From Candidatus Desulfarcum epimagneticum (GTDB lineage: Bacteria; Desulfobacterota; Desulfobacteria; Desulfobacterales; CR-1), in contig CAACVI010000001.1 of assembly GCA_900659855.1 (NCBI GenBank), positions 239,179 through 303,178 on the forward strand: 64,000 nt of DNA. Direction: 5' to 3'. Position numbers and translations under genes: made by a program. Of this stretch, positions 1-64,000 are shown piece by piece; position 1 is the stretch's first letter, and each line of letters starts with the position of its first letter. Below the pieces are notes generated by a model. It did no database searches. It saw only the letters and a program-made list of their open reading frames with translations, and was not told the origin of the DNA.

Positions 1-9
1 CGGGACGAA

Positions 10-2433
10 ATGGAAAAAATACCCGGCGCCGACCCCGGGGAGACGCGGCGGGTCTTTCTTTTCGTGTCCTTTTACAAGCTGGTTCACCGAAAGTACAACC
101 TGTGCCCCATCGAGCTGGAGGAATATGTCTCCGAGCTTTCGGAGCAAACCTTTCCGGGAATCGAGCGCGTCAAGCAGGCCCTTTACGAGACCGACTCCAC
201 CCGAAAACTCAGCGGCATTCTGGACTGCCTGGAGAAATTAAAAAAACTGATCCTTTGGCCCGAGGTGTTTGAAATCCAGGAGGCCATCTATCGAAAGCGG
301 CACTTCGCCGTGGATATTCCCTCCATGTACGGGCATTATTCCGAGCTGAAATTCAACGCCCTGGGGCTCACATTCCGGCTGGAATCCTATGTCGGGGCGC
401 TTCTGGAGGAGATCATGGAAAAAATAGACCTTTCCCTGATCACCAAGGCCGCTTTCCACGACATCTATTCCCTGATCCACCTGTTCGTCAAGGCCCTCAG
501 GACAGACGGGCTTTATTCCACGGAAATGGAGAACCAAAGGGACCTTCTGCTTTATTCCCTTCACATGAAAAGCTTTTCCATCAGCCAGTACATCGACATA
601 TTCAAGGGGTTCGCCAGGGCGGTGAACAATATCATTGTGGACAACATCGCCTCGATCCATGAAAAAAACCTGGGAAAAGCGCTCAAAGACGCCCCTTTTG
701 AATGGATTTTGCCCAAATACCAAATGGTCGCGGAAGAAGATGACCCCCAGGGCCGGACCCTCAAAATCTCGGAGGTGTTTTTGCGGGATCGAATCGCCCT
801 TTCGCCCGGCCTCCAGCAGTTTGACGTGTTTTTGACCCGGATACTGGACACCCTGTCCCGCCAATCCGAGCGGCTGGAAAGAGACCGGCTCCGGCTTTTG
901 TTAAACTATGACCCCAACACGGCCATCTCGCCCATCAGCAAGGCCGAAGGCTCCATTTCCGGAAGCGTGTACTTAGGGACCAAGGGAAACAACCTGCTTC
1001 GGCTCAAGCGGCTGGATTTGCCCGTTCCGCCCGGTTTTATCATATCCACGGAGGTGTACCGGTGCATGGACATCATATGGAGCTATCCCCCGGCCCAGAA
1101 AAACTTCCGAAACCAGCTCAAAAGGGAAATCCGGGCGCTGGAGAAAAGAACCGGCAAAGAGCTGGGAAACCCCGCCAACCCGCTGCTGCTTTCCGTCAGA
1201 AGCGGCTCTTCCATTTCCCAGCCCGGCATGATGGACACCTTTCTGGACGTGGGCGTCAACAGCGTCATCGCGGAGGGGCTGGCCAAAATTTCGGGAAACA
1301 ACTGGTTCGCCTGGGACACCTACCGCCGTTTTCTCCAGTGCTGCGGCATGGCCGGGGGCATTTCACGGGACGATTTCGACGCCGTCATCAAGGACAAAAA
1401 GGATATACTGAAAATCGACGCGAAAAACGATTTTTCCGGAAAACAGATGCGGGAGCTGGCCTTGAGCTACAAAAAACTCATCCGGAGTTTCGGGATCAGC
1501 GTCATTGAAAACCCCTTTGACCAGCTCATGATGTCCATTAAAAGCGTGTTTGAGTCGTGGAATTCCCCCCGGGCCAAAACCTACCGGAAAATCATGGGAA
1601 TCTCGGACGACTGGGGGACCGCCGCCACTGTGCAGGAAATGATGTACGGCAACCTGTCCTCCCGGTCCGGCGCCGGGGTGTTTTACACCCACAATCCCCG
1701 CTGGTCCGGCGACAGCCTGCGCCTGTGGGGGGATTTTTCCGTGGGCGACCAGGGCGAGGACGTGGTGTCCGGGCTGGTGAAAACCCATCCCATCTCGCTT
1801 TTGCAGCAAAAAACGGAAAAACGCGCCACGGACATCATTCTGGAAAAGGACTTCCCCCAGATATATTCCGAGATGAAAAAATGGGCGGATCTTTTGATCA
1901 ACCGGGAGGGGTGGAGCCCCCAGGAAATCGAATTCACATTTGAAAGCGACTCTCCCCGGGACCTGCATATTCTCCAGACCCGGGACATGGAGATGAGAAA
2001 AAGCAAAAAAACCGCCGTGTTCGATCTGAAAGAAATCGATGAAAAAAAACTGCTGGGCAACGGAATCGGGGTGAGCGGGGGGGCCATGACCGGTCGCATC
2101 GTGTTCAGCATAGACGAGATGGAAAAGCTCCGAAAAACCGAGCCGGACACCCCTTTGATCGTGGTGAGAAGCGACACGGTGCCCGACGACATCCGGGAAA
2201 TATTTCTCGCCGACGGCCTGCTGACGGCCCGGGGGGGCATCACCTCCCACGCCGCCGTGGTGGCCCACCGGCTGGAAAAAACCTGCATCGTGGGATGCGG
2301 GGAGCTTTTATGCGACGAGGAGAAGAAAATCGCCTCGTTTAACGCCGCGACCCTTAAAACCGGGGATTTTATCAGCATTGACGGGAAAAGCGGCGCGGTT
2401 TATAAGGGTGTGATCAACCGAATCAAAAAATGA
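10..2433 (+). CDS. PPDK-like PEP/pyruvate-binding enzyme lacking the PEP barrel
   Basis: This resembles the nucleotide-binding half of pyruvate phosphate dikinase. After about 310 N-terminal residues that I do not recognise, an ATP-grasp domain begins near residue 318 (GTKGNNLLRL, PVPPGFIIST). It carries PPDK signatures such as RSGSSISQPGMMDTFLD near 397 and QGEDVVSG. A swivelling phosphohistidine domain follows with GGITSHAAVVAH, in which His747 is the expected phospho-acceptor. The protein then ends, so the C-terminal PEP/pyruvate TIM barrel of true PPDK or PEP synthase is absent. It could phosphorylate its own histidine and pass the phosphate to another protein or small substrate; that is inference. 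The frame is open to the window edge and no ribosome binding site is visible before the first ATG, so the real start may lie upstream. A palindromic repeat begins directly after the stop. Confidence 0.8.
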   Translation: MEKIPGADPGETRRVFLFVSFYKLVHRKYNLCPIELEEYVSELSEQTFPGIERVKQALYETDSTRKLSGILDCLEKLKKLILWPEVFEIQEAIYRKRHFAVDIPSMYGHYSELKFNALGLTFRLESYVGALLEEIMEKIDLSLITKAAFHDIYSLIHLFVKALRTDGLYSTEMENQRDLLLYSLHMKSFSISQYIDIFKGFARAVNNIIVDNIASIHEKNLGKALKDAPFEWILPKYQMVAEEDDPQGRTLKISEVFLRDRIALSPGLQQFDVFLTRILDTLSRQSERLERDRLRLLLNYDPNTAISPISKAEGSISGSVYLGTKGNNLLRLKRLDLPVPPGFIISTEVYRCMDIIWSYPPAQKNFRNQLKREIRALEKRTGKELGNPANPLLLSVRSGSSISQPGMMDTFLDVGVNSVIAEGLAKISGNNWFAWDTYRRFLQCCGMAGGISRDDFDAVIKDKKDILKIDAKNDFSGKQMRELALSYKKLIRSFGISVIENPFDQLMMSIKSVFESWNSPRAKTYRKIMGISDDWGTAATVQEMMYGNLSSRSGAGVFYTHNPRWSGDSLRLWGDFSVGDQGEDVVSGLVKTHPISLLQQKTEKRATDIILEKDFPQIYSEMKKWADLLINREGWSPQEIEFTFESDSPRDLHILQTRDMEMRKSKKTAVFDLKEIDEKKLLGNGIGVSGGAMTGRIVFSIDEMEKLRKTEPDTPLIVVRSDTVPDDIREIFLADGLLTARGGITSHAAVVAHRLEKTCIVGCGELLCDEEKKIASFNAATLKTGDFISIDGKSGAVYKGVINRIKK

Positions 2434-2434
2434 C

Positions 2435-2579
2435 GATGGCGTCGTAAAAAATCCGATCTACTGCGTTGCAACGCTTATTTTTAATTGAGGCATACTACAT
2501 GTATTGCCTCAATTAAAAATAAGCGCCACGCCTTGTATATCGAATTTTTAACTTAGCCATCCAAAACTTTTTTACGAGT
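2435..2579. repeat. Palindromic repeat family A, copy 1
   Basis: A 145-bp near-palindrome. A central inverted repeat (CTTATTTTTAATTGAGGC and its complement) is flanked by GGCGTCGTAAAAAAT at one end and TTTTTTACGAGT at the other. An almost identical copy in the opposite orientation lies at 61073-61218 and a related one at 5945-6071. It starts one base after the stop codon of the PPDK-like gene. It may act as a bidirectional terminator and/or be a MITE or REP-like element. Confidence 0.85.
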
Positions 2580-2671
2580 CTGTCAAGAAATAGTTGACAT
2601 TGTAGTTCATGTCCCGCCTGTAACATTTCAACTCTTTTCTTTTTTTAATTCTAAATTTTCGTCTCGGCCCT

Positions 2672-3325
2672 TCACGTCCTCATGGTTCTGAGTTGGGCCA
2701 GCTCCCATATATAATCGTAAATATGCAGGCCCTTGCTGGCGGCGATGATCTCCCCGTCCTCCACCCCGATCTCCATGGCCATGTATTCCTTCAAAAGCTG
2801 GATGGCGCCCAGGTTCGCCGGAAAGCCGTTCCACAAATCCCAGGACCTGAAATACACCATGAAATGCAGTTTTCCATACCGGATTCGCGTGTCGATGCCC
2901 CGAAGGCAGGGCGGGTCGTCCAGGCGGATGGAGTCGGCGTCCCCGATGGCCATGTAGGCCTGGTTGGTCCCGTGCCCGTCGGTTTTGTACATGCGGATGA
3001 CCTCGGCGATCTGGGGCTCCAGGTACGTCCCGTAGGTGTAGTCCTCGTTGGGCTTTTGATCGCTGGTCATCAGGTAGGGAAGATACGACTCGATATAGCC
3101 GTCCTCCACCGGGTTGGGAATGCCCAGCCCCGGGGGAATGTCGGGAATCAGCGGCCTTGCGCCGGGATGTTTGATATGAACGGTGACGTAGTCAAACTCC
3201 AGCCTTTCCCGGCCCTTGAAACTTCCCCGCTCGATCACGTATTTATGGCCGTGGTCCAAAATATCATACACGCAGGCGAACCAGGCGTCGGGGATGTCCC
3301 GCGCTTCTATATGAATGGTTTTCAT
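2672..3325 (-). CDS. thyA: Thymidylate synthase, methanogen-type ThyA family
   Basis: A 217-residue member of the ThyA family, close in form to the shorter archaeal (methanogen-type) thymidylate synthases, and shorter than the roughly 264-residue E. coli enzyme. The family makes dTMP from dUMP with methylene-tetrahydrofolate. The catalytic cysteine is probably Cys140 (DDPPCLRG). It is followed by RSWD (160-163), matching the family RSxD dUMP-phosphate loop, then GFPANLGAIQLL with the conserved Asn171, and GLHIYDY (199-205), matching the family H-x-Y motif. It starts one base after the gyrB stop codon (TAA A ATG), so it is translationally coupled to gyrB at the end of a dnaN-gyrB-thyA series. 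Family assignment is firm from motif order; the exact subfamily is from memory. Confidence 0.75.
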   Translation of the reverse strand: MKTIHIEARDIPDAWFACVYDILDHGHKYVIERGSFKGRERLEFDYVTVHIKHPGARPLIPDIPPGLGIPNPVEDGYIESYLPYLMTSDQKPNEDYTYGTYLEPQIAEVIRMYKTDGHGTNQAYMAIGDADSIRLDDPPCLRGIDTRIRYGKLHFMVYFRSWDLWNGFPANLGAIQLLKEYMAMEIGVEDGEIIAASKGLHIYDYIWELAQLRTMRT

Positions 3326-3326
3326 T

Positions 3327-5783
<2,457 letters not shown>

Positions 5784-5807
5784 TTAACCCGCAAAAAAAT
5801 TAATTTT

Positions 5808-5867
5808 GACGACATCTTAAAAAATTCGATATACTGCGTTGTGTATTAAATTTTTTAAGATGCCGTC
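5808..5867. repeat. Short hairpin repeat upstream of gyrB
   Basis: Inverted repeat with arms GACGACATCTTAAAAAATT and AATTTTTTAAGATGCCGTC around a loop that contains ATATACTGCGTTGTG. The loop and arm ends echo family A (compare ATCTACTGCGTTGCAACG at 2455-2473), so it looks like a shortened relative of that family. Confidence 0.7.
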
Positions 5868-5874
5868 TGATCCG

Positions 5875-5916
5875 TTTTTTACGATTTTATCATACGTTGA
5901 TAAAACCGTAAAAAAA
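5875..5916. repeat. Hairpin between family A relatives
   Basis: Inverted repeat of TTTTTTACG-ATTTTATC against GATAAAAC-CGTAAAAAA. It is followed by TTTGGAATGGCTAAG, which also occurs at the outer end of family A copies (GATGGCTAAG at 61091). This appears to be the remnant end of another copy. Confidence 0.6.
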
Positions 5917-5944
5917 TTTGGAATGGCTAAGTGAAAAATCACGG

Positions 5945-6071
5945 GACGGCGTCGTAAAAAATTCGATCTGCAAGGCTTGACGCTTATTTTTAATTGAGGC
6001 GATACATACAGTATGCCTCAATTAAAAATAAGCGTCGTAACGCCGCGGATCGGATTTTTTACGACGCCGTC
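5945..6071. repeat. Palindromic repeat family A, copy 2
   Basis: A 127-bp palindrome with outer arms GACGGCGTCGTAAAAAAT and ATTTTTTACGACGCCGTC, and inner arms CTTATTTTTAATTGAGGC and its complement. Its end overlaps the dnaN stop codon. Here it separates two co-directional genes (dnaN and gyrB), so if it terminates transcription it would uncouple them. Confidence 0.85.
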
Positions 6072-7191
6072 ATACTTTCATGGGCATGATGACGCTCAAA
6101 TAATCAATATCCTCGTCACCTTCAATGACGCACGGATTTTTGTCATCCGCTATATTCAAATAAACGTCCCGGCTTCTCATCACATTGATCGTGTCGATGA
6201 AATACCTGGGGTTAAACGCGATCTGAACGGGGTCGCCTTCAAATTCAATGGGCGTGTCCTCCCTGGATTCCCCGATCTCCGGATTGGTGTTTTCAATGGA
6301 AAAAAGGCCGTCTTTAAACTGAAAAAAAACGCTTCTGTATTTGGAATTGGAAAAAATCGACATTCTTTTGAGCATCATCAAAAAAGGCTCTTTTCTGATT
6401 TTCACCTTCTTTAAATTTTCCTTGACCTGAATCACCGAATCAAAGTCAGGAAAATCGCCCTGCAGAAGACGGATGACGATTTTTTCGTTTTCATTTTTAA
6501 ACACCGCATGGTTGTCCTTGACCCCCGCGTGGGCCGGCCCCTGGTCTTTCAAAAATTTAAGCGCGTCGCTCAGCCCTCTTTTGGGGATGATCACCGGAGC
6601 GAAGTCATAGGGAGGCGTTTCATCTTCCCCGAAGCGATAGTCGGCCTTGGACATCCGGGTTCCGTCGGTGGACACCATCCGAAGCGCGGCCGCGCCGTCC
6701 TGATTCAAATGGGAAAAAAGAATTCCGTCCATATGGGGCCGGTTGTCATCCCTGGGGCCGATGACCACGCTTTTTTCGATCATGTCTCTGAGAAAAGAGG
6801 ATTTTATCTCAAAAAATTCAATTTTCTCAATCTCAGGCGCCAGGGGAAACTCCTCCGGGTCCTGTCCGGCGAGGCTGTAATGGACCTGGTCGTTTCCGAT
6901 CCGAATCCACCGGTTGTCAAGCTCGTTGAACCCGATGTCATCCACCGGAAAATCTTTCACAATCTCAAAGAGTTTTTTTGAATCCAGGACCATAGATCCC
7001 TCGATCTCGACCTCAGCCGGGTAAACGCCCTCAAAACCGGTCTCCGTGTCCGTGGCCTGGATGATCACGTTTGAGCCTGCGGCGTGAATCAGCGCGTTTT
7101 CCGTGATGCTTAAAGAGCTTTTCCTTGAAGTGATCCCCTGAATTTTAAATATGGCGGAGGACAGAATGTCTTTTTTTATTTTAAATTTCAT
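6070..7191 (-). CDS. dnaN: DNA polymerase III subunit beta (sliding clamp)
   Basis: A 373-residue beta clamp, the usual length for this family. Two copies form the ring that tethers the replicative polymerase to DNA and is the docking hub for mismatch repair proteins, including MutS, which is also in this window. The N-terminus (MKFKIKKDILSSAIFKIQGI) and the C-terminal PMKV ending (family consensus PMR/PMK plus a few residues) are typical, and three clamp domains fit the length. dnaA and recF, which often flank dnaN, are not next to it: upstream is a non-coding AT-rich stretch, downstream are repeats and gyrB. The TGA stop lies inside the outer arm of a palindromic repeat. Confidence 0.95.
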   Translation of the reverse strand: MKFKIKKDILSSAIFKIQGITSRKSSLSITENALIHAAGSNVIIQATDTETGFEGVYPAEVEIEGSMVLDSKKLFEIVKDFPVDDIGFNELDNRWIRIGNDQVHYSLAGQDPEEFPLAPEIEKIEFFEIKSSFLRDMIEKSVVIGPRDDNRPHMDGILFSHLNQDGAAALRMVSTDGTRMSKADYRFGEDETPPYDFAPVIIPKRGLSDALKFLKDQGPAHAGVKDNHAVFKNENEKIVIRLLQGDFPDFDSVIQVKENLKKVKIRKEPFLMMLKRMSIFSNSKYRSVFFQFKDGLFSIENTNPEIGESREDTPIEFEGDPVQIAFNPRYFIDTINVMRSRDVYLNIADDKNPCVIEGDEDIDYLSVIMPMKV

Positions 7192-7609
7192 CTTAAAGGC
7201 CTTGTTTAATATTTTTATAAGTGAATATAATAATAATAAAGGGCTTCTTATAATGACAATATCTTTTTAACTGGTTTATTTCTTTTGAAATAATGACTGT
7301 TTTTCCGGTCGGAGCCGTCTATGAAAGGCTTTTCATAACACCGGGGTTTTTGTCAGATGAAAAAAGAATTGTTTAAAACCCGGGGGATTTTTAAACATTA
7401 TCGACAAAACAGATAACAGATAAAATCGTAAAAAATTCCATGCGGGTGGTTTTTTTAAGCGCATTGGATAATCTATAATAAAGGGGACAAATTTTCAACT
7501 CTTTTCTTTTTTTAAAAAAGGTCTGAAATCCGACGGGAATAGAGGGGGGGGCGGTTTTTAACTTTTTGTTTTCACAAATGAAAATAAAAATAAAAAAAAA
7601 GGGGGCGGG
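7192..7609. other. AT-rich intergenic region between dnaN and an SDR gene
   Basis: 418 bp without a convincing gene between divergent dnaN and the SDR gene. It is rich in A/T runs. One nonamer, TTATCGACA at 7398-7406, differs by one base from the DnaA box TTATCCACA, and a weaker one (ATTGGATAA, reverse) lies at 7463-7471. Two near-boxes are too few to call an origin, although dnaN often lies near oriC. Confidence 0.4.
7230..7259 (-). promoter_or_regulatory. Candidate dnaN promoter
   Basis: On the minus strand, a TTGTCA -35 box (7254-7259) and a TATTAT -10 box (7230-7235) lie 18 bp apart, about 40 bases before the dnaN start. Found by eye, unproven. Confidence 0.45.
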
Positions 7610-8425
7610 ATGAATCTTAAAAACAAGGCGGCCCTGGTTCTGGGCGCGGTTCGGGGAATCGGAAAAGGAATCGGCCTGGCCCTGGCTGAGCGGGGAGTGA
7701 AAACCACGCTGAATTATTTTGACTGGGAAGAGGATGTGGCCCGGCTCAAAGAAGATTTTCGCCGAACCGGGCAGGAGCATATGATTGTTCAGACCGATCT
7801 TTGCCGGACCGGGGCTGTCTCTGAAATGGTGGAAAGGGCGGTCAAACGCTTCGGGCGCCTGGACATCCTGATCAACAACATCGAAAGAGGGGGATGGCCT
7901 GTGGTGCACGGCGCCTACACCCAAAAGCAGTGGGACCTTGAAATGGCCGTGACCCTCAGGGCCAAACAATGGGTCTTTGAATCGGCCCTGCCCCATCTTA
8001 AAAAATCCGGGGACGGCGCGGTCGTCAACATTTCCTCCATCGCCGGAATCGTGGGAAGATCCGGCCCGGCCGGGTATGTGTTCAACGAGGGATATTCGGC
8101 CGCCAGCAGGGGCGTGTCTCTTCTCACGGAAACCTGGGCCCGGATGGGCGCCCCGGAGGTCCGGGTGAACGAGATCATGCTGGGCATGGTGGAGACCCGG
8201 CATGGACCCGGCACAAGGGGGTGGGGGCTGCTTTCAAAGGCGCAAAAAAAGGCGCTGATGGATCATATTCCGGCGGGCCGCATGGGAACCATCGAGGATG
8301 TGGCAAAGGCCGCGCTGTTTGTCATCAAAGACGCGCCTTATATGACCGGCGCTGTTTTGAGGCTGGACGGGGGATATGTCTTAGGGGGGGAAAAGATTCC
8401 GGAAATGCCCCCGGGCGTGGTGTGA
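7610..8425 (+). CDS. Short-chain dehydrogenase/reductase family protein, atypical active site
   Basis: A 271-residue Rossmann-fold protein of the SDR family. The cofactor loop is GAVRGIGKGIG (a TGxxxGIG variant), followed by the NNIERG stretch (classical NNAG) and VVNISSIAG containing the family serine. The expected YxxxK catalytic pair is altered: the segment reads GYSAASRGV, so the position four residues after the tyrosine is Ser and an Arg follows. It ends with the usual RVNEIM and GAVLRLDGG segments. SDRs oxidise or reduce alcohols, ketones or sugars with NAD(P)H; the substrate here is unknown, and the loss of the lysine may mean a changed mechanism or a non-catalytic role. It stands alone and converges with the YkgJ gene 11 bp away. 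Confidence 0.8.
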   Translation: MNLKNKAALVLGAVRGIGKGIGLALAERGVKTTLNYFDWEEDVARLKEDFRRTGQEHMIVQTDLCRTGAVSEMVERAVKRFGRLDILINNIERGGWPVVHGAYTQKQWDLEMAVTLRAKQWVFESALPHLKKSGDGAVVNISSIAGIVGRSGPAGYVFNEGYSAASRGVSLLTETWARMGAPEVRVNEIMLGMVETRHGPGTRGWGLLSKAQKKALMDHIPAGRMGTIEDVAKAALFVIKDAPYMTGAVLRLDGGYVLGGEKIPEMPPGVV

Positions 8426-8436
8426 GCCGGCCCCCC

Positions 8437-9225
8437 TTATTTTCTTTTTGGGACGATATTCTTTGTCTGAACGCCCCACACGAAAAATCGGATCCATTCA
8501 AACCCGAATTTTAAAAGCGCGTCGTCGTCTCTTTTGATTTTTTTCAGCACAGAGCCTTTGACCTTGAATCGTTTCAAAAAACTGCTGTCCAGAACAAATG
8601 CCTTAAACGCGTCGATGTTGTAGGCGGCCATAAAGGCCATTTTGCCCCGGGGGCCGTTCGCGGAGCCGGTTTTCCACGGGTTTTGGCTGAAAAGGGCCTT
8701 GACCTCGGCCCACAGCAGGGTCATTTCCTCATGCAAAATTCCGTCCTGGTCTTCGGCCCACCCTTCAGGGGTCCATTGGGTTTTTTCATGGCGGCCCCGG
8801 CAGAAATCCGGCGGATTGAAAAACCGGATGATCCGGGGCTTTTTTTTCCCTTTCTCATAAAGGGCGCCGCGCTCCATGGGAAAAAAGCGGCAGGTGTCCG
8901 GCCGGTCTTCATAGACCCCGCATCCCGACTCCTTTAAAAAAGGGCAGGTTTTTTCATCGTTTTCACTCATTTTCAAAAGAACGTCGGGGAAAAAGTTAGA
9001 CTTTCTTAAAACCACGTCCACATGGCGGTCGATGAATTCCCCGGAGGAGACGCCCAGGCGGGTTTTGAGCCGAAGAGCGTCATAGGGATTTAAAAAAAGA
9101 TTTAAATTCCGGCAGCATAAATTAAAACACGAAAGGCCGCTGTGGCATTTGAACGAAAAAACGCCGTTTTCCTCCAGGCGTTTTTCGGACAACCGCGCCA
9201 TGTCTTTGGGGTCCACTGTTTTCAT
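8437..9225 (-). CDS. YkgJ-family cysteine-cluster protein
   Basis: A 262-residue protein with the YkgJ (zinc/iron-chelating) cysteine pattern. An N-terminal cluster CHSGLSCFNLCC near residues 28-39 is followed by CPFLKESGCGVYEDRPDTCRFFP, the hallmark second cluster of the family. These proteins are thought to bind a metal ion or Fe-S cluster; their biochemical role is largely unknown. The C-terminal third has no motif I recognise. The start overlaps the stop of a second YkgJ protein by four bases (ATGA), so the two are translationally coupled and probably work together. Confidence 0.85.
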   Translation of the reverse strand: MKTVDPKDMARLSEKRLEENGVFSFKCHSGLSCFNLCCRNLNLFLNPYDALRLKTRLGVSSGEFIDRHVDVVLRKSNFFPDVLLKMSENDEKTCPFLKESGCGVYEDRPDTCRFFPMERGALYEKGKKKPRIIRFFNPPDFCRGRHEKTQWTPEGWAEDQDGILHEEMTLLWAEVKALFSQNPWKTGSANGPRGKMAFMAAYNIDAFKAFVLDSSFLKRFKVKGSVLKKIKRDDDALLKFGFEWIRFFVWGVQTKNIVPKRK

Positions 9226-9833
9226 GGGCTGTCTCCCGCCGGGTCTTTGTGGCCGGCGATCATCTCGGCCACGGTCATTTTGATTTTGGAGGGCAGGCCG
9301 AATGACTGCCTGACGCTCTTTTCCAGCCGGGCCATTTCCATGTACAGGGGGGTCCGGTCCAAAACCGCATGTTTTCCCCCTTTGCTTTCTTTGCTTTGAA
9401 CGTCGAATTCCCCGCAGCCCGGGCCCTTTAAAACCCTTGGCCCCCGGCGCATTTCACAGGCCACGCCGTGAAGCCGGCAGATCATGGGGCGGCGCTCGTA
9501 AAGCGCGCAGCGCCCCTCAATGTTCACCGGGCACATGATCCGGGGCCGGGCGTCTTTTTTTTCATTTTCAAACGCCTCGGCTTTTTGGCGCGCGTCCACG
9601 GCTTTTTTCAAAACCAGGCGCCGCGTTTCATCGTCAAGACGATCATACCCCTGGATCAAATAGAAGTATTCCAGGAATGTGTGGTGGTAAAAATGGGTCA
9701 TACAGCAGTTGTCCCGGCATCCTTGGCATTCAAACCCGCTCGCTTGGGCCGCCTCATGGTATTTTTCATCCATGACGCGGCAAAGGCGTTTGAATTTTTC
9801 AAAAAAAGGCTCCATTCCGGCGGGTGGTTTCAT
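9222..9833 (-). CDS. YkgJ-family cysteine-cluster protein (second of a pair)
   Basis: A predicted 203-residue protein with the same metal-binding pattern as its neighbour: CQGCRDNCC, then CPVNIEGRCALYERRPMICRLHG. I chose the ATG at 9833 (MKPPAGMEPFF) because the longer in-frame start at 9923 would overlap the dGTPase coding end by about 80 bp and adds a proline-rich stretch with no family character. It sits 8 bp after the dGTPase stop and overlaps the next YkgJ gene by ATGA, so dgt-ykgJ-ykgJ look like one transcript. A role in metal handling is family-level inference. Confidence 0.8.
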   Translation of the reverse strand: MKPPAGMEPFFEKFKRLCRVMDEKYHEAAQASGFECQGCRDNCCMTHFYHHTFLEYFYLIQGYDRLDDETRRLVLKKAVDARQKAEAFENEKKDARPRIMCPVNIEGRCALYERRPMICRLHGVACEMRRGPRVLKGPGCGEFDVQSKESKGGKHAVLDRTPLYMEMARLEKSVRQSFGLPSKIKMTVAEMIAGHKDPAGDSP

Positions 9834-9841
9834 GGCGGGTC

Positions 9842-10930
9842 TCAAACCAAAGGAGAGGGGAAAAAGATTCGGGAGTAAAGGGACAGGGCGTGGCGGTCCG
9901 TCATGCTGGCGATGAGATCGCACACCACCTTCTCTTTGGGCCGGCCGGATATGGCCGAGGCCTCTATTTCAATATACGTCAACTCATTTTCAAGGGCGTC
10001 GTTGTTTTCCAGAAAATAAAAATAAAGGTCGGAGACGATTTTTTTCGCCTTTAAAAACTCCCGGTGCACACGCGGCGACCGGTACACGTTGTCATAAAGA
10101 AAAACCCGAAGGGTTTTCATGGCGGAATAGACCTCGTCGCCGATGCGAAGCGACAGCCGGCCGTCTTCCAGTTCGCTTAAAAAGATCAAACTGTGGATCA
10201 TGGTGGTGGCCCTTTCGGAATGGGTTTTTCCCAAAATTTCCACGCATGAGCCCGGTATCTGGTTCTGGCGGATCACCCCGCTTCTCTCCGCGTCCTCCAG
10301 GTCGTGGTTCAAATAGGCCATGATATCGGCGATTCTCACCAGCATGCCCTCATAGGTCGCGGCCAGCTTGGCGGGATCGTCCGGAATGATTTTTCCATAC
10401 CCCTTTGAATGCTTTAAAATGCCGTCTCTCACCTCAAAGGACAGATTGAGCCCCCGCCCCTTTCTTTCCAGCGCGTCCACCACCCTCAGGCTCTGCCGGC
10501 TGTGGGAAAACCCCTCGGGGTTGATCTCCTGGAGCGCCGCCTCGCCGCTGTGACCAAAGGGCGGATGCCCCAGGTCGTGGGCCAGGGCCACGGCCTCGGC
10601 CAAATCTTCGTTGAGACGCATGGAGCGGGCCATGAGCCGGGCCATCTGGGACACCTCCAGGGTGTGGGTCAGCCGGGTCCGGTACATGTCCCCCATGGGG
10701 GAGAGAAACACCTGGGTTTTGTATTTCAGGCGCCTGAAAGCGTTGGAATACACAATTCTGTCCCGGTCGGTCTGAAACGCGGTTCTCACCGGGCACGGGT
10801 CTTCCTTTTTTTCCCTGCCCCTGGATTGGGCGCTCAGGCATCCGGCCGGGGACATGAAACTTTCTTCACGTTTTTCAAAGGCCTCTCGGATGGATGTGGG
10901 CCGGGCGTCGTTTTTTTTATCCGGATTCAT
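9842..10930 (-). CDS. dgt: dGTP triphosphohydrolase-like HD protein
   Basis: A 362-residue HD-superfamily protein of the dGTPase family, which hydrolyses dGTP or other dNTPs to the nucleoside and triphosphate. The family entry motif DRDRIVYSNAFRRLKYKTQV is present (residues 55-74). The metal ligands follow as RLTHTLEV (His89) and AHDLGHPPFGHSGE (His118, Asp119, with His122 and His127). Downstream, RIADIMAYLNHDLEDA supplies the last aspartate. The length fits the short dGTPase-like type 2 proteins rather than the roughly 500-residue E. coli enzyme. A second paralogue lies at 21846-23027. It is first in a likely operon with two YkgJ genes. Confidence 0.88.
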   Translation of the reverse strand: MNPDKKNDARPTSIREAFEKREESFMSPAGCLSAQSRGREKKEDPCPVRTAFQTDRDRIVYSNAFRRLKYKTQVFLSPMGDMYRTRLTHTLEVSQMARLMARSMRLNEDLAEAVALAHDLGHPPFGHSGEAALQEINPEGFSHSRQSLRVVDALERKGRGLNLSFEVRDGILKHSKGYGKIIPDDPAKLAATYEGMLVRIADIMAYLNHDLEDAERSGVIRQNQIPGSCVEILGKTHSERATTMIHSLIFLSELEDGRLSLRIGDEVYSAMKTLRVFLYDNVYRSPRVHREFLKAKKIVSDLYFYFLENNDALENELTYIEIEASAISGRPKEKVVCDLIASMTDRHALSLYSRIFFPSPLV

Positions 10931-11046
10931 GGGTCAATATGGTTTCGGGTCTATTTTTGATGGCTTGTTCATAGTGAGGGTAATTTATTGGCATGGGGAA
11001 GATATGTAAAGAATTTTTTTCAAAAAAACAATCATTCCATACCCTG

Positions 11047-12126
11047 TCACGGCGACTCATACCAGCTTCCGCGTCCCTTGCCGCGCAGAGCCAGATGGTT
11101 TTTCTCAACCAGCGCCCTGAAATGTTCTTTCAGGGTGTTGCGGCTCACACCGGTTATTTTAATCATATCAGCCATCGCGACCCGTCCGTGTTGTTTTGCA
11201 TGATCCAGAATTTGAAGAGACAACTCCGGCAAACTGGATAAGATTGTTTTTTCGCGCTCAACCTTTTGGGCGAGGTTGCGGCTTTGTCGCGCCAGAATTC
11301 GCAAAAAGTAAATGATCCAGGGCTGCCAATCCGGTTTTTCTGCGCGGATGGTGACTTGTGTCCGGCGCAAAGCCGAATAATAGCCTTCCTTGTTTTTTTC
11401 GATCACGCTTTCCAAAGAACTATACGGAACGTAAGCATAACCGGCGCGGAGTAAAAGCAAGGTGGTTAAAACACGGCTCAATCGGCCATTTCCGTCCTTA
11501 AACGGGTGAATTTCCAAAAACACCACGATAAACACGGCAATCGCTAAAAGCGGGTGCGATGACCGGGTTTCCAGGGCTTTATTTGTCCAGGTGACAATCT
11601 CAGTCATTAACGCCGGTGTCTCAAAAGGAGTGGCTGTTTCAAATACAATTCCCACCTGCCTGCCGGTTTCATCAAAAGCGGCGACGCTATTGGATGACGT
11701 TTTATATTCCCCACGATGACGGGAGTCTTTTTCGCTGTGTCTCAGCAGGTCGCGGTGGAGTTGTTTGATATGATTTTCGGTCAGATGAATATCTTCCCAT
11801 GACTCAAAGACCAGCTCCATCACTTCGGCATAACCGGCCACTTCCTGCTCATCACGTGTTTCAAAACTCCGGATCCGCAAATTTGACAGCAGCTTTTCCA
11901 CGTTACGATCTGAAAGCCGGCTGCCTTCAATACGTGTGGAAGATCCGACGCTTTCAATGGTGGCGACATGGCGCAAAGCGTTTAAACGCTCCGGCGCAAG
12001 GGTTCCCAAAGCACGCCAAGCCCCTTTGAATTCATCAATTTCAGAAATGAATCTCAGGATGTCCTGTGTGATGTTGAGTGTCTTTGTTTCTATCATACAC
12101 CCACTTATACACCCACAATCACCCAT
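11047..12126 (-). CDS. Fic family protein with C-terminal winged helix
   Basis: A 359-residue Fic/DOC protein. Fic enzymes usually transfer AMP from ATP onto hydroxyl side chains of target proteins. The catalytic loop HPFKDGNGR (207-215) is intact. An N-terminal inhibitory motif of the (S/T)xxxE(G/N) type is visible as STRIEG (63-68), which places it with self-inhibited class II Fic proteins. The last 60 residues form a helix-turn-helix (MADMIKITGVSRNTLKEHF), as in the common COG3177 architecture. An AAGG element precedes the first ATG; ATG at 12096 is an alternative start. It stands alone just outside the left end of the tRNA-bounded island. The target is unknown. Confidence 0.88.
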   Translation of the reverse strand: MGDCGCISGCMIETKTLNITQDILRFISEIDEFKGAWRALGTLAPERLNALRHVATIESVGSSTRIEGSRLSDRNVEKLLSNLRIRSFETRDEQEVAGYAEVMELVFESWEDIHLTENHIKQLHRDLLRHSEKDSRHRGEYKTSSNSVAAFDETGRQVGIVFETATPFETPALMTEIVTWTNKALETRSSHPLLAIAVFIVVFLEIHPFKDGNGRLSRVLTTLLLLRAGYAYVPYSSLESVIEKNKEGYYSALRRTQVTIRAEKPDWQPWIIYFLRILARQSRNLAQKVEREKTILSSLPELSLQILDHAKQHGRVAMADMIKITGVSRNTLKEHFRALVEKNHLALRGKGRGSWYESP

Positions 12127-12201
12127 TATTCAAGCCTTAAATTTACCTGTAAACACCTATCTGCTATTTTTCGGTGTTCATGCTTACGGATTTTTTGAGA
12201 A

Positions 12202-12380
12202 TTGTCTGTGTCGCCGCCATGTGCTATTTGTGGAAATAACGCCTTTTTGGGTTAAAAAAAACGGCGCGGATTTTTAGCATTTTATATTTTAATGTTTCGG
12301 TTGGGCGGCGAAAATTTTATGCGGGCGCGTGAAAATGGCGTGCCTGGCAGGATTCGAACCTGCGGAATACGGATTAGAAG
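12202..12380. repeat. Left copy of the tRNA-Arg direct repeat (att-like), with tRNA 3'-half remnant
   Basis: About 180 bp that repeats 17220-17409 in the same orientation with scattered differences. Bases 12336-12380 match the 3' half of tRNA-Arg(UCU), from CCA through the T arm into the anticodon stem, with three visible mismatches, and then identity stops abruptly at GAAG. The rest matches the flank beyond the tRNA 3' end. This is what an integration event at a tRNA 3' end leaves behind. Confidence 0.85.
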
Positions 12381-12390
12381 TGGGGTGGCC

Positions 12391-12651
12391 ATTAATAAGC
12401 GATTATATTTATTTTTAGCAGGTTGTGGATTTTTGGTTTAAAAAATGTTGTAAATATGTTGCAGTGTGTTTTTAAAATTAAGGCGCTGGCGGCGCGTCTT
12501 TTTGTCACCTTTGGGTGATTCTGGCATTTATTGTTTTTGGCAATCGTGGTGCTTATGTAGTCGCCGGGAACGCTAAAATCAGCCAGAAAAAAGCCCTAAT
12601 AAAATTTCGATTAACACAAATTCTCCCGGCTTTCTTTGTTGGCTGTATTTT
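12391..12651. other. Non-coding left end of the island
   Basis: No gene seen. It contains AT-rich sequence after the tRNA fragment and one arm of an inverted repeat that probably terminates the STAND gene transcript. Confidence 0.5.
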
Positions 12652-12662
12652 TTAGGGCTTTT
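12588..12662 (-). terminator. Candidate terminator after the STAND gene
   Basis: Inverted arms AAAAGCCCTAA and TTAGGGCTTTT about 52 bp apart. On the minus strand the second arm runs into a T stretch. The stop codon of the upstream gene lies in the first arm. The loop is long, so this is tentative. Confidence 0.4.
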
Positions 12663-15405
12663 GTTTAATAGTTCTACCTGGAGGTGTAGGAATTGATGAC
12701 ATTGTGGTGCCTTCCTTTACCCATACAGACCATTGTCGTAAACTATTCCCGTTTCTTTTTTGAGTGGCAACAGTCCAGTTAACTTCATAAACTATTGAAA
12801 TATAATGACCTAAATCGAATCCAGATATATTTGGTTCATGATTTAGTTTTTCTATGCACTTAACGATAACCGGCTCATTCTTTGCCGATGTCCAAATAGA
12901 TTCCACATGTCCACCAAATTTGTCTATTGATAGAATATTAAGTATAAGGCCCTCATCATCTTTAGAAACTAGGTCGAATCGCCTAAGAACTGTAAGGGCA
13001 TTTCGATAACCGTTTTTAACTAAAAAAATTTCATCAACTTTATTCTTTATCAAATCAAGCGTTTCACAAACTGTTGCCGGTGATGCTGCTGCTGAGAAAA
13101 CAACCCCTCGCTTTTGACCTCTTTTTAAAATATTCTTTATATCAGTTATAGCTGATCCTGAGTCCTGTATAATAATATTTTCACCCGATTTTAGAAAGTA
13201 ACCTGTATGAACAAAAAGATTTGATAATCGATTTTTATATGTCGTCCAAGTTTTCTTACCAAAACGTGCCTTAGGTAAACATCCCTTTAGGATTTCAGTC
13301 ACAAAATCCGGGTCCACTGTTTTCCCCGCTGCCGCCTTATAGATTGCTAATTTCAATGAATGCTTACCAATCTTTTCTCTTAGTTTTTTTAGTGCTGAAG
13401 CGTTCGAGCAATCATTTAATTCCCTGTGAGCTTTAAATTGAGTTCCTTTTCTTTCTGCTAATCCAAACATTACCAAATCTGCACCAATATTCCATACGGT
13501 ACGCTCATTCAGTTGTGTTAGATTAGCTATTTTATCAGATTTTAAGTAAGAAACAGTATTAAGTTCCTGGAAAACTTTTAACATCGAAGAAATATCAGAT
13601 GTCGGAATATAATTAAATGGAACAATCGGAACCTTACCTGTAAGGAGGTAATCCTTAAAAATATCCCAGTAGATATTTAGACGATCTCCACTTTTAATCA
13701 CTAACCTTTTATGGACCAGATTATTTAGTACAGCGATTCCTGAAATTTCGATTATTTCACTCCAGTCAGCAGGAGCCTTTTGTGCAATTATCTTAAGGCA
13801 AGTGTGTTCTGCAGATGATAAAACATCTAAATCATTTTCAAATAATCGATTAACATCCAAATCAATTGATATTGAATCAGTGCCTTCACCTTTTTTAATA
13901 TTTTCATATAGATTGATACATAGTTTCTTCAATAGCCAAGGAAATCCCTGGCTTGAGGCCGAAATTTGGTGACGGATCTCTATAGGAATTTTTTTCTGAA
14001 TTTCTTTTTCAAAAGTGGTTATACATTTAGAAATCTCGCCACTATCAAAAACATCAAGTTTAAAAATGCGCCTATAGTCAGATAATTTATGCCACATATG
14101 ATACGCAGGGTGATCTTGTTGTGTTGTACTATCTGTTTTCCACGCAAATCCTAAAACGAAATTTCCCTTATATGAAGCCACATCCAGCATTAAATCTTTA
14201 GCCGCGGAGAAAACATTAAATAGTTCAGGTTTTGAATAGAGTTCCTCAAACTGATCAAATATCAAGCAGATTACTTGTCCTTTTCTCTCGACTGACTGTA
14301 AATATTTTGTAATTGTGGGAGATGATAGAGGTGTGCTTGGATCTGTTAGTTGAATATCAAGCGGTTCACCAAAACCTACCTTTTGTGCTGTTTTTAATGA
14401 TTTTAATAAAGAAGTCGCTATATATGAAGGTTTTACTGCGCCTCGCATATCAACTGCAAACGTAAAATGTTTATTTTTATAGAATTTATTTCTTGATCTG
14501 TCTCTTACTTTTGCAATTAATGAGCTTTTTCCAAGCCCCGATTTTCCAGTTATTGCAAAAATCCTTGTGTCACTTTGCTTTTCTTTTGCATTGTTTAAAA
14601 AAGCAATTATTTCTTTTTGAGCATCTTCTCTACCGACAAAATCTTGTGGTCTAGCAGGCCTATAATCATTCCAAGAGTCTCCTATTTGGACTTCAACAAC
14701 ACCATAGCTGCTTATCGATAAAGATGGAAATTTCTTTTCTGTTTTACAAACTCCGATTTTTAAATCGTAACCTGCCAAATTTGTCTCTAACTGAGAAATA
14801 TTATTTAAAGTGGCTTCATCTTGAATATGTCTTCCATTTTCAGCGTTATAAATCAAAACACCATTTGGAGCGCCACCATTCAGTGTATATACACCCCAAA
14901 ACCTTCCATAACTTGTTACCATCATGGTCCAATCACCTAAAAATTCTTTGCCTCCAATATAGTTTTCCGCTTTTTCTAATGGTATAGGGCATATAACTGA
15001 GGCATTTTGGAGTGATTCGATCACATCCTCAGGCCCATAGAAACTTAACTTCGACGATTGCTCTTGAGGCTTTTTTTTCCACATTTCAACAAAGCCTTTA
15101 GCCTCCTTTCCAAACTCAGACGTTGAAACAATCCATCCTTCTGCATATTCATAGCCAGTAACGGTGCCAAGAAGCTGCCGTAGGACAGGTGCTCTTATTT
15201 TCTCTTTTTGAGCCTTGCATTCAACATAGATCTGCTTTTCATTAACTCGATGTTTACAAAGTAAATCAAGCTCTACGCCAGTGAACTTAATCTCTTTAAT
15301 AACATCATATCCTTGTGCCTGAAGAAGCTTTTTGGATAAATTCTCTAAAAGATCACCTTTCGTCTTTGCAGTGTCATCTTTTTTACATGCAACTTCTATT
15401 TTCAT
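12652..15405 (-). CDS. Mrr-like nuclease fused to STAND P-loop NTPase (Avs-like, putative defence)
   Basis: A 917-residue multidomain protein. Residues 15-110 look like an Mrr-type PD-(D/E)xK nuclease: Glu22 in GDLLENLSKKLL, Asp47 in GVELDLL, and the ECK pair Glu62/Lys64 in IYVECKAQ. After a linker, FVGRE opens a STAND/NACHT-type NTPase with Walker A GKSGLGKSS (287-295) and Walker B LIFDQFEEL (381-389). The C-terminal 350 or so residues contain at least one winged-helix-like segment (LTQLNERTVWNIGADLVMFGL) and otherwise unrecognised sequence that could sense a target. A nuclease effector on a STAND switch is the plan of antiviral Avs proteins, though this one is shorter than typical Avs. Codons are visibly AT-richer than in the core genes, which fits horizontal transfer. 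The function is inferred from domain order and its place in a tRNA-bounded island. Confidence 0.75.
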   Translation of the reverse strand: MKIEVACKKDDTAKTKGDLLENLSKKLLQAQGYDVIKEIKFTGVELDLLCKHRVNEKQIYVECKAQKEKIRAPVLRQLLGTVTGYEYAEGWIVSTSEFGKEAKGFVEMWKKKPQEQSSKLSFYGPEDVIESLQNASVICPIPLEKAENYIGGKEFLGDWTMMVTSYGRFWGVYTLNGGAPNGVLIYNAENGRHIQDEATLNNISQLETNLAGYDLKIGVCKTEKKFPSLSISSYGVVEVQIGDSWNDYRPARPQDFVGREDAQKEIIAFLNNAKEKQSDTRIFAITGKSGLGKSSLIAKVRDRSRNKFYKNKHFTFAVDMRGAVKPSYIATSLLKSLKTAQKVGFGEPLDIQLTDPSTPLSSPTITKYLQSVERKGQVICLIFDQFEELYSKPELFNVFSAAKDLMLDVASYKGNFVLGFAWKTDSTTQQDHPAYHMWHKLSDYRRIFKLDVFDSGEISKCITTFEKEIQKKIPIEIRHQISASSQGFPWLLKKLCINLYENIKKGEGTDSISIDLDVNRLFENDLDVLSSAEHTCLKIIAQKAPADWSEIIEISGIAVLNNLVHKRLVIKSGDRLNIYWDIFKDYLLTGKVPIVPFNYIPTSDISSMLKVFQELNTVSYLKSDKIANLTQLNERTVWNIGADLVMFGLAERKGTQFKAHRELNDCSNASALKKLREKIGKHSLKLAIYKAAAGKTVDPDFVTEILKGCLPKARFGKKTWTTYKNRLSNLFVHTGYFLKSGENIIIQDSGSAITDIKNILKRGQKRGVVFSAAASPATVCETLDLIKNKVDEIFLVKNGYRNALTVLRRFDLVSKDDEGLILNILSIDKFGGHVESIWTSAKNEPVIVKCIEKLNHEPNISGFDLGHYISIVYEVNWTVATQKRNGNSLRQWSVWVKEGTTMSSIPTPPGRTIKQKP

Positions 15406-15480
15406 TATCGTCCTTTAAATAACGCAGTTTCACTTCTAATATTTGCAGTATCTATTATGTTCGTATAGGTCAGTGCCGCG

Positions 15481-15548
15481 ATTCCCGGAAACGCAGTCGC
15501 CGGGAATGTCGCAAATCCACGGGCGGCGGTACGCCGTACCGTGGATTT
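15481..15548. repeat. Two adjacent hairpins
   Basis: ATTCCCGG (15481-15488) pairs with CCGGGAAT (15500-15507), and AAATCCACGG (15513-15522) pairs with CCGTGGATTT (15539-15548). They lie directly beyond the 3' end of the interrupted gene on the minus strand, before the STAND start. They may act as terminator or recombination structures. Confidence 0.6.
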
Positions 15549-15563
15549 GTCTGGTTGGGCCTT

Positions 15564-16412
15564 TCATCGTTTCATCGCGTCTTCGGCTTGGCCGCCCCCT
15601 GCCTTGTGTCGCTCAATAAGGCGAACTGCCGCGTGGATCGTGGCTAAGTAGTAGTAAAACAGCCAGCTGTACCAGAACTCGGTCTTCTGCCTCGTATTGT
15701 GATGGCGAATGCCGAAGTTGTTGGCGAGGTTGAAGATGTCTGACTCGTCTTTGGGCATCAGGACCTCCTTCAAGTCGGGACGTAGAAACTCGAGAACGTC
15801 CGCAAGCTCACGTATTGCATTACGTCTCTCGTCTAATGAGGATCGGTACCGACGGAACTTGTTGCGCGCAGCCTCGACGCGTGCGGAGATATTGTCTGGA
15901 TTCACATGAGGGATTGGGGCTTCAAAGAGCCCTTCGAGTCCTGTGTCCGCCAAAGCCATGATCTCACCGTCGACAGACAGCTCGTATCCCGGTCCATACG
16001 GGGCCAAGACTTTGTTTACCTTTGCACGATACTCTTGTCGCCCTGGTTCCCGTTCAAACGTGTTGCAATGCCAAGCGCAATCGTCCCAATCGTGGTAATG
16101 GCGCTCGACTGGTTTCGAGCAGTGCTCGTAAAGAAACTCAATCATGTCGAACAGGTCATCTTCTGAGTATCCGTCGATATTGCTCCGGATCGGAGCAATA
16201 TCATGTTTCCTTAACTCGAGCAGGAGTGCCCCCTTAAGATCATGGCCAAGAGTGCCGGGCATGAAGCCGTCGACGCAGTCGCAACCAAGGGATTCCTAGT
16301 CCTCGAAGCGGACAAAGAGCGTCTTGAATAGCTCACGCAGTGCAGACAGGTTAAAGCACTCAGACAGCGTGTTCTTTCCCGTGCGCACAGAGTAGTACGG
16401 TTTTTTTCGCAT
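15564..16412 (-). pseudogene. Abortive-infection-like gene interrupted by an amber codon
   Basis: Read from ATG at 16412 (preceded by an AAGGAAG ribosome binding site), the frame begins MRKKPYYSVRTGKN and stops at a TAG (16296-16298, codon 39). It then continues in the same frame as ESLGCDCVDGF-MPGTLG to a TAA at 15564. Without the TAG it would encode 282 residues. The downstream part (from MPGTLG at 16262, 232 residues) can be read as a separate open frame. The whole matches a family I recall as uncharacterised proteins of abortive-infection or HEPN flavour, with YSEDDLFDMIEFLYEH, DWDDCAWHCNTFERE, and a late NNFGIRHHN segment. The family label is from memory and is uncertain. Either the gene is a recent nonsense mutant or the TAG is read through. 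Confidence 0.65.
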
Positions 16413-16918
16413 TCAGTCTTCCTTGTGGCCCAGTCGCGGCGCGAAGCGTCCGCGCCATTATCTATGGTCCTATGGTCCGGGGCCGGGCGAAAGCCGTTTC
16501 ACCCCGAGCCATAGCTCATCCTGTCTTTTTTTCTCCACACCTCTTTTAATCAATCATAGCAATCACATAAAACCGCCCAGAGGTCCTTCTGGCGACTTTT
16601 TCCATAAGGGTCGTGATGGCGCGATGGTCGCGAGCGGGTAATGTTTTGTTTCTATCGGAAAAATGGAATCTGCGAACAAAAACTCCGTCTGTGGGTCCAA
16701 GCCCGGTTTCCATCGTGTGTTTTTACGCGCCGGGCGGCTCAGGTCCGATTTTGGACATTTTAACGACCCATTTTCTGCGTTTTGGGTATTTTTTCGCGTC
16801 CGTTTTATCTCCAGAGGCAGGTTGGGTTTAAGCGAAGCGCAACCCAACAGTTTTATGGTTTTTTATATAATTTTATTGTGAATGTTGGGTTTCGTTCCTC
16901 AACCCAACGATCTGCGGT
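16413..16918. other. Region without a convincing gene
   Basis: About 500 bp between the interrupted gene and the YgiT antitoxin. No frame shows family character. The only structures seen are two GTTGGGTT hairpins at its right end. It may hold decayed sequence, for example a lost toxin partner. Confidence 0.5.
16821..16908. repeat. Pair of GTTGGGTT/AACCCAAC hairpins
   Basis: The same 8-base arms occur twice: 16821-16848 and 16884-16908. The second lies ten bases beyond the YgiT stop and may end its transcript. Similar short palindromes are common REP-like intergenic repeats. Confidence 0.6.
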
Positions 16919-17140
16919 CTATGTGTAAGAATAAAGATGGGTTCCAACCATTCGAACAGGCGTGGCCCCTCCATGAATAAGCCCATGAATACGTTCCACC
17001 GTTTCCGGCGAGAAATATTCCTCCCCTGTTTCCCGGCACATACGGGCGGGAACATTTTCGATGATGTAAAATTTTCCCTGGTGGTTGAGCGTGTAAGTCA
17101 CCCGTGTTTTAACCCCGGTTTCTTTCATGTTTGATTCCAC
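16919..17140 (-). CDS. YgiT/MqsA-type antitoxin, apparently without partner
   Basis: A 73-residue protein with the YgiT-type antitoxin core: KFYIIENVPARMCRETGEEY followed by FSPETVERIHGLIHG. In this family the N-terminal part usually carries a CxxC zinc knuckle; here only one cysteine is visible (MCRETG), so zinc binding may be lost. Such antitoxins pair with a RelE- or DUF4258-type toxin directly upstream or downstream. I see no toxin on either side, only about 220 bp of island end and the tRNA on one side and non-coding sequence on the other. It may be a solitary remnant or act on a distant toxin. The start could also be the ATG at 17128. Confidence 0.65.
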   Translation of the reverse strand: MESNMKETGVKTRVTYTLNHQGKFYIIENVPARMCRETGEEYFSPETVERIHGLIHGGATPVRMVGTHLYSYT

Positions 17141-17219
17141 CGTCTTTTAAAACCCGGAAAATCCCGTCTTCCAAGTTTCTTCACGCGGGTCTCTTCAACC
17201 CCCCTTCTTTTTATTTTTC

Positions 17220-17441
<222 letters not shown>

Positions 17442-17525
17442 CGACTTGATTTAAAACTGTTTTTTCGACTATCACAAGTCTTTCAGGTTGTCCACAAAAA
17501 ACGTCAAGGGACATCATACAACGCG

Positions 17526-18497
17526 ATGAAGAAAAAAAAATCCCCAAGGGCCTCAAAGGCGTCTGCCAAAAAGACTCCGGCCAAAAAGCGTCCGGCGAAA
17601 AAGAAAAAACCGGCCAAAGCTTCAGGCGGCCAGAAGGCCCTGGTCAAATTTGATCATCTCCAGCGTTATCTCAATGAAATCAGCCGCTACGATCTTCTCA
17701 CCCGGGAGCAGGAAAAGGAGCTGGGCGCCCGGATTCAGAACGACGGCGACCGGGAGGCGGCCTATGTGATGGCCACGTCCAATTTGAGGCTGGTGGTGAA
17801 AATCGCCCTTGAGTTTCAAAAAGTATGGATGCAGAATCTTCTGGATCTGATCCAGGAGGGCAACATCGGGCTCATGCACGCGGTGAAAAAGTTCGACCCG
17901 TATAAAAACGTGAAATTTTCCTATTACGCCTCCTTCTGGATCAAGGCCTATATCCTTAAATTTATCATGGACAACTGGCGGCTGGTGAAAATCGGCACCA
18001 CCCAGGGGCAGCGCAAGCTTTTTTTCAAGCTGAAAAAAGAAAAGCAAAAGCTGATCGACGAGGGGTTTGACCCCAAGCCCAAGCTGCTCTCCGAGCGGCT
18101 GGGGGTCTCCGAGCGGGAGGTGGTGGACATGGACCAGCGCCTGGACGGCTGGGACCTGTCGCTGGACGCCCCGGTGAAGGACGATTCGGACACCGACCGG
18201 ATGGGGCTGCTTAAAACCGATTCCGAGTCGGTGGAGGACCGCCTGGCGAAAAAAGAGATGCACGCGCTGTTGCACGAAAAAATCAATGAGTTCAAAGAGC
18301 GCATGACCGAGCGGGAGTCTGAGATCTTTTTTCTTCGGATTTTTTCAGACACCCCGGCCACCCTTCAGCAGATCGGGGACAAGTACCACATCTCCCGGGA
18401 GCGGGTGCGCCAGATTGAAAAAAACATCATCAAAAAGATGAGAGAATACTTCAGAAATGAAATACCCGATTTTGACGATTACACCGGCTCCGGTTAA
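17526..18497 (+). CDS. rpoH: RNA polymerase sigma factor RpoH-like
   Basis: A 323-residue sigma-70 family factor. Region 2 is clear (NLRLVVKIALEFQ, LLDLIQEGNIGLMHAVKKFD, FSYYASFWIKAYI), followed by GQRKLFFKLKKEKQ, which matches the RpoH box seen in heat-shock sigma factors. Region 4 ends with SRERVRQIEKNIIKKMREY. The first 40 residues are an unusual lysine/alanine/proline-rich tail (KKTPAKKRPAKKKKPAK), which could bind nucleic acid; that is inference. I start it at ATG 17526 because a longer frame upstream only reads through the antisense of tRNA-Arg. It probably directs heat-shock or stress genes, though some deltaproteobacteria use RpoH-like factors for other responses. Confidence 0.85.
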   Translation: MKKKKSPRASKASAKKTPAKKRPAKKKKPAKASGGQKALVKFDHLQRYLNEISRYDLLTREQEKELGARIQNDGDREAAYVMATSNLRLVVKIALEFQKVWMQNLLDLIQEGNIGLMHAVKKFDPYKNVKFSYYASFWIKAYILKFIMDNWRLVKIGTTQGQRKLFFKLKKEKQKLIDEGFDPKPKLLSERLGVSEREVVDMDQRLDGWDLSLDAPVKDDSDTDRMGLLKTDSESVEDRLAKKEMHALLHEKINEFKERMTERESEIFFLRIFSDTPATLQQIGDKYHISRERVRQIEKNIIKKMREYFRNEIPDFDDYTGSG

Positions 18498-18521
18498 ACC
18501 CGTCCGGGCCGGGGGGACCCC

Positions 18522-20198
18522 ATGAAAAGGGCGGCGCTTTTTTTGCTGGCCGCGGGAGTCCTTCTGACCCACGTCGCGGGATGCGCCCTGATTCGAAAAA
18601 AGGAGGCGCCGGCCCGACGCGCCTACTATGAGTACGCCCTGTCCCTGGCTGAAAGAGGAGAGGGCCGCGTCGAGGAGGCCGGCCGTCTCATGGACGAGGC
18701 CATGAAGGCGGACCCCGGCTCCGTGTATCTCCAAACCGAGGCGGCGTCTCTTTTCCTGGTTCGCCAAAAGAAACAAAAGGCCCTTGGAATCATTGAAAAG
18801 GCGCTGTCAAGGGAGCCGGACAACAAAGACGCCCTGGTCATGCTGGCTGAAATCAGGCGGGATGAAAAGGATTTTGCGGCGGCCAGAAAGGCATGCCGGA
18901 AAATTCTTGAAAAAGACCCTGAAAACGAGGAGATTCATGTTTTTTTAAGCCGGATTTTTGTGGAGGAAAAGGATTTGAACGGGGCCTTGCGGGCCCTGCG
19001 GGACATGTTGAAAATTCTGCCCGGGTCTTATTCCGCCCATTTTCTGATGGGCATGGTTTACGCCGAGATGGAAAAATGGGGCCCGGCCGAGGATCGTCTG
19101 AAAAGGGCGCTTGAGCTGGACCCTCAAAACACGGGGCCGGCGCTTGAGCTTTTGAAAATTTACCGAAAGCAGGGGCGCGACGACGATGTTCTGGAGGCCT
19201 ACCAGAACCTTCTGGACAAAATGCCCGGGGATTTTATCACCATCCTGGAGCTGGGGCTGCATCATCATAAAATCGGCGAGCGGGAGAGGGCCGCGGAAAT
19301 TTTCAGAGACCTGGGAGAAAAAAGCGGCGCCAATCCTCACCTGATCGTCGTCATTTCCCGGTTTTATATCCAAAATAAAAAAAACGACGACGCCCTTGTG
19401 ATTGTGGGCGGCATGCTGAAGGGAAACCCGGAAAGCCCGGACCTTCATTATCTCATGGGCATGGCGCTGGAGACGGCCAAAGACCCCCATTCGGCGTTGT
19501 TTCATTTTGAAAAACTTAAAAAAAAAGACCGGTTTTATAAAAAAGCGGTCTCCCGCAGCTCGTTTTTATACCTGGAAACCGGAAGAATCCGGGATGGAAT
19601 CGAGCGCCTGGAGTCGGCGCTTGCCGACACACAGGATGAGCCGGATTTTTTTCTTCACCTGGGCTCTTTTTATGAGCATGCCGGAAGCCTGGATAAAGCC
19701 TCAAAAATTTTGATCCGGGGCGTGGGGCTGTTTCCTGAAAACCCCGGGCTGTATTTCAGGCTGGGGGTGGTCCACGACAAGGCCGGCCGAAGGGAAAAAG
19801 CCATTGAGGCCATGAAGGAGGCCGTGGCCCTGGACCCGGAAAACCCCAGCGCGCTTAACTATCTGGGCTACACATACGCGGAGATGGGCATTCGCCTGGA
19901 CGAGGCGGAGTCGCTGATCACGGGGGCGCTTAAGCGAAAGCCCGACGACGGGTATATCACGGACAGCCTGGGGTGGGTGTATTTCAAGCAGGGCCGCTTT
20001 AAAAAGGCGCTCAAAACCCTGGGACGGGCCAACGATCTGGCCGAAAACGAGCCGGTGATCATGGAGCATCTCGGGGACGCTTACCTGAAAGTCAAAGACA
20101 CAAAAAAGGCGCTGGAATTTTACAGACGCTGCGCCGACATTTACACAGACGCCAGAGACCGTGAACGAATTGAAAAGAAAATCAAAGACCTGCTTTAA
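18522..20198 (+). CDS. TPR-repeat lipoprotein
   Basis: A 558-residue protein with a lipoprotein signal peptide: KRAALFLLAAGVLL, then the lipobox HVAGC with lipidated cysteine near residue 21. The rest is a chain of tetratricopeptide repeats, many ending in the typical ALxLDPxN turn (RALELDPQNTG, AVALDPENPSALNYLGYTYAE). TPR proteins are scaffolds. A membrane-anchored periplasmic scaffold just upstream of a LolB-like lipoprotein suggests a role in envelope or outer-membrane assembly; that is inference. It starts 24 bp after rpoH and overlaps the next gene by 38 bp, so the block is likely one operon. Confidence 0.85.
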   Translation: MKRAALFLLAAGVLLTHVAGCALIRKKEAPARRAYYEYALSLAERGEGRVEEAGRLMDEAMKADPGSVYLQTEAASLFLVRQKKQKALGIIEKALSREPDNKDALVMLAEIRRDEKDFAAARKACRKILEKDPENEEIHVFLSRIFVEEKDLNGALRALRDMLKILPGSYSAHFLMGMVYAEMEKWGPAEDRLKRALELDPQNTGPALELLKIYRKQGRDDDVLEAYQNLLDKMPGDFITILELGLHHHKIGERERAAEIFRDLGEKSGANPHLIVVISRFYIQNKKNDDALVIVGGMLKGNPESPDLHYLMGMALETAKDPHSALFHFEKLKKKDRFYKKAVSRSSFLYLETGRIRDGIERLESALADTQDEPDFFLHLGSFYEHAGSLDKASKILIRGVGLFPENPGLYFRLGVVHDKAGRREKAIEAMKEAVALDPENPSALNYLGYTYAEMGIRLDEAESLITGALKRKPDDGYITDSLGWVYFKQGRFKKALKTLGRANDLAENEPVIMEHLGDAYLKVKDTKKALEFYRRCADIYTDARDRERIEKKIKDLL

Positions 20199-21054
20199 AA
20201 ACGGCGCCCGGGTTTGCGGGGCCGCCATCGCGCTTCTTTTTGCGGCCATGGCCCTTTTCGGCTGCGCCGGGGACCGTCCTGGGCCGCCCGCGCGCTCTTT
20301 TCCGGCCCCGGCGCTCCAGGGGGAAATCCAGACCCTTATCCGCGCGGCCCGGGAGAAAAACGCCGGTCTGCGCTCGTTCAAGGGGCTGGGAAAAATCCGG
20401 TTTTCCCAGGACGGACATATCCAAAGCGCCCGGGCCGCCTGGATCGGGGCGGTTCCGGGGAAGTTTCACCTGGCCATCCTGGGGCCGTCGGGGACGCCTG
20501 AGGCCAACATCGCCGGGGACGGCGTTTTTTTGTACCTGGCGTTACGGCGGGACAACAAACTGTACAAAAGAAAAATGGGGGATGGGTTCGTGAAGAGCCG
20601 GCTCCCGGTCCCGGCGGATTTCAGGGACATGGTTCTTCTCCTGGCCGGGCGAATCCCGGTTCTGGATCATGGACGGGCGGCCCTGTCGGAAACCCCCGGG
20701 GATCCGGGGCGCCGCTTGACCCTTTGGGGAAAAAAAGACGGGCGGGTGGAGAGAATCTATTTCGACGGGGAGAAAAATCAGGTCCGGAAAGTGGAGATGT
20801 ATGAAAAAACCGGGGCGCTCCAATACCGGGCCGAGTGGGGGAAAATGAGGAGAGCCGCCGGTTTTGAGGTTCCGTTTGAGCTGCGGGTCTCGGACGGCCT
20901 GGGCGGGTATTTTTTCATGGCCGCTGAGCGATACTGGCCCAACGTGGCCACCCGGCCTGAAAATTTTGTTTTAAAAAGAGCCCCGGCGCCCCAAAGCCCC
21001 CCCCAAAAAAAACAGCCGGCCCCAAAACAGCCCCCTGCGGCCGGCGCGCGATGA
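20161..21054 (+). CDS. LolB/DUF4292-like outer-membrane lipoprotein
   Basis: A 297-residue predicted lipoprotein. A GTG start at 20161 is needed to include the signal peptide (GAAIALLFAAMALFGC, lipobox ALFGC with Cys near 35); later ATGs would remove it. The body resembles the LolA/LolB fold of DUF4292 proteins: SFKGLGKIRFSQ, AAWIGAVPGKFHLAILGPSG, GDGVFLYLALR and RVEMYEKTGALQYRAEW-like strands. LolB-type proteins accept lipoproteins at the outer membrane. The tail is proline/lysine-rich (PPQKKQPAPKQPPA). It overlaps the upstream TPR gene by 38 bp and the downstream ATP-grasp gene by ATGA, so the three are co-translated. Confidence 0.7.
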   Translation: MNELKRKSKTCFKNGARVCGAAIALLFAAMALFGCAGDRPGPPARSFPAPALQGEIQTLIRAAREKNAGLRSFKGLGKIRFSQDGHIQSARAAWIGAVPGKFHLAILGPSGTPEANIAGDGVFLYLALRRDNKLYKRKMGDGFVKSRLPVPADFRDMVLLLAGRIPVLDHGRAALSETPGDPGRRLTLWGKKDGRVERIYFDGEKNQVRKVEMYEKTGALQYRAEWGKMRRAAGFEVPFELRVSDGLGGYFFMAAERYWPNVATRPENFVLKRAPAPQSPPQKKQPAPKQPPAAGAR

Positions 21055-21839
21055 GACGCCCGTTTAAAGCCATCGCCCTGGAATCCCGGCTCAAGGCTTG
21101 CCGAAATGTGGACACTTTGGGCGTGCGCCCGAATTTTTCCGACTACTCGCCGGAGGAGGCGGAGAGGATTCGAACGGCGGACAAGGTGTATTATCCCTCC
21201 GCCTTTTACGCGGATATTTTCGACTCGGCGGGGATTCGGACATTTCCCAGCTATCACACGTATAAATGCGTCCAGGACAAAATCATGCAGACCGCTTTGT
21301 TTGATCTGCTCAAAGTCCCCCACCCCCGGTCCCGGGTGTTTTACGGCAGCCCGCGAAAAAAAAAGCGCGTTCTGGAAAGTTTTTCCTTTCCCTTTATCGC
21401 CAAAATTCCCCGGGGCTCGGCCATGGGCCGGGGCGTGTTTCTCATTCGCGACGAAGGCGACCTGGACGAGTATCTGGAATCTTCCCGGGTGTATTACATC
21501 CAGGAATACCTCCCGGCGGACCGGGATATCCGGGTGGTGATCATCGGCAAAAAGGCGGTCCTTTCATACTGGCGGGTTTCGTCTCCCGGCGAATTCAGAA
21601 GCAACGTGGCCATGGGGGGCTCCATCCGGATGGACGGCGTGCCTTCGGAGGCGGCGGACCTGGCTCTTTTCACGGCCGCCTGCTGCGGCTGGGACGACGT
21701 CGGCATGGATGTGATCGCGTTTAAGGGAAGGCATTATATTCTGGAGGCCAACATGAAATACGGCCGGGAGGGGTTTCGGGCCGCCGGAATCGACTACGCC
21801 GCTTTCATGGAGTCTTTGATTGAAAAGGGAGAGATATAG
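21051..21839 (+). CDS. RimK-like ATP-grasp protein
   Basis: A 262-residue ATP-grasp protein of the RimK/YheC-like kind. ATP-grasp enzymes join a carboxylate to an amine or thiol through an acyl phosphate. Visible segments are KIPRGSAMGRGVFLI (glycine-rich ATP loop), YYIQEYLPADRDIRVVIIGK, and the metal-binding end GMDVIAFKGRHYILEANMKYG, where Asp, Glu and Asn coordinate magnesium. The substrate cannot be told. It overlaps the LolB-like gene by four bases and is followed within a few bases by a dGTPase-like gene. Confidence 0.8.
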   Translation: MRRPFKAIALESRLKACRNVDTLGVRPNFSDYSPEEAERIRTADKVYYPSAFYADIFDSAGIRTFPSYHTYKCVQDKIMQTALFDLLKVPHPRSRVFYGSPRKKKRVLESFSFPFIAKIPRGSAMGRGVFLIRDEGDLDEYLESSRVYYIQEYLPADRDIRVVIIGKKAVLSYWRVSSPGEFRSNVAMGGSIRMDGVPSEAADLALFTAACCGWDDVGMDVIAFKGRHYILEANMKYGREGFRAAGIDYAAFMESLIEKGEI

Positions 21840-21845
21840 GGTTTG

Positions 21846-23027
21846 ATGGAAGTCGATCTGGATTTAAAAAGCCATTTGGATTTAAGAAAGATCCGGGAGG
21901 GGCTTTTTGAGCGGGAAAGGCGCGTCCTGTCGCCCCTGGCGGCCCTGGGAGAGTCCGCTGTCCGGAGAAATCCCTGGGTCCGGGACGAATCGGATTACCG
22001 GCCGCCCTTTTCCGTGGACGCCGACCGGATTCTGCACTCCCTGGCCTATGCCCGCTACATCGACAAAACCCAGGTGTTTTACTTAGTGAAAAACGACCAC
22101 ATCACCCACCGGGTTTTGCATGTGCAGCTGGTTTCCAAAATCGCCCGGACCATCGGGCGCTTTCTCAACCTCAACGAGGACCTCATCGAGGCCGTCTCTT
22201 TGGGCCACGACATCGGTCATCCCCCCTTCGGGCATGACGGGGAATCGTTTTTGTCCGGGATATGCAGGCGGCGCGGCGTCGGGTATTTTCACCACAACAT
22301 CCAAAGCGTTCAGTTCCTGGACCGGGTGGAGAACCGGGGCGCCGGATGGAACCTTTGCCTTCAGACCCTAGACGGCATTGTCTGCCACGACGGGGAGATT
22401 CACAACCGGCGCCTGGAGCCGGAAAGGGGCAAAACCTTTCAAAAACTGGACGAGGACATCCGTTTAAAGAAAAAAGACCGTGAAAAAAAGCTGGTTCCCA
22501 TGACCCTGGAGGGCTGCGCGGCGAGAATGGCCGACACCATCAGCTATGTGGGCCGGGATGCGGAGGACGCCATACGCCTGGGCGTGATCCGAAGATCGGA
22601 CCTTCCGGCCGAATCGGTCCGGGTCCTGGGAGACACCAACGGAACCATTGTGTTTCACCTGGTGACGGACATCATCCGAAACAGCGTGGGAAAGGGCCAT
22701 ATCGCCTTTGGAGCCGAATGCTCCGAGGCCCTGGAGCGGCTGAAAAAATTCAATATGGAGCGCATTTATTTTCACAAAGAGGCGAAAAAACATTTCACCG
22801 CCATCCGGGACCTTTATGAGATTTTGTTTGACCGGATTTTGGAAGACATTGAAAAGCGAGACCGGTCCGCGCCTGTTTATTCCGAATTTCTGGACGGCCT
22901 TTCAGCAAACTACATCGACGCCCACAGGCCTGAGGAGATCGTCCGGGACTTCATCGCCGGTATGACGGACCGTTATTTTTTAAAGCAGTTTCCCGAAAAC
23001 ATGCGGCCCGGCCCGGTTTTCCAGTGA
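21846..23027 (+). CDS. Second dGTP triphosphohydrolase-like HD protein
   Basis: A paralogue of the protein at 9842-10930, about 393 residues. The start is the ATG at 21846 or the TTG just before it. The dGTPase entry motif is VDADRILHSLAYARYIDKTQV. The HD ligands are THRVLHV (His89 counted from the TTG) and LGHDIGHPPFGHDGE (His122, Asp123, His126, His131). A late segment CAARMADTISYVGRDAEDA carries the final aspartate. Divergence from the first copy is considerable (FYLVKNDHITHR in place of FLSPMGDMYRTRLTH), so the substrate preference or regulator may differ. It is in a run of closely spaced genes starting at rpoH. Confidence 0.85.
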   Translation: MEVDLDLKSHLDLRKIREGLFERERRVLSPLAALGESAVRRNPWVRDESDYRPPFSVDADRILHSLAYARYIDKTQVFYLVKNDHITHRVLHVQLVSKIARTIGRFLNLNEDLIEAVSLGHDIGHPPFGHDGESFLSGICRRRGVGYFHHNIQSVQFLDRVENRGAGWNLCLQTLDGIVCHDGEIHNRRLEPERGKTFQKLDEDIRLKKKDREKKLVPMTLEGCAARMADTISYVGRDAEDAIRLGVIRRSDLPAESVRVLGDTNGTIVFHLVTDIIRNSVGKGHIAFGAECSEALERLKKFNMERIYFHKEAKKHFTAIRDLYEILFDRILEDIEKRDRSAPVYSEFLDGLSANYIDAHRPEEIVRDFIAGMTDRYFLKQFPENMRPGPVFQ

Positions 23028-23088
23028 TTTTTCGGGCGAAACGCGCGGGGTCGCCCGCGCTTTTTTAAAAGAACAGGGTGTTTGCGAT

Positions 23089-23826
23089 TTGCGAAAGAAA
23101 AAAGAGGAGAGGGTCTATCGCCGCCACGCGCGCGCCGCGGGTCTGGAATCTTTCCAGGTGGCGGTGAAAGAAACGGACCTGTTTATTTCAGCGGAAAGGC
23201 GTCTGGACACGATGGCCCGGGACCTGATCCTGGAGCGCCGGGGCTATATTGAGAATTATATCCGGTCGCGTCCGGAATTCGTCCAAAGCCTGCTTCCCCT
23301 TCCCATGGCGGGTCCGGCGCCTGAGATTGTCCGCCGGATGATCGAGGCCTCGGGAAAATCCGGGGTGGGCCCCATGGCCGCCGTGGCCGGGGCCATCGCC
23401 GAAGAGGTGGGAAGGGGCCTTTTGGAAAAAAGCCGCCAGGTGATTGTGGAAAACGGGGGCGATGTGTTTATCAAGACCGACGCCGTGTCCACGGTGGGCG
23501 TTTTTGCCGGAAAATCGGCGCTGAGCGGCCGCCTGGGCATTCGGGTGGACTCGTCACAGGCGCCGGTTTCCGTGTGCGCCTCCTCGGGCTCTTTGGGGCA
23601 TTCCAAAAGCATGGGAAAGGCCGACGCCGTATGTGTGATCTCAGGCTCGTGCGCCCTGGCCGACGCCGCGGCCACCGCCATCGGCAACCATGTGAAAACC
23701 AAGTCCGACTTGAAACGGGCGCTGGATTTCGGCAAAACCATTCCAGGGGTCCGGGGCGTTTTGATCATCATGGACGACAAGGTCGGAATCTGGGGGGATG
23801 TGAAGGCCGCGGCGCTGGACGGATGA
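23089..23826 (+). CDS. UPF0280 family protein
   Basis: A 245-residue protein of the UPF0280 (COG2122) family, structurally related to the flavin transferase ApbE. Family segments include RRGYIENYIRSRPEF, GVGPMAAVAGAIAEEV, VENGGDVFIKT, CASSGSLGHSKS.GKADA and DAAATAIGN. The biochemical role is not established. The family is widespread in archaea and anaerobic bacteria. Translation appears to begin at a TTG, since no suitable ATG precedes the conserved start. Confidence 0.85.
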   Translation: MRKKKEERVYRRHARAAGLESFQVAVKETDLFISAERRLDTMARDLILERRGYIENYIRSRPEFVQSLLPLPMAGPAPEIVRRMIEASGKSGVGPMAAVAGAIAEEVGRGLLEKSRQVIVENGGDVFIKTDAVSTVGVFAGKSALSGRLGIRVDSSQAPVSVCASSGSLGHSKSMGKADAVCVISGSCALADAAATAIGNHVKTKSDLKRALDFGKTIPGVRGVLIIMDDKVGIWGDVKAAALDG

Positions 23827-23921
23827 TAGCGCGCCCTGAAAAGAAAAAAGTTGAGTTATTTTTTTCAAAAGAGTAAAATGGCCCCCGTTTGGTTTTGAAC
23901 CGATTTTAAGAAGGAATGGAT

Positions 23922-24308
23922 ATGAAAAAAATGAAAATGGTTTTTTTTGTGGTTCTGGCGGGACTTTGCGCGGCTCTTTTTTTCCAGAACCAGGAGTTTT
24001 TCTTAACCCGGAAAAGTCTGGGCATTGATCTGTGGGCGGCGGCTTACCGGACTCCGGAGATCTCCATTTTGATCCTGGCCCTGGCTCTGTTTGTTTCAGG
24101 GGTTTTGATCGGGGCTTTTTTCAGTTTGTCCAAACAGATGAAACAAAAAAAGAGTATCCGGATTTTAACCGCTGATTTAAAGGTTCACCGGCAGAAAATA
24201 GACGAGCTGGAAAAACGCCTGGAATTTCCCGGGAGCCCCGCCGCTCAGACGCCTGTGGAAGAACCCGAAGCCCGGGAAACCCGGGAAACCGCGCCAGGCG
24301 CCGAATGA
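23922..24308 (+). CDS. LapA-like (DUF1049) small membrane protein
   Basis: About 128 residues. Two hydrophobic segments (MVFFVVLAGLCAALFF and ISILILALALFVSGVLIGAFF) flank the FFQNQEFFL turn that typifies LapA/DUF1049 proteins. A short coiled-coil tail (LKVHRQKIDELEKRLEF) would lie in the cytoplasm. In E. coli LapA works with LapB on lipopolysaccharide balance; here that is only a family hint. AAGAAGGA lies well placed for the second ATG at 23922; the ATG at 23916 is also possible. Confidence 0.75.
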   Translation: MKKMKMVFFVVLAGLCAALFFQNQEFFLTRKSLGIDLWAAAYRTPEISILILALALFVSGVLIGAFFSLSKQMKQKKSIRILTADLKVHRQKIDELEKRLEFPGSPAAQTPVEEPEARETRETAPGAE

Positions 24309-24327
24309 AAGACGGCGATAACCGACC

Positions 24328-25092
24328 ATGACCTCCCCAAAGATCACCCCCATGATCCGGCAGTACCTGTCCATTAAGGAGAAGCACGCCGACGCCATAC
24401 TGTTTTACCGCATGGGGGATTTTTATGAGATGTTTTTCGAAGACGCCCACACCGCCTCGGGAATTCTGGACATCGCCCTGACCGCCCGGAACAAAAAAGA
24501 GGCGGTCCCGGTCCCCATGTGCGGGGTGCCCGTAAAGGCGGCCAAAGGATACATCGCCAGGCTCATCGAAAACGGCCGGAAGGTGGCCATCTGCGAGCAG
24601 GTGGAAGACCCGGCCCAGGCCAAAGGCCTGGTCAGGCGGGAGGTCACCCGGGTGATATCCCCGGGGATGATCGTCGAGGACGAGCTGCTTGACGAAAAAA
24701 GCGACAACTACCTTCTGGCGCTGGACCGACAAGGCGCCCGCGTGGGGATGTCTTTTCTGGATATTTCCACCGGGGATTTCCGGGTTTCGGAAACCGATGA
24801 CGAAAACGCCGTTTTTGAGGAGATCCTCCGGGTGTCGCCCAGCGAAATTCTTCTAAGCGAGGACATGAGGGACGACTCCCTTTATTCCCGTCTTTCCCGG
24901 CTCATGCCTGAAAAACGCGCCTCGTTTTTAAACGGCCGCGCCTTTGATTATGAGCGGTCCCGCCGCCGCCTTCTGGCGCTTTTCAAAACCCGGTCCCTGG
25001 AAGGATTCGGATGCGGGGACATGAAAGCCGGCGTGGGCGCCGCGGGCGCGCTGGTTCATTACATCCATGAAACCCAGGGGGGGGGCCGTTGA
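24328..25092 (+). CDS. mutS: MutS, N-terminal part (frameshifted)
   Basis: The first 254 codons of DNA mismatch repair protein MutS. The mismatch-recognition domain is intact, including the Phe-x-Glu wedge in GDFYEMFFED (Phe32, Glu34), GVPVKAAKGYIARLIENG, and the connector domain start. The frame then enters a run of nine G (25077-25085) and ends at TGA after HETQGGGR. With eight G the frame would continue as HETQGGAVEHF and join the following open frame to give an 871-residue MutS, a normal length. As written, this fragment alone cannot repair mismatches. See the matching C-terminal part. Confidence 0.9.
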   Translation: MTSPKITPMIRQYLSIKEKHADAILFYRMGDFYEMFFEDAHTASGILDIALTARNKKEAVPVPMCGVPVKAAKGYIARLIENGRKVAICEQVEDPAQAKGLVRREVTRVISPGMIVEDELLDEKSDNYLLALDRQGARVGMSFLDISTGDFRVSETDDENAVFEEILRVSPSEILLSEDMRDDSLYSRLSRLMPEKRASFLNGRAFDYERSRRRLLALFKTRSLEGFGCGDMKAGVGAAGALVHYIHETQGGGR

Positions 25093-26944
25093 GCACTTCA
25101 CCCGGATCACGCCCCACACGCTCAACGACTGCCTGGTTTTAGACGATGTGACCTGCCGGAACCTGGAGCTGGTGGTCAACACACGGACCGGACGCCGCTC
25201 CGGGACCCTTTTAAGCGTCATGGACCGGACCGCGACCCCCATGGGCGCGCGCCTGATCAAAAAGTGGATCCGGCGCCCCCTGACAGACCCCGGGGAGATC
25301 GCCCTTCGCCATGACGCGGTGGAAGAGGCGCTGGAAAACGTCCGCGCGCGGTCTGAAATCAGGGCGGCGTTAAAAAACATGCGCGATTTTGAGCGTCTGG
25401 GCAGCCGGATTTCCATGGGGCACGCCAACGCGCGGGACCTTCTGGCCCTGAAGAACTCCATCATGGCCCTGCCCGACGTTTTGTCCCGGACGTCTCTTTT
25501 TTCCGCGGCTCTTTTTGAATTTCCCCATGACCCGGCCGAGCTTTACAGGCTGGCGGACCTCATCGATTCGGCCATACGGGAAGACGCGCCCCCGGTCACC
25601 CACCAGGGAAACATGATCCGGCCCGGTCACGATGAGGAGCTGGACGAGCTGGACAAAATCAGCCGGGACGGAAAAGCGTGGCTGCTTGAGCTGGAGTCCC
25701 GGGAAAAGGAAAAGACCGGCGCCGCGTCCCTGAAGGTTCGTTTTAACAAGGTGTTCGGGTATTACATCGAGATATCCAAGGGCCAGTCCAGACTCGCGCC
25801 TCCCCACTACATTCGCAAACAGACCCTGGTCAACGCCGAGCGATACATCACCGACGAGCTGAAAACATTCGAGTCCAAGGCCCTGGGCGCCCAGGAGCGA
25901 AAAGCGGCCCTGGAGCGCGATATTTTTGAGCGCGTTCGAAAAGAGGCGGCGGCCCGAAACCGGCATATTTTTAAAGCCGCCCGTTTCCTGGCCCGGATCG
26001 ACTGTCTTGCCGGACTGGCCGAGGCGGCGGCCCAAAACGAATACACCCGGCCGGAGGTCAACGGGGGCGGGGTCATGGACATCCGGGCCGGCCGCCATCC
26101 GGTGGTGGAAAAAACCCTGTCCGGCGAGCGCTTTGTGCCCAACGACATCCGGCTGGACGACGAAAAGAGCCAGGTTCTGGTCATCACCGGCCCCAACATG
26201 GCCGGGAAATCCACCATTCTCCGGCAGACCGCGCTCATGGTCATCATGGCCCAGGCCGGGTCCTTTGTCCCGGCGGACCGGGCCCTGATATCGGCCACCG
26301 ACCGGATTTTCACCCGGGTGGGGGCGCTGGACAACCTGTCCGCCGGCCAGAGCACCTTCATGGTGGAGATGGAGGAGACGGCCAACATCATCCACAACGC
26401 CACGCCCAAAAGCCTGGTGGTCATGGACGAGATCGGCAGGGGCACCAGCACCTTCGACGGCATCTCCATCGCCTGGGCCGTGGCGGAGCGTCTTCACGAT
26501 CTGGACGGAAAGGGGGTCAAAACCCTTTTCGCCACCCATTATCACGAACTCACGGAGCTTTCGGCCCATCGCCCCAGGATTCAAAATCACAACATCGCGG
26601 TGAAGGAGTGGAATGACGGGATCATTTTTTTAAGAAAACTGGTCAGGGGCGGGGCCAACCGAAGCTACGGCATACAGGTGGCCAAACTCGCGGGCCTTCC
26701 CCCCGGGGTCATCCAAAAAGCCGAGCGGATTCTTTTCCGCATTGAAAAAGACCGGGAAACGGCGGGCGTCGGAGCGCCGCCGCCGGGGGATTTGGACGAG
26801 CCCGGCCCCGGGGACCTTTTTCAGAATCCTGAAATTCACGCGGCCATGGAAAGGCTGAAATCCTTGGACATCTCCCGACTGACTCCCATAGAGGCTTTGA
26901 ATCGTCTGGATGAGCTGCAAAAGGAACTTAAACGTTTGACATGA
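25067..26944 (+). CDS. mutS: MutS, C-terminal part (frameshifted)
   Basis: The rest of MutS in the other frame: the lever and clamp domains (LDDVTCRNLELVVN, VFGYYIEISKGQ), the ATPase with Walker A GPNMAGKSTILRQ, the Walker B region LVVMDEIGRGTSTFDGI, and the signature ATHYHELTEL. The C-terminus (PIEALNRLDELQKELK) is the normal MutS end. The ATG at 25067 lies inside the overlap and is probably not a true start. The natural product is expected to arise only from a version of the gene with eight G, or by slippage. The stop overlaps the start of the amidase gene by ATGA. Confidence 0.9.
   Translation: MKPRGGAVEHFTRITPHTLNDCLVLDDVTCRNLELVVNTRTGRRSGTLLSVMDRTATPMGARLIKKWIRRPLTDPGEIALRHDAVEEALENVRARSEIRAALKNMRDFERLGSRISMGHANARDLLALKNSIMALPDVLSRTSLFSAALFEFPHDPAELYRLADLIDSAIREDAPPVTHQGNMIRPGHDEELDELDKISRDGKAWLLELESREKEKTGAASLKVRFNKVFGYYIEISKGQSRLAPPHYIRKQTLVNAERYITDELKTFESKALGAQERKAALERDIFERVRKEAAARNRHIFKAARFLARIDCLAGLAEAAAQNEYTRPEVNGGGVMDIRAGRHPVVEKTLSGERFVPNDIRLDDEKSQVLVITGPNMAGKSTILRQTALMVIMAQAGSFVPADRALISATDRIFTRVGALDNLSAGQSTFMVEMEETANIIHNATPKSLVVMDEIGRGTSTFDGISIAWAVAERLHDLDGKGVKTLFATHYHELTELSAHRPRIQNHNIAVKEWNDGIIFLRKLVRGGANRSYGIQVAKLAGLPPGVIQKAERILFRIEKDRETAGVGAPPPGDLDEPGPGDLFQNPEIHAAMERLKSLDISRLTPIEALNRLDELQKELKRLT
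25077..25085 (+). repeat. Nine-G tract at the mutS frameshift
   Basis: A run of nine G after ACCCA. Loss of one G restores a single MutS frame. Such tracts are prone to slipped-strand change and also to sequencing error. Confidence 0.95.
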
Positions 26945-29028
26945 CATATTTAAAAAAAGGGTTTTGCCTGGCTTTGACATGCCTGCTTCTGACGGTTTTC
27001 GCTATCCCCGCGCAGGCGGTTTCCCCCCGGAAAAAGTACCACGCGGCTGAAAAATGTTATAAAAACCTCAAAGCCAGCCGGCAAAAGATGAAATACCGGG
27101 ACAACTGGCTGTCGTGCATCGACAAGTTTGTGTCCGTTCACCGCGCCGATCCGTCGGGAAAATGGGCCGCCGCCGGCCTGTACCGGGCCGGGGTCCTTTA
27201 CCACGAGCTGTACCGGCGCTCCCGGAACACGACCTACCGGGCCGAGGCCCGGGATATGTTTTCCCGGATCGCGAAGCGTTTTCCCAAAAGCGGCTACCGC
27301 GCAAAGGCGCTTGAGCGGCTTAAACAGTATTCCCGGCAGGATCAAAAAAGCGGACAGTCGGCGGCCCGAAGAAAGCGCATGGAGGGCCAGTACGCCCGGG
27401 CCCGCTCCTGCTATGACCGGCTTCTCAAAAACCCCAAAAAAATGAAATACCGGGACAGCTGGTTCAAATGCGTCAACGCGTTCAGGGCCGTTTACGAAAA
27501 AGACCCGTCCGGCCCCCTGGCCCCTGCGTGCCTTTACATGTCGGGGATTTTGTACCAGGGGCTTTACCGATATTCCAGAAACATGTCGGATAAAAACGCG
27601 GCCGCCGACATACTCACAAGCGTCATCGCCAGGTTTCCCAAAAGCGACTACAAAGACAAAGCGAGCCGGGCCATGACGGCGTTCGCGTCCAAAGCGCCGG
27701 CGACCCGGAAAGCGAAAAAAACCGTCAAAAGGGCCCCGCCGTCCAAACGGGCCGCGGCGAAAAAGGCGCCTTTGAAAAAAAAGAAGAAGGCCTTTGAGGA
27801 TCACTCCGTCATCACGGGCTTTAAGGTGTGGTCGGACAAGCGCCACACCCGCATCGTGATTTACGCCGACAAAGAAACCGCCTACGATCACCGGATGTTA
27901 AAGAAAGACCCGTCGTCCAGAAAGCCTCCCCGTCTTTATGTGGATTTTAAAAAAAGCCGGCTGCAAAAAGACGCCCAGAAAAGCGTTCATGTGGATGACA
28001 ATCTCCTGGTGGATGTGCGCTCGGGCCAGTTCACCCGGGACACGGTGCGAATCGTGTCCGACATCAAATTTTTCAAAAGTTACTCCATCTTTTCCCTTAA
28101 AAATCCCTTTCGAACCGTCATTGATGTCCGGGGAGCGCCGCCGGCCTCTCTGGCTTCACGCGATCAAAAAACACGCGAGTCCAAAAAAAGCAAAAAAGTC
28201 GCGGCCCCGGCCAAAATCAAAAAGAGGAAAAAACCCGCTTCCACCAAACCGGCGGGAAAAAAGGGAAAAAAACAGGAAAAAATCGCGCCGGGCGCCATCG
28301 CCCGGCAGTTGGCCCTGGGGGTGAGCCGGATCGTCATTGATCCGGGACATGGAGGACGCGACGTGGGGGCCACCGGTTACTACAAAGGCGTTTTTGAAAA
28401 AAACGTCACCCTGGCCATCGCCAGACGGCTGGCCAAAAAAATAAAACAGCAGCTGGGCTGCGAGGTGATTCTCACCCGGTCCAGGGACCGGGGGCTGAGC
28501 CTGGAGGAGCGGACCGCCATCGCCAACACAAAAAACGCGGATCTGTTCATCTCCCTTCACACCAACGCCCATAAGGACAAACGGGCGCACGGGATCGAAA
28601 CCTACATCCTGAACTTTGCCACCGACGACGACGCCATCACCGTGGCGGCCCGGGAAAACGCCACCACTGAAAAAAACATCAGCGACCTCCAGACCATACT
28701 CAACGATCTGATGCGAAACACAAAGGTGGACGAGTCTATCCGGCTGGCGGGCTATGTGCAGAATTCGGTGGTGGGCCGGCTGAAAACCAAATACAGCCGA
28801 ATCAAAAACAAGGGCATCAAACAGGCGCCGTTTTATGTGCTCATGGGCGCCCGGATGCCCGCCATACTCATTGAGACCTCCTTTATCAGCAACCGCCGGG
28901 AGTGCAAGCGCCTCACCAACTGGGAATACCAGGACCGTCTGTGCGACGGGATTGTGAGAGGAATCCGGGAGTATGTCAAAGACACCAAGCCCAGCGCGCT
29001 TTTAAACGCGCCCTCGCCCGGGGCGTGA
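26941..29028 (+). CDS. N-acetylmuramoyl-L-alanine amidase with AMIN domain
   Basis: A 695-residue periplasmic amidase of the AmiC type, which cuts the peptide from peptidoglycan glycan strands during cell separation. A signal peptide ends at AIPAQA (about residue 25). Two related units follow (CYKNLKASRQKMKYRDNW and CYDRLLKNPKKMKYRDSW), each of about 115 residues and TPR/Sel1-like in feel. Then come a lysine/alanine linker, an AMIN localisation domain near 288-395 (FKVWSDKRHTRIVIYAD, NPFRTVIDVRG), a second basic linker, and an Amidase_3 domain from about 463. Zinc ligands are visible in IDPGHGGRDVGATG, the Glu in GVFEKNVTL, and SLHTNAH. The late catalytic glutamate is in ILIETSFISN. It starts inside the mutS stop. 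Confidence 0.92.
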   Translation: MTYLKKGFCLALTCLLLTVFAIPAQAVSPRKKYHAAEKCYKNLKASRQKMKYRDNWLSCIDKFVSVHRADPSGKWAAAGLYRAGVLYHELYRRSRNTTYRAEARDMFSRIAKRFPKSGYRAKALERLKQYSRQDQKSGQSAARRKRMEGQYARARSCYDRLLKNPKKMKYRDSWFKCVNAFRAVYEKDPSGPLAPACLYMSGILYQGLYRYSRNMSDKNAAADILTSVIARFPKSDYKDKASRAMTAFASKAPATRKAKKTVKRAPPSKRAAAKKAPLKKKKKAFEDHSVITGFKVWSDKRHTRIVIYADKETAYDHRMLKKDPSSRKPPRLYVDFKKSRLQKDAQKSVHVDDNLLVDVRSGQFTRDTVRIVSDIKFFKSYSIFSLKNPFRTVIDVRGAPPASLASRDQKTRESKKSKKVAAPAKIKKRKKPASTKPAGKKGKKQEKIAPGAIARQLALGVSRIVIDPGHGGRDVGATGYYKGVFEKNVTLAIARRLAKKIKQQLGCEVILTRSRDRGLSLEERTAIANTKNADLFISLHTNAHKDKRAHGIETYILNFATDDDAITVAARENATTEKNISDLQTILNDLMRNTKVDESIRLAGYVQNSVVGRLKTKYSRIKNKGIKQAPFYVLMGARMPAILIETSFISNRRECKRLTNWEYQDRLCDGIVRGIREYVKDTKPSALLNAPSPGA

Positions 29029-29056
29029 CGGCCCGTCGGGCGTTTTTCCCCGCCCA

Positions 29057-31264
29057 TCAGGCCGACAGGGAGACATCCCCGGCGTTGTAAACCAGGATCA
29101 CGTCTCCGGGCAGATCCACAATTTCCTGAAGACGGGGGATGAGCGCGCCGAAAGGGTCTTCGTCGGCGGGCTCGAATCCGGCGAAGAGGACGGCCGATGG
29201 CCCCATGGCCCGGCGAACGGCGTCAAGGGGATTTTCTCCACAGGCGATGACGATCTCAGCCTCGATTCGACCTTCGGCCAGGGTCTTTCTCATTTCTTTT
29301 TCCATGTTTTCCACGTCCGCTTTGGGCGCGGCGGGACGGATCACGCGCAGTGGGTGGTCCCGCCATTCCCGGTTTTCCTTGAGCAGGAAGGCGAGCATGA
29401 GCGTCAGGGAGCCATTCGCCGGGCCGCTCCACCAGACATTGACGGCGCCGTCGGGGACGCGGTGTCTTTTTTCCCTTTCCTCCTCCTGTTCGCACGCCAC
29501 GATGATAAGACTGCGTTTCATCCGTTTGACAATGCTCAGACTTTCCGAGAACATGCCCGCCTCCCGGGGGTTGGGTTTCCAGGCCAGAAGAACGGTGTTG
29601 GGGCGGATTCCGCCGATGCCGTGGCATTGCAGCAGGGCCTTGATGGCGGCGTGGATGTTTTCCTCCACGATGACGGCCGGAAAGGCCGGGAGCCCGGCCT
29701 CCCGGATGAATTTTCGCAGGATGATCTCCGCCTCCCGGCGGCGCTCGATAAGCTCGTCAAGCCGGCCGGGAATCACCTGGCCGATGGAGACCACCCCGCG
29801 TTTGGAGCACAGCCAGAAGGCGTATTCGGCGAGATGGAGCCGGTCGCCGGCCCGGCCGCTGAGCGCGAGGATGGCCGGCCGCCAGTTTTTGGGGTGGTAG
29901 CGCTCAAGCTCCAGGCGCGACAGGGCCTTTCGGGCGCGCTGGTAGGCCAGGCCGCTGCCCAGATCTCCCCATCTCACGATGATCTGGGCCCGGGCGATGA
30001 GGAAATAGAGCGCGGCGGAGAAGACGATGGCGGCCAGGGCCCACGTGAAATGGATCAAAAACATGACCCCCAGGCACCCCGCCGCCCCGAAAAGCGCCAC
30101 GGACCAGTGGTTGAGCTGGAACGTGGGGCGAAAGCTGGGATTTTTCGATATGCTTTCATAGAAACAGGCGAGATTCACGGCGGCGTAGGTGATTAAAAAA
30201 AACATGGAGATGATGGGCGCCACCGCGTCCAGGTCGCCGGCCATAACCCCGGCCTGGGCGATGAGAAACGTGAGAATGATGGCGCGGCGGGGCTCGTCGG
30301 AGGGCCCGCTTCCTTTGGCGAACCATCCAAGGCGGGGAAAAACGCGGTCCCGGGCAAACGCCTGGAGGATTCGGGGGGCGCCCATCATGCTGCCGATGGC
30401 GGATGAAATCGTGGCGCAGATGACCCCGGCGTAGATGAGAACAGGGAAAAAGGCGCGATCCTTCATCACAAATCCCGGGCCCGCCAGCTCGGCGCGGGGA
30501 ACGCTTCCGGCCAGCAGAACGGTGATGGCCGTGTAAATGAGCGCCGAGACGGCGATGGCGGCGAAGACGCCCCTGGGGATGGCGCGGCTGGGTTCTTTAA
30601 GGTCCCCGGACAGGTTCACCCCGGCCATGATGCCGGTGACGGCCGGGAAAAAAAGGGCGAAGAGCGTGAAAGGGGAGTGGCCGGACGTCCAGTCGGGATT
30701 CAGGTTGGCTTTGAGAATCTCGGGCGAAAAGCCCTGGGCGGCGCCCGCGAAGAACGAGACCAGGGACAGCGCCAGAACGCCCAGGATGCCGTATTGGACC
30801 CGGATGGTCCATCCGGCCCCGATGTAAACGCAGGCAAACACGGCCAGGTTGGTGAGGGTGGACACGGCGCGGAAGGAAAGCCCCATGTCGGGGACGGCCG
30901 AGAAGATCGCCTCGGTGAAGCCCGCCACGTACATGGCCACGGCCGCGGCCTGGGCCACATAAAAAAAGACGGCGATCACGCCTCCGAACTCCGCGCCCAG
31001 GCTTCGGCTGGCCAGGTAATAGGCCCCGCCGCCTTTCACGCGCATATTGGTGGCGATGGAGGCGATGGACAAACCCGTGATGACGGAAATGGCCTTGGCC
31101 GCCGCGAGGATCCCCAGGGCATGCCAGAGACCCGCGTGTCCCGTCACAGGGGCGAACCGCATGAACATGATCACGCCCAGAATGGTCAGAAGGCTCGGGG
31201 TGAAAACCCCGCCGAAGGTCCCGAATTTTTTATCCGCTTTATTCATCTTGCCCTTCCCGCTCAT
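29057..31264 (-). CDS. APC-superfamily permease, cation-chloride-cotransporter-like
   Basis: A 735-residue transporter. The first 430 or so residues form about twelve membrane helices beginning with GTFGGVFTPSLLTILGVIMF, a signature of SLC12-like transporters, and VKGGGAYYLASRSLGAEFGG. SLC12 proteins in animals move Na+, K+ and Cl-; bacterial relatives are poorly defined and may move amino acids or ions. The last 300 residues are soluble, resembling the cytosolic C-terminal domain of that family (HGIGGIRPNTVLLAWKPNP). It stands alone and converges with the amidase gene, with a short GC hairpin plus T run (29031-29047) between them. Confidence 0.82.
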   Translation of the reverse strand: MSGKGKMNKADKKFGTFGGVFTPSLLTILGVIMFMRFAPVTGHAGLWHALGILAAAKAISVITGLSIASIATNMRVKGGGAYYLASRSLGAEFGGVIAVFFYVAQAAAVAMYVAGFTEAIFSAVPDMGLSFRAVSTLTNLAVFACVYIGAGWTIRVQYGILGVLALSLVSFFAGAAQGFSPEILKANLNPDWTSGHSPFTLFALFFPAVTGIMAGVNLSGDLKEPSRAIPRGVFAAIAVSALIYTAITVLLAGSVPRAELAGPGFVMKDRAFFPVLIYAGVICATISSAIGSMMGAPRILQAFARDRVFPRLGWFAKGSGPSDEPRRAIILTFLIAQAGVMAGDLDAVAPIISMFFLITYAAVNLACFYESISKNPSFRPTFQLNHWSVALFGAAGCLGVMFLIHFTWALAAIVFSAALYFLIARAQIIVRWGDLGSGLAYQRARKALSRLELERYHPKNWRPAILALSGRAGDRLHLAEYAFWLCSKRGVVSIGQVIPGRLDELIERRREAEIILRKFIREAGLPAFPAVIVEENIHAAIKALLQCHGIGGIRPNTVLLAWKPNPREAGMFSESLSIVKRMKRSLIIVACEQEEEREKRHRVPDGAVNVWWSGPANGSLTLMLAFLLKENREWRDHPLRVIRPAAPKADVENMEKEMRKTLAEGRIEAEIVIACGENPLDAVRRAMGPSAVLFAGFEPADEDPFGALIPRLQEIVDLPGDVILVYNAGDVSLSA

Positions 31265-31455
31265 TTCTCATCTCCTCCGAATGGGGCTTTTCAGCGCGCA
31301 AAAAAAATCGTATCTTTGGAAATGGCGGCGGTCAAGAAAAAAAACACGGGACGGCCTTTTTCACTGAAAAGCGACTTGAATCCGAAGACGATTCATATTA
31401 TGATAGACCCATATTTGGATGACGGGATGGACTTTTTTTTGAAAGGAGAAAAGAG

Positions 31456-32205
31456 ATGAAATATATCGCCATTGTTTTTTTCGCGCTGTTTTTTTTCTCC
31501 CCGGCCCAGGCGCCGGGAAATACCCTGTCCTATGAAGTGGATGGGAAAACCTATGAGGGCCGATTTGTCAGCCCCGCCCCCGACGCTCCCCTTGTGCTGC
31601 TGATCCATGACTGGGACGGCCTGACCGATTATGAGCTGAAGCGGGCCGACATGCTGGCGGACATGGGATACGCCGTGTTCGCGGCGGATCTGTTCGGGGC
31701 CGGAGTCAGGCCCACGGATGTCAAAGACAAGCGTCTGCATACCGGGGAGCTGTACCAGGATCGAAAAAAAATGCGCGCTCTTTTGCGCGGGGCGCTGGAC
31801 GCCGCGAAATCCAGAGGTCTGAATGTTGAAAACGCCGTGGCCATGGGATACTGTTTCGGCGGGGCCGCCGTGCTGGAGCTGGCCAGATCCGGGGCGGCGT
31901 TGAAGGGTTTTGTCACGTTTCACGGGGGGTTAAGCGCCCCGGCGGGGCAGGATTACTCCAAAACAAAAGGGAAGCTGCTGATTATGCACGGCGCCGCGGA
32001 TCAGCATATCCGCATGGAGGAGTTTGCCAAACTGGCCGTGGATCTCGAGGAAAAAGGCGTGGCCCACGAAATGATCGCGTACGGCGGCGCCCGCCACGCC
32101 TTCACCGTGTTCGGCTCGGACCGCTACCATAAAGACGCGGATGAAAAATCCTGGAAACGATTTGGCGAGTTCCTTCTTGAAACACTCCGAAGCCGGGCCG
32201 ATTGA
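31456..32205 (+). CDS. Secreted dienelactone hydrolase family protein
   Basis: A 249-residue alpha/beta hydrolase of the dienelactone hydrolase type with an N-terminal signal peptide (IAIVFFALFFFSPAQA). The family uses a Cys-Asp-His triad. Cys133 lies in GYCFGG, the Asp is in LIMHGAADQHI, and the His is in GGARHAFTVFGSDRY. The domain also has the LLIHDWDGLTDY oxyanion region and the AADLFGAGVRP stretch. Secretion suggests action in the periplasm on an unknown ester or lactone. An AAAGGAGAAAAGAG ribosome site precedes the ATG. The gene is alone between divergent and convergent neighbours. Confidence 0.85.
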   Translation: MKYIAIVFFALFFFSPAQAPGNTLSYEVDGKTYEGRFVSPAPDAPLVLLIHDWDGLTDYELKRADMLADMGYAVFAADLFGAGVRPTDVKDKRLHTGELYQDRKKMRALLRGALDAAKSRGLNVENAVAMGYCFGGAAVLELARSGAALKGFVTFHGGLSAPAGQDYSKTKGKLLIMHGAADQHIRMEEFAKLAVDLEEKGVAHEMIAYGGARHAFTVFGSDRYHKDADEKSWKRFGEFLLETLRSRAD

Positions 32206-32239
32206 GGGTCTCGGTTTTGATCCGCCATACAAAACGGCG

Positions 32240-32632
32240 TTATCCCCGGGCCTGCCAGAGACAGCGAATCGGGTATTGCCGGATCAGGGGGGCCGGAGTC
32301 AGAATGGTCAGGGAATGCTCAAGGGCTTGACATATGAGCATTCGGTCAAAGGGATATTTATGCAGGGCGGGGAGTTTGCATAGATGAAGCGTGTCTTTCT
32401 CAGATAGATTCAAAGAGGCGATCAGGTGTCTTTTTCGTTCTTTTGGGATAAATCGTTCAGGAGGAAGAGGAAGCTTCCCCAACTGGCTCTTCACATTGAT
32501 TTCCCACGCGGACACCACGCTCAGATACACTTCATTTTCGGGATTGACAAACGCTTCAATCGCCGCGGGCGAAAGCGCGTCGCTTCCCTGGGTGATCCAA
32601 AGAAAGGCGCATGTGTCGAGAAGAATCCTCAC
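32240..32632 (-). CDS. PIN-domain toxin, VapC-like
   Basis: A 130-residue PIN protein of the type II toxin class; PIN toxins cut RNA using a cluster of acidic residues. Asp6 is in LLDTCAFLW, the Glu in SVVSAWEINVK, and the third acid in YPFDRMLICQALEH. The usual fourth acid in the family ending LTADPLIRQY is missing: here it reads LTPAPLIRQY, so activity may be reduced or lost. The start overlaps the Phd-like antitoxin gene by ATGA, the normal arrangement for antitoxin-toxin operons. Confidence 0.87.
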   Translation of the reverse strand: MRILLDTCAFLWITQGSDALSPAAIEAFVNPENEVYLSVVSAWEINVKSQLGKLPLPPERFIPKERKRHLIASLNLSEKDTLHLCKLPALHKYPFDRMLICQALEHSLTILTPAPLIRQYPIRCLWQARG

Positions 32633-32883
32633 GGGTTTTCGCCGTTGAAAGCGGCGCCGATATCATCGGGAAGAGGGTCGAAAAAAGAGTCGGGTATCTT
32701 GAAGCCGGGATACTCTTTTCCGCCCAGCCCGACGGGACGTTTTCGGAGGGGAATCGAGTCGATGGAACTGATCCGGGCGATGGGAACATTTCGCTTGCAG
32801 ACGGTGATGGTTTGTCCGGCGCTGACCCTTTCCATGCATTTTGAGAAATGCGTTTTTATTTCGCTGATGTTTAAATGTGTCAT
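32629..32883 (-). CDS. Phd/YefM-type antitoxin
   Basis: About 84 residues. The N-terminus MTHLNISEIKTHFSKCMERV and the strand segment ITVCKRNVPIARI are the Phd/YefM DNA-binding fold. The C-terminus (PDSFFDPLPDDIGAAFNG) is the usual toxin-binding tail that ends near a PIN gene. I chose ATG 32883 because family members start there; a longer frame from 32928 exists. It should bind and block the PIN toxin and repress its own promoter. Confidence 0.85.
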   Translation of the reverse strand: MTHLNISEIKTHFSKCMERVSAGQTITVCKRNVPIARISSIDSIPLRKRPVGLGGKEYPGFKIPDSFFDPLPDDIGAAFNGENP

Positions 32884-32954
32884 ACCGGTATTATAATCCG
32901 GATGGTTTCCCATGTCAATGGCGGCCATGGAAGGGAGTGGGGACGCCGGGCGGC

Positions 32955-33869
32955 TCAGCTTTTTAAAACCAGGTCAAAGGATTTGACCATCATGGCCGGC
33001 TGGTAGGATTTTTTTGCCTTTGCCAGGCCCTCCACGCCCATATCGCTTTCTTTGTTGATATATGTCAGGCCCTTGAAAAGACGGCGGGCGCATTCCCGGT
33101 CAAAATGCTGGTAAAGGCCCTTGATCCCCGCGAACGCCTTTTCAAAATGAAGCGCCCCCATCTCCCGGGTGAGGGTCGAGGCGATGCCGAAGGCGCTCAC
33201 CGTGCGGTCGATGCGGAGCAAAATTCCCCTGAACCCCAGGCGGTCGATGTTCCGCAGGGCGTTTTCGGCGGCCCGGCGCTCGCAGGCCAAATCTTCCCTG
33301 GGGTTCACGTCGCAGTCTCGCTCCTCGCACCAGAGGTCCAGAAACTCCAGGCATTCGTCCGCGTTCCCCGGCGTGATGGGCTCTATGAGCGTCCGGTTTT
33401 TCGCCTCATGGCTTCGGGAAAACTGGTTGATGAGGTTTCTTTTTTTGGAATGCCGGTTTCCCGGAAGTTGGGCGAGATTTTCCGTCCGATACACATAGTC
33501 ATGGTATTTTTTTCGCTCCACGATATCAAAAAAGCGCTTAAACTCGGACGAGCCGAAGGCGTCTATGTATTCCAGGGGAGCGAAGGAAAACCTTTCAAAG
33601 TCCAGGCGCCTGGCCAGGCGGCGCAGCTCCCCCGGGGAGTATCGCCTTTCTCCGGACACCGGGAGCAGGAGATAATCTTGCTTTTCCGGATCTGAAAATT
33701 CCCCGGAAATCACCAGGGCGTCCCCATCAATGGCGCCGCCGGGCCGATAAAAATCGTTTTTCCAGACCAGCGCGGAGGACAGGGAATAGGCGCAAAGCGC
33801 ATGAGACTGATTTTCAAAGTATTTTTGAAGCTCCGGATAGTCCCGGGGCGTGATGGGATTTAATTTCAT
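32955..33869 (-). CDS. DUF2156 family protein (GNAT-like, MprF-C-like fold)
   Basis: A 304-residue protein of the DUF2156 (COG4866-like) family, which has a duplicated GNAT-type fold related to the lysyl-transfer domain of MprF and to FemX-type enzymes. Segments include YPELQKYFENQSHALCAYSLSSALVW-type start, KKRNLINQFSRSH, and KGLYQHFDRECARRL. Family members may use an aminoacyl-tRNA to modify a substrate, but no function is proven here. Its start overlaps the stop of an upstream GNAT acetyltransferase by ATGA, so both are made together. Confidence 0.75.
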   Translation of the reverse strand: MKLNPITPRDYPELQKYFENQSHALCAYSLSSALVWKNDFYRPGGAIDGDALVISGEFSDPEKQDYLLLPVSGERRYSPGELRRLARRLDFERFSFAPLEYIDAFGSSEFKRFFDIVERKKYHDYVYRTENLAQLPGNRHSKKRNLINQFSRSHEAKNRTLIEPITPGNADECLEFLDLWCEERDCDVNPREDLACERRAAENALRNIDRLGFRGILLRIDRTVSAFGIASTLTREMGALHFEKAFAGIKGLYQHFDRECARRLFKGLTYINKESDMGVEGLAKAKKSYQPAMMVKSFDLVLKS

Positions 33870-34282
33870 TTTTTTAAAAGCATGGGAGACGCGTCCCGAA
33901 AGATTTCAAACCCCTGGCCGGAGTAAAAACGGCTCGATCCTTTTTCGGCGATAAGGCCGATCCACCCGATGCCGTCGCTTTGAATTCGGGATGTGATTTT
34001 TTTTAAAATTTGGGTTCCGACGCCCTTTCGTTTGAAACCGGATTGAACGGCCATGTCCTGGATGTAGGCGTCGCTCGCCCCGTCGCTGATGGCCCGGCCC
34101 ATGCCCACGATTCGGCCCTGGAACTCGGCGATCACAAAGCAGTGGCTTCCAGACACAATACCGGACACCAGATCGGGGTTTTCGTTTTTTTCATCCCACC
34201 ACCCGTTTTCCAGGTAAATGGCGGCGATCTCCTCGCGCTGTTTCGGGGTGGGCGATTTTAATTCTTTGATAATGATAAGCAC
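33866..34282 (-). CDS. GNAT family N-acetyltransferase
   Basis: A 138-residue GNAT enzyme. The acetyl-CoA binding segment is VQSGFKRKGVGTQILKKI, close to the family R/QxxGxG/A pattern, preceded by the beta strand DAYIQDMAV. The C-terminus (FYSGQGFEIF) is also typical. The acceptor is unknown. It is coupled to the DUF2156 gene by a four-base overlap. Confidence 0.82.
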   Translation of the reverse strand: MLIIIKELKSPTPKQREEIAAIYLENGWWDEKNENPDLVSGIVSGSHCFVIAEFQGRIVGMGRAISDGASDAYIQDMAVQSGFKRKGVGTQILKKITSRIQSDGIGWIGLIAEKGSSRFYSGQGFEIFRDASPMLLKK

Positions 34283-34315
34283 GATAATCTTCTATTCAAC
34301 CTTCTGTTAAAGTAT

Positions 34316-34345
34316 TTGACATCAAGCAAGCGAATATTTTATTAT
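34316..34345 (+). promoter_or_regulatory. Candidate sigma-70 promoter for the alpha/beta hydrolase gene
   Basis: TTGACA (34316-34321) and TATTAT (34340-34345) separated by 18 bp, about 90 bases before the start codon. Confidence 0.55.
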
Positions 34346-34437
34346 CCCAGATTCGGCATGGCAAGGAAATTTTGGTTTGGGACCCGGAAAGCGCCGGGCG
34401 AAACGAGGGAGGCGGGGCCGGCATGGAGGCGTTTTGA

Positions 34438-35214
34438 ATGGAGTATGAAAAGACCGGGGGCTTTTTTTACAGGGCCGCTCCACAGCCCTTTGATCCGAAA
34501 AAGCCGACCCTGATTCTGATTCATGGCGCGGCCTCAAACGGCTCGTTCTGGGAAGAGCAGGCCGGGGGGCTCAAAGACACGGTCAACACGGCGGCGCCGG
34601 ATCTTCCGGGCCACGGCCGGGACCGGGGCCCGGCGAAAGACAGCGTCCGGGGATGCGCCGACGCCGTTTTGGCGTTTATCGACGCCGTCCGCCCCCCGGG
34701 GCCTTTGTCCCTTTGCGGGATCAGCATGGGCGGGGCCATTGTTCTGGAGCTTTTGACGGGCGCGCGGCGGGAATTGTTCGCTTCCGGCGTTCTCATCAAC
34801 ACAGGGGCCAAACTGGGGGTGGACCGGGCGATTCTGGACCTGATTGAAAGAGACTATTCCGACTACATTGCCATGCTGCGTCTTTTCGCCGTTTCTCAAA
34901 ACACAGAACCGGAAAAAACACAGACCCACATTCAAGAGATCGCAAAATGCGACCCCCGGGTGGCTTTGGGGGATTTTCAGGCATGCCATGCCTTTGACGC
35001 CCGGGATCGGCTGGACCGGATCAAGGCGCCGGTTCTGGTCCTTTCGGCGGGCGACGACACCCTGACCCCGCCGGCCTACGGAGAGTTTCTGGCCCAAAAG
35101 ATCAAAGACGCCCGGCTTGCGCATATTCCGGGAGCGGGTCATCTTTCGCCCATTGAAAAACCCGGGGAGGTCAACGCGGCCATCCGGGAGTTTTTGCGCG
35201 GGGCCGGACAATGA
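34438..35214 (+). CDS. Alpha/beta hydrolase
   Basis: A 258-residue alpha/beta hydrolase. The oxyanion loop is LILIHGAASNGSFW, the nucleophile elbow GISMGG (Ser96), the acid in LSAGDDTLTPP, and the histidine in IPGAGHLSPIEKP. The arrangement fits esterases and C-C bond hydrolases; the substrate cannot be told. Overlap by ATGA with the following DUF2284 gene indicates a two-gene operon. Confidence 0.87.
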   Translation: MEYEKTGGFFYRAAPQPFDPKKPTLILIHGAASNGSFWEEQAGGLKDTVNTAAPDLPGHGRDRGPAKDSVRGCADAVLAFIDAVRPPGPLSLCGISMGGAIVLELLTGARRELFASGVLINTGAKLGVDRAILDLIERDYSDYIAMLRLFAVSQNTEPEKTQTHIQEIAKCDPRVALGDFQACHAFDARDRLDRIKAPVLVLSAGDDTLTPPAYGEFLAQKIKDARLAHIPGAGHLSPIEKPGEVNAAIREFLRGAGQ

Positions 35215-35813
35215 GAGGCAAAACCGATCGGGGAAATGAGTCCGCTGTCCGGAAGGCCGCCATTCGCCTGGCGGGAGAATGCGGCGCGAGCCGGGCGGAC
35301 ATTTTGGACGCCTTGGGACTTCCCATGGACAAAGGTCTGGCCTCCATATGCAAAGACCAGCGCTGCGGCGGATACGGCTTTTCCGCCAGTTGCCCGCCCC
35401 ATGTCATGAATCCCGACGCGTTTGAAAAGGAAATCCCGCGCTTTCATTCCGCGCTGGCCTTTCAGTTCAGCGTTCACACGGATATTTTATTCGGGGACCA
35501 GCGCCATGAGGTTTTGCGCGTGGTTCACGAAACCGCCTCCGCGATCCGAAAAAACGCGCTGGAATCGGGCGCCGCGCGGGCCATGGCCATCGCCGCCGGA
35601 CCCTGCAAGCAAATATTTTGCGGCGCTTATAACCAGTGCGAAAAGGTTCACGGAAACGGCCGGTGCCGCCACCCGGACGAGGCCTGCCCGTCCATGTCGG
35701 GTCTGGGGATCAGCTTCAGGGAAATTTCCCGGCGCCTGGGCTGGGATGATGACCAGAAAGACGGGAATGGAAAATCGTTGAGCGCCATGTCCGGGATTGT
35801 GCTGCTGGGGTGA
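35211..35813 (+). CDS. DUF2284 metal-binding protein
   Basis: A 200-residue cysteine-rich protein of the DUF2284 family, predicted to bind metal. The family start motif CKDQRCGGYGFSASCPPH is clear, followed by a second cysteine set (GPCKQIFCGAYNQCEK, CRHPDEACPSM). DUF2284 proteins are common in anaerobes and have no settled function. It is co-translated with the upstream hydrolase. Confidence 0.82.
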   Translation: MRGKTDRGNESAVRKAAIRLAGECGASRADILDALGLPMDKGLASICKDQRCGGYGFSASCPPHVMNPDAFEKEIPRFHSALAFQFSVHTDILFGDQRHEVLRVVHETASAIRKNALESGAARAMAIAAGPCKQIFCGAYNQCEKVHGNGRCRHPDEACPSMSGLGISFREISRRLGWDDDQKDGNGKSLSAMSGIVLLG

Positions 35814-35871
35814 GAGGGAGAATGGCGGGTCTAAATTTTTTTTCAACGCGCGCGAAAAACCGGGAGGAGCC

Positions 35872-36705
35872 ATGTCAAACCATCGGCGCTTATGGGCGTT
35901 TTTTTTAGGGATTCTTTTTTGGGGGGCGGCCGCCTCAGTCTGCCGGGCGGATTTTAAGCCCCATTCCCTGGAGGCGGGGATAGAGGCGTTTCAAACGGAA
36001 TATGACGCGTCGGGCCTTAAAAACATGCGCGGCCCGATGGTGGGATTTTCGGGCGTTTACGCGTATCGCAGCCCCTGGCGCCTGCTTTTAAAGGCGGAGT
36101 TTGCGGCCGGTTTCGGCCAGGCGGATTATGAAAGCGCCGGGACCGGCTCCATGGACGGGGTGGACCACCGCATATATGAGGCCCGGGGCATCCTGGGATA
36201 TGTCCGGGATTATGATTTCGGGTCCTTCGCCGTCAGCGCCTTTGCGGGCGCGGGTTTCGGCCGTCGGAATTTAATCCATGATTCCAGCGGAATGGAAAGC
36301 ACAACCGGCCAGTTGGGCTATAAAAGGGAATTCGTTTACGATTACACGCCCATTGAGATCGAGGCGGTCCTGGACCTGGGCGACGGCTGGTCCCTGGCCT
36401 TTTCGGCGGAGTATGACTTTTTCTGGCGGGGGGAGCATATTCGTCATGTCGGCCAGGTGTATCCCAGTTTAAACCGCGTGAGAAACATCCAGGATTCCGG
36501 ATACGGGTTGAGGGGTTCTTTAAAAATCACCAAAACCGGCCCGCTGACCGTGGCGTTTGAGCCGTTCATCCGGCATTGGAACATTGACCAGTCCAGCCGG
36601 GTTTCTTTTGAAGGGGCGGACCCGGGCGTTGATTTTTCAAAATTCACCTTTGAGCCCCAAAGCGAAACCACGGAGATCGGCCTTAAAGTATGCGTGCGGT
36701 TCTGA
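35872..36705 (+). CDS. Predicted outer-membrane beta-barrel protein
   Basis: A 277-residue secreted protein. A signal peptide (RLWAFFLGILFWGAAASVCRA) is followed by alternating aromatic/polar strands (WRLLLKAEFAAGFGQADYES, FGSFAVSAFAGAGFGRRN, WSLAFSAEYDFFWRG) and a C-terminal aromatic residue (VCVRF), the usual outer-membrane barrel ending. I chose ATG 35872, which has a GGGAGGAG ribosome site, over an upstream in-frame ATG. The function is unknown. The next gene starts about 30 bp on and is also exported, so the two may act together. Confidence 0.78.
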   Translation: MSNHRRLWAFFLGILFWGAAASVCRADFKPHSLEAGIEAFQTEYDASGLKNMRGPMVGFSGVYAYRSPWRLLLKAEFAAGFGQADYESAGTGSMDGVDHRIYEARGILGYVRDYDFGSFAVSAFAGAGFGRRNLIHDSSGMESTTGQLGYKREFVYDYTPIEIEAVLDLGDGWSLAFSAEYDFFWRGEHIRHVGQVYPSLNRVRNIQDSGYGLRGSLKITKTGPLTVAFEPFIRHWNIDQSSRVSFEGADPGVDFSKFTFEPQSETTEIGLKVCVRF

Positions 36706-36734
36706 CCGGGCCGGGCTGAAGGGGGCAAAATCCG

Positions 36735-37538
36735 ATGAAAACGAAAGAGGTCATCCAGGCCGTTTTCGCGGCCCTGGTCGTGTGTCTTTCTTTCCCTCCG
36801 GGCGCGGACGCGGGCAGCAGCCGGGTGGGCTCGAAAACCTATTTTGAAACGGACCGCGTCATCCGGTTTTCAAACAAGGTCGAAAAGTTTCTGGAACAAA
36901 AACAGGCCCGGGCGGCCATTCTCGCCCGGGTGGGCATAGACAGGGGAAAATTGCCGGAAGGGATTCTTTTCACCCACATCGGCTTTGCCGTTCATTCCCA
37001 AATCGCCGGGTCCCCGGGCCGAAAAAATTCCCGCTACGCCATTCACAACCTGTACCAGCGCGACGGCCGGCCGTGGAGAAGCGATTTGATCCGGGATTTT
37101 CCGGCGGATTTTTTTTCCGGGGCAAGGATGCTTGAAGCCGGGATCATTATACCGGGGCCGGAGCTTCAAAAACGCCTGACGCAAGTGATTTCATCGGACT
37201 TCTATCAGGATGCCCACAACTCCCATTATTCCACCATCGCCAACCCGTTTACCCTGGATATGCAAAACTGCACGGAGCATACCCTGGACATTGTGTTCGC
37301 CGCCATGTATCAAACCACGGATATGGCGGAGATTAAACGAAATCAAAAAAAACATTTCATTCCCCACCCGATCAGGGTGAACCCGCTGACGCTGTCAATC
37401 GGAGCCATATTGATCCCCGGTCTTTCCACATCCGACCATCCGGGCCCCCCGGTCACCGCCACCTTTGGCTCCATCGGGCGTTTTTTCAAAGAACATGACC
37501 CCGCGTCCCGAATTTACATGGTGAGGGAAAAGGACTGA
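36735..37538 (+). CDS. DUF2145-like secreted protein
   Basis: A 267-residue protein with a signal peptide (VFAALVVCLSFPPGADA). The segments FTHIGFAVHS, YAIHNLYQRDGRPWRSDLIRDFPADFF, ANPFTLDMQNCTEHTLDI resemble DUF2145. A histidine (HIGFAVHS) and a cysteine (QNCTEH) are placed like the catalytic pair of permuted NlpC/P60-type amidases, so a cell-wall or protein-modifying cysteine hydrolase is possible; that is inference. It follows the beta-barrel gene closely. Confidence 0.65.
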   Translation: MKTKEVIQAVFAALVVCLSFPPGADAGSSRVGSKTYFETDRVIRFSNKVEKFLEQKQARAAILARVGIDRGKLPEGILFTHIGFAVHSQIAGSPGRKNSRYAIHNLYQRDGRPWRSDLIRDFPADFFSGARMLEAGIIIPGPELQKRLTQVISSDFYQDAHNSHYSTIANPFTLDMQNCTEHTLDIVFAAMYQTTDMAEIKRNQKKHFIPHPIRVNPLTLSIGAILIPGLSTSDHPGPPVTATFGSIGRFFKEHDPASRIYMVREKD

Positions 37539-37540
37539 TT

Positions 37541-38380
37541 TTAAATCAGAATGTCGATGAAAGCCCCCAGGAAAAGCGCCGGGGCGATATACATGTTGAC
37601 GGCGAATATTTTTTGGATTTGAGCCGCGTCATGGCCCCGCCATGCCAGGGCCTGCTGCCGCGAGAAGACTGCGGCCACGAAAAGCGCCCCGATCCAGTAC
37701 GGGGCGCCCCGTCCCGTGTGGACGCCCGCAAAGACAATGGCGGACAAAGAGACCAGGTGGCACAGCGCCGATACCAAAAGCGCCTTTTTCCGGCCCAGGG
37801 CCGCCGGAACGGAATGAAGCTTTTCTTTCCGGTCGAACTCCATGTCCTGGAGCGCGTAAACAATGTCCAGACCGGCGATCCAGGCCATGATGACGACGCC
37901 CAGGGCGAACGGGACCGCGGAGAAAGAACCGGCGGCCGCCAGGTAGCCCCCAATGGGCGCCGCCGCCTCCACCAGCCCCAGGTAAAAATGGGAGGAGGCG
38001 GAAAAGCGCTTGAAAAAGGAATAGGTGAAAAGCCCAAACACGGCGGGAAAGGAAAGATAAAAGCACAGGCGGTTTAAAAAAAACGCCGACCCGATAAGCG
38101 CCAGGCAGGACAGCCACGCCCAGACCCAGGCCTGCCGGGGCGCGACCTCCCCCCTTGGGATGAGCCGGTCCTTTGTCCTGGGATTTTTCGCGTCTATTCG
38201 ATGGTCCAGCGCCATGTTAAAGCACATTCCGGCGGACCGGGCCGCCGCCAGGGCCGCGGCGGTCAAAATCCATGTTTTCGGTCCTCCCCCGCCGCCGAAC
38301 GCCACCCCGAGAAAGGCGAAGGGCAGGGCGAAAAGGGTCTGTTTGACCAGGATCAGTTTCAAAAAATTTTTAAAGCCCAT
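37541..38380 (-). CDS. UbiA family prenyltransferase (menaquinone pathway)
   Basis: A 279-residue integral membrane prenyltransferase. The first magnesium-diphosphate motif is NxxxDxxxD: Asn55, Asp59 and Asp63 in CFNMALDHRIDAKNPRT. The second is in DIVYALQDMEFDRKEKLHSVP. It attaches a polyprenyl chain to an aromatic acid. Because a UbiD-like decarboxylase overlaps it upstream and this type of bacterium makes menaquinone, it most likely serves the futalosine route (MqnP-like) rather than ubiquinone; that is inference. Several membrane helices are evident. Confidence 0.85.
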   Translation of the reverse strand: MGFKNFLKLILVKQTLFALPFAFLGVAFGGGGGPKTWILTAAALAAARSAGMCFNMALDHRIDAKNPRTKDRLIPRGEVAPRQAWVWAWLSCLALIGSAFFLNRLCFYLSFPAVFGLFTYSFFKRFSASSHFYLGLVEAAAPIGGYLAAAGSFSAVPFALGVVIMAWIAGLDIVYALQDMEFDRKEKLHSVPAALGRKKALLVSALCHLVSLSAIVFAGVHTGRGAPYWIGALFVAAVFSRQQALAWRGHDAAQIQKIFAVNMYIAPALFLGAFIDILI

Positions 38381-39815
38381 ATTCCGCCCATCTCCCGGTC
38401 ACCCGCCGGATCATATCATCCGACATTTTAATCTCTTCCGGCCATGGTCTTCCCATTCCCTCCTCCCGGGTTTTCCGGGTGGCGTCCACGCCCATTTTTC
38501 CCCCGAAATCCGCGAAGGCGGCCGAATGGTCCAGGGCGTCCAGGGGGCCCTGGGAAAACACCAGGTCCCGGCCGGGGTCCACATTGTTCAACAGTTTCCA
38601 CACCACCGTGCCGGAGTCTTTCAAATCGATGTCTTTGTCGAACACCACGATGAATTTGGTGGAGGCCATCTGGCCCAGCCCCCAAAGCGCGTGGATGACC
38701 TTTTTGGCCTGGCCCGGGTATTTTTTGTCGATGGAGACCAGGGCGCAGTTGTGAAAGACCCCCTCCATGGGCAGCTCCATGTCCACGATTTCAGGGACCA
38801 CCATTTTGATCATGGGAAGAAAGAGGCGCTCCGTGGCTTTGGCCATATAGCAGTCTTCCATGGGCGGCTTTCCCACGATGGTGGCGGGATAGATCGCGTC
38901 TTTTCTGTGGGTGATGAGGGTGATGTGAAAAACCGGGTAGCGGTCCGCCGGGGAATAAAACCCGGTGTGGTCCCCGAACGGGCCTTCCACGCGGTCTTCA
39001 TCCGGGTCCACATATCCTTCCAGCACGAAATCGGATTCCGCCGGCACATACAGATCCGAGGTTTTGGCTTTCACGGTTTGAACGGGGCGCCCTCCCAGAA
39101 AACCCGCGAATATCAGCTCATCCACGTCCGGGGGAAGGGGCGCGGTGGAGGCGTACGTCACAAGAGGGGAGCCCCCCAGGGCCACGGCCACGTCCATGCG
39201 GCGATTCAAGCGCTTGTGTTTGTCGAAATGGCGGGTCCCGTCCTTGTTGTACTGCCAGTGCATGCCGGTGGTGGCCGCGTCGTACTTGTGCATCCGGTAC
39301 ATGCCCATGTTCTGGACCCCGGTTTCCGGGTCTTTGGTGATGACCATCGGAAGGGTGATAAAGGGCCCGCCGTCATGGGGCCAGCATGTGAGAATGGGCA
39401 GAAGGTCCAAAAGCCCCCCGTCTTTTTCCATCACGATTTCCTGGCAGGGGGCCCGCCGGATTTTTTTGGGAAAAATTTCGGACAGGCTTTTTAAGTCCAT
39501 CAGGGTTTTGATTTTTTCCCTCAAACCCTGGGGCGGCTTTAATTTCATGAGGGACTGTATTTTGAGCGCCAGCTCGTCAAGGGGCCGGCCCCCCAGGAGG
39601 GCCTCCATCCTTTCAAAGCTTCCAAAGGCGTTGATCAAAACCGGGAAGGGGCTGTTTTTCACGTTTTCAAAAAGCAGGGCCGGTCCATTTTGTTTGCTGA
39701 TTCGGTCCGTGATTTCCGTGATCTCAAGGTTCGGGTCCACCTGGGCGGACACCCGCCTCAGCTCCCCGGCGTTTTCAAAATGAGCGATCAGCTCTTTTAA
39801 ATTTTTAAATGACAT
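38370..39815 (-). CDS. UbiD family decarboxylase (menaquinone biosynthesis)
   Basis: A 481-residue UbiD-type decarboxylase that would use prenylated flavin to decarboxylate the aromatic ring after prenylation (MqnL-like). Family segments include HFENAGELRRVSAQVDPNLEITEI, the TGMHWQ region, DEDRVEGPFGDHTGFYS with the ExxE-type acids, and the FDKDIDLKDSGTVVWKL stretch. I place the start at ATG 39815, which has an AAGGAA ribosome site; a longer frame from 39866 lacks family similarity. It overlaps the UbiA gene by 11 bp. Confidence 0.88.
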   Translation of the reverse strand: MSFKNLKELIAHFENAGELRRVSAQVDPNLEITEITDRISKQNGPALLFENVKNSPFPVLINAFGSFERMEALLGGRPLDELALKIQSLMKLKPPQGLREKIKTLMDLKSLSEIFPKKIRRAPCQEIVMEKDGGLLDLLPILTCWPHDGGPFITLPMVITKDPETGVQNMGMYRMHKYDAATTGMHWQYNKDGTRHFDKHKRLNRRMDVAVALGGSPLVTYASTAPLPPDVDELIFAGFLGGRPVQTVKAKTSDLYVPAESDFVLEGYVDPDEDRVEGPFGDHTGFYSPADRYPVFHITLITHRKDAIYPATIVGKPPMEDCYMAKATERLFLPMIKMVVPEIVDMELPMEGVFHNCALVSIDKKYPGQAKKVIHALWGLGQMASTKFIVVFDKDIDLKDSGTVVWKLLNNVDPGRDLVFSQGPLDALDHSAAFADFGGKMGVDATRKTREEGMGRPWPEEIKMSDDMIRRVTGRWAEYGL

Positions 39816-39941
39816 GGTTTTTTCCTTGTTTTTCTGCGGATAACCTGGACAAAAGGCGGCTGGCATTTTGGATCAGAGTTAATCCGTTGTGGCTCGCTTC
39901 GCTCTCACAATCTAACCTTATTCGTTGGACGATGATCAACT

Positions 39942-40736
39942 TCAATGCTGATTATGTTTCTTAACAAGATATGTTGATAATGACGCACAAAGTCCCAATA
40001 TCAACTCTGCCTCTTCAAAAGATGGTATCCGACCTTCACGCAAATGTCGCCCCATTTCAGAGGTAAAGCCCCATGCTTTTTTTATGGACTGGTCTAACGG
40101 CTTGGGTATAACATCTTGGTATCTTTTTATTATTTCGCCGAGGGTGGCTCGTGGGTTGCCGCTGATCTCTCGCATAACACATTCAAGGGCAGCCATAGAA
40201 TGCTGAATTGTTCCAGTGATGTCAGGGCTCGGTCGACGAGACATATCCAATATTGCCTCATGAATTTCTTTGCTTGCTGTTTGCAGACCACTTTGTTTTA
40301 GACTTTCCTGAGCCCTTTTTGATCCGAGTTCAAATCCCTCTTCACCACGCACTTCGATTTTTCCGGATATTAGTTGCCATCCAATACCTTCTTCTCGAAA
40401 ATAAGAATTGATTTCTGTCTCGAAATCTGGAGCTTGGGCTGAAGATGCGCTTTTGTATATTTCTTCTATTACATCATAAATTTTATACCACTCGCACTCG
40501 TCCAAAAGATTTCTTATTTCTTCATCGATATTAGGATATTCGGACCAAGCATTATTAATATCTGGACGTTTACGCAACGCTCGACAAACGACCGGCCTAA
40601 GAGTTTTCGGACTAAAACCCTTATCGTACGCGATATCAACTATAACACCTCGCATGCTACGGGAGGCATCATTGCGTATTTTGATTTCCTTTTCTTCTGG
40701 ATGAAATCCATGACGCCTTGAAAAAGAGTCTTTCAT
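39942..40736 (-). CDS. AbiJ-NTD4-type putative abortive infection protein
   Basis: A 264-residue AT-richer gene that I recognise as the AbiJ N-terminal-domain-4 type. The start FSRRHGFHPEEKEIKIRND, the LDECEWYKIYDVIEEIY segment, TASKEIHEAILDMSRRPSPD, GTIQHSMAALECVMREISG, and the end GRHLREGRIPSFEEAELILG match the family as I recall it. Such proteins are linked to abortive phage infection, and the C-terminal half is HEPN-like in feel, which would suggest RNA cleavage; that is inference. It opens the accessory region and lies next to HigBA. Confidence 0.6.
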   Translation of the reverse strand: MKDSFSRRHGFHPEEKEIKIRNDASRSMRGVIVDIAYDKGFSPKTLRPVVCRALRKRPDINNAWSEYPNIDEEIRNLLDECEWYKIYDVIEEIYKSASSAQAPDFETEINSYFREEGIGWQLISGKIEVRGEEGFELGSKRAQESLKQSGLQTASKEIHEAILDMSRRPSPDITGTIQHSMAALECVMREISGNPRATLGEIIKRYQDVIPKPLDQSIKKAWGFTSEMGRHLREGRIPSFEEAELILGLCASLSTYLVKKHNQH

Positions 40737-40842
40737 AAGTTTTTATACCTATCGGGGTTGATGATCACCGCAAACATCTCCCTATTATACTAATATTCTT
40801 TCAAGCCTTTTCGATATGCCGGGCGTGATCAGCAACTCCAAA

Positions 40843-41148
40843 CTATGCTTGGGCCGCATGTTCAGACCAAGGTTTGATTTTTTTTAGTAATGGGCCAAGC
40901 GCGCGCTCTGCGACTTCCGTATCGTAGGCGACTTGCGCGCGTAACCAATATCCGTTAGATAAACCAAAGAATCTGCACAATCGTAAGTCAGTGTCGGCTG
41001 TGATAGAACGCTTATTGGATACAATCTCGCTGATACGCTGAGCCGGGACACCGATTTCCTTAGCCAGGCGGTATTGGCTGAGCCCCATTGGTTTTAAGAA
41101 TTCTTCCGACAGGATTTCACCTGGGGTTACAGGATCTAATTTTGTCAT
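40843..41148 (-). CDS. higA: HigA-type antitoxin
   Basis: A 101-residue XRE helix-turn-helix protein. TPGEILSEEFLKPMGLSQYRL and AKEIGVPAQRISEIVSNKRSIT are the HigA signature, followed by the tail WLRAQVAYDTEVAERA. It lies 12 bp after the toxin gene on the same strand, the usual toxin-first order of higBA. It should repress the pair and block HigB. Confidence 0.9.
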   Translation of the reverse strand: MTKLDPVTPGEILSEEFLKPMGLSQYRLAKEIGVPAQRISEIVSNKRSITADTDLRLCRFFGLSNGYWLRAQVAYDTEVAERALGPLLKKIKPWSEHAAQA

Positions 41149-41160
41149 GATTATCTCTCC

Positions 41161-41439
41161 TCAGTGGTAATCTACGATTTCCACATTTTCCGCCCCCGAA
41201 TCTGTCCATGAAAAGCAAATTCGCCATTGATTGTTAATTCGGATGCTATATTGACCCGTGCGATCACCCCTGAGCGCTTCAAGACGATTTCCAGGCGGCG
41301 CTCTTAAATCGCCAAGCCGGTTTGCGATTTCGAGCTGTCTGAGTTTCCGTCGGGCAACTTTCGCAATATTCACAAATTTTTTAACATGATCGCCTCTTGA
41401 CAGCGTCTCTGTATTTTTGCATTTAAATGATCGGATCAT
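41161..41439 (-). CDS. higB: HigB-type toxin (RelE superfamily)
   Basis: A 92-residue HigB toxin: MIRSFKCKNTETL, the KLRQLEIANRLGDLRAPPGN segment, and RINNQWRICFSWTDS, which matches the QxRICF family core. HigB cleaves mRNA on the ribosome. The conserved ending VEIVDYH is present, so it looks intact. Confidence 0.9.
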   Translation of the reverse strand: MIRSFKCKNTETLSRGDHVKKFVNIAKVARRKLRQLEIANRLGDLRAPPGNRLEALRGDRTGQYSIRINNQWRICFSWTDSGAENVEIVDYH

Positions 41440-41554
41440 GTTCTATATAGTAACGCATCGCATGATTAACGTCAAGCGTGATTATGGCGGCCCCAAACGT
41501 TAAATTGTCAAAGGCGAGCGTCAGCAAGTCCGGCGCAATGGCCGGTTCGGGGCT

Positions 41555-42055
41555 TTATTCCTTTATACGTTTGCCCATAATAGAAAGACTGTATTCTTTT
41601 CCATCCATGCGGGCCACATTCGGGAGAGCGCCCCATTCTTCAAACCCAAATGATTTAAATAGATTAATGCTTGGAATATTATGCGAAAAAATAAAACCGA
41701 CAATCGTTTTAATGTCGAATTGCTTCGCCGATTCCAAAGATTCTTCCAAAAGAGTTCGCCCCAGTCCTTTCCCCCTGTGTTCCGGGGATATGTAAATGCT
41801 GATTTCAACGGTCTGCTCATATGCGGGCCGGCCATAGAAGGATTGAAAACTGACCCAGGCGACCACTTTCCCATTTTCTTCGCGCACCCATAAGGGTCTT
41901 TTGTCGGGCGAATGTCGCCGGAACCATTCCAGCTTTGATTCAACCGTCACTTCTTCTGTGTCCGCCGTGGATTGCCGTGTGGGGATGGTGGAGTTGTATA
42001 TCGCGACGATATCGCTCAAATCTTTCTTTGTGGCAATTCTCATTATTTTGATCAC
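41555..42055 (-). CDS. GNAT family acetyltransferase, phosphinothricin-acetyltransferase-like
   Basis: A 166-residue GNAT enzyme of the Pat/YncA kind. Segments are DIVAIYNSTIPTRQSTADTE, WVSFQSFYGRPAYEQTVEIS, the acetyl-CoA loop PEHRGKGLGRTLL, and HNIPSINLFKSFGFEEWG. It would acetylate an amine such as methionine derivatives or phosphinothricin. The start may be the GTG at 42055 or the ATG at 42043. Confidence 0.87.
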   Translation of the reverse strand: MIKIMRIATKKDLSDIVAIYNSTIPTRQSTADTEEVTVESKLEWFRRHSPDKRPLWVREENGKVVAWVSFQSFYGRPAYEQTVEISIYISPEHRGKGLGRTLLEESLESAKQFDIKTIVGFIFSHNIPSINLFKSFGFEEWGALPNVARMDGKEYSLSIMGKRIKE

Positions 42056-42137
42056 CCAACGAACGCGGCGCCGGCGCGCGTCCGCGATTTTTAAAGCACT
42101 TTGTTTTCCGCCCGTCCTTTTCGGCGCGTCATGAAAA

Positions 42138-42172
42138 AGGAGCGCCGCGACGCATTTTTTTTACGACGCCAT
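42138..42172. repeat. Fragment of palindromic repeat family A
   Basis: AGCGCCGCGACGC followed by TTTTTTTTACGACGCC matches the outer end of family A (GCGCCGCAACGC, GATTTTTTACGACGCC). It lies shortly beyond the cupin stop codon. Confidence 0.5.
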
Positions 42173-42190
42173 GAAATTTGATTGAAAAAA

Positions 42191-42508
42191 TTATGATCTG
42201 ATCATGGTAAGCATCATTTTAAATCTCTTGACCGCTTTGAGGGAATGGGGTTTATTAACCGGCAAAATAATCATTTCCCCTGTTTTCAATACATACGGTT
42301 TTCCTGAGATCATAATTTCCGCCTCACCATCCAGGACGCAAACCAACGCGTCAAACGGCGCGGTATGCTCGCTTAATCCCTGTCCCTGATCAAAAGCAAA
42401 CAATGTCACGGTTCCTGTCTCTTTTTTGATTAAAGTTTTGCTCACAACAGACCCATCCTGATAGTTGACCAAATTCTTTAAGGAACTTACCTCAGGCTCA
42501 GTATTCAT
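42191..42508 (-). CDS. Small cupin-domain protein
   Basis: A 105-residue single cupin. The first motif is GLSEHTAPFDALVCVLDGEAE with one metal-type histidine, and the second is GEMIILPVNKPHSLKAV. Small cupins of this kind bind a metal and often act as sensors or minor isomerases; no specific role is evident. The start ATG 42508 has an AAAGGAAAA ribosome site. Confidence 0.82.
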   Translation of the reverse strand: MNTEPEVSSLKNLVNYQDGSVVSKTLIKKETGTVTLFAFDQGQGLSEHTAPFDALVCVLDGEAEIMISGKPYVLKTGEMIILPVNKPHSLKAVKRFKMMLTMIRS

Positions 42509-42581
42509 TTCTTTTCCTTTCAAATTATCGTGACCAAGCGTTTATTTTTCCTGTCCGCCTGAGCCACCCATTATTCCCTTA

Positions 42582-42740
42582 AGGGTTCGCTCAAAAATTA
42601 GTTTGCAATTTTGGGGGTTAAGTCGCCTGTCTGACAAGGCATGAAAACTTAAGGCATATCGGGATATGCCGAGTTTTCATAACGCGGTCAGACTGGATGA
42701 ATTGGCTTCCAAAATGTAAAATTATTTTTGAGCGAGCCCT
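42582..42740. repeat. Inverted-repeat element family B, complete copy
   Basis: About 159 bp with terminal inverted repeats AGGGTTCGCTCAAAAAT and ATTTTTGAGCGAGCCCT and an internal hairpin (GAAAACTTAAGGCATATCGG..). The right end supplies the last codons and stop of the amidohydrolase. Related copies are at 45496-45534 and 48497-48620. It looks like a MITE. Confidence 0.8.
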
Positions 42741-43771
42741 AAGTATCGCTTTGGATTTTCATTGGCTATTTTCCAGAATATATCCTCACCCAAAGCGAAA
42801 CGAAGTCCCGTTGACAAACGCTTCTCAGAGTATTTTTGGCTTTCGACCGTATAGAAGTCCGATCCAAACAGCGTTTTTTCTAAAACGGCGCGTTCCTCTA
42901 ATAATATTTTTAGAAAAGGCGCGTTTTCCTGAAAATTGAAGATCGTATAGGATATATCGGTGTACAGGTTCGGGTAATCGCCACTGCGTATCAGTTCCAG
43001 GATTTTCTTCAGCCACGTGGGCTTATCGGGATTTCGGGGTTCATTCAAGCGCCGTCTCCACTCTCCGATTCCTCCAAAATGTCCCAGGCAAACTCTGAGT
43101 TCTGGAAAAGCGTCCATGACTTTCCTGTAATGGTCGGGATCCGCCAGAGCATGCGCGTCGTGTCTGCTCATGTCTTTTGAATTAACCGAACCCGTGGAGC
43201 AATGGGCCAGAAGCGGAATGTTTTTTTCCACCATATAGGGATATATCTCCTCCATCAGGATCTCATGATCCGGCCCATACCCCAATGTCGGATATATTTT
43301 TACGCCTTTAAAATGATGGTTTTCAACCAGTGACCGCAGTCTGCGGAGCGCATGGGGACGACGTGGCTCTATATGAGCGAACGGTATCAATATGTGACTA
43401 TATTTTTCATCCTTTGAGAGTCCGGCAAGCTCAGCATGCTGCGCTTCGATGTCTTCTTTAACCTTTCCCGCTCCCATATAGGCCATATCCATCGGAAGAA
43501 CAATAAAGCGTGTTCCTTCCGGATAATAGCCCATCAGGCGCTTCAGGTTGCCTTCCTGCGTTTTTCTGTATGCCGCCTGTATAAAAGCGGCGTAGCGATG
43601 GGCTTTATCATTTTTTGTCCACGGAACAATCGCCTTCATCACTCCCCTCAGAACAAAGCGAAACGGGGCCATTCTCAGCGCGGGAACCAGGAATAAAGGG
43701 AAATACCTGTTCGGGATATTCTCATGGGTAAAAAGATGGCTGTGGCAGTTATAAATGGTTTTTTCAGCCAT
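42722..43771 (-). CDS. Amidohydrolase family 2 protein
   Basis: A 349-residue metal-dependent hydrolase of the amidohydrolase-2 type (often decarboxylases or lactonases). The first metal motif is NCHSHLF, then FKGVKIYPTLGYGP, LLAHCSTGSV, CLGHFGG and the acid in LFGSDFYT. The start has a strong AAGGAGGT ribosome site. Its final residues LGLAQK and the stop codon are encoded by the terminal inverted repeat of element B, so the original C-terminus may have been replaced when the element inserted. Confidence 0.82.
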   Translation of the reverse strand: MAEKTIYNCHSHLFTHENIPNRYFPLFLVPALRMAPFRFVLRGVMKAIVPWTKNDKAHRYAAFIQAAYRKTQEGNLKRLMGYYPEGTRFIVLPMDMAYMGAGKVKEDIEAQHAELAGLSKDEKYSHILIPFAHIEPRRPHALRRLRSLVENHHFKGVKIYPTLGYGPDHEILMEEIYPYMVEKNIPLLAHCSTGSVNSKDMSRHDAHALADPDHYRKVMDAFPELRVCLGHFGGIGEWRRRLNEPRNPDKPTWLKKILELIRSGDYPNLYTDISYTIFNFQENAPFLKILLEERAVLEKTLFGSDFYTVESQKYSEKRLSTGLRFALGEDIFWKIANENPKRYLGLAQK

Positions 43772-43834
43772 GGGGGACCTCCTTCATGCGCTCTTTCTCA
43801 TGCCGGCGAAGGGGCGAGTCAATACTCCCATCTT

Positions 43835-45481
43835 TCACATGCCCAAACGCCGGGCGTGTGGCGCGTCTTTTTCCCGCCGCTCCAATCCCGTTGTGTGTTT
43901 GAGTTTACAATAATCCATATGCGCGCACACATGGTCGGCAAAACCGACGCCCGCTTCTTCATACAAACTGTATACGGCGTCAACCCCCGCGTCTTTCAAA
44001 AGACGAATTTCGTCCTCATAGCGGACCGACGCGGTGATCTGTCCTTTGTAGCCTCTTTCTTTCATCTGCTGAATTGAAAATACGCCTGTCCTGGGATCAG
44101 GCAAGGCCAGCATCACCAGGGTCACCTTGCTTTTTGAAGGCTCGATGCGTTTCCAGAAATCACTGTCTTCGGCGTCTCCGTAAAGAACCCGCCTTCCCTT
44201 TTTTCGATGCGCGCTCACTTCCTCCGGGTTAAAATCAACACCGATCACGATATCGCCGTATCGGCGTCTCATTTCGTCATAGGCGCTCGCCCCCACGCCC
44301 CCCATGCCGAGAATCGCGATTTCAGCGTCGCCCGGATAGATCGGCTCATCTTCAGGCAGGCGTTTTGAAGTCTCGAAAAAATGCAGACGGCCGGACATTC
44401 GCGCGTAAATGCTGTGGGAAGCCGCGTTTAAGGGAGCGGCCATGATGAAGGTCATGGAAAGCGCGATGGCGAGCGTCACCAGCCATTCCGCGCTGATCCA
44501 GCCGTTGGCGACGCCTATGGAAGCGACAATCAGGCCAAACTCACTATAATTGGACAGACTCAGAGACGCAAGCAAAGATGTGCGGACGCGCAGCTTGAAA
44601 CGCGTCAGGATGATTAAAAACAATCCGGTCTTCAACGGCATGACCAGGGCCAGCGCAAGCGCGATTATCAACCCCGCCGGCGTGGGAGAGCCGGAAATGC
44701 CGATATTTAAAAAAAACCCGATTAAAAACAGATCCTTGAATCCAAGCAATCTGTCCGCCAGCTCACGGGCCTTGGGGTGAGAGGCGAAAAGCATTCCGGT
44801 CAAAAGCGCCCCTAGGTCGCCTTTTAATCCCACAAGCTCAAAGCCGCTGTGACCGGCCACCGTCATCAGTATGCCGAAAAGCATCAGCAGCTCGCCATGG
44901 CCGCACATGGCCATCAGCCTTCCAAGAACGGGCCTTGCGATAAAAAGCGACACAAAAAGAAGCGGCGCCCATGCGGAAGGAACGTTTCCGGTGGACGCCG
45001 CTAAAAAGACAACCGCGATGATATCCTGCATGATCAGAATGCCGATCGCGACGGCGGCATGCCGGGAGGCCATCTCTTTTTTTTCCTCGAGCGTTTTCAC
45101 GGCAAAGACCGTGCTTGAAAAACTCAGGGCGAACGCGATCAGCAGCGCGGTTTGTCCGGTCAATGAGCCAAAGAGGGGCGCTCCTGAAAAAGCGAGCGCC
45201 TGGATCACAACGCCGAAAACAGCGACCGTGACCATCATGTGAATGGACGCGCCGGCCCAGATTTCGGGTTTTGCCAGGCTTTTGATTTTGAGCTTCAGTC
45301 CGATGGTAAAAAGAAGCAGGGTGACGCCGGCGTCGGCGATTGTTTTGAGCGTTTCGCCACCCGTCACACCGATGCTGTTAAGCGCGAATCCGGCCAGCAG
45401 ATATCCCACAAGGGGAGGCAGTCCGATTCTGCTGACGACCGCGCCGAATATAAACGCGGCTAAAATCCATAATGGGTTCAT
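43835..45481 (-). CDS. Kef-type cation/proton antiporter with TrkA-N domain
   Basis: A 548-residue CPA2 transporter. The first 370 or so residues form a multi-helix antiporter domain (FGAVVSRIGLPPLVGYLLAG, ALSFSSTVFAVKTLEEKKE, GLKGDLGALLTGML), followed by an Rossmann RCK/TrkA-N domain: AEIAILGMGGVGASAYDEM, IVIGVDFNPEEV, and GDAEDSDFW. It would exchange K+ or Na+ for protons, gated by nucleotide binding. A short hairpin (element B remnant) lies just upstream of its start. Confidence 0.9.
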   Translation of the reverse strand: MNPLWILAAFIFGAVVSRIGLPPLVGYLLAGFALNSIGVTGGETLKTIADAGVTLLLFTIGLKLKIKSLAKPEIWAGASIHMMVTVAVFGVVIQALAFSGAPLFGSLTGQTALLIAFALSFSSTVFAVKTLEEKKEMASRHAAVAIGILIMQDIIAVVFLAASTGNVPSAWAPLLFVSLFIARPVLGRLMAMCGHGELLMLFGILMTVAGHSGFELVGLKGDLGALLTGMLFASHPKARELADRLLGFKDLFLIGFFLNIGISGSPTPAGLIIALALALVMPLKTGLFLIILTRFKLRVRTSLLASLSLSNYSEFGLIVASIGVANGWISAEWLVTLAIALSMTFIMAAPLNAASHSIYARMSGRLHFFETSKRLPEDEPIYPGDAEIAILGMGGVGASAYDEMRRRYGDIVIGVDFNPEEVSAHRKKGRRVLYGDAEDSDFWKRIEPSKSKVTLVMLALPDPRTGVFSIQQMKERGYKGQITASVRYEDEIRLLKDAGVDAVYSLYEEAGVGFADHVCAHMDYCKLKHTTGLERREKDAPHARRLGM

Positions 45482-45495
45482 TTGCTGGGCGCCTT

Positions 45496-45534
45496 AGGGT
45501 TCGCTTAAAAATTAGTTGTTTTTGAGCGAACCCT
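45496..45534. repeat. Element family B, short copy
   Basis: Only the two terminal repeats remain: AGGGTTCGCTTAAAAA and TTTTTGAGCGAACCCT around a 7-bp centre, forming a strong hairpin directly upstream of the Kef gene. Confidence 0.75.
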
Positions 45535-45640
45535 TGTATGAGCAATGTATGATTCATCTGATCAGTCAAAAGCGAACATGGGTCTTCTTCTTATCCGGGA
45601 TTTTCGCGCGGTGTTTCTTCAATTCGCGATTTTCATAAGC

Positions 45641-45666
45641 ATTATTGGCCTGTCCCCATTTTGTCC
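45641..45666. repeat. REP-like motif (GCCTGTCCC), copy 1
   Basis: ATTATTGGCCTGTCCCCATT is one of five near-copies of the consensus ATTATTTGCCTGTCCCYAT in this window. Confidence 0.6.
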
Positions 45667-46563
45667 TTACAGCTTTTCATACTCACTCCATGAAAAAGAC
45701 TGGCGATTATTCTCACCTGATCGATATATATTCATTAACTTGATAAGCGAATTGTCCTGTATGTTGTCAGAGTGATTTTTACCTATCTTTCTGAAGAGAA
45801 AAGTAACTTCAGGATAAGATTGGAATTGAATGGCAGTATTATTGGGCGGTGAAATCTTGTCGGGCGAAAAGTCCATTGACATTTCAACTGTTTCACCTTT
45901 TGAGGTATTAATCGCATACCATTTCGGACCTATTCTCACCATGGCAAATTGATGACCATTGATTGTCATTTCATAATCTTGTCTTTTATATGCCATATTA
46001 TAATCTTTTGCCACACAGGTGGCCGCATAACGCAAATCACCAGGATTGTCTATTATCTTGAGCTCTTTAACGACAGCTATAAATACTCTCGCATAATGCG
46101 TGCAGCCAAAAGCGGCTCTGTCTTTTATGATTTCACTTGCAGATGGCGCAAAAAAAACATCGGCTGCAGTATCTGACATGTATTTGGCATGCCAATTTTT
46201 GATATTTTGCTTCTGGTGAAAAGAAAGATTGAGCGTGACCAGGAAGCCTAATTTTAGAGTGTCAAAGATATCATAATAAATATATTTTGATGGTTCCACC
46301 GCATTGGAGTTAACACCATGCTCCCTGCTTATTATTATTTCAGAAATTTTTCGAAGCATCGAGAGCTTATCCTCATTTGGAACGTTGGCAATTAAAGGTT
46401 TGACAACTGAATTTGCATATTCTTCAACCTCGGAAGTCACGATTGCCGCGTCTTCGTTTTCTAAGGAATTATTTGCAAATGATTTAACGCATGAGCAGCT
46501 AAAAATACAGATTGTAAAGACTGAAAAGCAATTCAAATGAAATCTAATAAAATCAGTGAACAT
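45667..46563 (-). CDS. Transglutaminase-like secreted or lipoprotein
   Basis: A 298-residue AT-rich gene. The N-terminus is a signal sequence with a possible lipobox (FTICIFSCSC). A Cys-His-Asn arrangement like the transglutaminase/papain fold is visible: Cys154 in FGCTHYARVF, His204 in NGHQFAMV, Asn219 in KWYAINTSKG. The spacing and neighbours (GPKWYAIN) resemble the family GxCxxxA...H...W..vD pattern. It may be a protease or cross-linking enzyme, but no close relative is recognised. GAGGAA precedes the start. Confidence 0.55.
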   Translation of the reverse strand: MFTDFIRFHLNCFSVFTICIFSCSCVKSFANNSLENEDAAIVTSEVEEYANSVVKPLIANVPNEDKLSMLRKISEIIISREHGVNSNAVEPSKYIYYDIFDTLKLGFLVTLNLSFHQKQNIKNWHAKYMSDTAADVFFAPSASEIIKDRAAFGCTHYARVFIAVVKELKIIDNPGDLRYAATCVAKDYNMAYKRQDYEMTINGHQFAMVRIGPKWYAINTSKGETVEMSMDFSPDKISPPNNTAIQFQSYPEVTFLFRKIGKNHSDNIQDNSLIKLMNIYRSGENNRQSFSWSEYEKL

Positions 46564-46602
46564 AGCCCATACCGTTCCTCAACTTAGAATTTTGACACCC
46601 AA

Positions 46603-46662
46603 CGCTATTCTCACCCGCTCAAAACGGACTCCGCAGGCGTGCGGTTGCGGTCAGGTGAAGAG
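46603..46662. other. Integron attC-like site, copy 1 (truncated)
   Basis: A 60-bp block about 85% like 48265-48323. It starts inside an ACCCAAC box (46597-46603, matching RYYYAAC) and has arms TTCTCACC and GGTGAAGA that pair with one unmatched base, as in attC sites. The expected right GTTRRRY box is replaced by a REP-like motif. Confidence 0.4.
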
Positions 46663-46666
46663 AGCA

Positions 46667-46696
46667 TTATTTGCCTGTCTCCATTTTTCCCTATTA
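46667..46696. repeat. REP-like motif, copy 2
   Basis: ATTATTTGCCTGTCTCCATT, adjacent to the attC-like site. Confidence 0.6.
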
Positions 46697-46720
46697 AACT
46701 AATCATCGAATCAACAACTA

Positions 46721-47014
46721 TTATTTCTGCAGATAATCAGAAAATGTTCCATTTTTTCCATATAAATCAATTTCCCAAGCTATCGATTTAGCGAACCCTT
46801 CTAAACCTGGGTACAATGTCCTTGAGTTTAAATTCATTAATTCCAAATCATTAAGGACGCTTAGCCGCTCTTTTGCAGCAATATCAATACGAGTTACTGG
46901 GGATTTATATCTTCTTGTCGGTTTTTCATGATCTTTAAAATACTCTTCAAAAAGGGTATTATTGTGCCTGTCCCTATTTTTTCTATGGTGATTTGCCTGT
47001 TCCCATTTTTCCAA
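46721..47014 (-). pseudogene. C-terminal fragment of an FRG-domain-like protein
   Basis: Ninety-seven codons ending with RLSVLNDLELMNLNSRTLYP followed by GLEGFAKSIAWE, which I recognise as the C-terminal end of FRG-domain proteins (family ending LFPGLDGxxxxL). The conserved N-terminal FRG core is absent, and the first residues (MEKWEQANHHRKNRDRHNN) are encoded by two REP-like motifs. So this is a remnant of a longer gene, cut off by REP insertion. FRG proteins often occur near toxin and defence genes. Confidence 0.55.
46958..47012. repeat. REP-like motifs, copies 3 and 4 in tandem
   Basis: ATTATTGTGCCTGTCCCTAT (46958-46977) and ATTTGCCTGTTCCCATTTTT (46991-47010) lie side by side at the 5' end of the FRG fragment. 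Confidence 0.6.
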
Positions 47015-47032
47015 TGTCGTCTACTGGTTGGT

Positions 47033-48238
47033 TTATGAAAACCAACTTACAATCAAATTGATATCATCTTCATTGAGGTTAATTTGCGCCTTTGCGCATA
47101 ATGTAATTGTATTTTTCACAAATGCCTTAGAAATAACATCTTCTGTGTTATTTTCTTTGAAATCATGACCACCGAATGTGATCCCACGCAAAATAAAATT
47201 AATATGCTGTCTTCCAATTCGAATTCCAGCTTCTTTACAAGCGTCTCGCACCGCTTTGGAAGTATAGGTAAAATGATATTTATTCAAATTCACTTCTGTT
47301 GCTATTTTATTGAACAGCATCTTATAATGATTTGGAGGGAAATAGGGAGTGTCGGTTAAGTCACTGATTTTTTGCGCAAGAGGTTCAAGATCAGGGCGCT
47401 CTGATTTAAAATTTTCGTCACATTTTATTTGCGCTGAGGCTTTCGGGGTATTGTGTCTTTTTGGATCAAATATATAACCAGGCGTGACGTTGGATATCGA
47501 CAGCCCTTCAAGGTTCAGTGTGTTTACATACTTTTTGAATGAATCATAACCACCCCACCCATCGGCGATATCAGGAAAAGTTCTTCGAATAGCAGATGCT
47601 ATTGTAGCCATACTGACAGGTTTATTTGATTGAGCGACACGATTGACAATAAGTTTACCGCACTCATCCGGCCCCGCGGCCTGGACGGCAGAGGGCTCGT
47701 TTCTAACCGGTTGTGTGTCGAAATTGAGATCCGACAGAGCTTCTTCACAAAATTGATCTTGATCAATCACAACATCAGCCACAGCTCTATATGCGGATGA
47801 AGAAGGACCAATAGACAGGATTGTGGTGCGTTTGTCCCACTTTCTCAGGCGCAATAAAACGGGTGTGAAGTCTGCGTCAGCCGACAGAATAATGAATTCG
47901 TCAAAATTGGTTTCGTGTTTGATCAAATCCATAATGTCCAAAATCATGTGTATGTCCGCGCTGTTTTTCCCTTGTGTCGTTAATGATGGACAGTCAATTG
48001 TTTCAAATGCGCTGCGGATAAAATATGGGCGGTAATCTCCAAATGTTTTGGGGTTTAGGTAACACCTCCTGACGAGAACCCTTCGAGTTGGGTTATTTGA
48101 GCTGTGCCCTTCAAGTGATTCTTCTATCCATGAAAGCCATTGTGACGGTTTTTTAGCAAATGAGCTTGCTAAATTCTCATCCTGTTCTTTCAGTCTTATG
48201 TAAATATTGTCAAAATCGACAAATATGGCGCTTTTCAT
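47033..48238 (-). CDS. NYN-domain nuclease with OST-HTH/LOTUS domains
   Basis: A 401-residue protein. The N-terminal NYN (PIN-like) domain begins AIFVDFDNIYIRL and has KNSADIHMILDIMDLI and ILSADADFTPVLLRLR, with acids placed as in LabA/MARF-type RNases. A LOTUS/OST-HTH domain follows (GKLIVNRVAQ, ASAIRRTFPDIADGWGGYDSFKKY), and a second more divergent helical region lies toward the C-terminus. It would bind and cut RNA. The start is ATG 48238, preceded by AAAGGT; an upstream in-frame extension is only debris from a brnT gene. It is AT-rich and lies in an accessory segment, perhaps an integron-like cassette. Confidence 0.8.
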   Translation of the reverse strand: MKSAIFVDFDNIYIRLKEQDENLASSFAKKPSQWLSWIEESLEGHSSNNPTRRVLVRRCYLNPKTFGDYRPYFIRSAFETIDCPSLTTQGKNSADIHMILDIMDLIKHETNFDEFIILSADADFTPVLLRLRKWDKRTTILSIGPSSSAYRAVADVVIDQDQFCEEALSDLNFDTQPVRNEPSAVQAAGPDECGKLIVNRVAQSNKPVSMATIASAIRRTFPDIADGWGGYDSFKKYVNTLNLEGLSISNVTPGYIFDPKRHNTPKASAQIKCDENFKSERPDLEPLAQKISDLTDTPYFPPNHYKMLFNKIATEVNLNKYHFTYTSKAVRDACKEAGIRIGRQHINFILRGITFGGHDFKENNTEDVISKAFVKNTITLCAKAQINLNEDDINLIVSWFS

Positions 48239-48264
48239 CGTTATACCTTTCAGTATTTTTCGAC

Positions 48265-48334
48265 CGCTATTCTCACCCGCTTCAAACGGGCTCCGCAGAC
48301 GCGCGGCTGCCTTCAGGTGAAGAAGTTTGTTGGG
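48265..48334. other. Integron attC-like site, copy 2
   Basis: Partner of 46603-46662. Arms TTCTCACC and GGTGAAGAA pair with one extra base, and the right box GTTGGGC (48328-48334) fits GTTRRRY. The left box is degenerate. Confidence 0.4.
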
Positions 48335-48400
48335 CATTTCAAGTTTTCGCTGGTTTTTGACGCAATCCTGAAAGCGCAAGTTAATCAGGCTTTGGCGCGG

Positions 48401-48442
48401 GATGCTTGCTTTGGCTTTTTCCGGGTCCCATTCAAAAATCAA
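48401..48442 (-). pseudogene. brnT toxin N-terminal remnant
   Basis: Fourteen codons, MIFEWDPEKAKASI, match the start of BrnT toxins (FEWDPEKAxxN). The frame then runs into unrelated sequence. This is debris. Confidence 0.35.
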
Positions 48443-48496
48443 TTTTTTTATTCAACATTGTATTGACGTTGTCTTTCGTTGTCAAGCCATCTTCTC

Positions 48497-48620
48497 AGGG
48501 TTCGCTCAAAAATCGGGTTACAATTTTGTGAGTTAAGCCGCCCGTCTGGCAAGGCGTGGAAAATTGAGGCATATCGGGGAGATGCCGAGTTTTCATAACG
48601 CAGTCAGGCAGGATGAATCG
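48497..48620. repeat. Element family B, left part
   Basis: It begins AGGGTTCGCTCAAAAAT and follows the complete copy at 42582 through the internal hairpin (GCATATCGG..GATGCCGAGTTTTCATAACGC), then ends at GGATGAATC, where a REP-like motif takes over. Confidence 0.8.
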
Positions 48621-48621
48621 T

Positions 48622-48646
48622 ATTATTTGCCTGTCCCTATTTTTCT
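48622..48646. repeat. REP-like motif, copy 5
   Basis: ATTATTTGCCTGTCCCTATT at the broken end of the element B copy. Confidence 0.6.
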
Positions 48647-48692
48647 ATTGATCCCTCCAGAGAAAAAGCCGGAGGAAAAGAAGGGCCTGAAA

Positions 48693-48884
48693 ATGGCGGA
48701 GCATCCTTTTTTCGGCATGTCGTCCCAAGACGCCGGCAAATCAGTGTCAGATGAAATAGACGCTTTGAGGAAGCCCAGATACGATGATATTTGTGATATA
48801 TTTATCCGGACACAGAGAGGCAACCAAAAGGCCGCGAAGTTGATGGAAAAGGCGGATGAAAGGTTTCTTTCCATCCAGACTTAA
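48693..48884 (+). pseudogene. Decayed VapB antitoxin merged with a VapC head
   Basis: From ATG 48693 (GGAGG about 20 bases before) the frame reads MAEHPFFGMSSQD to RKPRYDDI, the look of a short VapB-type antitoxin. It then continues without a stop as CDIFIRTQRGNQKAAKLMEK, the head of a PIN toxin whose family form begins ICDTxIFIDxLRGN. Two residues of the catalytic head appear lost, and a TAA follows LSIQT where family members have a tyrosine. The antitoxin stop, toxin start and catalytic Asp region are therefore all degraded. Confidence 0.6.
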
Positions 48885-49157
48885 ATGGAACTTCTGCAAT
48901 GCGCTAAAAACAAAACGCAACATAAAAAGACCAAAGATTTCTTAAAATCATTTGGGTTTGTCGTTCTTCCTCTAACAGAGAACATTGGCCATCGAGCCTC
49001 TATTTACGTTGAAGAATACACCTTGTCATCCAGTATCAGGTCAGGCGACGCTATAATCGCCGCGACAGCCGTTGAAAACAACATGACGCTTTCCTCAAGC
49101 AATGTGAAACATTTCAGGGTGATAAGAGATTTGCGATTGAAGACATTCAAGCCTTGA
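48885..49157 (+). pseudogene. PIN-domain toxin, C-terminal remnant
   Basis: The rest of the same VapC in the same frame: MELLQCAKNKTQHKK, FVVLPLTENIGHRAS, RSGDAIIAATAVENNMTLSS and KHFRVI. The third acidic residue (SGDAIIAA) is present, but the N-terminal half is cut off by the TAA at 48882-48884. The toxin is probably inactive. Confidence 0.65.
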
Positions 49158-49220
49158 GAAAATATTCTTCCTGAATAAAGACTTGTTTTGGACGCGGGGC
49201 CTGATCACACTAAAAACACC

Positions 49221-49265
49221 AAAAAAAAAGGGCGTCCGCTTCGAAATGAAGCAGACGCCCTTTTT
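49221..49265 (-). terminator. Rho-independent terminator after the cold-shock gene
   Basis: A hairpin of GGGCGTCCGCTTC and GAAGCAGACGCCC (one mismatch) with A/T runs on both sides, 22 bases beyond the csp stop. Confidence 0.85.
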
Positions 49266-49286
49266 AAATTTTCGAATTTTAAGACC

Positions 49287-49487
49287 TTAAGTCAAGGTCA
49301 CATTCGCGGCGGCGGGTCCTTTGGGGCCATCCTCAATCTCAAAAGAAACCCGGTCCCCTTCTTCAAGGGTTTTGAAACCGGAACTGTTGATCGCTGAGTA
49401 ATGGACGAATACGTCCGGACCGTCTTCCTGCTCGATAAAGCCGAAGCCCTTTCCGCTGTTAAACCATTTTACGATTCCATTGGCCAT
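49287..49487 (-). CDS. Cold-shock domain protein
   Basis: A 66-residue CspA-family protein. RNP1 is KGFGFIEQ and RNP2 is VFVHYSAI, followed by [20 protein letters not shown]. It binds single-stranded RNA and DNA and melts RNA structure. It has a strong AAAGGAGG ribosome site, a long leader of about 130 bases after its promoter as cold-shock genes usually have, and a clear terminator. Confidence 0.95.
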
Positions 49488-49623
49488 AGTGGCGTCCTCC
49501 TTTCAAAAAAAAAATTATCACAAGCTTCAAACTTCAGGCAGCCACTTCTGGCAAAATGGAACTTTCCTTTAGAGCGAAACTGTCTCGCCCGTTTAAACAC
49601 GGGCCTTCATTGATTAAGGCCGC

Positions 49624-49652
49624 AGTGTAACGGCTATTTTTTTTAAAGTCAA
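49624..49652 (-). promoter_or_regulatory. Cold-shock gene promoter
   Basis: On the minus strand, TTGACT (-35, 49647-49652) and TACACT (-10, 49624-49629) are 17 bp apart, giving a leader of roughly 130 bases. Confidence 0.6.
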
Positions 49653-49740
49653 CTTATATTTTATAGCGCCGCTTGATTTTTTTAAAATAAATCCAAAAAA
49701 GGCCGCGTCGCGTCCCGCCGACGGGGTGGCGACGTTGTTC

Positions 49741-49768
49741 TTGACAGGAAATATAAAAGCTGTATATT
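49741..49768 (+). promoter_or_regulatory. vapBC promoter
   Basis: TTGACA (49741-49746), 16-bp spacer, TATATT (49763-49768), about 30 bases before the antitoxin start. Confidence 0.65.
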
Positions 49769-49777
49769 TTGAATACA
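49761..49777. promoter_or_regulatory. Candidate antitoxin operator
   Basis: Inverted repeat TGTAT (49761-49765) and ATACA (49773-49777) overlapping the -10 box, a likely site for autorepression by the ribbon-helix-helix antitoxin. Confidence 0.45.
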
Positions 49778-49797
49778 TACATCATTGGAGGCATGAT

Positions 49798-50031
49798 ATG
49801 GTAAGAACTCAGATTTATTTGACGCAGCGTCAGCGTGACGAGTTGGCGATCATGGCCAGGAATTCAGGAAAAAAACAAAGTGAGCTGATTCGTGACGCGT
49901 TGGATCGTTTTATCAGTGAATCGGGGCGGGCTCAACGCCGGGCGGTATTGAGCCGGGTTCAGGGAATTTGGAAAGATCGCAAGGATCTTCCTGATTTCAA
50001 GGCCCTTCGATCCGAATGGGATAGGGGCTGA
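49798..50031 (+). CDS. Ribbon-helix-helix antitoxin of a VapBC pair
   Basis: A 77-residue protein starting MVRTQIYLTQRQRDELAIMA, a ribbon-helix-helix DNA-binding fold (RTQIYLT strand, KKQSELIRDALDRFI helices), with a C-terminal tail WKDRKDLPDFKALRSEWDR that would wrap the toxin. GGAGG lies 8 bases before ATG 49798; an earlier in-frame ATG is unlikely. It is followed by the PIN toxin after 2 bases. Confidence 0.85.
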   Translation: MVRTQIYLTQRQRDELAIMARNSGKKQSELIRDALDRFISESGRAQRRAVLSRVQGIWKDRKDLPDFKALRSEWDRG

Positions 50032-50033
50032 TT

Positions 50034-50417
50034 ATGCGTGGTTTCATTCTTCCCGACACGGATGTTCTGATTGATTTTTTCCGGGGCCATAGAAAAGCGG
50101 CGGACTTCATCCATGACCACTTCGCCCGGATTATTTTGTCATCCATCGTTGTCGCGGAGTTATGGGCCGGCGTGAAGGGCGATGCTGAACAGGCCGCTTT
50201 GGAAGACTTCATTTCCCTTTTTCGAGTCGCGCCGATAACCGCCGGGATTGCCCGGGCCGGGGGACTTTACAAGCGAGATTACGGCAAGTCCCACGGCGTG
50301 GGTTTGGCGGACGCTCTTTTGGCCGCCACTGCCGAGGAGGAGGGCGCCGAGCTTAAAACTCTGAACACGAAGCATTATCCAATGTTCAAAGGACTCCGGT
50401 CCGCTTACGAAAAATAG
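50034..50417 (+). CDS. vapC: VapC-type PIN toxin
   Basis: A 127-residue PIN ribonuclease. Acidic residues: LPDTDVLIDFFRG, VVAELWAGV, LADALLAATAEEEG, and TLNTKHYPMF at the fourth position (Asn, common in this group). All family segments are in place, so unlike the decayed copy 1 kb to the left this one looks active. Confidence 0.9.
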   Translation: MRGFILPDTDVLIDFFRGHRKAADFIHDHFARIILSSIVVAELWAGVKGDAEQAALEDFISLFRVAPITAGIARAGGLYKRDYGKSHGVGLADALLAATAEEEGAELKTLNTKHYPMFKGLRSAYEK

Positions 50418-50511
50418 TTTCTGAGAAAATGGGAAAAATAAAAATTTAGCAAAAGAGCCTGTTTTCACAATAAGACACCGAATCTGAATCACATTGAATT
50501 CGGCGTTTTTT

Positions 50512-51180
50512 TTAAAAGCCCACATTCCCCTCTAAGAAACTGAAATATCCGTTTTTGTTGAAAATGATATGATCCAGAACGGTGACGCCCATTATTTCCC
50601 CGGCCTGCCGCAATCGTTGTGTCGTTTCAATATCTTGTATAGAGGGCTTCAGCCCGCCGACCGGATGATTGTGAGCCAGGATCACGGCCGAAGCGCGATC
50701 CATAAGCGGATCGGCAAACACCTCCCGGGGGTGGGCATGGCTTCTGTCCACAAGGCCGATGGAAACCACCCGGATATTAATAATTTCATTGGCGCCGTTC
50801 ACCGAGGCGCAAAGAAAATGCTCCTGTTTTCGGTCCGCGTAATGCTGGATATGGGGGACTAAGTCGGCGGGGGTTTCGATGCGGATTCCTTCCGGCCGGA
50901 TGCGCCGCCTGGAAAATTCCATGGCCGCCAGGATCAGGGCGGCCTTGGCATTCCCGATGCCGTCAAAGTTTTTCAGATCATCCGTTGACAGTTTCGCGCC
51001 TTTTTCGTCAATGACCGGAATCATTTTCCCGGCCAGGGTGATGGCGTCATGCTTCGGGGAGCCTTTTCCGATGAGGACGGCAAGTAGTTCATGGTCTGTG
51101 AGAGCGACGGCGCCGCGCTCAATCAGTTTTTCCCGGGGCCGTTCATATTCCGGCAGATTTTTAATGCTTTTTTGTGGCAT
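50512..51180 (-). CDS. radC: RadC-family JAB-domain protein
   Basis: A 222-residue protein with an N-terminal helix-hairpin-helix-like region (LTDHELLAVLIGKG, LKNFDGIGNAKAALI) and a C-terminal JAB/MPN domain with metal ligands HAHPREVF and LAHNHPVGGLKPSIQD. RadC proteins, despite the name, have no settled repair role and are frequent in mobile and defence loci. It is last in the hsd operon, 6 bp after hsdR. Confidence 0.88.
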   Translation of the reverse strand: MPQKSIKNLPEYERPREKLIERGAVALTDHELLAVLIGKGSPKHDAITLAGKMIPVIDEKGAKLSTDDLKNFDGIGNAKAALILAAMEFSRRRIRPEGIRIETPADLVPHIQHYADRKQEHFLCASVNGANEIINIRVVSIGLVDRSHAHPREVFADPLMDRASAVILAHNHPVGGLKPSIQDIETTQRLRQAGEIMGVTVLDHIIFNKNGYFSFLEGNVGF

Positions 51181-51186
51181 AATACG

Positions 51187-54102
51187 CTAAGCCGCCACTT
51201 GCAAACCGTGCTGGATAACGGTCAATGCCATGGCGTCAAAAATGGCCCCTTTATCAATATATTTGGGGTTGCCAAGATCTTCATAACGGCCCCGGATTTC
51301 ATATGTGTTCTGTATCGAATCGTTCACCTGCCCGGTGTAGGTGTTTTCAAGATAATGGATATCTTCCTTATGGATCGCGATTACGGTCTGAATTGTATTG
51401 TCGCTCATCTTTTCTTCGGTCACCTCTTTGATGCAAAGGGCCTCTTCATCGCTGATCTGAAATTTTTTGCTGATTTTTTCAATCATGTCCCGCACCGAGA
51501 CTTTTTTGGCCGGCGGTCCGCCGCCCCCTTTTCGCCCTCTTTTTAATTTTATTTTCCCGGAAATGCTCACTTCCCCTTTGTGCTGGACGCTGGCCTTGAC
51601 CACTCTGGTTTTACGCATTTTTTCCATGAGTTCTGAAACCGAGCCCGGTTTGATGAGCTGAGGGCCGACATATTCAGCGAAAACGGCAAAGACGCCGATA
51701 TGTTTGGGGTAGGTGAAAAAACAGGTCAAAAAATGATAGCTTTTGACAAACCGGGCCAGCAGGTAGACGAATTTTTTCCGGTCATCCGGCTGGACGAACC
51801 TGTCCTGAAATCTTTTCCGGAACCCCTTGATCACAAACTCAAGTTGCGAGTCCTGGCCCGCCGCAATGAGTCGCGTCATCTTTTTGGCGTCCCCATAGCT
51901 GAAAACGCCGCTTTTCATGATCTCATCGTAATAGCCGACACATTGATGTTTATCCGGCTCAGAGGCCTCAAGGGGAGGGCCTTTGCGATACGTGTTAAAC
52001 GCTTTCAAAATGGCGTGGGCATTATTGGTAAAATCAACCACCACAACGGTTTTTTTGTCGCCATGACATCGGTTCAAGCGGGATACCGTTTGCACGGCGT
52101 TGCGATCAAACACACTTTTGTCGAGAAACATTCCGGCGAGCAGGGGCTGGTTAAAACCGGCCAGAAACTTGCTCGCCACCACCATCAGCCGATAATCTTC
52201 CCCTGCAAACCGGTCTTCGATAAGTTCGCCGGGCGACAAACCGTTTTCCTGAATTTCTGTAATGGATTCATTGGTATCGGGATGGATAAAATCAGAAAAG
52301 GCATACAAGACCTTATAATCGACGCCGTCCCGCTCTTTGATTTTGTTTTTTATAATTTGGAAATATCGCAAACCCGCCAGACGGGAGGTGGCGACGATCA
52401 TGGCCTTGGCCCGGCCGTCAATCAGCGATTTGATTTTTTCTTCAAATATGCGAAGCATCACTTCGGCTTTATACTGAATCAAACCCTCGTCTTGAAAGGC
52501 GACATTTTTCAGGGCCTTGCTCACCACTCCGGCGGGATAGAGGGTTTCTTTATCCGCGCCGGGAATGATGGGGCAATGCAGGTTATAAAGGGTTTTGTAG
52601 GAAATAATGCCGACGGCCACATCCAGAATGTATCCTTCCTGAATGGCCTCAGCTTCGGAATAGGTGTCAAACGGCTCGCCAAACAGTTGAATGGTGGCGG
52701 GCGACGGGGTGGCGGTGAAGGCGACAAAGAGCTGGTTTGAATCGTGGGCGCGGATAATTTCGGCAAGTTCGTCTTGCGGGTCGATTTCCGCATCCGCCGT
52801 ATCCCTGGCCGGTTCATTGGAATTTCGGAAAGGCGTTCGGATGGCGGCCCCCATTTTTCCTTCCTGGGAACGATGGGCCTCATCGATTAAGAATGCCACC
52901 CGCCGTTTTTTTAAATCAGGGTCGCCCTCAATTTCACCTAAAATCCATTTGAATTTTTGCTGAGTGCTGGCCACTATGGGTCGGCCGTTTTTTAAGAATC
53001 TTTTTAAATCCCTGGCTTTTTTGGCATAACCAACCACGCCATGCAGGTGGGAAAAATGATCAAACTCATCCCGAATATTTTTATCCAGCGATTTCCGGTC
53101 CGTCAGCACAAACACCATATCCAGCATTTTCTCGTTGCCGCCGGATTTATACAAACTATGCAAACGGTCCGCCAGCCAGCAGATAGAAAGGGTTTTGCCG
53201 GAGCCGGCGGAATGATCAATAAGGTATTTTTTCCCGATATCGCCCCGCTTCGTAAAATGCCCCAGGGCGTCATTCGCCACATTTTGAACCATGCGGGATT
53301 GGTGATAACGGGGAAAAATAGTGAAAGCGGGTCGTTCCGGCTTATCCTGCTCAGCCTCTTTTTGCGGGACGTAAATCAGAAAAAAGGATAGCGCTTCAAG
53401 AATTGTCTCTTTGGCCAGAACATCACGGTAGAGGAATTCCACCGGGTATTCATTTTTATTTTCAGTTTTGTTTTCAAGACCGGCGTTGTGCCAGCGGAAG
53501 TTTTTTTCTGATTTTGGATCAGTGGCGACCATCACATCGTAATTGTCCGCCGCGATATGGAGAAACGGGAGTTGAAATATTCTGTCGCTGTGATCCCGGT
53601 CCGCATATTGTTTCACCGCATCATGCGCGGTCTGATTTTTTTCGTGCTTCAGCTCCATGGTGATAATGGGGAGGCCGTTTAGAAAAAAACCAAAATCAAT
53701 CCGTTTGTTTCCCTTGATGGTCAGCTCGGGGATAAATGTGATTCTGTTTTTGCTGTGATGCAAATTGGCGGCGCTTTCGCTGGAACGGGGCTTTGGATAA
53801 TAGAGCTTAAATTCCAGCCCCCGCGCGACAAGGCCGTTTCGTATGATCAGCCACAGGGGAGAAATTCGCAATTCAGCCTTCAGCGCTTTGAAAATCTCAT
53901 CTCCGGCGTCGGTTCCATAATCCTTTTCCAGGCTTTCAAAGGTCTCAGGCTGAGTGGCCCTGAGAAAGGCGATGAGATGATCTGAGGCAAAATAATATTC
54001 CTTGTCGATGATCTCATCCCGCTTAAGCAACGCATAGCCATGTTCGCGGATAAAATAGTCCGCGATATGACGTTGGAATTTTTTTTCCGGCCCTTCAAAC
54101 AT
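51187..54102 (-). CDS. hsdR: Type I restriction endonuclease subunit R
   Basis: A 971-residue HsdR, the motor and nuclease of a type I restriction system. The N-terminal PD-(D/E)xK nuclease shows RIDFGFFLNGLPIITMELKH with Asp136, Glu150 and Lys152. The helicase follows with Walker A SAGSGKT (298-304), LIDEAHRSQ near 403-410, FTATPSP, and later VSRLNRCHGDKKTVVVVDF. A C-terminal helical region would bind HsdM. It cuts unmethylated DNA after translocation. It lies 4 bp after a 60-codon gene. Confidence 0.94.
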   Translation of the reverse strand: MFEGPEKKFQRHIADYFIREHGYALLKRDEIIDKEYYFASDHLIAFLRATQPETFESLEKDYGTDAGDEIFKALKAELRISPLWLIIRNGLVARGLEFKLYYPKPRSSESAANLHHSKNRITFIPELTIKGNKRIDFGFFLNGLPIITMELKHEKNQTAHDAVKQYADRDHSDRIFQLPFLHIAADNYDVMVATDPKSEKNFRWHNAGLENKTENKNEYPVEFLYRDVLAKETILEALSFFLIYVPQKEAEQDKPERPAFTIFPRYHQSRMVQNVANDALGHFTKRGDIGKKYLIDHSAGSGKTLSICWLADRLHSLYKSGGNEKMLDMVFVLTDRKSLDKNIRDEFDHFSHLHGVVGYAKKARDLKRFLKNGRPIVASTQQKFKWILGEIEGDPDLKKRRVAFLIDEAHRSQEGKMGAAIRTPFRNSNEPARDTADAEIDPQDELAEIIRAHDSNQLFVAFTATPSPATIQLFGEPFDTYSEAEAIQEGYILDVAVGIISYKTLYNLHCPIIPGADKETLYPAGVVSKALKNVAFQDEGLIQYKAEVMLRIFEEKIKSLIDGRAKAMIVATSRLAGLRYFQIIKNKIKERDGVDYKVLYAFSDFIHPDTNESITEIQENGLSPGELIEDRFAGEDYRLMVVASKFLAGFNQPLLAGMFLDKSVFDRNAVQTVSRLNRCHGDKKTVVVVDFTNNAHAILKAFNTYRKGPPLEASEPDKHQCVGYYDEIMKSGVFSYGDAKKMTRLIAAGQDSQLEFVIKGFRKRFQDRFVQPDDRKKFVYLLARFVKSYHFLTCFFTYPKHIGVFAVFAEYVGPQLIKPGSVSELMEKMRKTRVVKASVQHKGEVSISGKIKLKRGRKGGGGPPAKKVSVRDMIEKISKKFQISDEEALCIKEVTEEKMSDNTIQTVIAIHKEDIHYLENTYTGQVNDSIQNTYEIRGRYEDLGNPKYIDKGAIFDAMALTVIQHGLQVAA

Positions 54103-54106
54103 AATT

Positions 54107-54289
54107 TTACCGCGATTCCCGGTCTATTTCTTTTTCAACGTTTTGCCTGATTATGCGACCGTCTTTATAGATAATAAGCGGCGTCCCGGTCTCTCTCGCC
54201 GTCTTCCGGGCTTTTTGGGCGGCCCGCCTCAAGGCCGCGTCAATTTTGGCGAGATTGGGGTTTCGAAAGATTTTTTTTGTCGGGGTCAT
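54107..54289 (-). CDS. Small basic protein paired with zeta-like kinase
   Basis: A 60-residue protein (MTPTKKIFRNPNLAKIDAAL to IRQNVEKEIDRESR). Its middle LRRAAQKARKTARETGTPLI and the YKDGRII turn look like small proteins I recall next to zeta-toxin-like kinases, which may be antitoxins. It overlaps the kinase gene by ATGA and precedes hsdR. The antitoxin role is inference. Confidence 0.6.
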   Translation of the reverse strand: MTPTKKIFRNPNLAKIDAALRRAAQKARKTARETGTPLIIYKDGRIIRQNVEKEIDRESR

Positions 54290-54810
54290 GGATTTTCTCC
54301 AGCATCAATCAGTCGCGGGCTTTCGGCTGAATTGTCATACAGCGCCCAGGCATGGACCAAAGTTTTATAGATATTATGAAAGTTATCCCGGCCTTTGTCA
54401 AATCGGCGGCGGATCACCGAATCATCCACATGATGGCCGCCCTGGGAAACGCGAGTCCTCACCCGATCCACCGCTATTTCCGCATTGGGCAGACTGAGAA
54501 AAATGAGTTCAATCCGATATCCGATTTCCTTCCACTCCGGAATATATCGGGCGTACAGGCGACCGCTCAACGTGGTTTCAAACGCAAAGTTTTTCCTTTG
54601 CCCGGCATATGCGCTGATTTCTTCAAGCATCAGACGCCCCGCCCTGAGCGCCGCTTGGTCCGGATTGAATGGCGACAGACCGGCCGCGATCAGGTCGGCG
54701 TTGACAAAGGCCGGACAGAACGCTTCCCTGACCAGAAATTCCCTGGCGAATGTGGTCTTTCCCGCGCCGTTTGGCCCGGCGATGATAATAATCTTTTGTT
54801 CGGCGCTCAT
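54286..54810 (-). CDS. Zeta-toxin-like P-loop kinase inside the hsd operon
   Basis: A 174-residue AAA/P-loop kinase. Walker A GPNGAGKT (12-19), Asp39 in NADLIAAGLSP, and Glu78 in FAFETTLSGR fit the zeta toxin family, which phosphorylates UDP-N-acetylglucosamine or related nucleotides. A late RVRTRVSQGGHHVDDSVIRRR carries the arginine-rich lid. It overlaps hsdS by ATGA on one side and the 60-residue gene by ATGA on the other, so all are co-translated. Confidence 0.83.
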   Translation of the reverse strand: MSAEQKIIIIAGPNGAGKTTFAREFLVREAFCPAFVNADLIAAGLSPFNPDQAALRAGRLMLEEISAYAGQRKNFAFETTLSGRLYARYIPEWKEIGYRIELIFLSLPNAEIAVDRVRTRVSQGGHHVDDSVIRRRFDKGRDNFHNIYKTLVHAWALYDNSAESPRLIDAGENP

Positions 54811-56120
54811 GATTTATTCCGCGCATTGTTCTCTGTTATCCGTCGTTTTCCGGTCACGCATTCGTGGATCAGGGATTTTCGGTATTGTTTCAGGGTTGAA
54901 ATTTGCTCAGACAAATTACTTTGCATATTGTCTAATGCTTTCATTTTAATATCCAAATACTGGACAATCAGTTGTTGTTCCCTAACTGAAGGAACAGTCA
55001 CGGGCAAATAATCATATTTGGTCGCGCTGATATTTTGTATAGTCGCTTGAGTAAAAATAACATTTTTCCAAGCAAAATAAGCATGTGATTTGGAAAAATA
55101 ATAGAGATATTTTGGGACCAATTTTATTTTATTGGTTCTTGCTCTAATCAAGTAGCCAGCAAAACATGCCAGCCCCTTGTAGCCACTAAATAAAAAAGTC
55201 TTCCCGACTGTGGCTCCGCTTCGCGCAAAAAGTAAATCTCCTTCTTCTAAATAGTAACCTATAGCCTTGTCAGGAGGTAATGATTTAAATGCTTCTGGCT
55301 TTAGTGTTCCACTATCACCAAAGTCAGTAATCCTAATATATCTTGGGTATTCTGGATCGTCTAACTCGGCAGCTTCATTTGTTCCATACATTAAAGGTTG
55401 CGAAAGCAGCCGTTTAAGTTTTTCAATGACCCAATGTTGAGGCATTTTCCCAATCCACTCCACCCCCGAATCCTTCAACTCCACAGAATCATCCAGTCCA
55501 CGGGTGACGGCCTTATGGATAATCGATTTACGCAGATCATCCAGAATTTCAAGCTGCTTTTGTTTGGCTTCTATGACTTTATCAATGGTTGCGCAGGTTT
55601 TGTCGAGGTAGGCGGCAATTTTGCGTTGTTTTTTGACAGTCGGGACAGATATTTCAAGATACCCCATTTGACGCGAACCAACTGATGGCACAGGTCCAGG
55701 ATTTGCGATATATGAAATATCAAATGTTTGATTCACAAGATAATATAAATATTTGGACGATAGCACATTATGATCAATTACATATCCCATCATATTGTTA
55801 TCAATACAAGAACTCATCGACAACAACTTATATCTATTTAATTTTACTGCTTCACCCACTTTTGCAAATACAAGAGTATTTTTCGGGAAAATAAAAGCAC
55901 CAAGCTTTAATGCAGTTTCATGAGAAATATAATGTTCTGTTTTCGACAAAAAAAAATCATTTTCCTGAAGGTCTTTAACCTTATAAAAAGGAAATTCTAA
56001 GCCAGATAAACCTTGTGCTGCTATTGGAAATCCTGCACCTCCTTTTAGAAGACCAAACCTTTTGAGAGGAACTATCCTCCAATCTGTGAGCTTATTATCA
56101 TGCCATATCTCTTTTATCAC
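54807..56120 (-). CDS. hsdS: Type I restriction specificity subunit S
   Basis: About 437 residues with two target recognition domains. Each is followed by the conserved helix: RKIAAYLDKTCATIDKVIEAK and the PSVREQQLIVQYLDIKMKAL stretch. I start it at GTG 56120, which overlaps the hsdM stop as GTGA and has a GAGGGAAAG ribosome site; a longer ATG frame at 56174 is unlikely. It determines which sequence is methylated and cut. Confidence 0.9.
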   Translation of the reverse strand: MIKEIWHDNKLTDWRIVPLKRFGLLKGGAGFPIAAQGLSGLEFPFYKVKDLQENDFFLSKTEHYISHETALKLGAFIFPKNTLVFAKVGEAVKLNRYKLLSMSSCIDNNMMGYVIDHNVLSSKYLYYLVNQTFDISYIANPGPVPSVGSRQMGYLEISVPTVKKQRKIAAYLDKTCATIDKVIEAKQKQLEILDDLRKSIIHKAVTRGLDDSVELKDSGVEWIGKMPQHWVIEKLKRLLSQPLMYGTNEAAELDDPEYPRYIRITDFGDSGTLKPEAFKSLPPDKAIGYYLEEGDLLFARSGATVGKTFLFSGYKGLACFAGYLIRARTNKIKLVPKYLYYFSKSHAYFAWKNVIFTQATIQNISATKYDYLPVTVPSVREQQLIVQYLDIKMKALDNMQSNLSEQISTLKQYRKSLIHECVTGKRRITENNARNKS

Positions 56121-58186
56121 CGACTTTCCCTCAACCCCTTCAAAATCTCCCCAGCCTCTTTCTCCAAAGCCCAAAATTCCTCCAAAAGCTCATCCGCAGG
56201 CTTTGGCGGCTCGTATTTATAAAAATACTTGTTTGGCAATATCTCGTAACCCAACTGGGGGCTGTCCTTCCAGCGAACAATGGGTTTGGCGATTTCCCGT
56301 TTGAGAAATTCTTCAATATCTTCGCCGTATGGGATATATTCATGGTCCGAAACATAATGACGGTGGGTGAATTCAGGGTGAACATACAACTTTTTAATAA
56401 AATCCTTGATCGCCCTGTTTTTTTCTTTGGCCGTTTTGAGATTCTCCGTCAAACCGGCAATCTCAACGGCAAAAGAGTCTTTCACCTTTTTTTCAAACAG
56501 TTTCGGAAAACTGTCTTTCGGGCCAAGGGTAAAACGGATTTCCCGGTCAACCGAATTGAGCTTCAAACGGATGCGAAAATCAATGTCGGAGTCATAAAAC
56601 TGCTGTTCTTTTTTGATATTGGCCGGTGTAAACGACTTCACATACGGTTCGGTAAGCCAGGCGGGCTCATCGTTTTTATCGGTTTGCCAGAAGACCACAC
56701 TCACCTTGTGATAGGCAAAATCCGTGTTTTTAAAAATTTTGACATGCTCATTTCCCCGAAGATCGGCCTCGTCTTTTCTGAGCCATTCCACAATCTGTCG
56801 GCGGTGACGGCTCAAAATACGGTTTCGTTTATTTCCGAATGATTTTGGCTCCTTGTCAAACTGTTTTCTCGCGTCAATGATCCTGGTCCGTCGCTTCCGA
56901 GACGCCGGTTTATTATTGGTCAACAGCCAGATATAGGTGTAAATGCCGGTGTTATAAAACAACTGGTCGGGCAGCATGACAATGGCGTCCAGCCAGTCAT
57001 TTTCCAGAATCCAGCGGCGGATTTCGCTCTCGCCGGAGCCGCAGTCGCCATTGGACAAAGGGGAGCCATTAAAAATAATGGCGATTCGGCTCCCTCCCTG
57101 CTTGACCGGCTTCATCTTGGAAAGCATGGTTTGCAGGAAAAGAAACGCTCCGTCATTGGAACGCGGCATGCCGGCCTTGTAGCGGGTGGCCTCAAACTTT
57201 TTTGCCTCTTTCTGATAACCGTCTTTGCCGCCCCAGGTGACGCCAAAGGGAGGATTGCTGAGCATAAAATCAAACTTATGCCGCGCTTCGGCCAACTGAT
57301 CCCCCGGCTCCCGGCTTTGCGCGGAATGGGGAATCAGCGAATTTCCATAGAAAACCTCGGCCTGCTCATCGCCTTTGATCAGCATATCGGATTGGCATAT
57401 GGCGTAGTTTCCGGGTTGAAGCTCGTGGCCGTGAACGGTGACAAACCGTTCCACCTCTTTTTTTTCCTGATCGCTTGCGGACTTGTCCAGCAGATGTTCC
57501 TTGGCAATAGACAACATGCCGCCGGTTCCGCAGGCGGGGTCATAAATCGAGACATGCTTTTTCGGCAATGGAATATCAAGCGCCTCCACCATCAGCCGGA
57601 TCACCTCGCGGGGGGTGAAGTGCTCTCCGGCCTCCTCGCCGCTTTGTTCTGAAAAGCGCCGCAGCAGCTCTTCATAGATATACCCCATTTCAAGGTTGGA
57701 CAGATGATCCGGCCCCAAATTTTCATTGGCGTACTGGCGTAAAATCGGCGCAAGCCGGGCATTTTTCACCATGCGGCCCACCATGGCCCGATAATCAAAA
57801 TGGTCAATGATGTCCTGAACGTTTCTGGAAAAGCCTTTAAGATAGTCTCGGAAATTTTTTTCCATCAAGGTCGGATCTTCTTGACAGATGGCTGAAAGCG
57901 TCCAGTTGGAGCTATTGGAAAATGGCGTTTTTTGGGGATTTCGCTCAAGCTTTTTCACAAGGTCTGCAAGGGCGTCTTCTTTTATATCCGGGCGGTTTTT
58001 TAAAATTTCAGCCGTCTGTTTTTCCCGCCATGAGAGCAACACGCACTCCAACCGACGAATCACAATGATGGGCAAAATAACGCTCTGATACTCATACGCC
58101 TTGAACTTGCCCCGCAACCGTTCCGCCGATTTCCATATTTCATTGGCAAGGTTATTCAGCTTGCCTTTGTTCAATATATTTTTCAT
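56117..58186 (-). CDS. hsdM: Type I restriction-modification methyltransferase subunit M
   Basis: A 689-residue N6-adenine methyltransferase subunit. The N-terminal HsdM helical domain (KLNNLANEIWKSAERLRGKF) is followed by SAM motif I YDPACGTGGML near 215 and catalytic motif IV SNPPFGVTWGG near 308. The extended C-terminal 200 residues go beyond the classical HsdM length. First gene of the operon hsdM-hsdS-zeta-small protein-hsdR-radC. Confidence 0.94.
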   Translation of the reverse strand: MKNILNKGKLNNLANEIWKSAERLRGKFKAYEYQSVILPIIVIRRLECVLLSWREKQTAEILKNRPDIKEDALADLVKKLERNPQKTPFSNSSNWTLSAICQEDPTLMEKNFRDYLKGFSRNVQDIIDHFDYRAMVGRMVKNARLAPILRQYANENLGPDHLSNLEMGYIYEELLRRFSEQSGEEAGEHFTPREVIRLMVEALDIPLPKKHVSIYDPACGTGGMLSIAKEHLLDKSASDQEKKEVERFVTVHGHELQPGNYAICQSDMLIKGDEQAEVFYGNSLIPHSAQSREPGDQLAEARHKFDFMLSNPPFGVTWGGKDGYQKEAKKFEATRYKAGMPRSNDGAFLFLQTMLSKMKPVKQGGSRIAIIFNGSPLSNGDCGSGESEIRRWILENDWLDAIVMLPDQLFYNTGIYTYIWLLTNNKPASRKRRTRIIDARKQFDKEPKSFGNKRNRILSRHRRQIVEWLRKDEADLRGNEHVKIFKNTDFAYHKVSVVFWQTDKNDEPAWLTEPYVKSFTPANIKKEQQFYDSDIDFRIRLKLNSVDREIRFTLGPKDSFPKLFEKKVKDSFAVEIAGLTENLKTAKEKNRAIKDFIKKLYVHPEFTHRHYVSDHEYIPYGEDIEEFLKREIAKPIVRWKDSPQLGYEILPNKYFYKYEPPKPADELLEEFWALEKEAGEILKGLRESR

Positions 58187-58369
58187 CCATTATTTCCGTT
58201 TGATTTTTTGACCAAAATCCCTATAATTAACAAAAATCGGGCGTTATGTTAATATTTATTTTTATAAAACTCAAGAAACTTTTAAGCCGGGAAAAAAAAG
58301 AGAACCGGCATGACCGCGGCCTTGACAGGAGATACGGATTCCGGATGCCGCCCTGCGGGCGGGTTTGTC

Positions 58370-58399
58370 TTGACGAAATCACATCAAAACATGTAAGAT
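58370..58399 (+). promoter_or_regulatory. hemL promoter
   Basis: TTGACG (58370-58375), an 18-bp spacer, and TAAGAT (58394-58399), about 80 bases before the hemL start. Confidence 0.55.
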
Positions 58400-58477
58400 G
58401 GCCGAAACGATTGGAAAGAACGGGAAAAATTTCTTAGCGTGGCATATGGCTTTTATGAAAACCAAGGATTGAAAAAA

Positions 58478-59764
58478 ATGAAAACGGAAAAATCGCGAAA
58501 ACTGTTCAGACAGGCGCTGGAGCGGATGCCGGGCGGGGTGAACAGCCCGGTCCGCGCGTGCAAATCCGTGGGGGACGAGCCGGTGTTCATCGAAAGGGCG
58601 TCGGGCTCCCGCATGTTCGACGCGGACGGAAACGAATATATCGATTACATCGGCTCCTGGGGCCCCATGATCCTGGGGCACGGGGACCCGAATGTGATCG
58701 CGGCGGTTTCGGAAGCTTTGAAAAAGGGGCTCAGCTTCGGGGCGCCCTGCGAGCTGGAAATCCGGCTGGCGGAGATGATCATGGACGCCGTGGATTCCAT
58801 CGAGATGGTCCGCATGGTCAATTCCGGCACCGAGGCCGCCATGAGCGCCATCCGCCTGGCCCGGGGATTCACCGGGAAAAATCTCGTGATCAAATTCGAC
58901 GGATGCTACCACGGTCACGGCGACGCGCTTCTGGTGGAGGCCGGATCCGGCGTGGCCACCCTGGGAATCCCGGGCAGCCCCGGCGTTCCCGAGTCCTTCG
59001 CGGCCCAGACCCTTTCCCTTCCCTACAACGACGCGGACGCGTTTAAACAGGCGCTTGAGCGGCGGGGGGATGACGCCGCCTGCGTCATCGTGGAGCCGGT
59101 GGCCGGGAACATGGGCCTGGTCCTTCCGGAGCCGGGATTTCTGGAAACCCTTCGGGAGGAGACCCGAAAGCGGGGGGTTTTGCTGATTTTTGATGAGGTC
59201 ATGACCGGTTTCAGGGTGGCCCGGGGAGGGGCCCAGTCGCTTTTCGGGATTTCGCCGGACCTGACCTGCCTGGGCAAGATCATCGGCGGCGGCATGCCGG
59301 TGGGCGCGTACGGGGGAAAAAGAGAGATCATGGAGCGCGTGGCGCCCAGCGGGCCGGTGTACCAGGCCGGCACCCTTTCGGGGAACCCGGCGGCCATGGC
59401 GGCCGGCGCGGCCACGCTTCAGGCGCTGGGCGGGCCCGGATTTTACGAGGCGCTGGACAAAACCTCGGAGAAACTGGCCCGGGGGCTCAAGGAGGCGGCG
59501 TTGAAGGCCAAAATTGGGGCCGTGGTGAAAAGATCGGGCTCCATGCTGGGATGTTTTTTCACGGACCGGGAGGATGTCCGCGACTATGGGGACGCCAAGA
59601 CCTGCGATCTTGAGCGGTTTTCCGTCTGGCGCCGCCGGATGCTGGAAAAGGGGATTTACCTGGCGCCGTCCCAGTTTGAGGCGTGGTTTGTCTCAGCGGC
59701 CCATTCCGACGAAGACATTGACAAAACCATCGGCGCGGCCCGGGAGGTCATGGCCGCTCTTTAA
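58478..59764 (+). CDS. hemL: Glutamate-1-semialdehyde 2,1-aminomutase
   Basis: A 428-residue PLP enzyme that converts glutamate-1-semialdehyde to 5-aminolevulinate for haem and sirohaem. The start [20 protein letters not shown] is typical. The PLP lysine is Lys267 in [32 protein letters not shown] and DEVMTGFRV are further family hallmarks. I chose ATG 58478 over upstream in-frame starts on family length. yraN follows 27 bp later. Confidence 0.95.
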
Positions 59765-59791
59765 AATCCGGGGAAAGGATTTCCAACGCCT

Positions 59792-60163
59792 GTGCCGAAC
59801 GAGAGACAGAGACTGGGAAAAAAGGGCGAGGACATCGCGGTTCGCGTCTTGAGGGAAAAGGGGCGCCGCATCCTTGAGCGCAACTACGTCACCCCGCTGG
59901 GGGAGATCGACATCATCGCAAAGGATGGCCGGACCCTGGTGTTCGTGGAGGTCAAGACCCGGCGGACCCTCCGGTACGGGAACCCCAAGCTGGCGGTGAC
60001 CCGGAAAAAACAGGTGAAGATGTCCATGGCCGCCCTTTTTTATCTGAAAAAAATGAAACAAACCCGGCAAAAAGCCCGGTTCGACGTGGTGGCCATTCAG
60101 TTTGGAGGCGGCGCTGAACAGGTGGAGATCGTGGAAAACGCCTTTGACCTGGCGTACGGCTGA
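59792..60163 (+). CDS. yraN: YraN family endonuclease-like protein (UPF0102)
   Basis: A 123-residue UPF0102 protein with a Holliday-junction-resolvase-like PD-(D/E)xK core: LGKKGEDIAVRVLREKG, GEIDIIAKDGRTLVFVEVKTR, with the catalytic Asp and ExK pair visible. Translation seems to begin at a GTG. Between hemL and rsmI; YraN is often next to rsmI. Confidence 0.88.
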   Translation: MPNERQRLGKKGEDIAVRVLREKGRRILERNYVTPLGEIDIIAKDGRTLVFVEVKTRRTLRYGNPKLAVTRKKQVKMSMAALFYLKKMKQTRQKARFDVVAIQFGGGAEQVEIVENAFDLAYG

Positions 60164-60190
60164 CCGGGCGGCCGGCGCGCGGGAGACCCC

Positions 60191-61069
60191 ATGGGGAAAA
60201 CACAGACATCGCCGGGCACACTTTATATGGTGGCCACGCCCATCGGAAACATGGACGACATCTCCTCAAGGGCGCTGGACATCCTGGGGCGTGTGGACTG
60301 GATCGCGGCGGAAGACACCCGCCGGACGGCCCGTCTCCTGTCCCGGCATCAGATCCGGGGCCGGACGCTTTCGTGCCATGAGCACAATGAAAAGGAGCGC
60401 TCGGTCTTTTTGATCCAGGAGCTTCTGGCCGGCCGGTCCGTGGCCTATGTCTCGGACGCGGGCTCCCCGGCGGTGTCCGACCCGGGCGCCCGGCTGGTGA
60501 AAGAGGCCGCTGACAACGGGATTGACGCGTCGCCCATCCCGGGGCCGTCGGCCGCCATAGCGATTTTGACGGCTTCGGGAATGAGCGCCGATTCGTTTAT
60601 GTTCGCGGGATTTTGCCCGAGAAAAAAATCCAGGCGCGAAAAAAGGCTCAAAGCGCTTGCCGAAGGCCGGGACACGCTGGTGTTTTACGAATCCCCGAAG
60701 CGGATTTTGCCCTTTCTGGACGAGATGATCGCCGTGATGGGGGACCGGGAGGCGGTTTTGGGCCGGGAGATGACCAAGCTTCATGAAGAGTTTATCCGGG
60801 GCGCCCTTTCCCATATCCGGGACGAGCTGGCCGGGCGCCCCTCGGTCAAGGGGGAGTGCGCGCTGGCGGTGTCGGGCAGCCCGCCCGAAAATGAGGACGA
60901 AAAGGACCCGGAGGCTTTGATGGCGGCCGTCCGGGACGCGCTTGGCGAGGCGTTTGAAAAGGGGGACATGACGCCTTCGCAGATATCCAGAAAAATCGCG
61001 GCCCGGTTCGGCCTGCCCCGAAGCGAGGTGTATGGCGAGGCCATGAAAATCAGACGCGAAAAAAGTTGA
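60191..61069 (+). CDS. rsmI: 16S rRNA (cytidine(1402)-2'-O)-methyltransferase
   Basis: A 292-residue RsmI. LYMVATPIGNMDDISSRALD and AEDTRRTARLLSRH open the tetrapyrrole-methylase fold, followed by YVSDAGSPAVSDPG, IPGPSAAIAILTASG and FAGFCPRKKSRREKRL. It methylates the 2'-O of C1402 in the ribosomal P site with RsmH. Its stop is four bases before a palindromic repeat. Confidence 0.93.
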   Translation: MGKTQTSPGTLYMVATPIGNMDDISSRALDILGRVDWIAAEDTRRTARLLSRHQIRGRTLSCHEHNEKERSVFLIQELLAGRSVAYVSDAGSPAVSDPGARLVKEAADNGIDASPIPGPSAAIAILTASGMSADSFMFAGFCPRKKSRREKRLKALAEGRDTLVFYESPKRILPFLDEMIAVMGDREAVLGREMTKLHEEFIRGALSHIRDELAGRPSVKGECALAVSGSPPENEDEKDPEALMAAVRDALGEAFEKGDMTPSQISRKIAARFGLPRSEVYGEAMKIRREKS

Positions 61070-61072
61070 TAA

Positions 61073-61218
61073 ACTCGTAAAAAAGTTTGGGATGGCTAAG
61101 TTAAAAAATCGATATACAAGGCGTGGCGCTTATTTTTACTTGAGGCAATACATGTAAGTATGCCTCAAGTAAAAATAAGCGCCGCAACGCAGTAGATCGG
61201 ATTTTTTACGACGCCATC
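61073..61218. repeat. Palindromic repeat family A, copy 3
   Basis: A 146-bp copy, nearly identical to the reverse complement of 2435-2579. It fills the space between convergent rsmI and asnS and overlaps the asnS stop, consistent with bidirectional termination. Confidence 0.85.
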
Positions 61219-62581
61219 AAAAGTCGATGGAGCCGGGCGTCCTGGGGAAAGGCAGCACATCCCGAATATTGGATATGCCGGTGACCATCATCATCAGCCG
61301 CTCAAACCCCATCCCGAAGCCGCTGTGCGTCACAGAGCCGTAAAGCCGGGAGTCCAGGTACCACTGGTACGGCCCGGCCGGGACGTTTTTGGCCGCCATC
61401 CGGTCTTTGAGCGCGTCCAGCCGCTCCTCTCTCTGGCTGCCCCCGATGATCTCCCCGATGCCCGGAACCAGGATGTCCATGGCGGCCACGGTTTTCCCGT
61501 CATCGTTTAAACGCATGTAAAAAGGCTTGATGGCCTCGGGATAGTCAAAAAGGATCACGGGCTTTTGAAAGATATCCTCGGTGAGACAGCGCTCGTGCTC
61601 GGACTGAAGGTCCGCCCCCCATGAAACCGGGCGCTCAAATTTTTTCCCCGAGCGCTCAAGCCGGTCCACGGCCTCGGTGTAGGAGACCCGCGCGAAATCC
61701 GACCGGGCGATTTTTTCAAGGGTTTTAATCAGATTGGGCGCCACAAACCGGTCGAAAAGCGCCAGATCGTCCATGCATTCATCCATGGCCGCGGCGGCCA
61801 GGAACTGGATCAGCTCCTCGCCCAGGTCCATGTTTCCTTCCAGATCGCAGAAGGCCATTTCCGGCTCCACCATCCAGAACTCGGCGGCGTGGCGCCGGGT
61901 GTGGGAGTTTTCGGCCCGGAAGGTCGGGCCGAAAACGTACACATCCCCCAGGGCCAGGGCGAACATCTCGGCGGAAAGTTGCCCGGACACCGACAGATGG
62001 GCGCGGGCGCCGAAAAAATCATCCCCATCGTTCCCGGAACCGTCCGCGCCCGGGGCGGCGACCCGGAACAGGGCGCCGGCCCCCTCGCAGTCGGAGCCGG
62101 TGATGATGGGGGCGTGAAGCTGGACAAATCCCCGGTCTTTGAAAAAAGTGTGGATGGCGTGGGACAAATCGGAGCGGATTCGGAAAGCGGCGCCGTATTT
62201 GTTGGTCCGGGGCCGCAAATGGGCGACGCCCCTTAAAAACGCGTCGGTGTGTCTTTTTTTTTGCAAAGGAAAGGAAGACGGCGCGATGTGAAGGGCCGCC
62301 ACTTTTTTCGCGGCGAGTTCCCATTTCTGGCCCTTTCCTTTGGACTCGATGAGATCCCCGGACACGGCGGCGGCCGACCCCGTGGTCAGGGAGCGGACAT
62401 CTTCCCATCCGTCCGAGGATGGGTCCGCCACCGCCTGGATGTTTTTCAGGCACGACCCGTCGTTGATCTCGATGAACGAAAAACCCGACGCGTCCCGCCT
62501 GGTTTTGACCCATCCTTTGACGCAAACATTTTCAAGCGGCGTTCGGGAGCCCAGCAACGCTTTGATTTTGACTCTTTTCAT
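61217..62581 (-). CDS. asnS: Asparaginyl-tRNA synthetase
   Basis: A 454-residue class IIb synthetase. The OB fold appears as VCVKGWVKTRRDASGFSFIEIND. The class II core has HAIHTFFKDRGFVQLHAPII, FRAENSHTRRHAAEFWMVEPE (motif 2), and GFGMGFERLMMMVTG (motif 3). It charges tRNA-Asn. The signature SGFGMGFERL distinguishes it from lysyl and aspartyl enzymes together with length. Confidence 0.93.
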   Translation of the reverse strand: MKRVKIKALLGSRTPLENVCVKGWVKTRRDASGFSFIEINDGSCLKNIQAVADPSSDGWEDVRSLTTGSAAAVSGDLIESKGKGQKWELAAKKVAALHIAPSSFPLQKKRHTDAFLRGVAHLRPRTNKYGAAFRIRSDLSHAIHTFFKDRGFVQLHAPIITGSDCEGAGALFRVAAPGADGSGNDGDDFFGARAHLSVSGQLSAEMFALALGDVYVFGPTFRAENSHTRRHAAEFWMVEPEMAFCDLEGNMDLGEELIQFLAAAAMDECMDDLALFDRFVAPNLIKTLEKIARSDFARVSYTEAVDRLERSGKKFERPVSWGADLQSEHERCLTEDIFQKPVILFDYPEAIKPFYMRLNDDGKTVAAMDILVPGIGEIIGGSQREERLDALKDRMAAKNVPAGPYQWYLDSRLYGSVTHSGFGMGFERLMMMVTGISNIRDVLPFPRTPGSIDF

Positions 62582-62643
62582 GTCAAAAGACGTAGCAGAA
62601 AAAACCGCTTCCGTAAAGCTTTTAAGCCGGACGCGGCGCCTGT

Positions 62644-63009
62644 TTACGACCCATCCCCGCCGTTTTTCGGATCATCGGCCGGGCTTTCATGGACCGCGCG
62701 CTCCTCAATGAGTTTCCGGGCGTTTTGATCCGGCCAGTTTTCGGCCAGGGCTCGGATGGCGGCGCTGCGCGGGCCTTTGCCCGGGTCTTTGACCGCGCGC
62801 TCCTCAATCAGTTTTCGCGTGTCGTCATCGGGCCATTTCTCGGCCAGGGCGCGAATCGCCACGATGCGCGGGCCTTCCTCTTTGTCGTGGATCGCGCGCT
62901 CCCGGATCAGTTTTCGGGACTTTTCATCCGGCCATTGGTCGGCCAGGGCGCGAATGGCGGCGCTGCGCGGACATTCTTTCGGAAAACGGGTGTGGGAAAA
63001 AAGGCGCAT
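62644..63009 (-). CDS. Small HEAT-like repeat protein
   Basis: A 121-residue protein made almost wholly of three 33-residue repeats. The first is SAAIRALADQWPDEKSRKLI; the shared core is IRALA-x-x-WPD-x-x-x-RKLI-x-ERA. The units are nearly identical, also at DNA level, so recent duplication is likely. The pattern resembles HEAT/armadillo-like repeats used for protein binding. Function unknown. Confidence 0.65.
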   Translation of the reverse strand: MRLFSHTRFPKECPRSAAIRALADQWPDEKSRKLIRERAIHDKEEGPRIVAIRALAEKWPDDDTRKLIEERAVKDPGKGPRSAAIRALAENWPDQNARKLIEERAVHESPADDPKNGGDGS

Positions 63010-63049
63010 CTTTTATTCTCCGTTATGGTTTTCGGGTTTTATTTCCATG

Positions 63050-63556
63050 TCACGCTGTGTCTTTTCCCGTATTATCGGAGTCATCCGCCCTCACACTTTG
63101 AAAAAAACTATGGGTTTCTTTCAGTATGTCTATATATTTTTCTTTGATGAAATCGGTTTTTCCCGAGTCTGGGGCTTTGCCATCCAGATCAAGATATGAA
63201 AGCTCAATTTTCAGCAATTCGAGTTTGTCGGCGGTGTCCTTATACTTCAACGACAATTCATTAAAATCAAAAAAAGCCGAAATTCCGCTGACCACTCCTG
63301 TGCACGCTGAGATAATCAATGCGATGCTGCCCACGATGTCAGGGGGGCCGCCGAAATTAAGCCCCAAAAGGATCGTCACAATGGCGGACAGTCCCAAAGC
63401 CAGGCATTTGACAATGACGCCCATTTTGCCGTTTCGTTTTTGCCTGCCCATATATTTAGTGATGGATTTATCCAGTTCGCCATGCAAAAACTCCATTTTT
63501 AATTCCGGTTTCCCTGGTTTCTCTTTTTTGTTTTCCAGAGCCGCGGTTTCAGTCAT
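63050..63556 (-). CDS. SLATT-domain membrane protein
   Basis: A predicted 168-residue protein starting MTETAALENKK with a GAGGG ribosome site; a longer frame from 63763 is unlikely. Two membrane helices (CLALGLSAIVTILLGL and GSIALIISACTGVVSGISAFF) are followed by LSLKYKDTADKLELLKIEL, the pattern of SLATT proteins. SLATT proteins are predicted pore-like effectors linked to nucleotide-signalled defence; that role is inferred here. Confidence 0.65.
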   Translation of the reverse strand: MTETAALENKKEKPGKPELKMEFLHGELDKSITKYMGRQKRNGKMGVIVKCLALGLSAIVTILLGLNFGGPPDIVGSIALIISACTGVVSGISAFFDFNELSLKYKDTADKLELLKIELSYLDLDGKAPDSGKTDFIKEKYIDILKETHSFFQSVRADDSDNTGKDTA

Positions 63557-63609
63557 GTTTCCCTCTCTTTTTTTTATTTTTTTTGTATAGCGCCTGAACG
63601 AAAATAAAA

Positions 63610-63996
63610 TTAAACGATGGCCGCTTCCTCCCCGGCCCCAAAAAGTCTGGACGTTTCCGCAAGACACTGAGACTGCTCCGAAGGCGTGACAATGGCGCCG
63701 CTCAGCCAGGGAAATTTTCGCAGAGGGGATGCCTCGTACAGGTCCGGGCCGATTTTGTTCCAATGCGTCTCATAGACCTTGCCCTCTGAAAACAGCCAGG
63801 TGTGACGGCCTCCCCGGGACACGCCGAATCCGAATTTGACCCTTTCCAGGCCGGCGATATCGGCCTCATTCAACGTGGAGGGGCCCGCGTTTTTATTGAG
63901 CTTTTGAAACGCCGGATGGGAGTCCGGGGTGACATTGTAATTGTGAACCCTGTGCTCCAGGGGGATTTTATAGTACCGGCGGGTTTTTTTCGCCAT
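63610..63996 (-). CDS. Unrecognised protein next to SLATT gene
   Basis: A 128-residue protein (MAKKTRRYYKIPLEHRVHNY, with LEASPLRKFPW-like end region YEASPLRKFPWLSG). I do not recognise the family. Segments WLFSEGKVYETHWNK and LYEASPLRKFPWLSGAI suggest a compact folded domain. It is upstream of the SLATT gene on the same strand and ends about 50 bp before it, so the two may be co-transcribed. The start codon lies four bases from the window edge, so a longer version or further operon members may lie outside. Confidence 0.5.
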   Translation of the reverse strand: MAKKTRRYYKIPLEHRVHNYNVTPDSHPAFQKLNKNAGPSTLNEADIAGLERVKFGFGVSRGGRHTWLFSEGKVYETHWNKIGPDLYEASPLRKFPWLSGAIVTPSEQSQCLAETSRLFGAGEEAAIV

Positions 63997-64000
63997 ATGG

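Follow-up and report, generated by a model that had tools for sequence, protein, structure and literature searches.

The window, a stretch of 64,000 nucleotides from Candidatus Desulfarcum epimagneticum, carries on its plus strand a mutS gene that is divided between two overlapping reading frames. The first (24328..25092; 254 residues) encodes domains I and II of MutS, including the mismatch-reading motif GDFYEMF (PF01624, positions 1-113 of 113; PF05188, positions 1-125 of 133), and covers positions 2-238 of the MutS profile (NCBIfam NF003810); the second (25067..26944; 625 residues) encodes domains III, IV, and V, with the motifs GPNMAGKST, DEIGRGTST, and ATHYHEL, and covers positions 239-792. 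The two profile segments abut exactly, with zero residues lost between the halves; all five MutS1 Pfam domains are present across both frames, and the mismatch-reading and ATPase motifs are intact. The gene departs from the single continuous reading frame of MutS1 proteins at one point, 25077-25085, where the assembly has a run of nine G. The 5' frame passes through this run and meets a TGA directly after it, ending at 25092, and the 3' frame is open from upstream of the run to its natural stop at 26944; changing the length of the run by one base joins them into a protein that aligns without a gap at the site against 45 relatives. The preliminary description, which had reported the nine G, the two frames adding up to a full MutS, and their joining by a single base, is thus borne out, the run being read directly from the sequence; dnaN, which it had also placed in the window, lies at 6070-7191 on the minus strand. 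A separate downstream gene beginning at the ATG at 25067 is unlikely, as no ribosome-binding site is evident before this codon and the two profile segments meet exactly.

Upstream of mutS are genes for a LapA-like membrane protein and a conserved hypothetical protein (PRK04334 type), together with a dGTPase-like gene; downstream is an AmiC-type amidase. The window holds two distinct dGTPase-family genes (9842-10930, minus strand; 21843-23027, plus strand), of which the second falls short of the curated equivalog cut-offs and may have another function. A dispersed intergenic element with the inverted arms TTATTTTTAATTGAGGCA and TGCCTCAATTAAAAATAA and the associated motifs AATTCGATATACAAGGCG and AGATCGGATTTTTTACGA occurs at 2475-2560 and 6014-6100, and at many sites genome-wide, with tens of copies in 1.65 Mb.

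A mutS match was found in 39 of 40 genomes (the organism's own and others of the same order, the named relatives belonging to the Desulfobacteraceae and other Desulfobacterales), nearly all as single open frames of about 870-900 residues. At the site of the run the relatives mostly encode Glu-Thr-Gln-Lys-Gln, and none of those examined has a G run there; a conserved programmed frameshift is rejected on these grounds, and the presence of a G run in mutS is probably genuine and lineage-specific. Read across the break, the window MutS keeps 216 of 218 near-invariant positions, which is mid-range among the 45 relatives; together with the gap-free alignment, this argues that mutS is not an old pseudogene, and a decayed copy is likewise rejected, since the conserved residues are retained. 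Apart from the break, mutS is under normal constraint and is unlikely to be long dead. No other gene of the 3.26 Mb genome has a MutS ATPase domain, a search for this domain having returned no second MutS copy; MutL is present as an intact open frame.

As a string, the G9 of mutS is unexceptional; it stands out by its effect, a frame break in a conserved gene. Matches to G8 or longer are fewer in the window than expected from dinucleotide shuffles (4 against 10.3), and the genome has 49 G9 nine-mer matches, a density per Mb among the highest of the 40 genomes searched, and about 32 separate G/C runs of at least nine, mostly intergenic. Runs in coding sequence were judged by codon usage, by reading the flanking frames, and with family profiles, those of eight G/C and those of A/T in about 1.65 Mb of the 3.26 Mb, read as stretches. 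All 18 coding G/C runs of eight in this sample are in frame, with none flagged; at a length of exactly nine, about eight of the nine coding runs keep the frame, with mutS as the exception; and among those of at least ten the frame is broken in five of the seven judged (a run at C1:111970, which adjoins masked sequence, being excluded from the count), as expected for random lengths (2/3). By comparison, 265 of about 284 A/T runs of at least eight in the sample are in frame; the 19 flagged, in part tested against profiles, look like gene borders: nearly all have a start codon near the preceding stop or lie at a gene start, and those read by eye separate different genes. No frame break was identified among the A/T runs. 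Homopolymer errors throughout the genome, as in raw long reads, are rejected on account of these in-frame A/T runs. The genome is 99.7% complete, and its sampled 1.65 Mb, with A/T runs in frame, shows no broad decay.

The five genes broken at G/C runs of 10-11 have conserved domains that continue across the break in another frame. In rfbB, for dTDP-glucose 4,6-dehydratase, a G11 (C1:13891-13901) separates positions 1-263 from 265-320 of TIGR01181; in dctM, a C10 (C23:124709-124718) separates positions 1-363 from 356-405 of TIGR00786; in a periplasmic binding protein of the Peripla_BP_6 type, a C11 (C49:53064-53074) separates profile positions 4-185 from 192-327; and in a large outer-membrane or surface protein of 1354 residues, a G11 (C23:313120-313130) leaves the beta-barrel end in the other frame. 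The fifth, aspS (C45:226915-228670, minus strand), is broken at a C10 (C45:227088), where positions 1-530 and 524-585 of TIGR00459 meet in different frames. The off-frame direction is shared by five of the six broken genes, mutS included, six cases being too few for significance.

For the reading of these breaks, aspS serves as an internal control. Aspartyl-tRNA synthetase is essential to bacterial life, and this is the sole gene for it; no alternative AspRS was found in the genome, the other matches being LysRS, AsnRS, and EpmA. The break removes the last 60 or so residues, including GIAFGFDRL (GIAFGFDRLAML), which we take to be catalytic motif 3 of the class II enzymes, required for ATP binding. 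Since the gene must work, living cells do not carry the consensus length at the C10, barring a bridge in expression; here, then, a break of the same type as in mutS lies in a gene that has to function, as a homopolymer error would have it. Long G/C runs are unreliable as a class in this assembly: with aspS and four other conserved-domain genes broken at G/C runs of 10-11, the length of such a run is not to be taken as genotype.

These considerations make it likely that mutS is intact in the living organism and that its frame break is an error of the consensus in the length of the G run. The run would belong to the class of frame-breaking G/C runs, its true length being one base off, and the error would have entered during amplification, sequencing, or assembly; because the sole essential aspS is broken at a similar run, the break in mutS is probably a miscount rather than a mutation-rate switch. 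Of the two readings that the preliminary description had left side by side, homopolymer error and a switchable mutator, the first is thus favored by aspS and the four other genes broken at G/C 10-11, and for the second no positive support emerged, the run being absent from all relatives examined. Against a miscount, the proportion of exact-nine runs in frame implies a low error rate at nine, so that mutS could be a genuine exception. Slippage of G/C runs occurs in living cells as well, and length dependence alone cannot tell artefact from real instability.

Such slippage is the basis of the best-surviving alternative, which we nevertheless consider unlikely: that the run varies in the population, with slipped-strand replication errors toggling MutS as a reversible mutator. 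Within a mismatch-repair gene, a G/C run of eight or nine is liable to slippage, the genome is rich in G9, mutS is otherwise undamaged, and a frame-shifting repeat within a coding or promoter region, one hallmark of slipped-strand switching, is found here exactly at the frame change. Loss of MutS would moreover destabilize other G/C runs, accounting for the other frame breaks, in vivo slippage also rises with length, and the other exact-nine runs are mostly in frame. In Salmonella, comparable switches have been shown or proposed for mutL, through its repeats, and for mutS, through an A7 run (PMC2955026). However, aspS cannot be off in most living cells, so that its C10 call at least is not genotype, and retention of the repeat, a second hallmark of such switching, is not seen in the relatives examined: they have mostly Gln-Lys-Gln codons there.

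The genome also contains magnetochrome motifs (PF18509) at C23:28103-28423, in an open frame of 507 residues; they are absent from all 14 control genomes, and the organism is, going by these motifs, probably magnetotactic. Two G9 runs (34677 and 37976) lie less than 10 kb from this gene. Another G9, near the start of an HdrA-like gene (C1:about 452,400-453,200), is read in frame as Gly-Gly-Gly; this gene has an in-frame TGA in NDCAM*IISPKLVEVGRH, probably encoding selenocysteine. It is doubtful, though conceivable, that a magnetotactic and possibly protist-associated sulfate reducer toggles its mismatch repair through slippage of the mutS run, with G/C runs in genes for sugar synthesis, transport, and surface proteins co-varying in the off state.

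Symbionts frequently lose repair genes, and the magnetochrome gene would allow for a host-bound magnetotactic bacterium; a real, recent, and fixed frameshift in mutS, marking a mutator lineage as in some host-restricted symbionts, is nonetheless improbable, as the gene has no other damage, with all but two of the 218 conserved residues in place, MutL is intact, and the sampled half of the genome gives no sign of broad decay. Least probable is a real break that gene expression bypasses, either through slippage of transcription at the G run or through a +1 shift of the ribosome there; this would rescue aspS as well, and poly-A slippage is known to restore frames in insect endosymbionts. Yet the homopolymer insertions in E. 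coli and Buchnera are all in A/T runs, G/C runs being judged not prone to slippage (PMC5574713), and the site is not conserved in relatives.

A switch in mismatch repair is not a new idea, having been described in Salmonella, where slipped-strand switching acts on a 6-bp repeat in mutL and has been proposed for the A7 of mutS (PMC2955026). There too, a short repeat in a mismatch-repair gene decides by its copy number whether the protein is produced; in Salmonella, however, the measurements covered alternative alleles as well as mutation rates, whereas the G run described here is known from a single consensus. If true, a mutS switch would be a reversible mutator of a kind rarely seen outside the enterobacteria. 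The pilus genes of Bifidobacterium likewise consist of two frames that meet at a G run of uncertain annotated length; these are surface genes, unlike mutS, and their length variants were counted by error-corrected deep sequencing, which found that the distribution of measured lengths can depart from the annotation and led to a call for caution (PMC9187656). In this genome, G/C runs of at least nine are unfit for calling genes broken or phase variable. A further parallel is with the singleton frameshifts of the GeneTack survey of prokaryotic genomes, which were ascribed to sequencing error (PMC3711429) and share with mutS an isolated frame transition, no clustered homologues, and a match to full-length homologues. 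To these the present case adds an essential gene whose frame is lost, in the same assembly, at a run of similar kind, a simple internal control for claims of phase variation.
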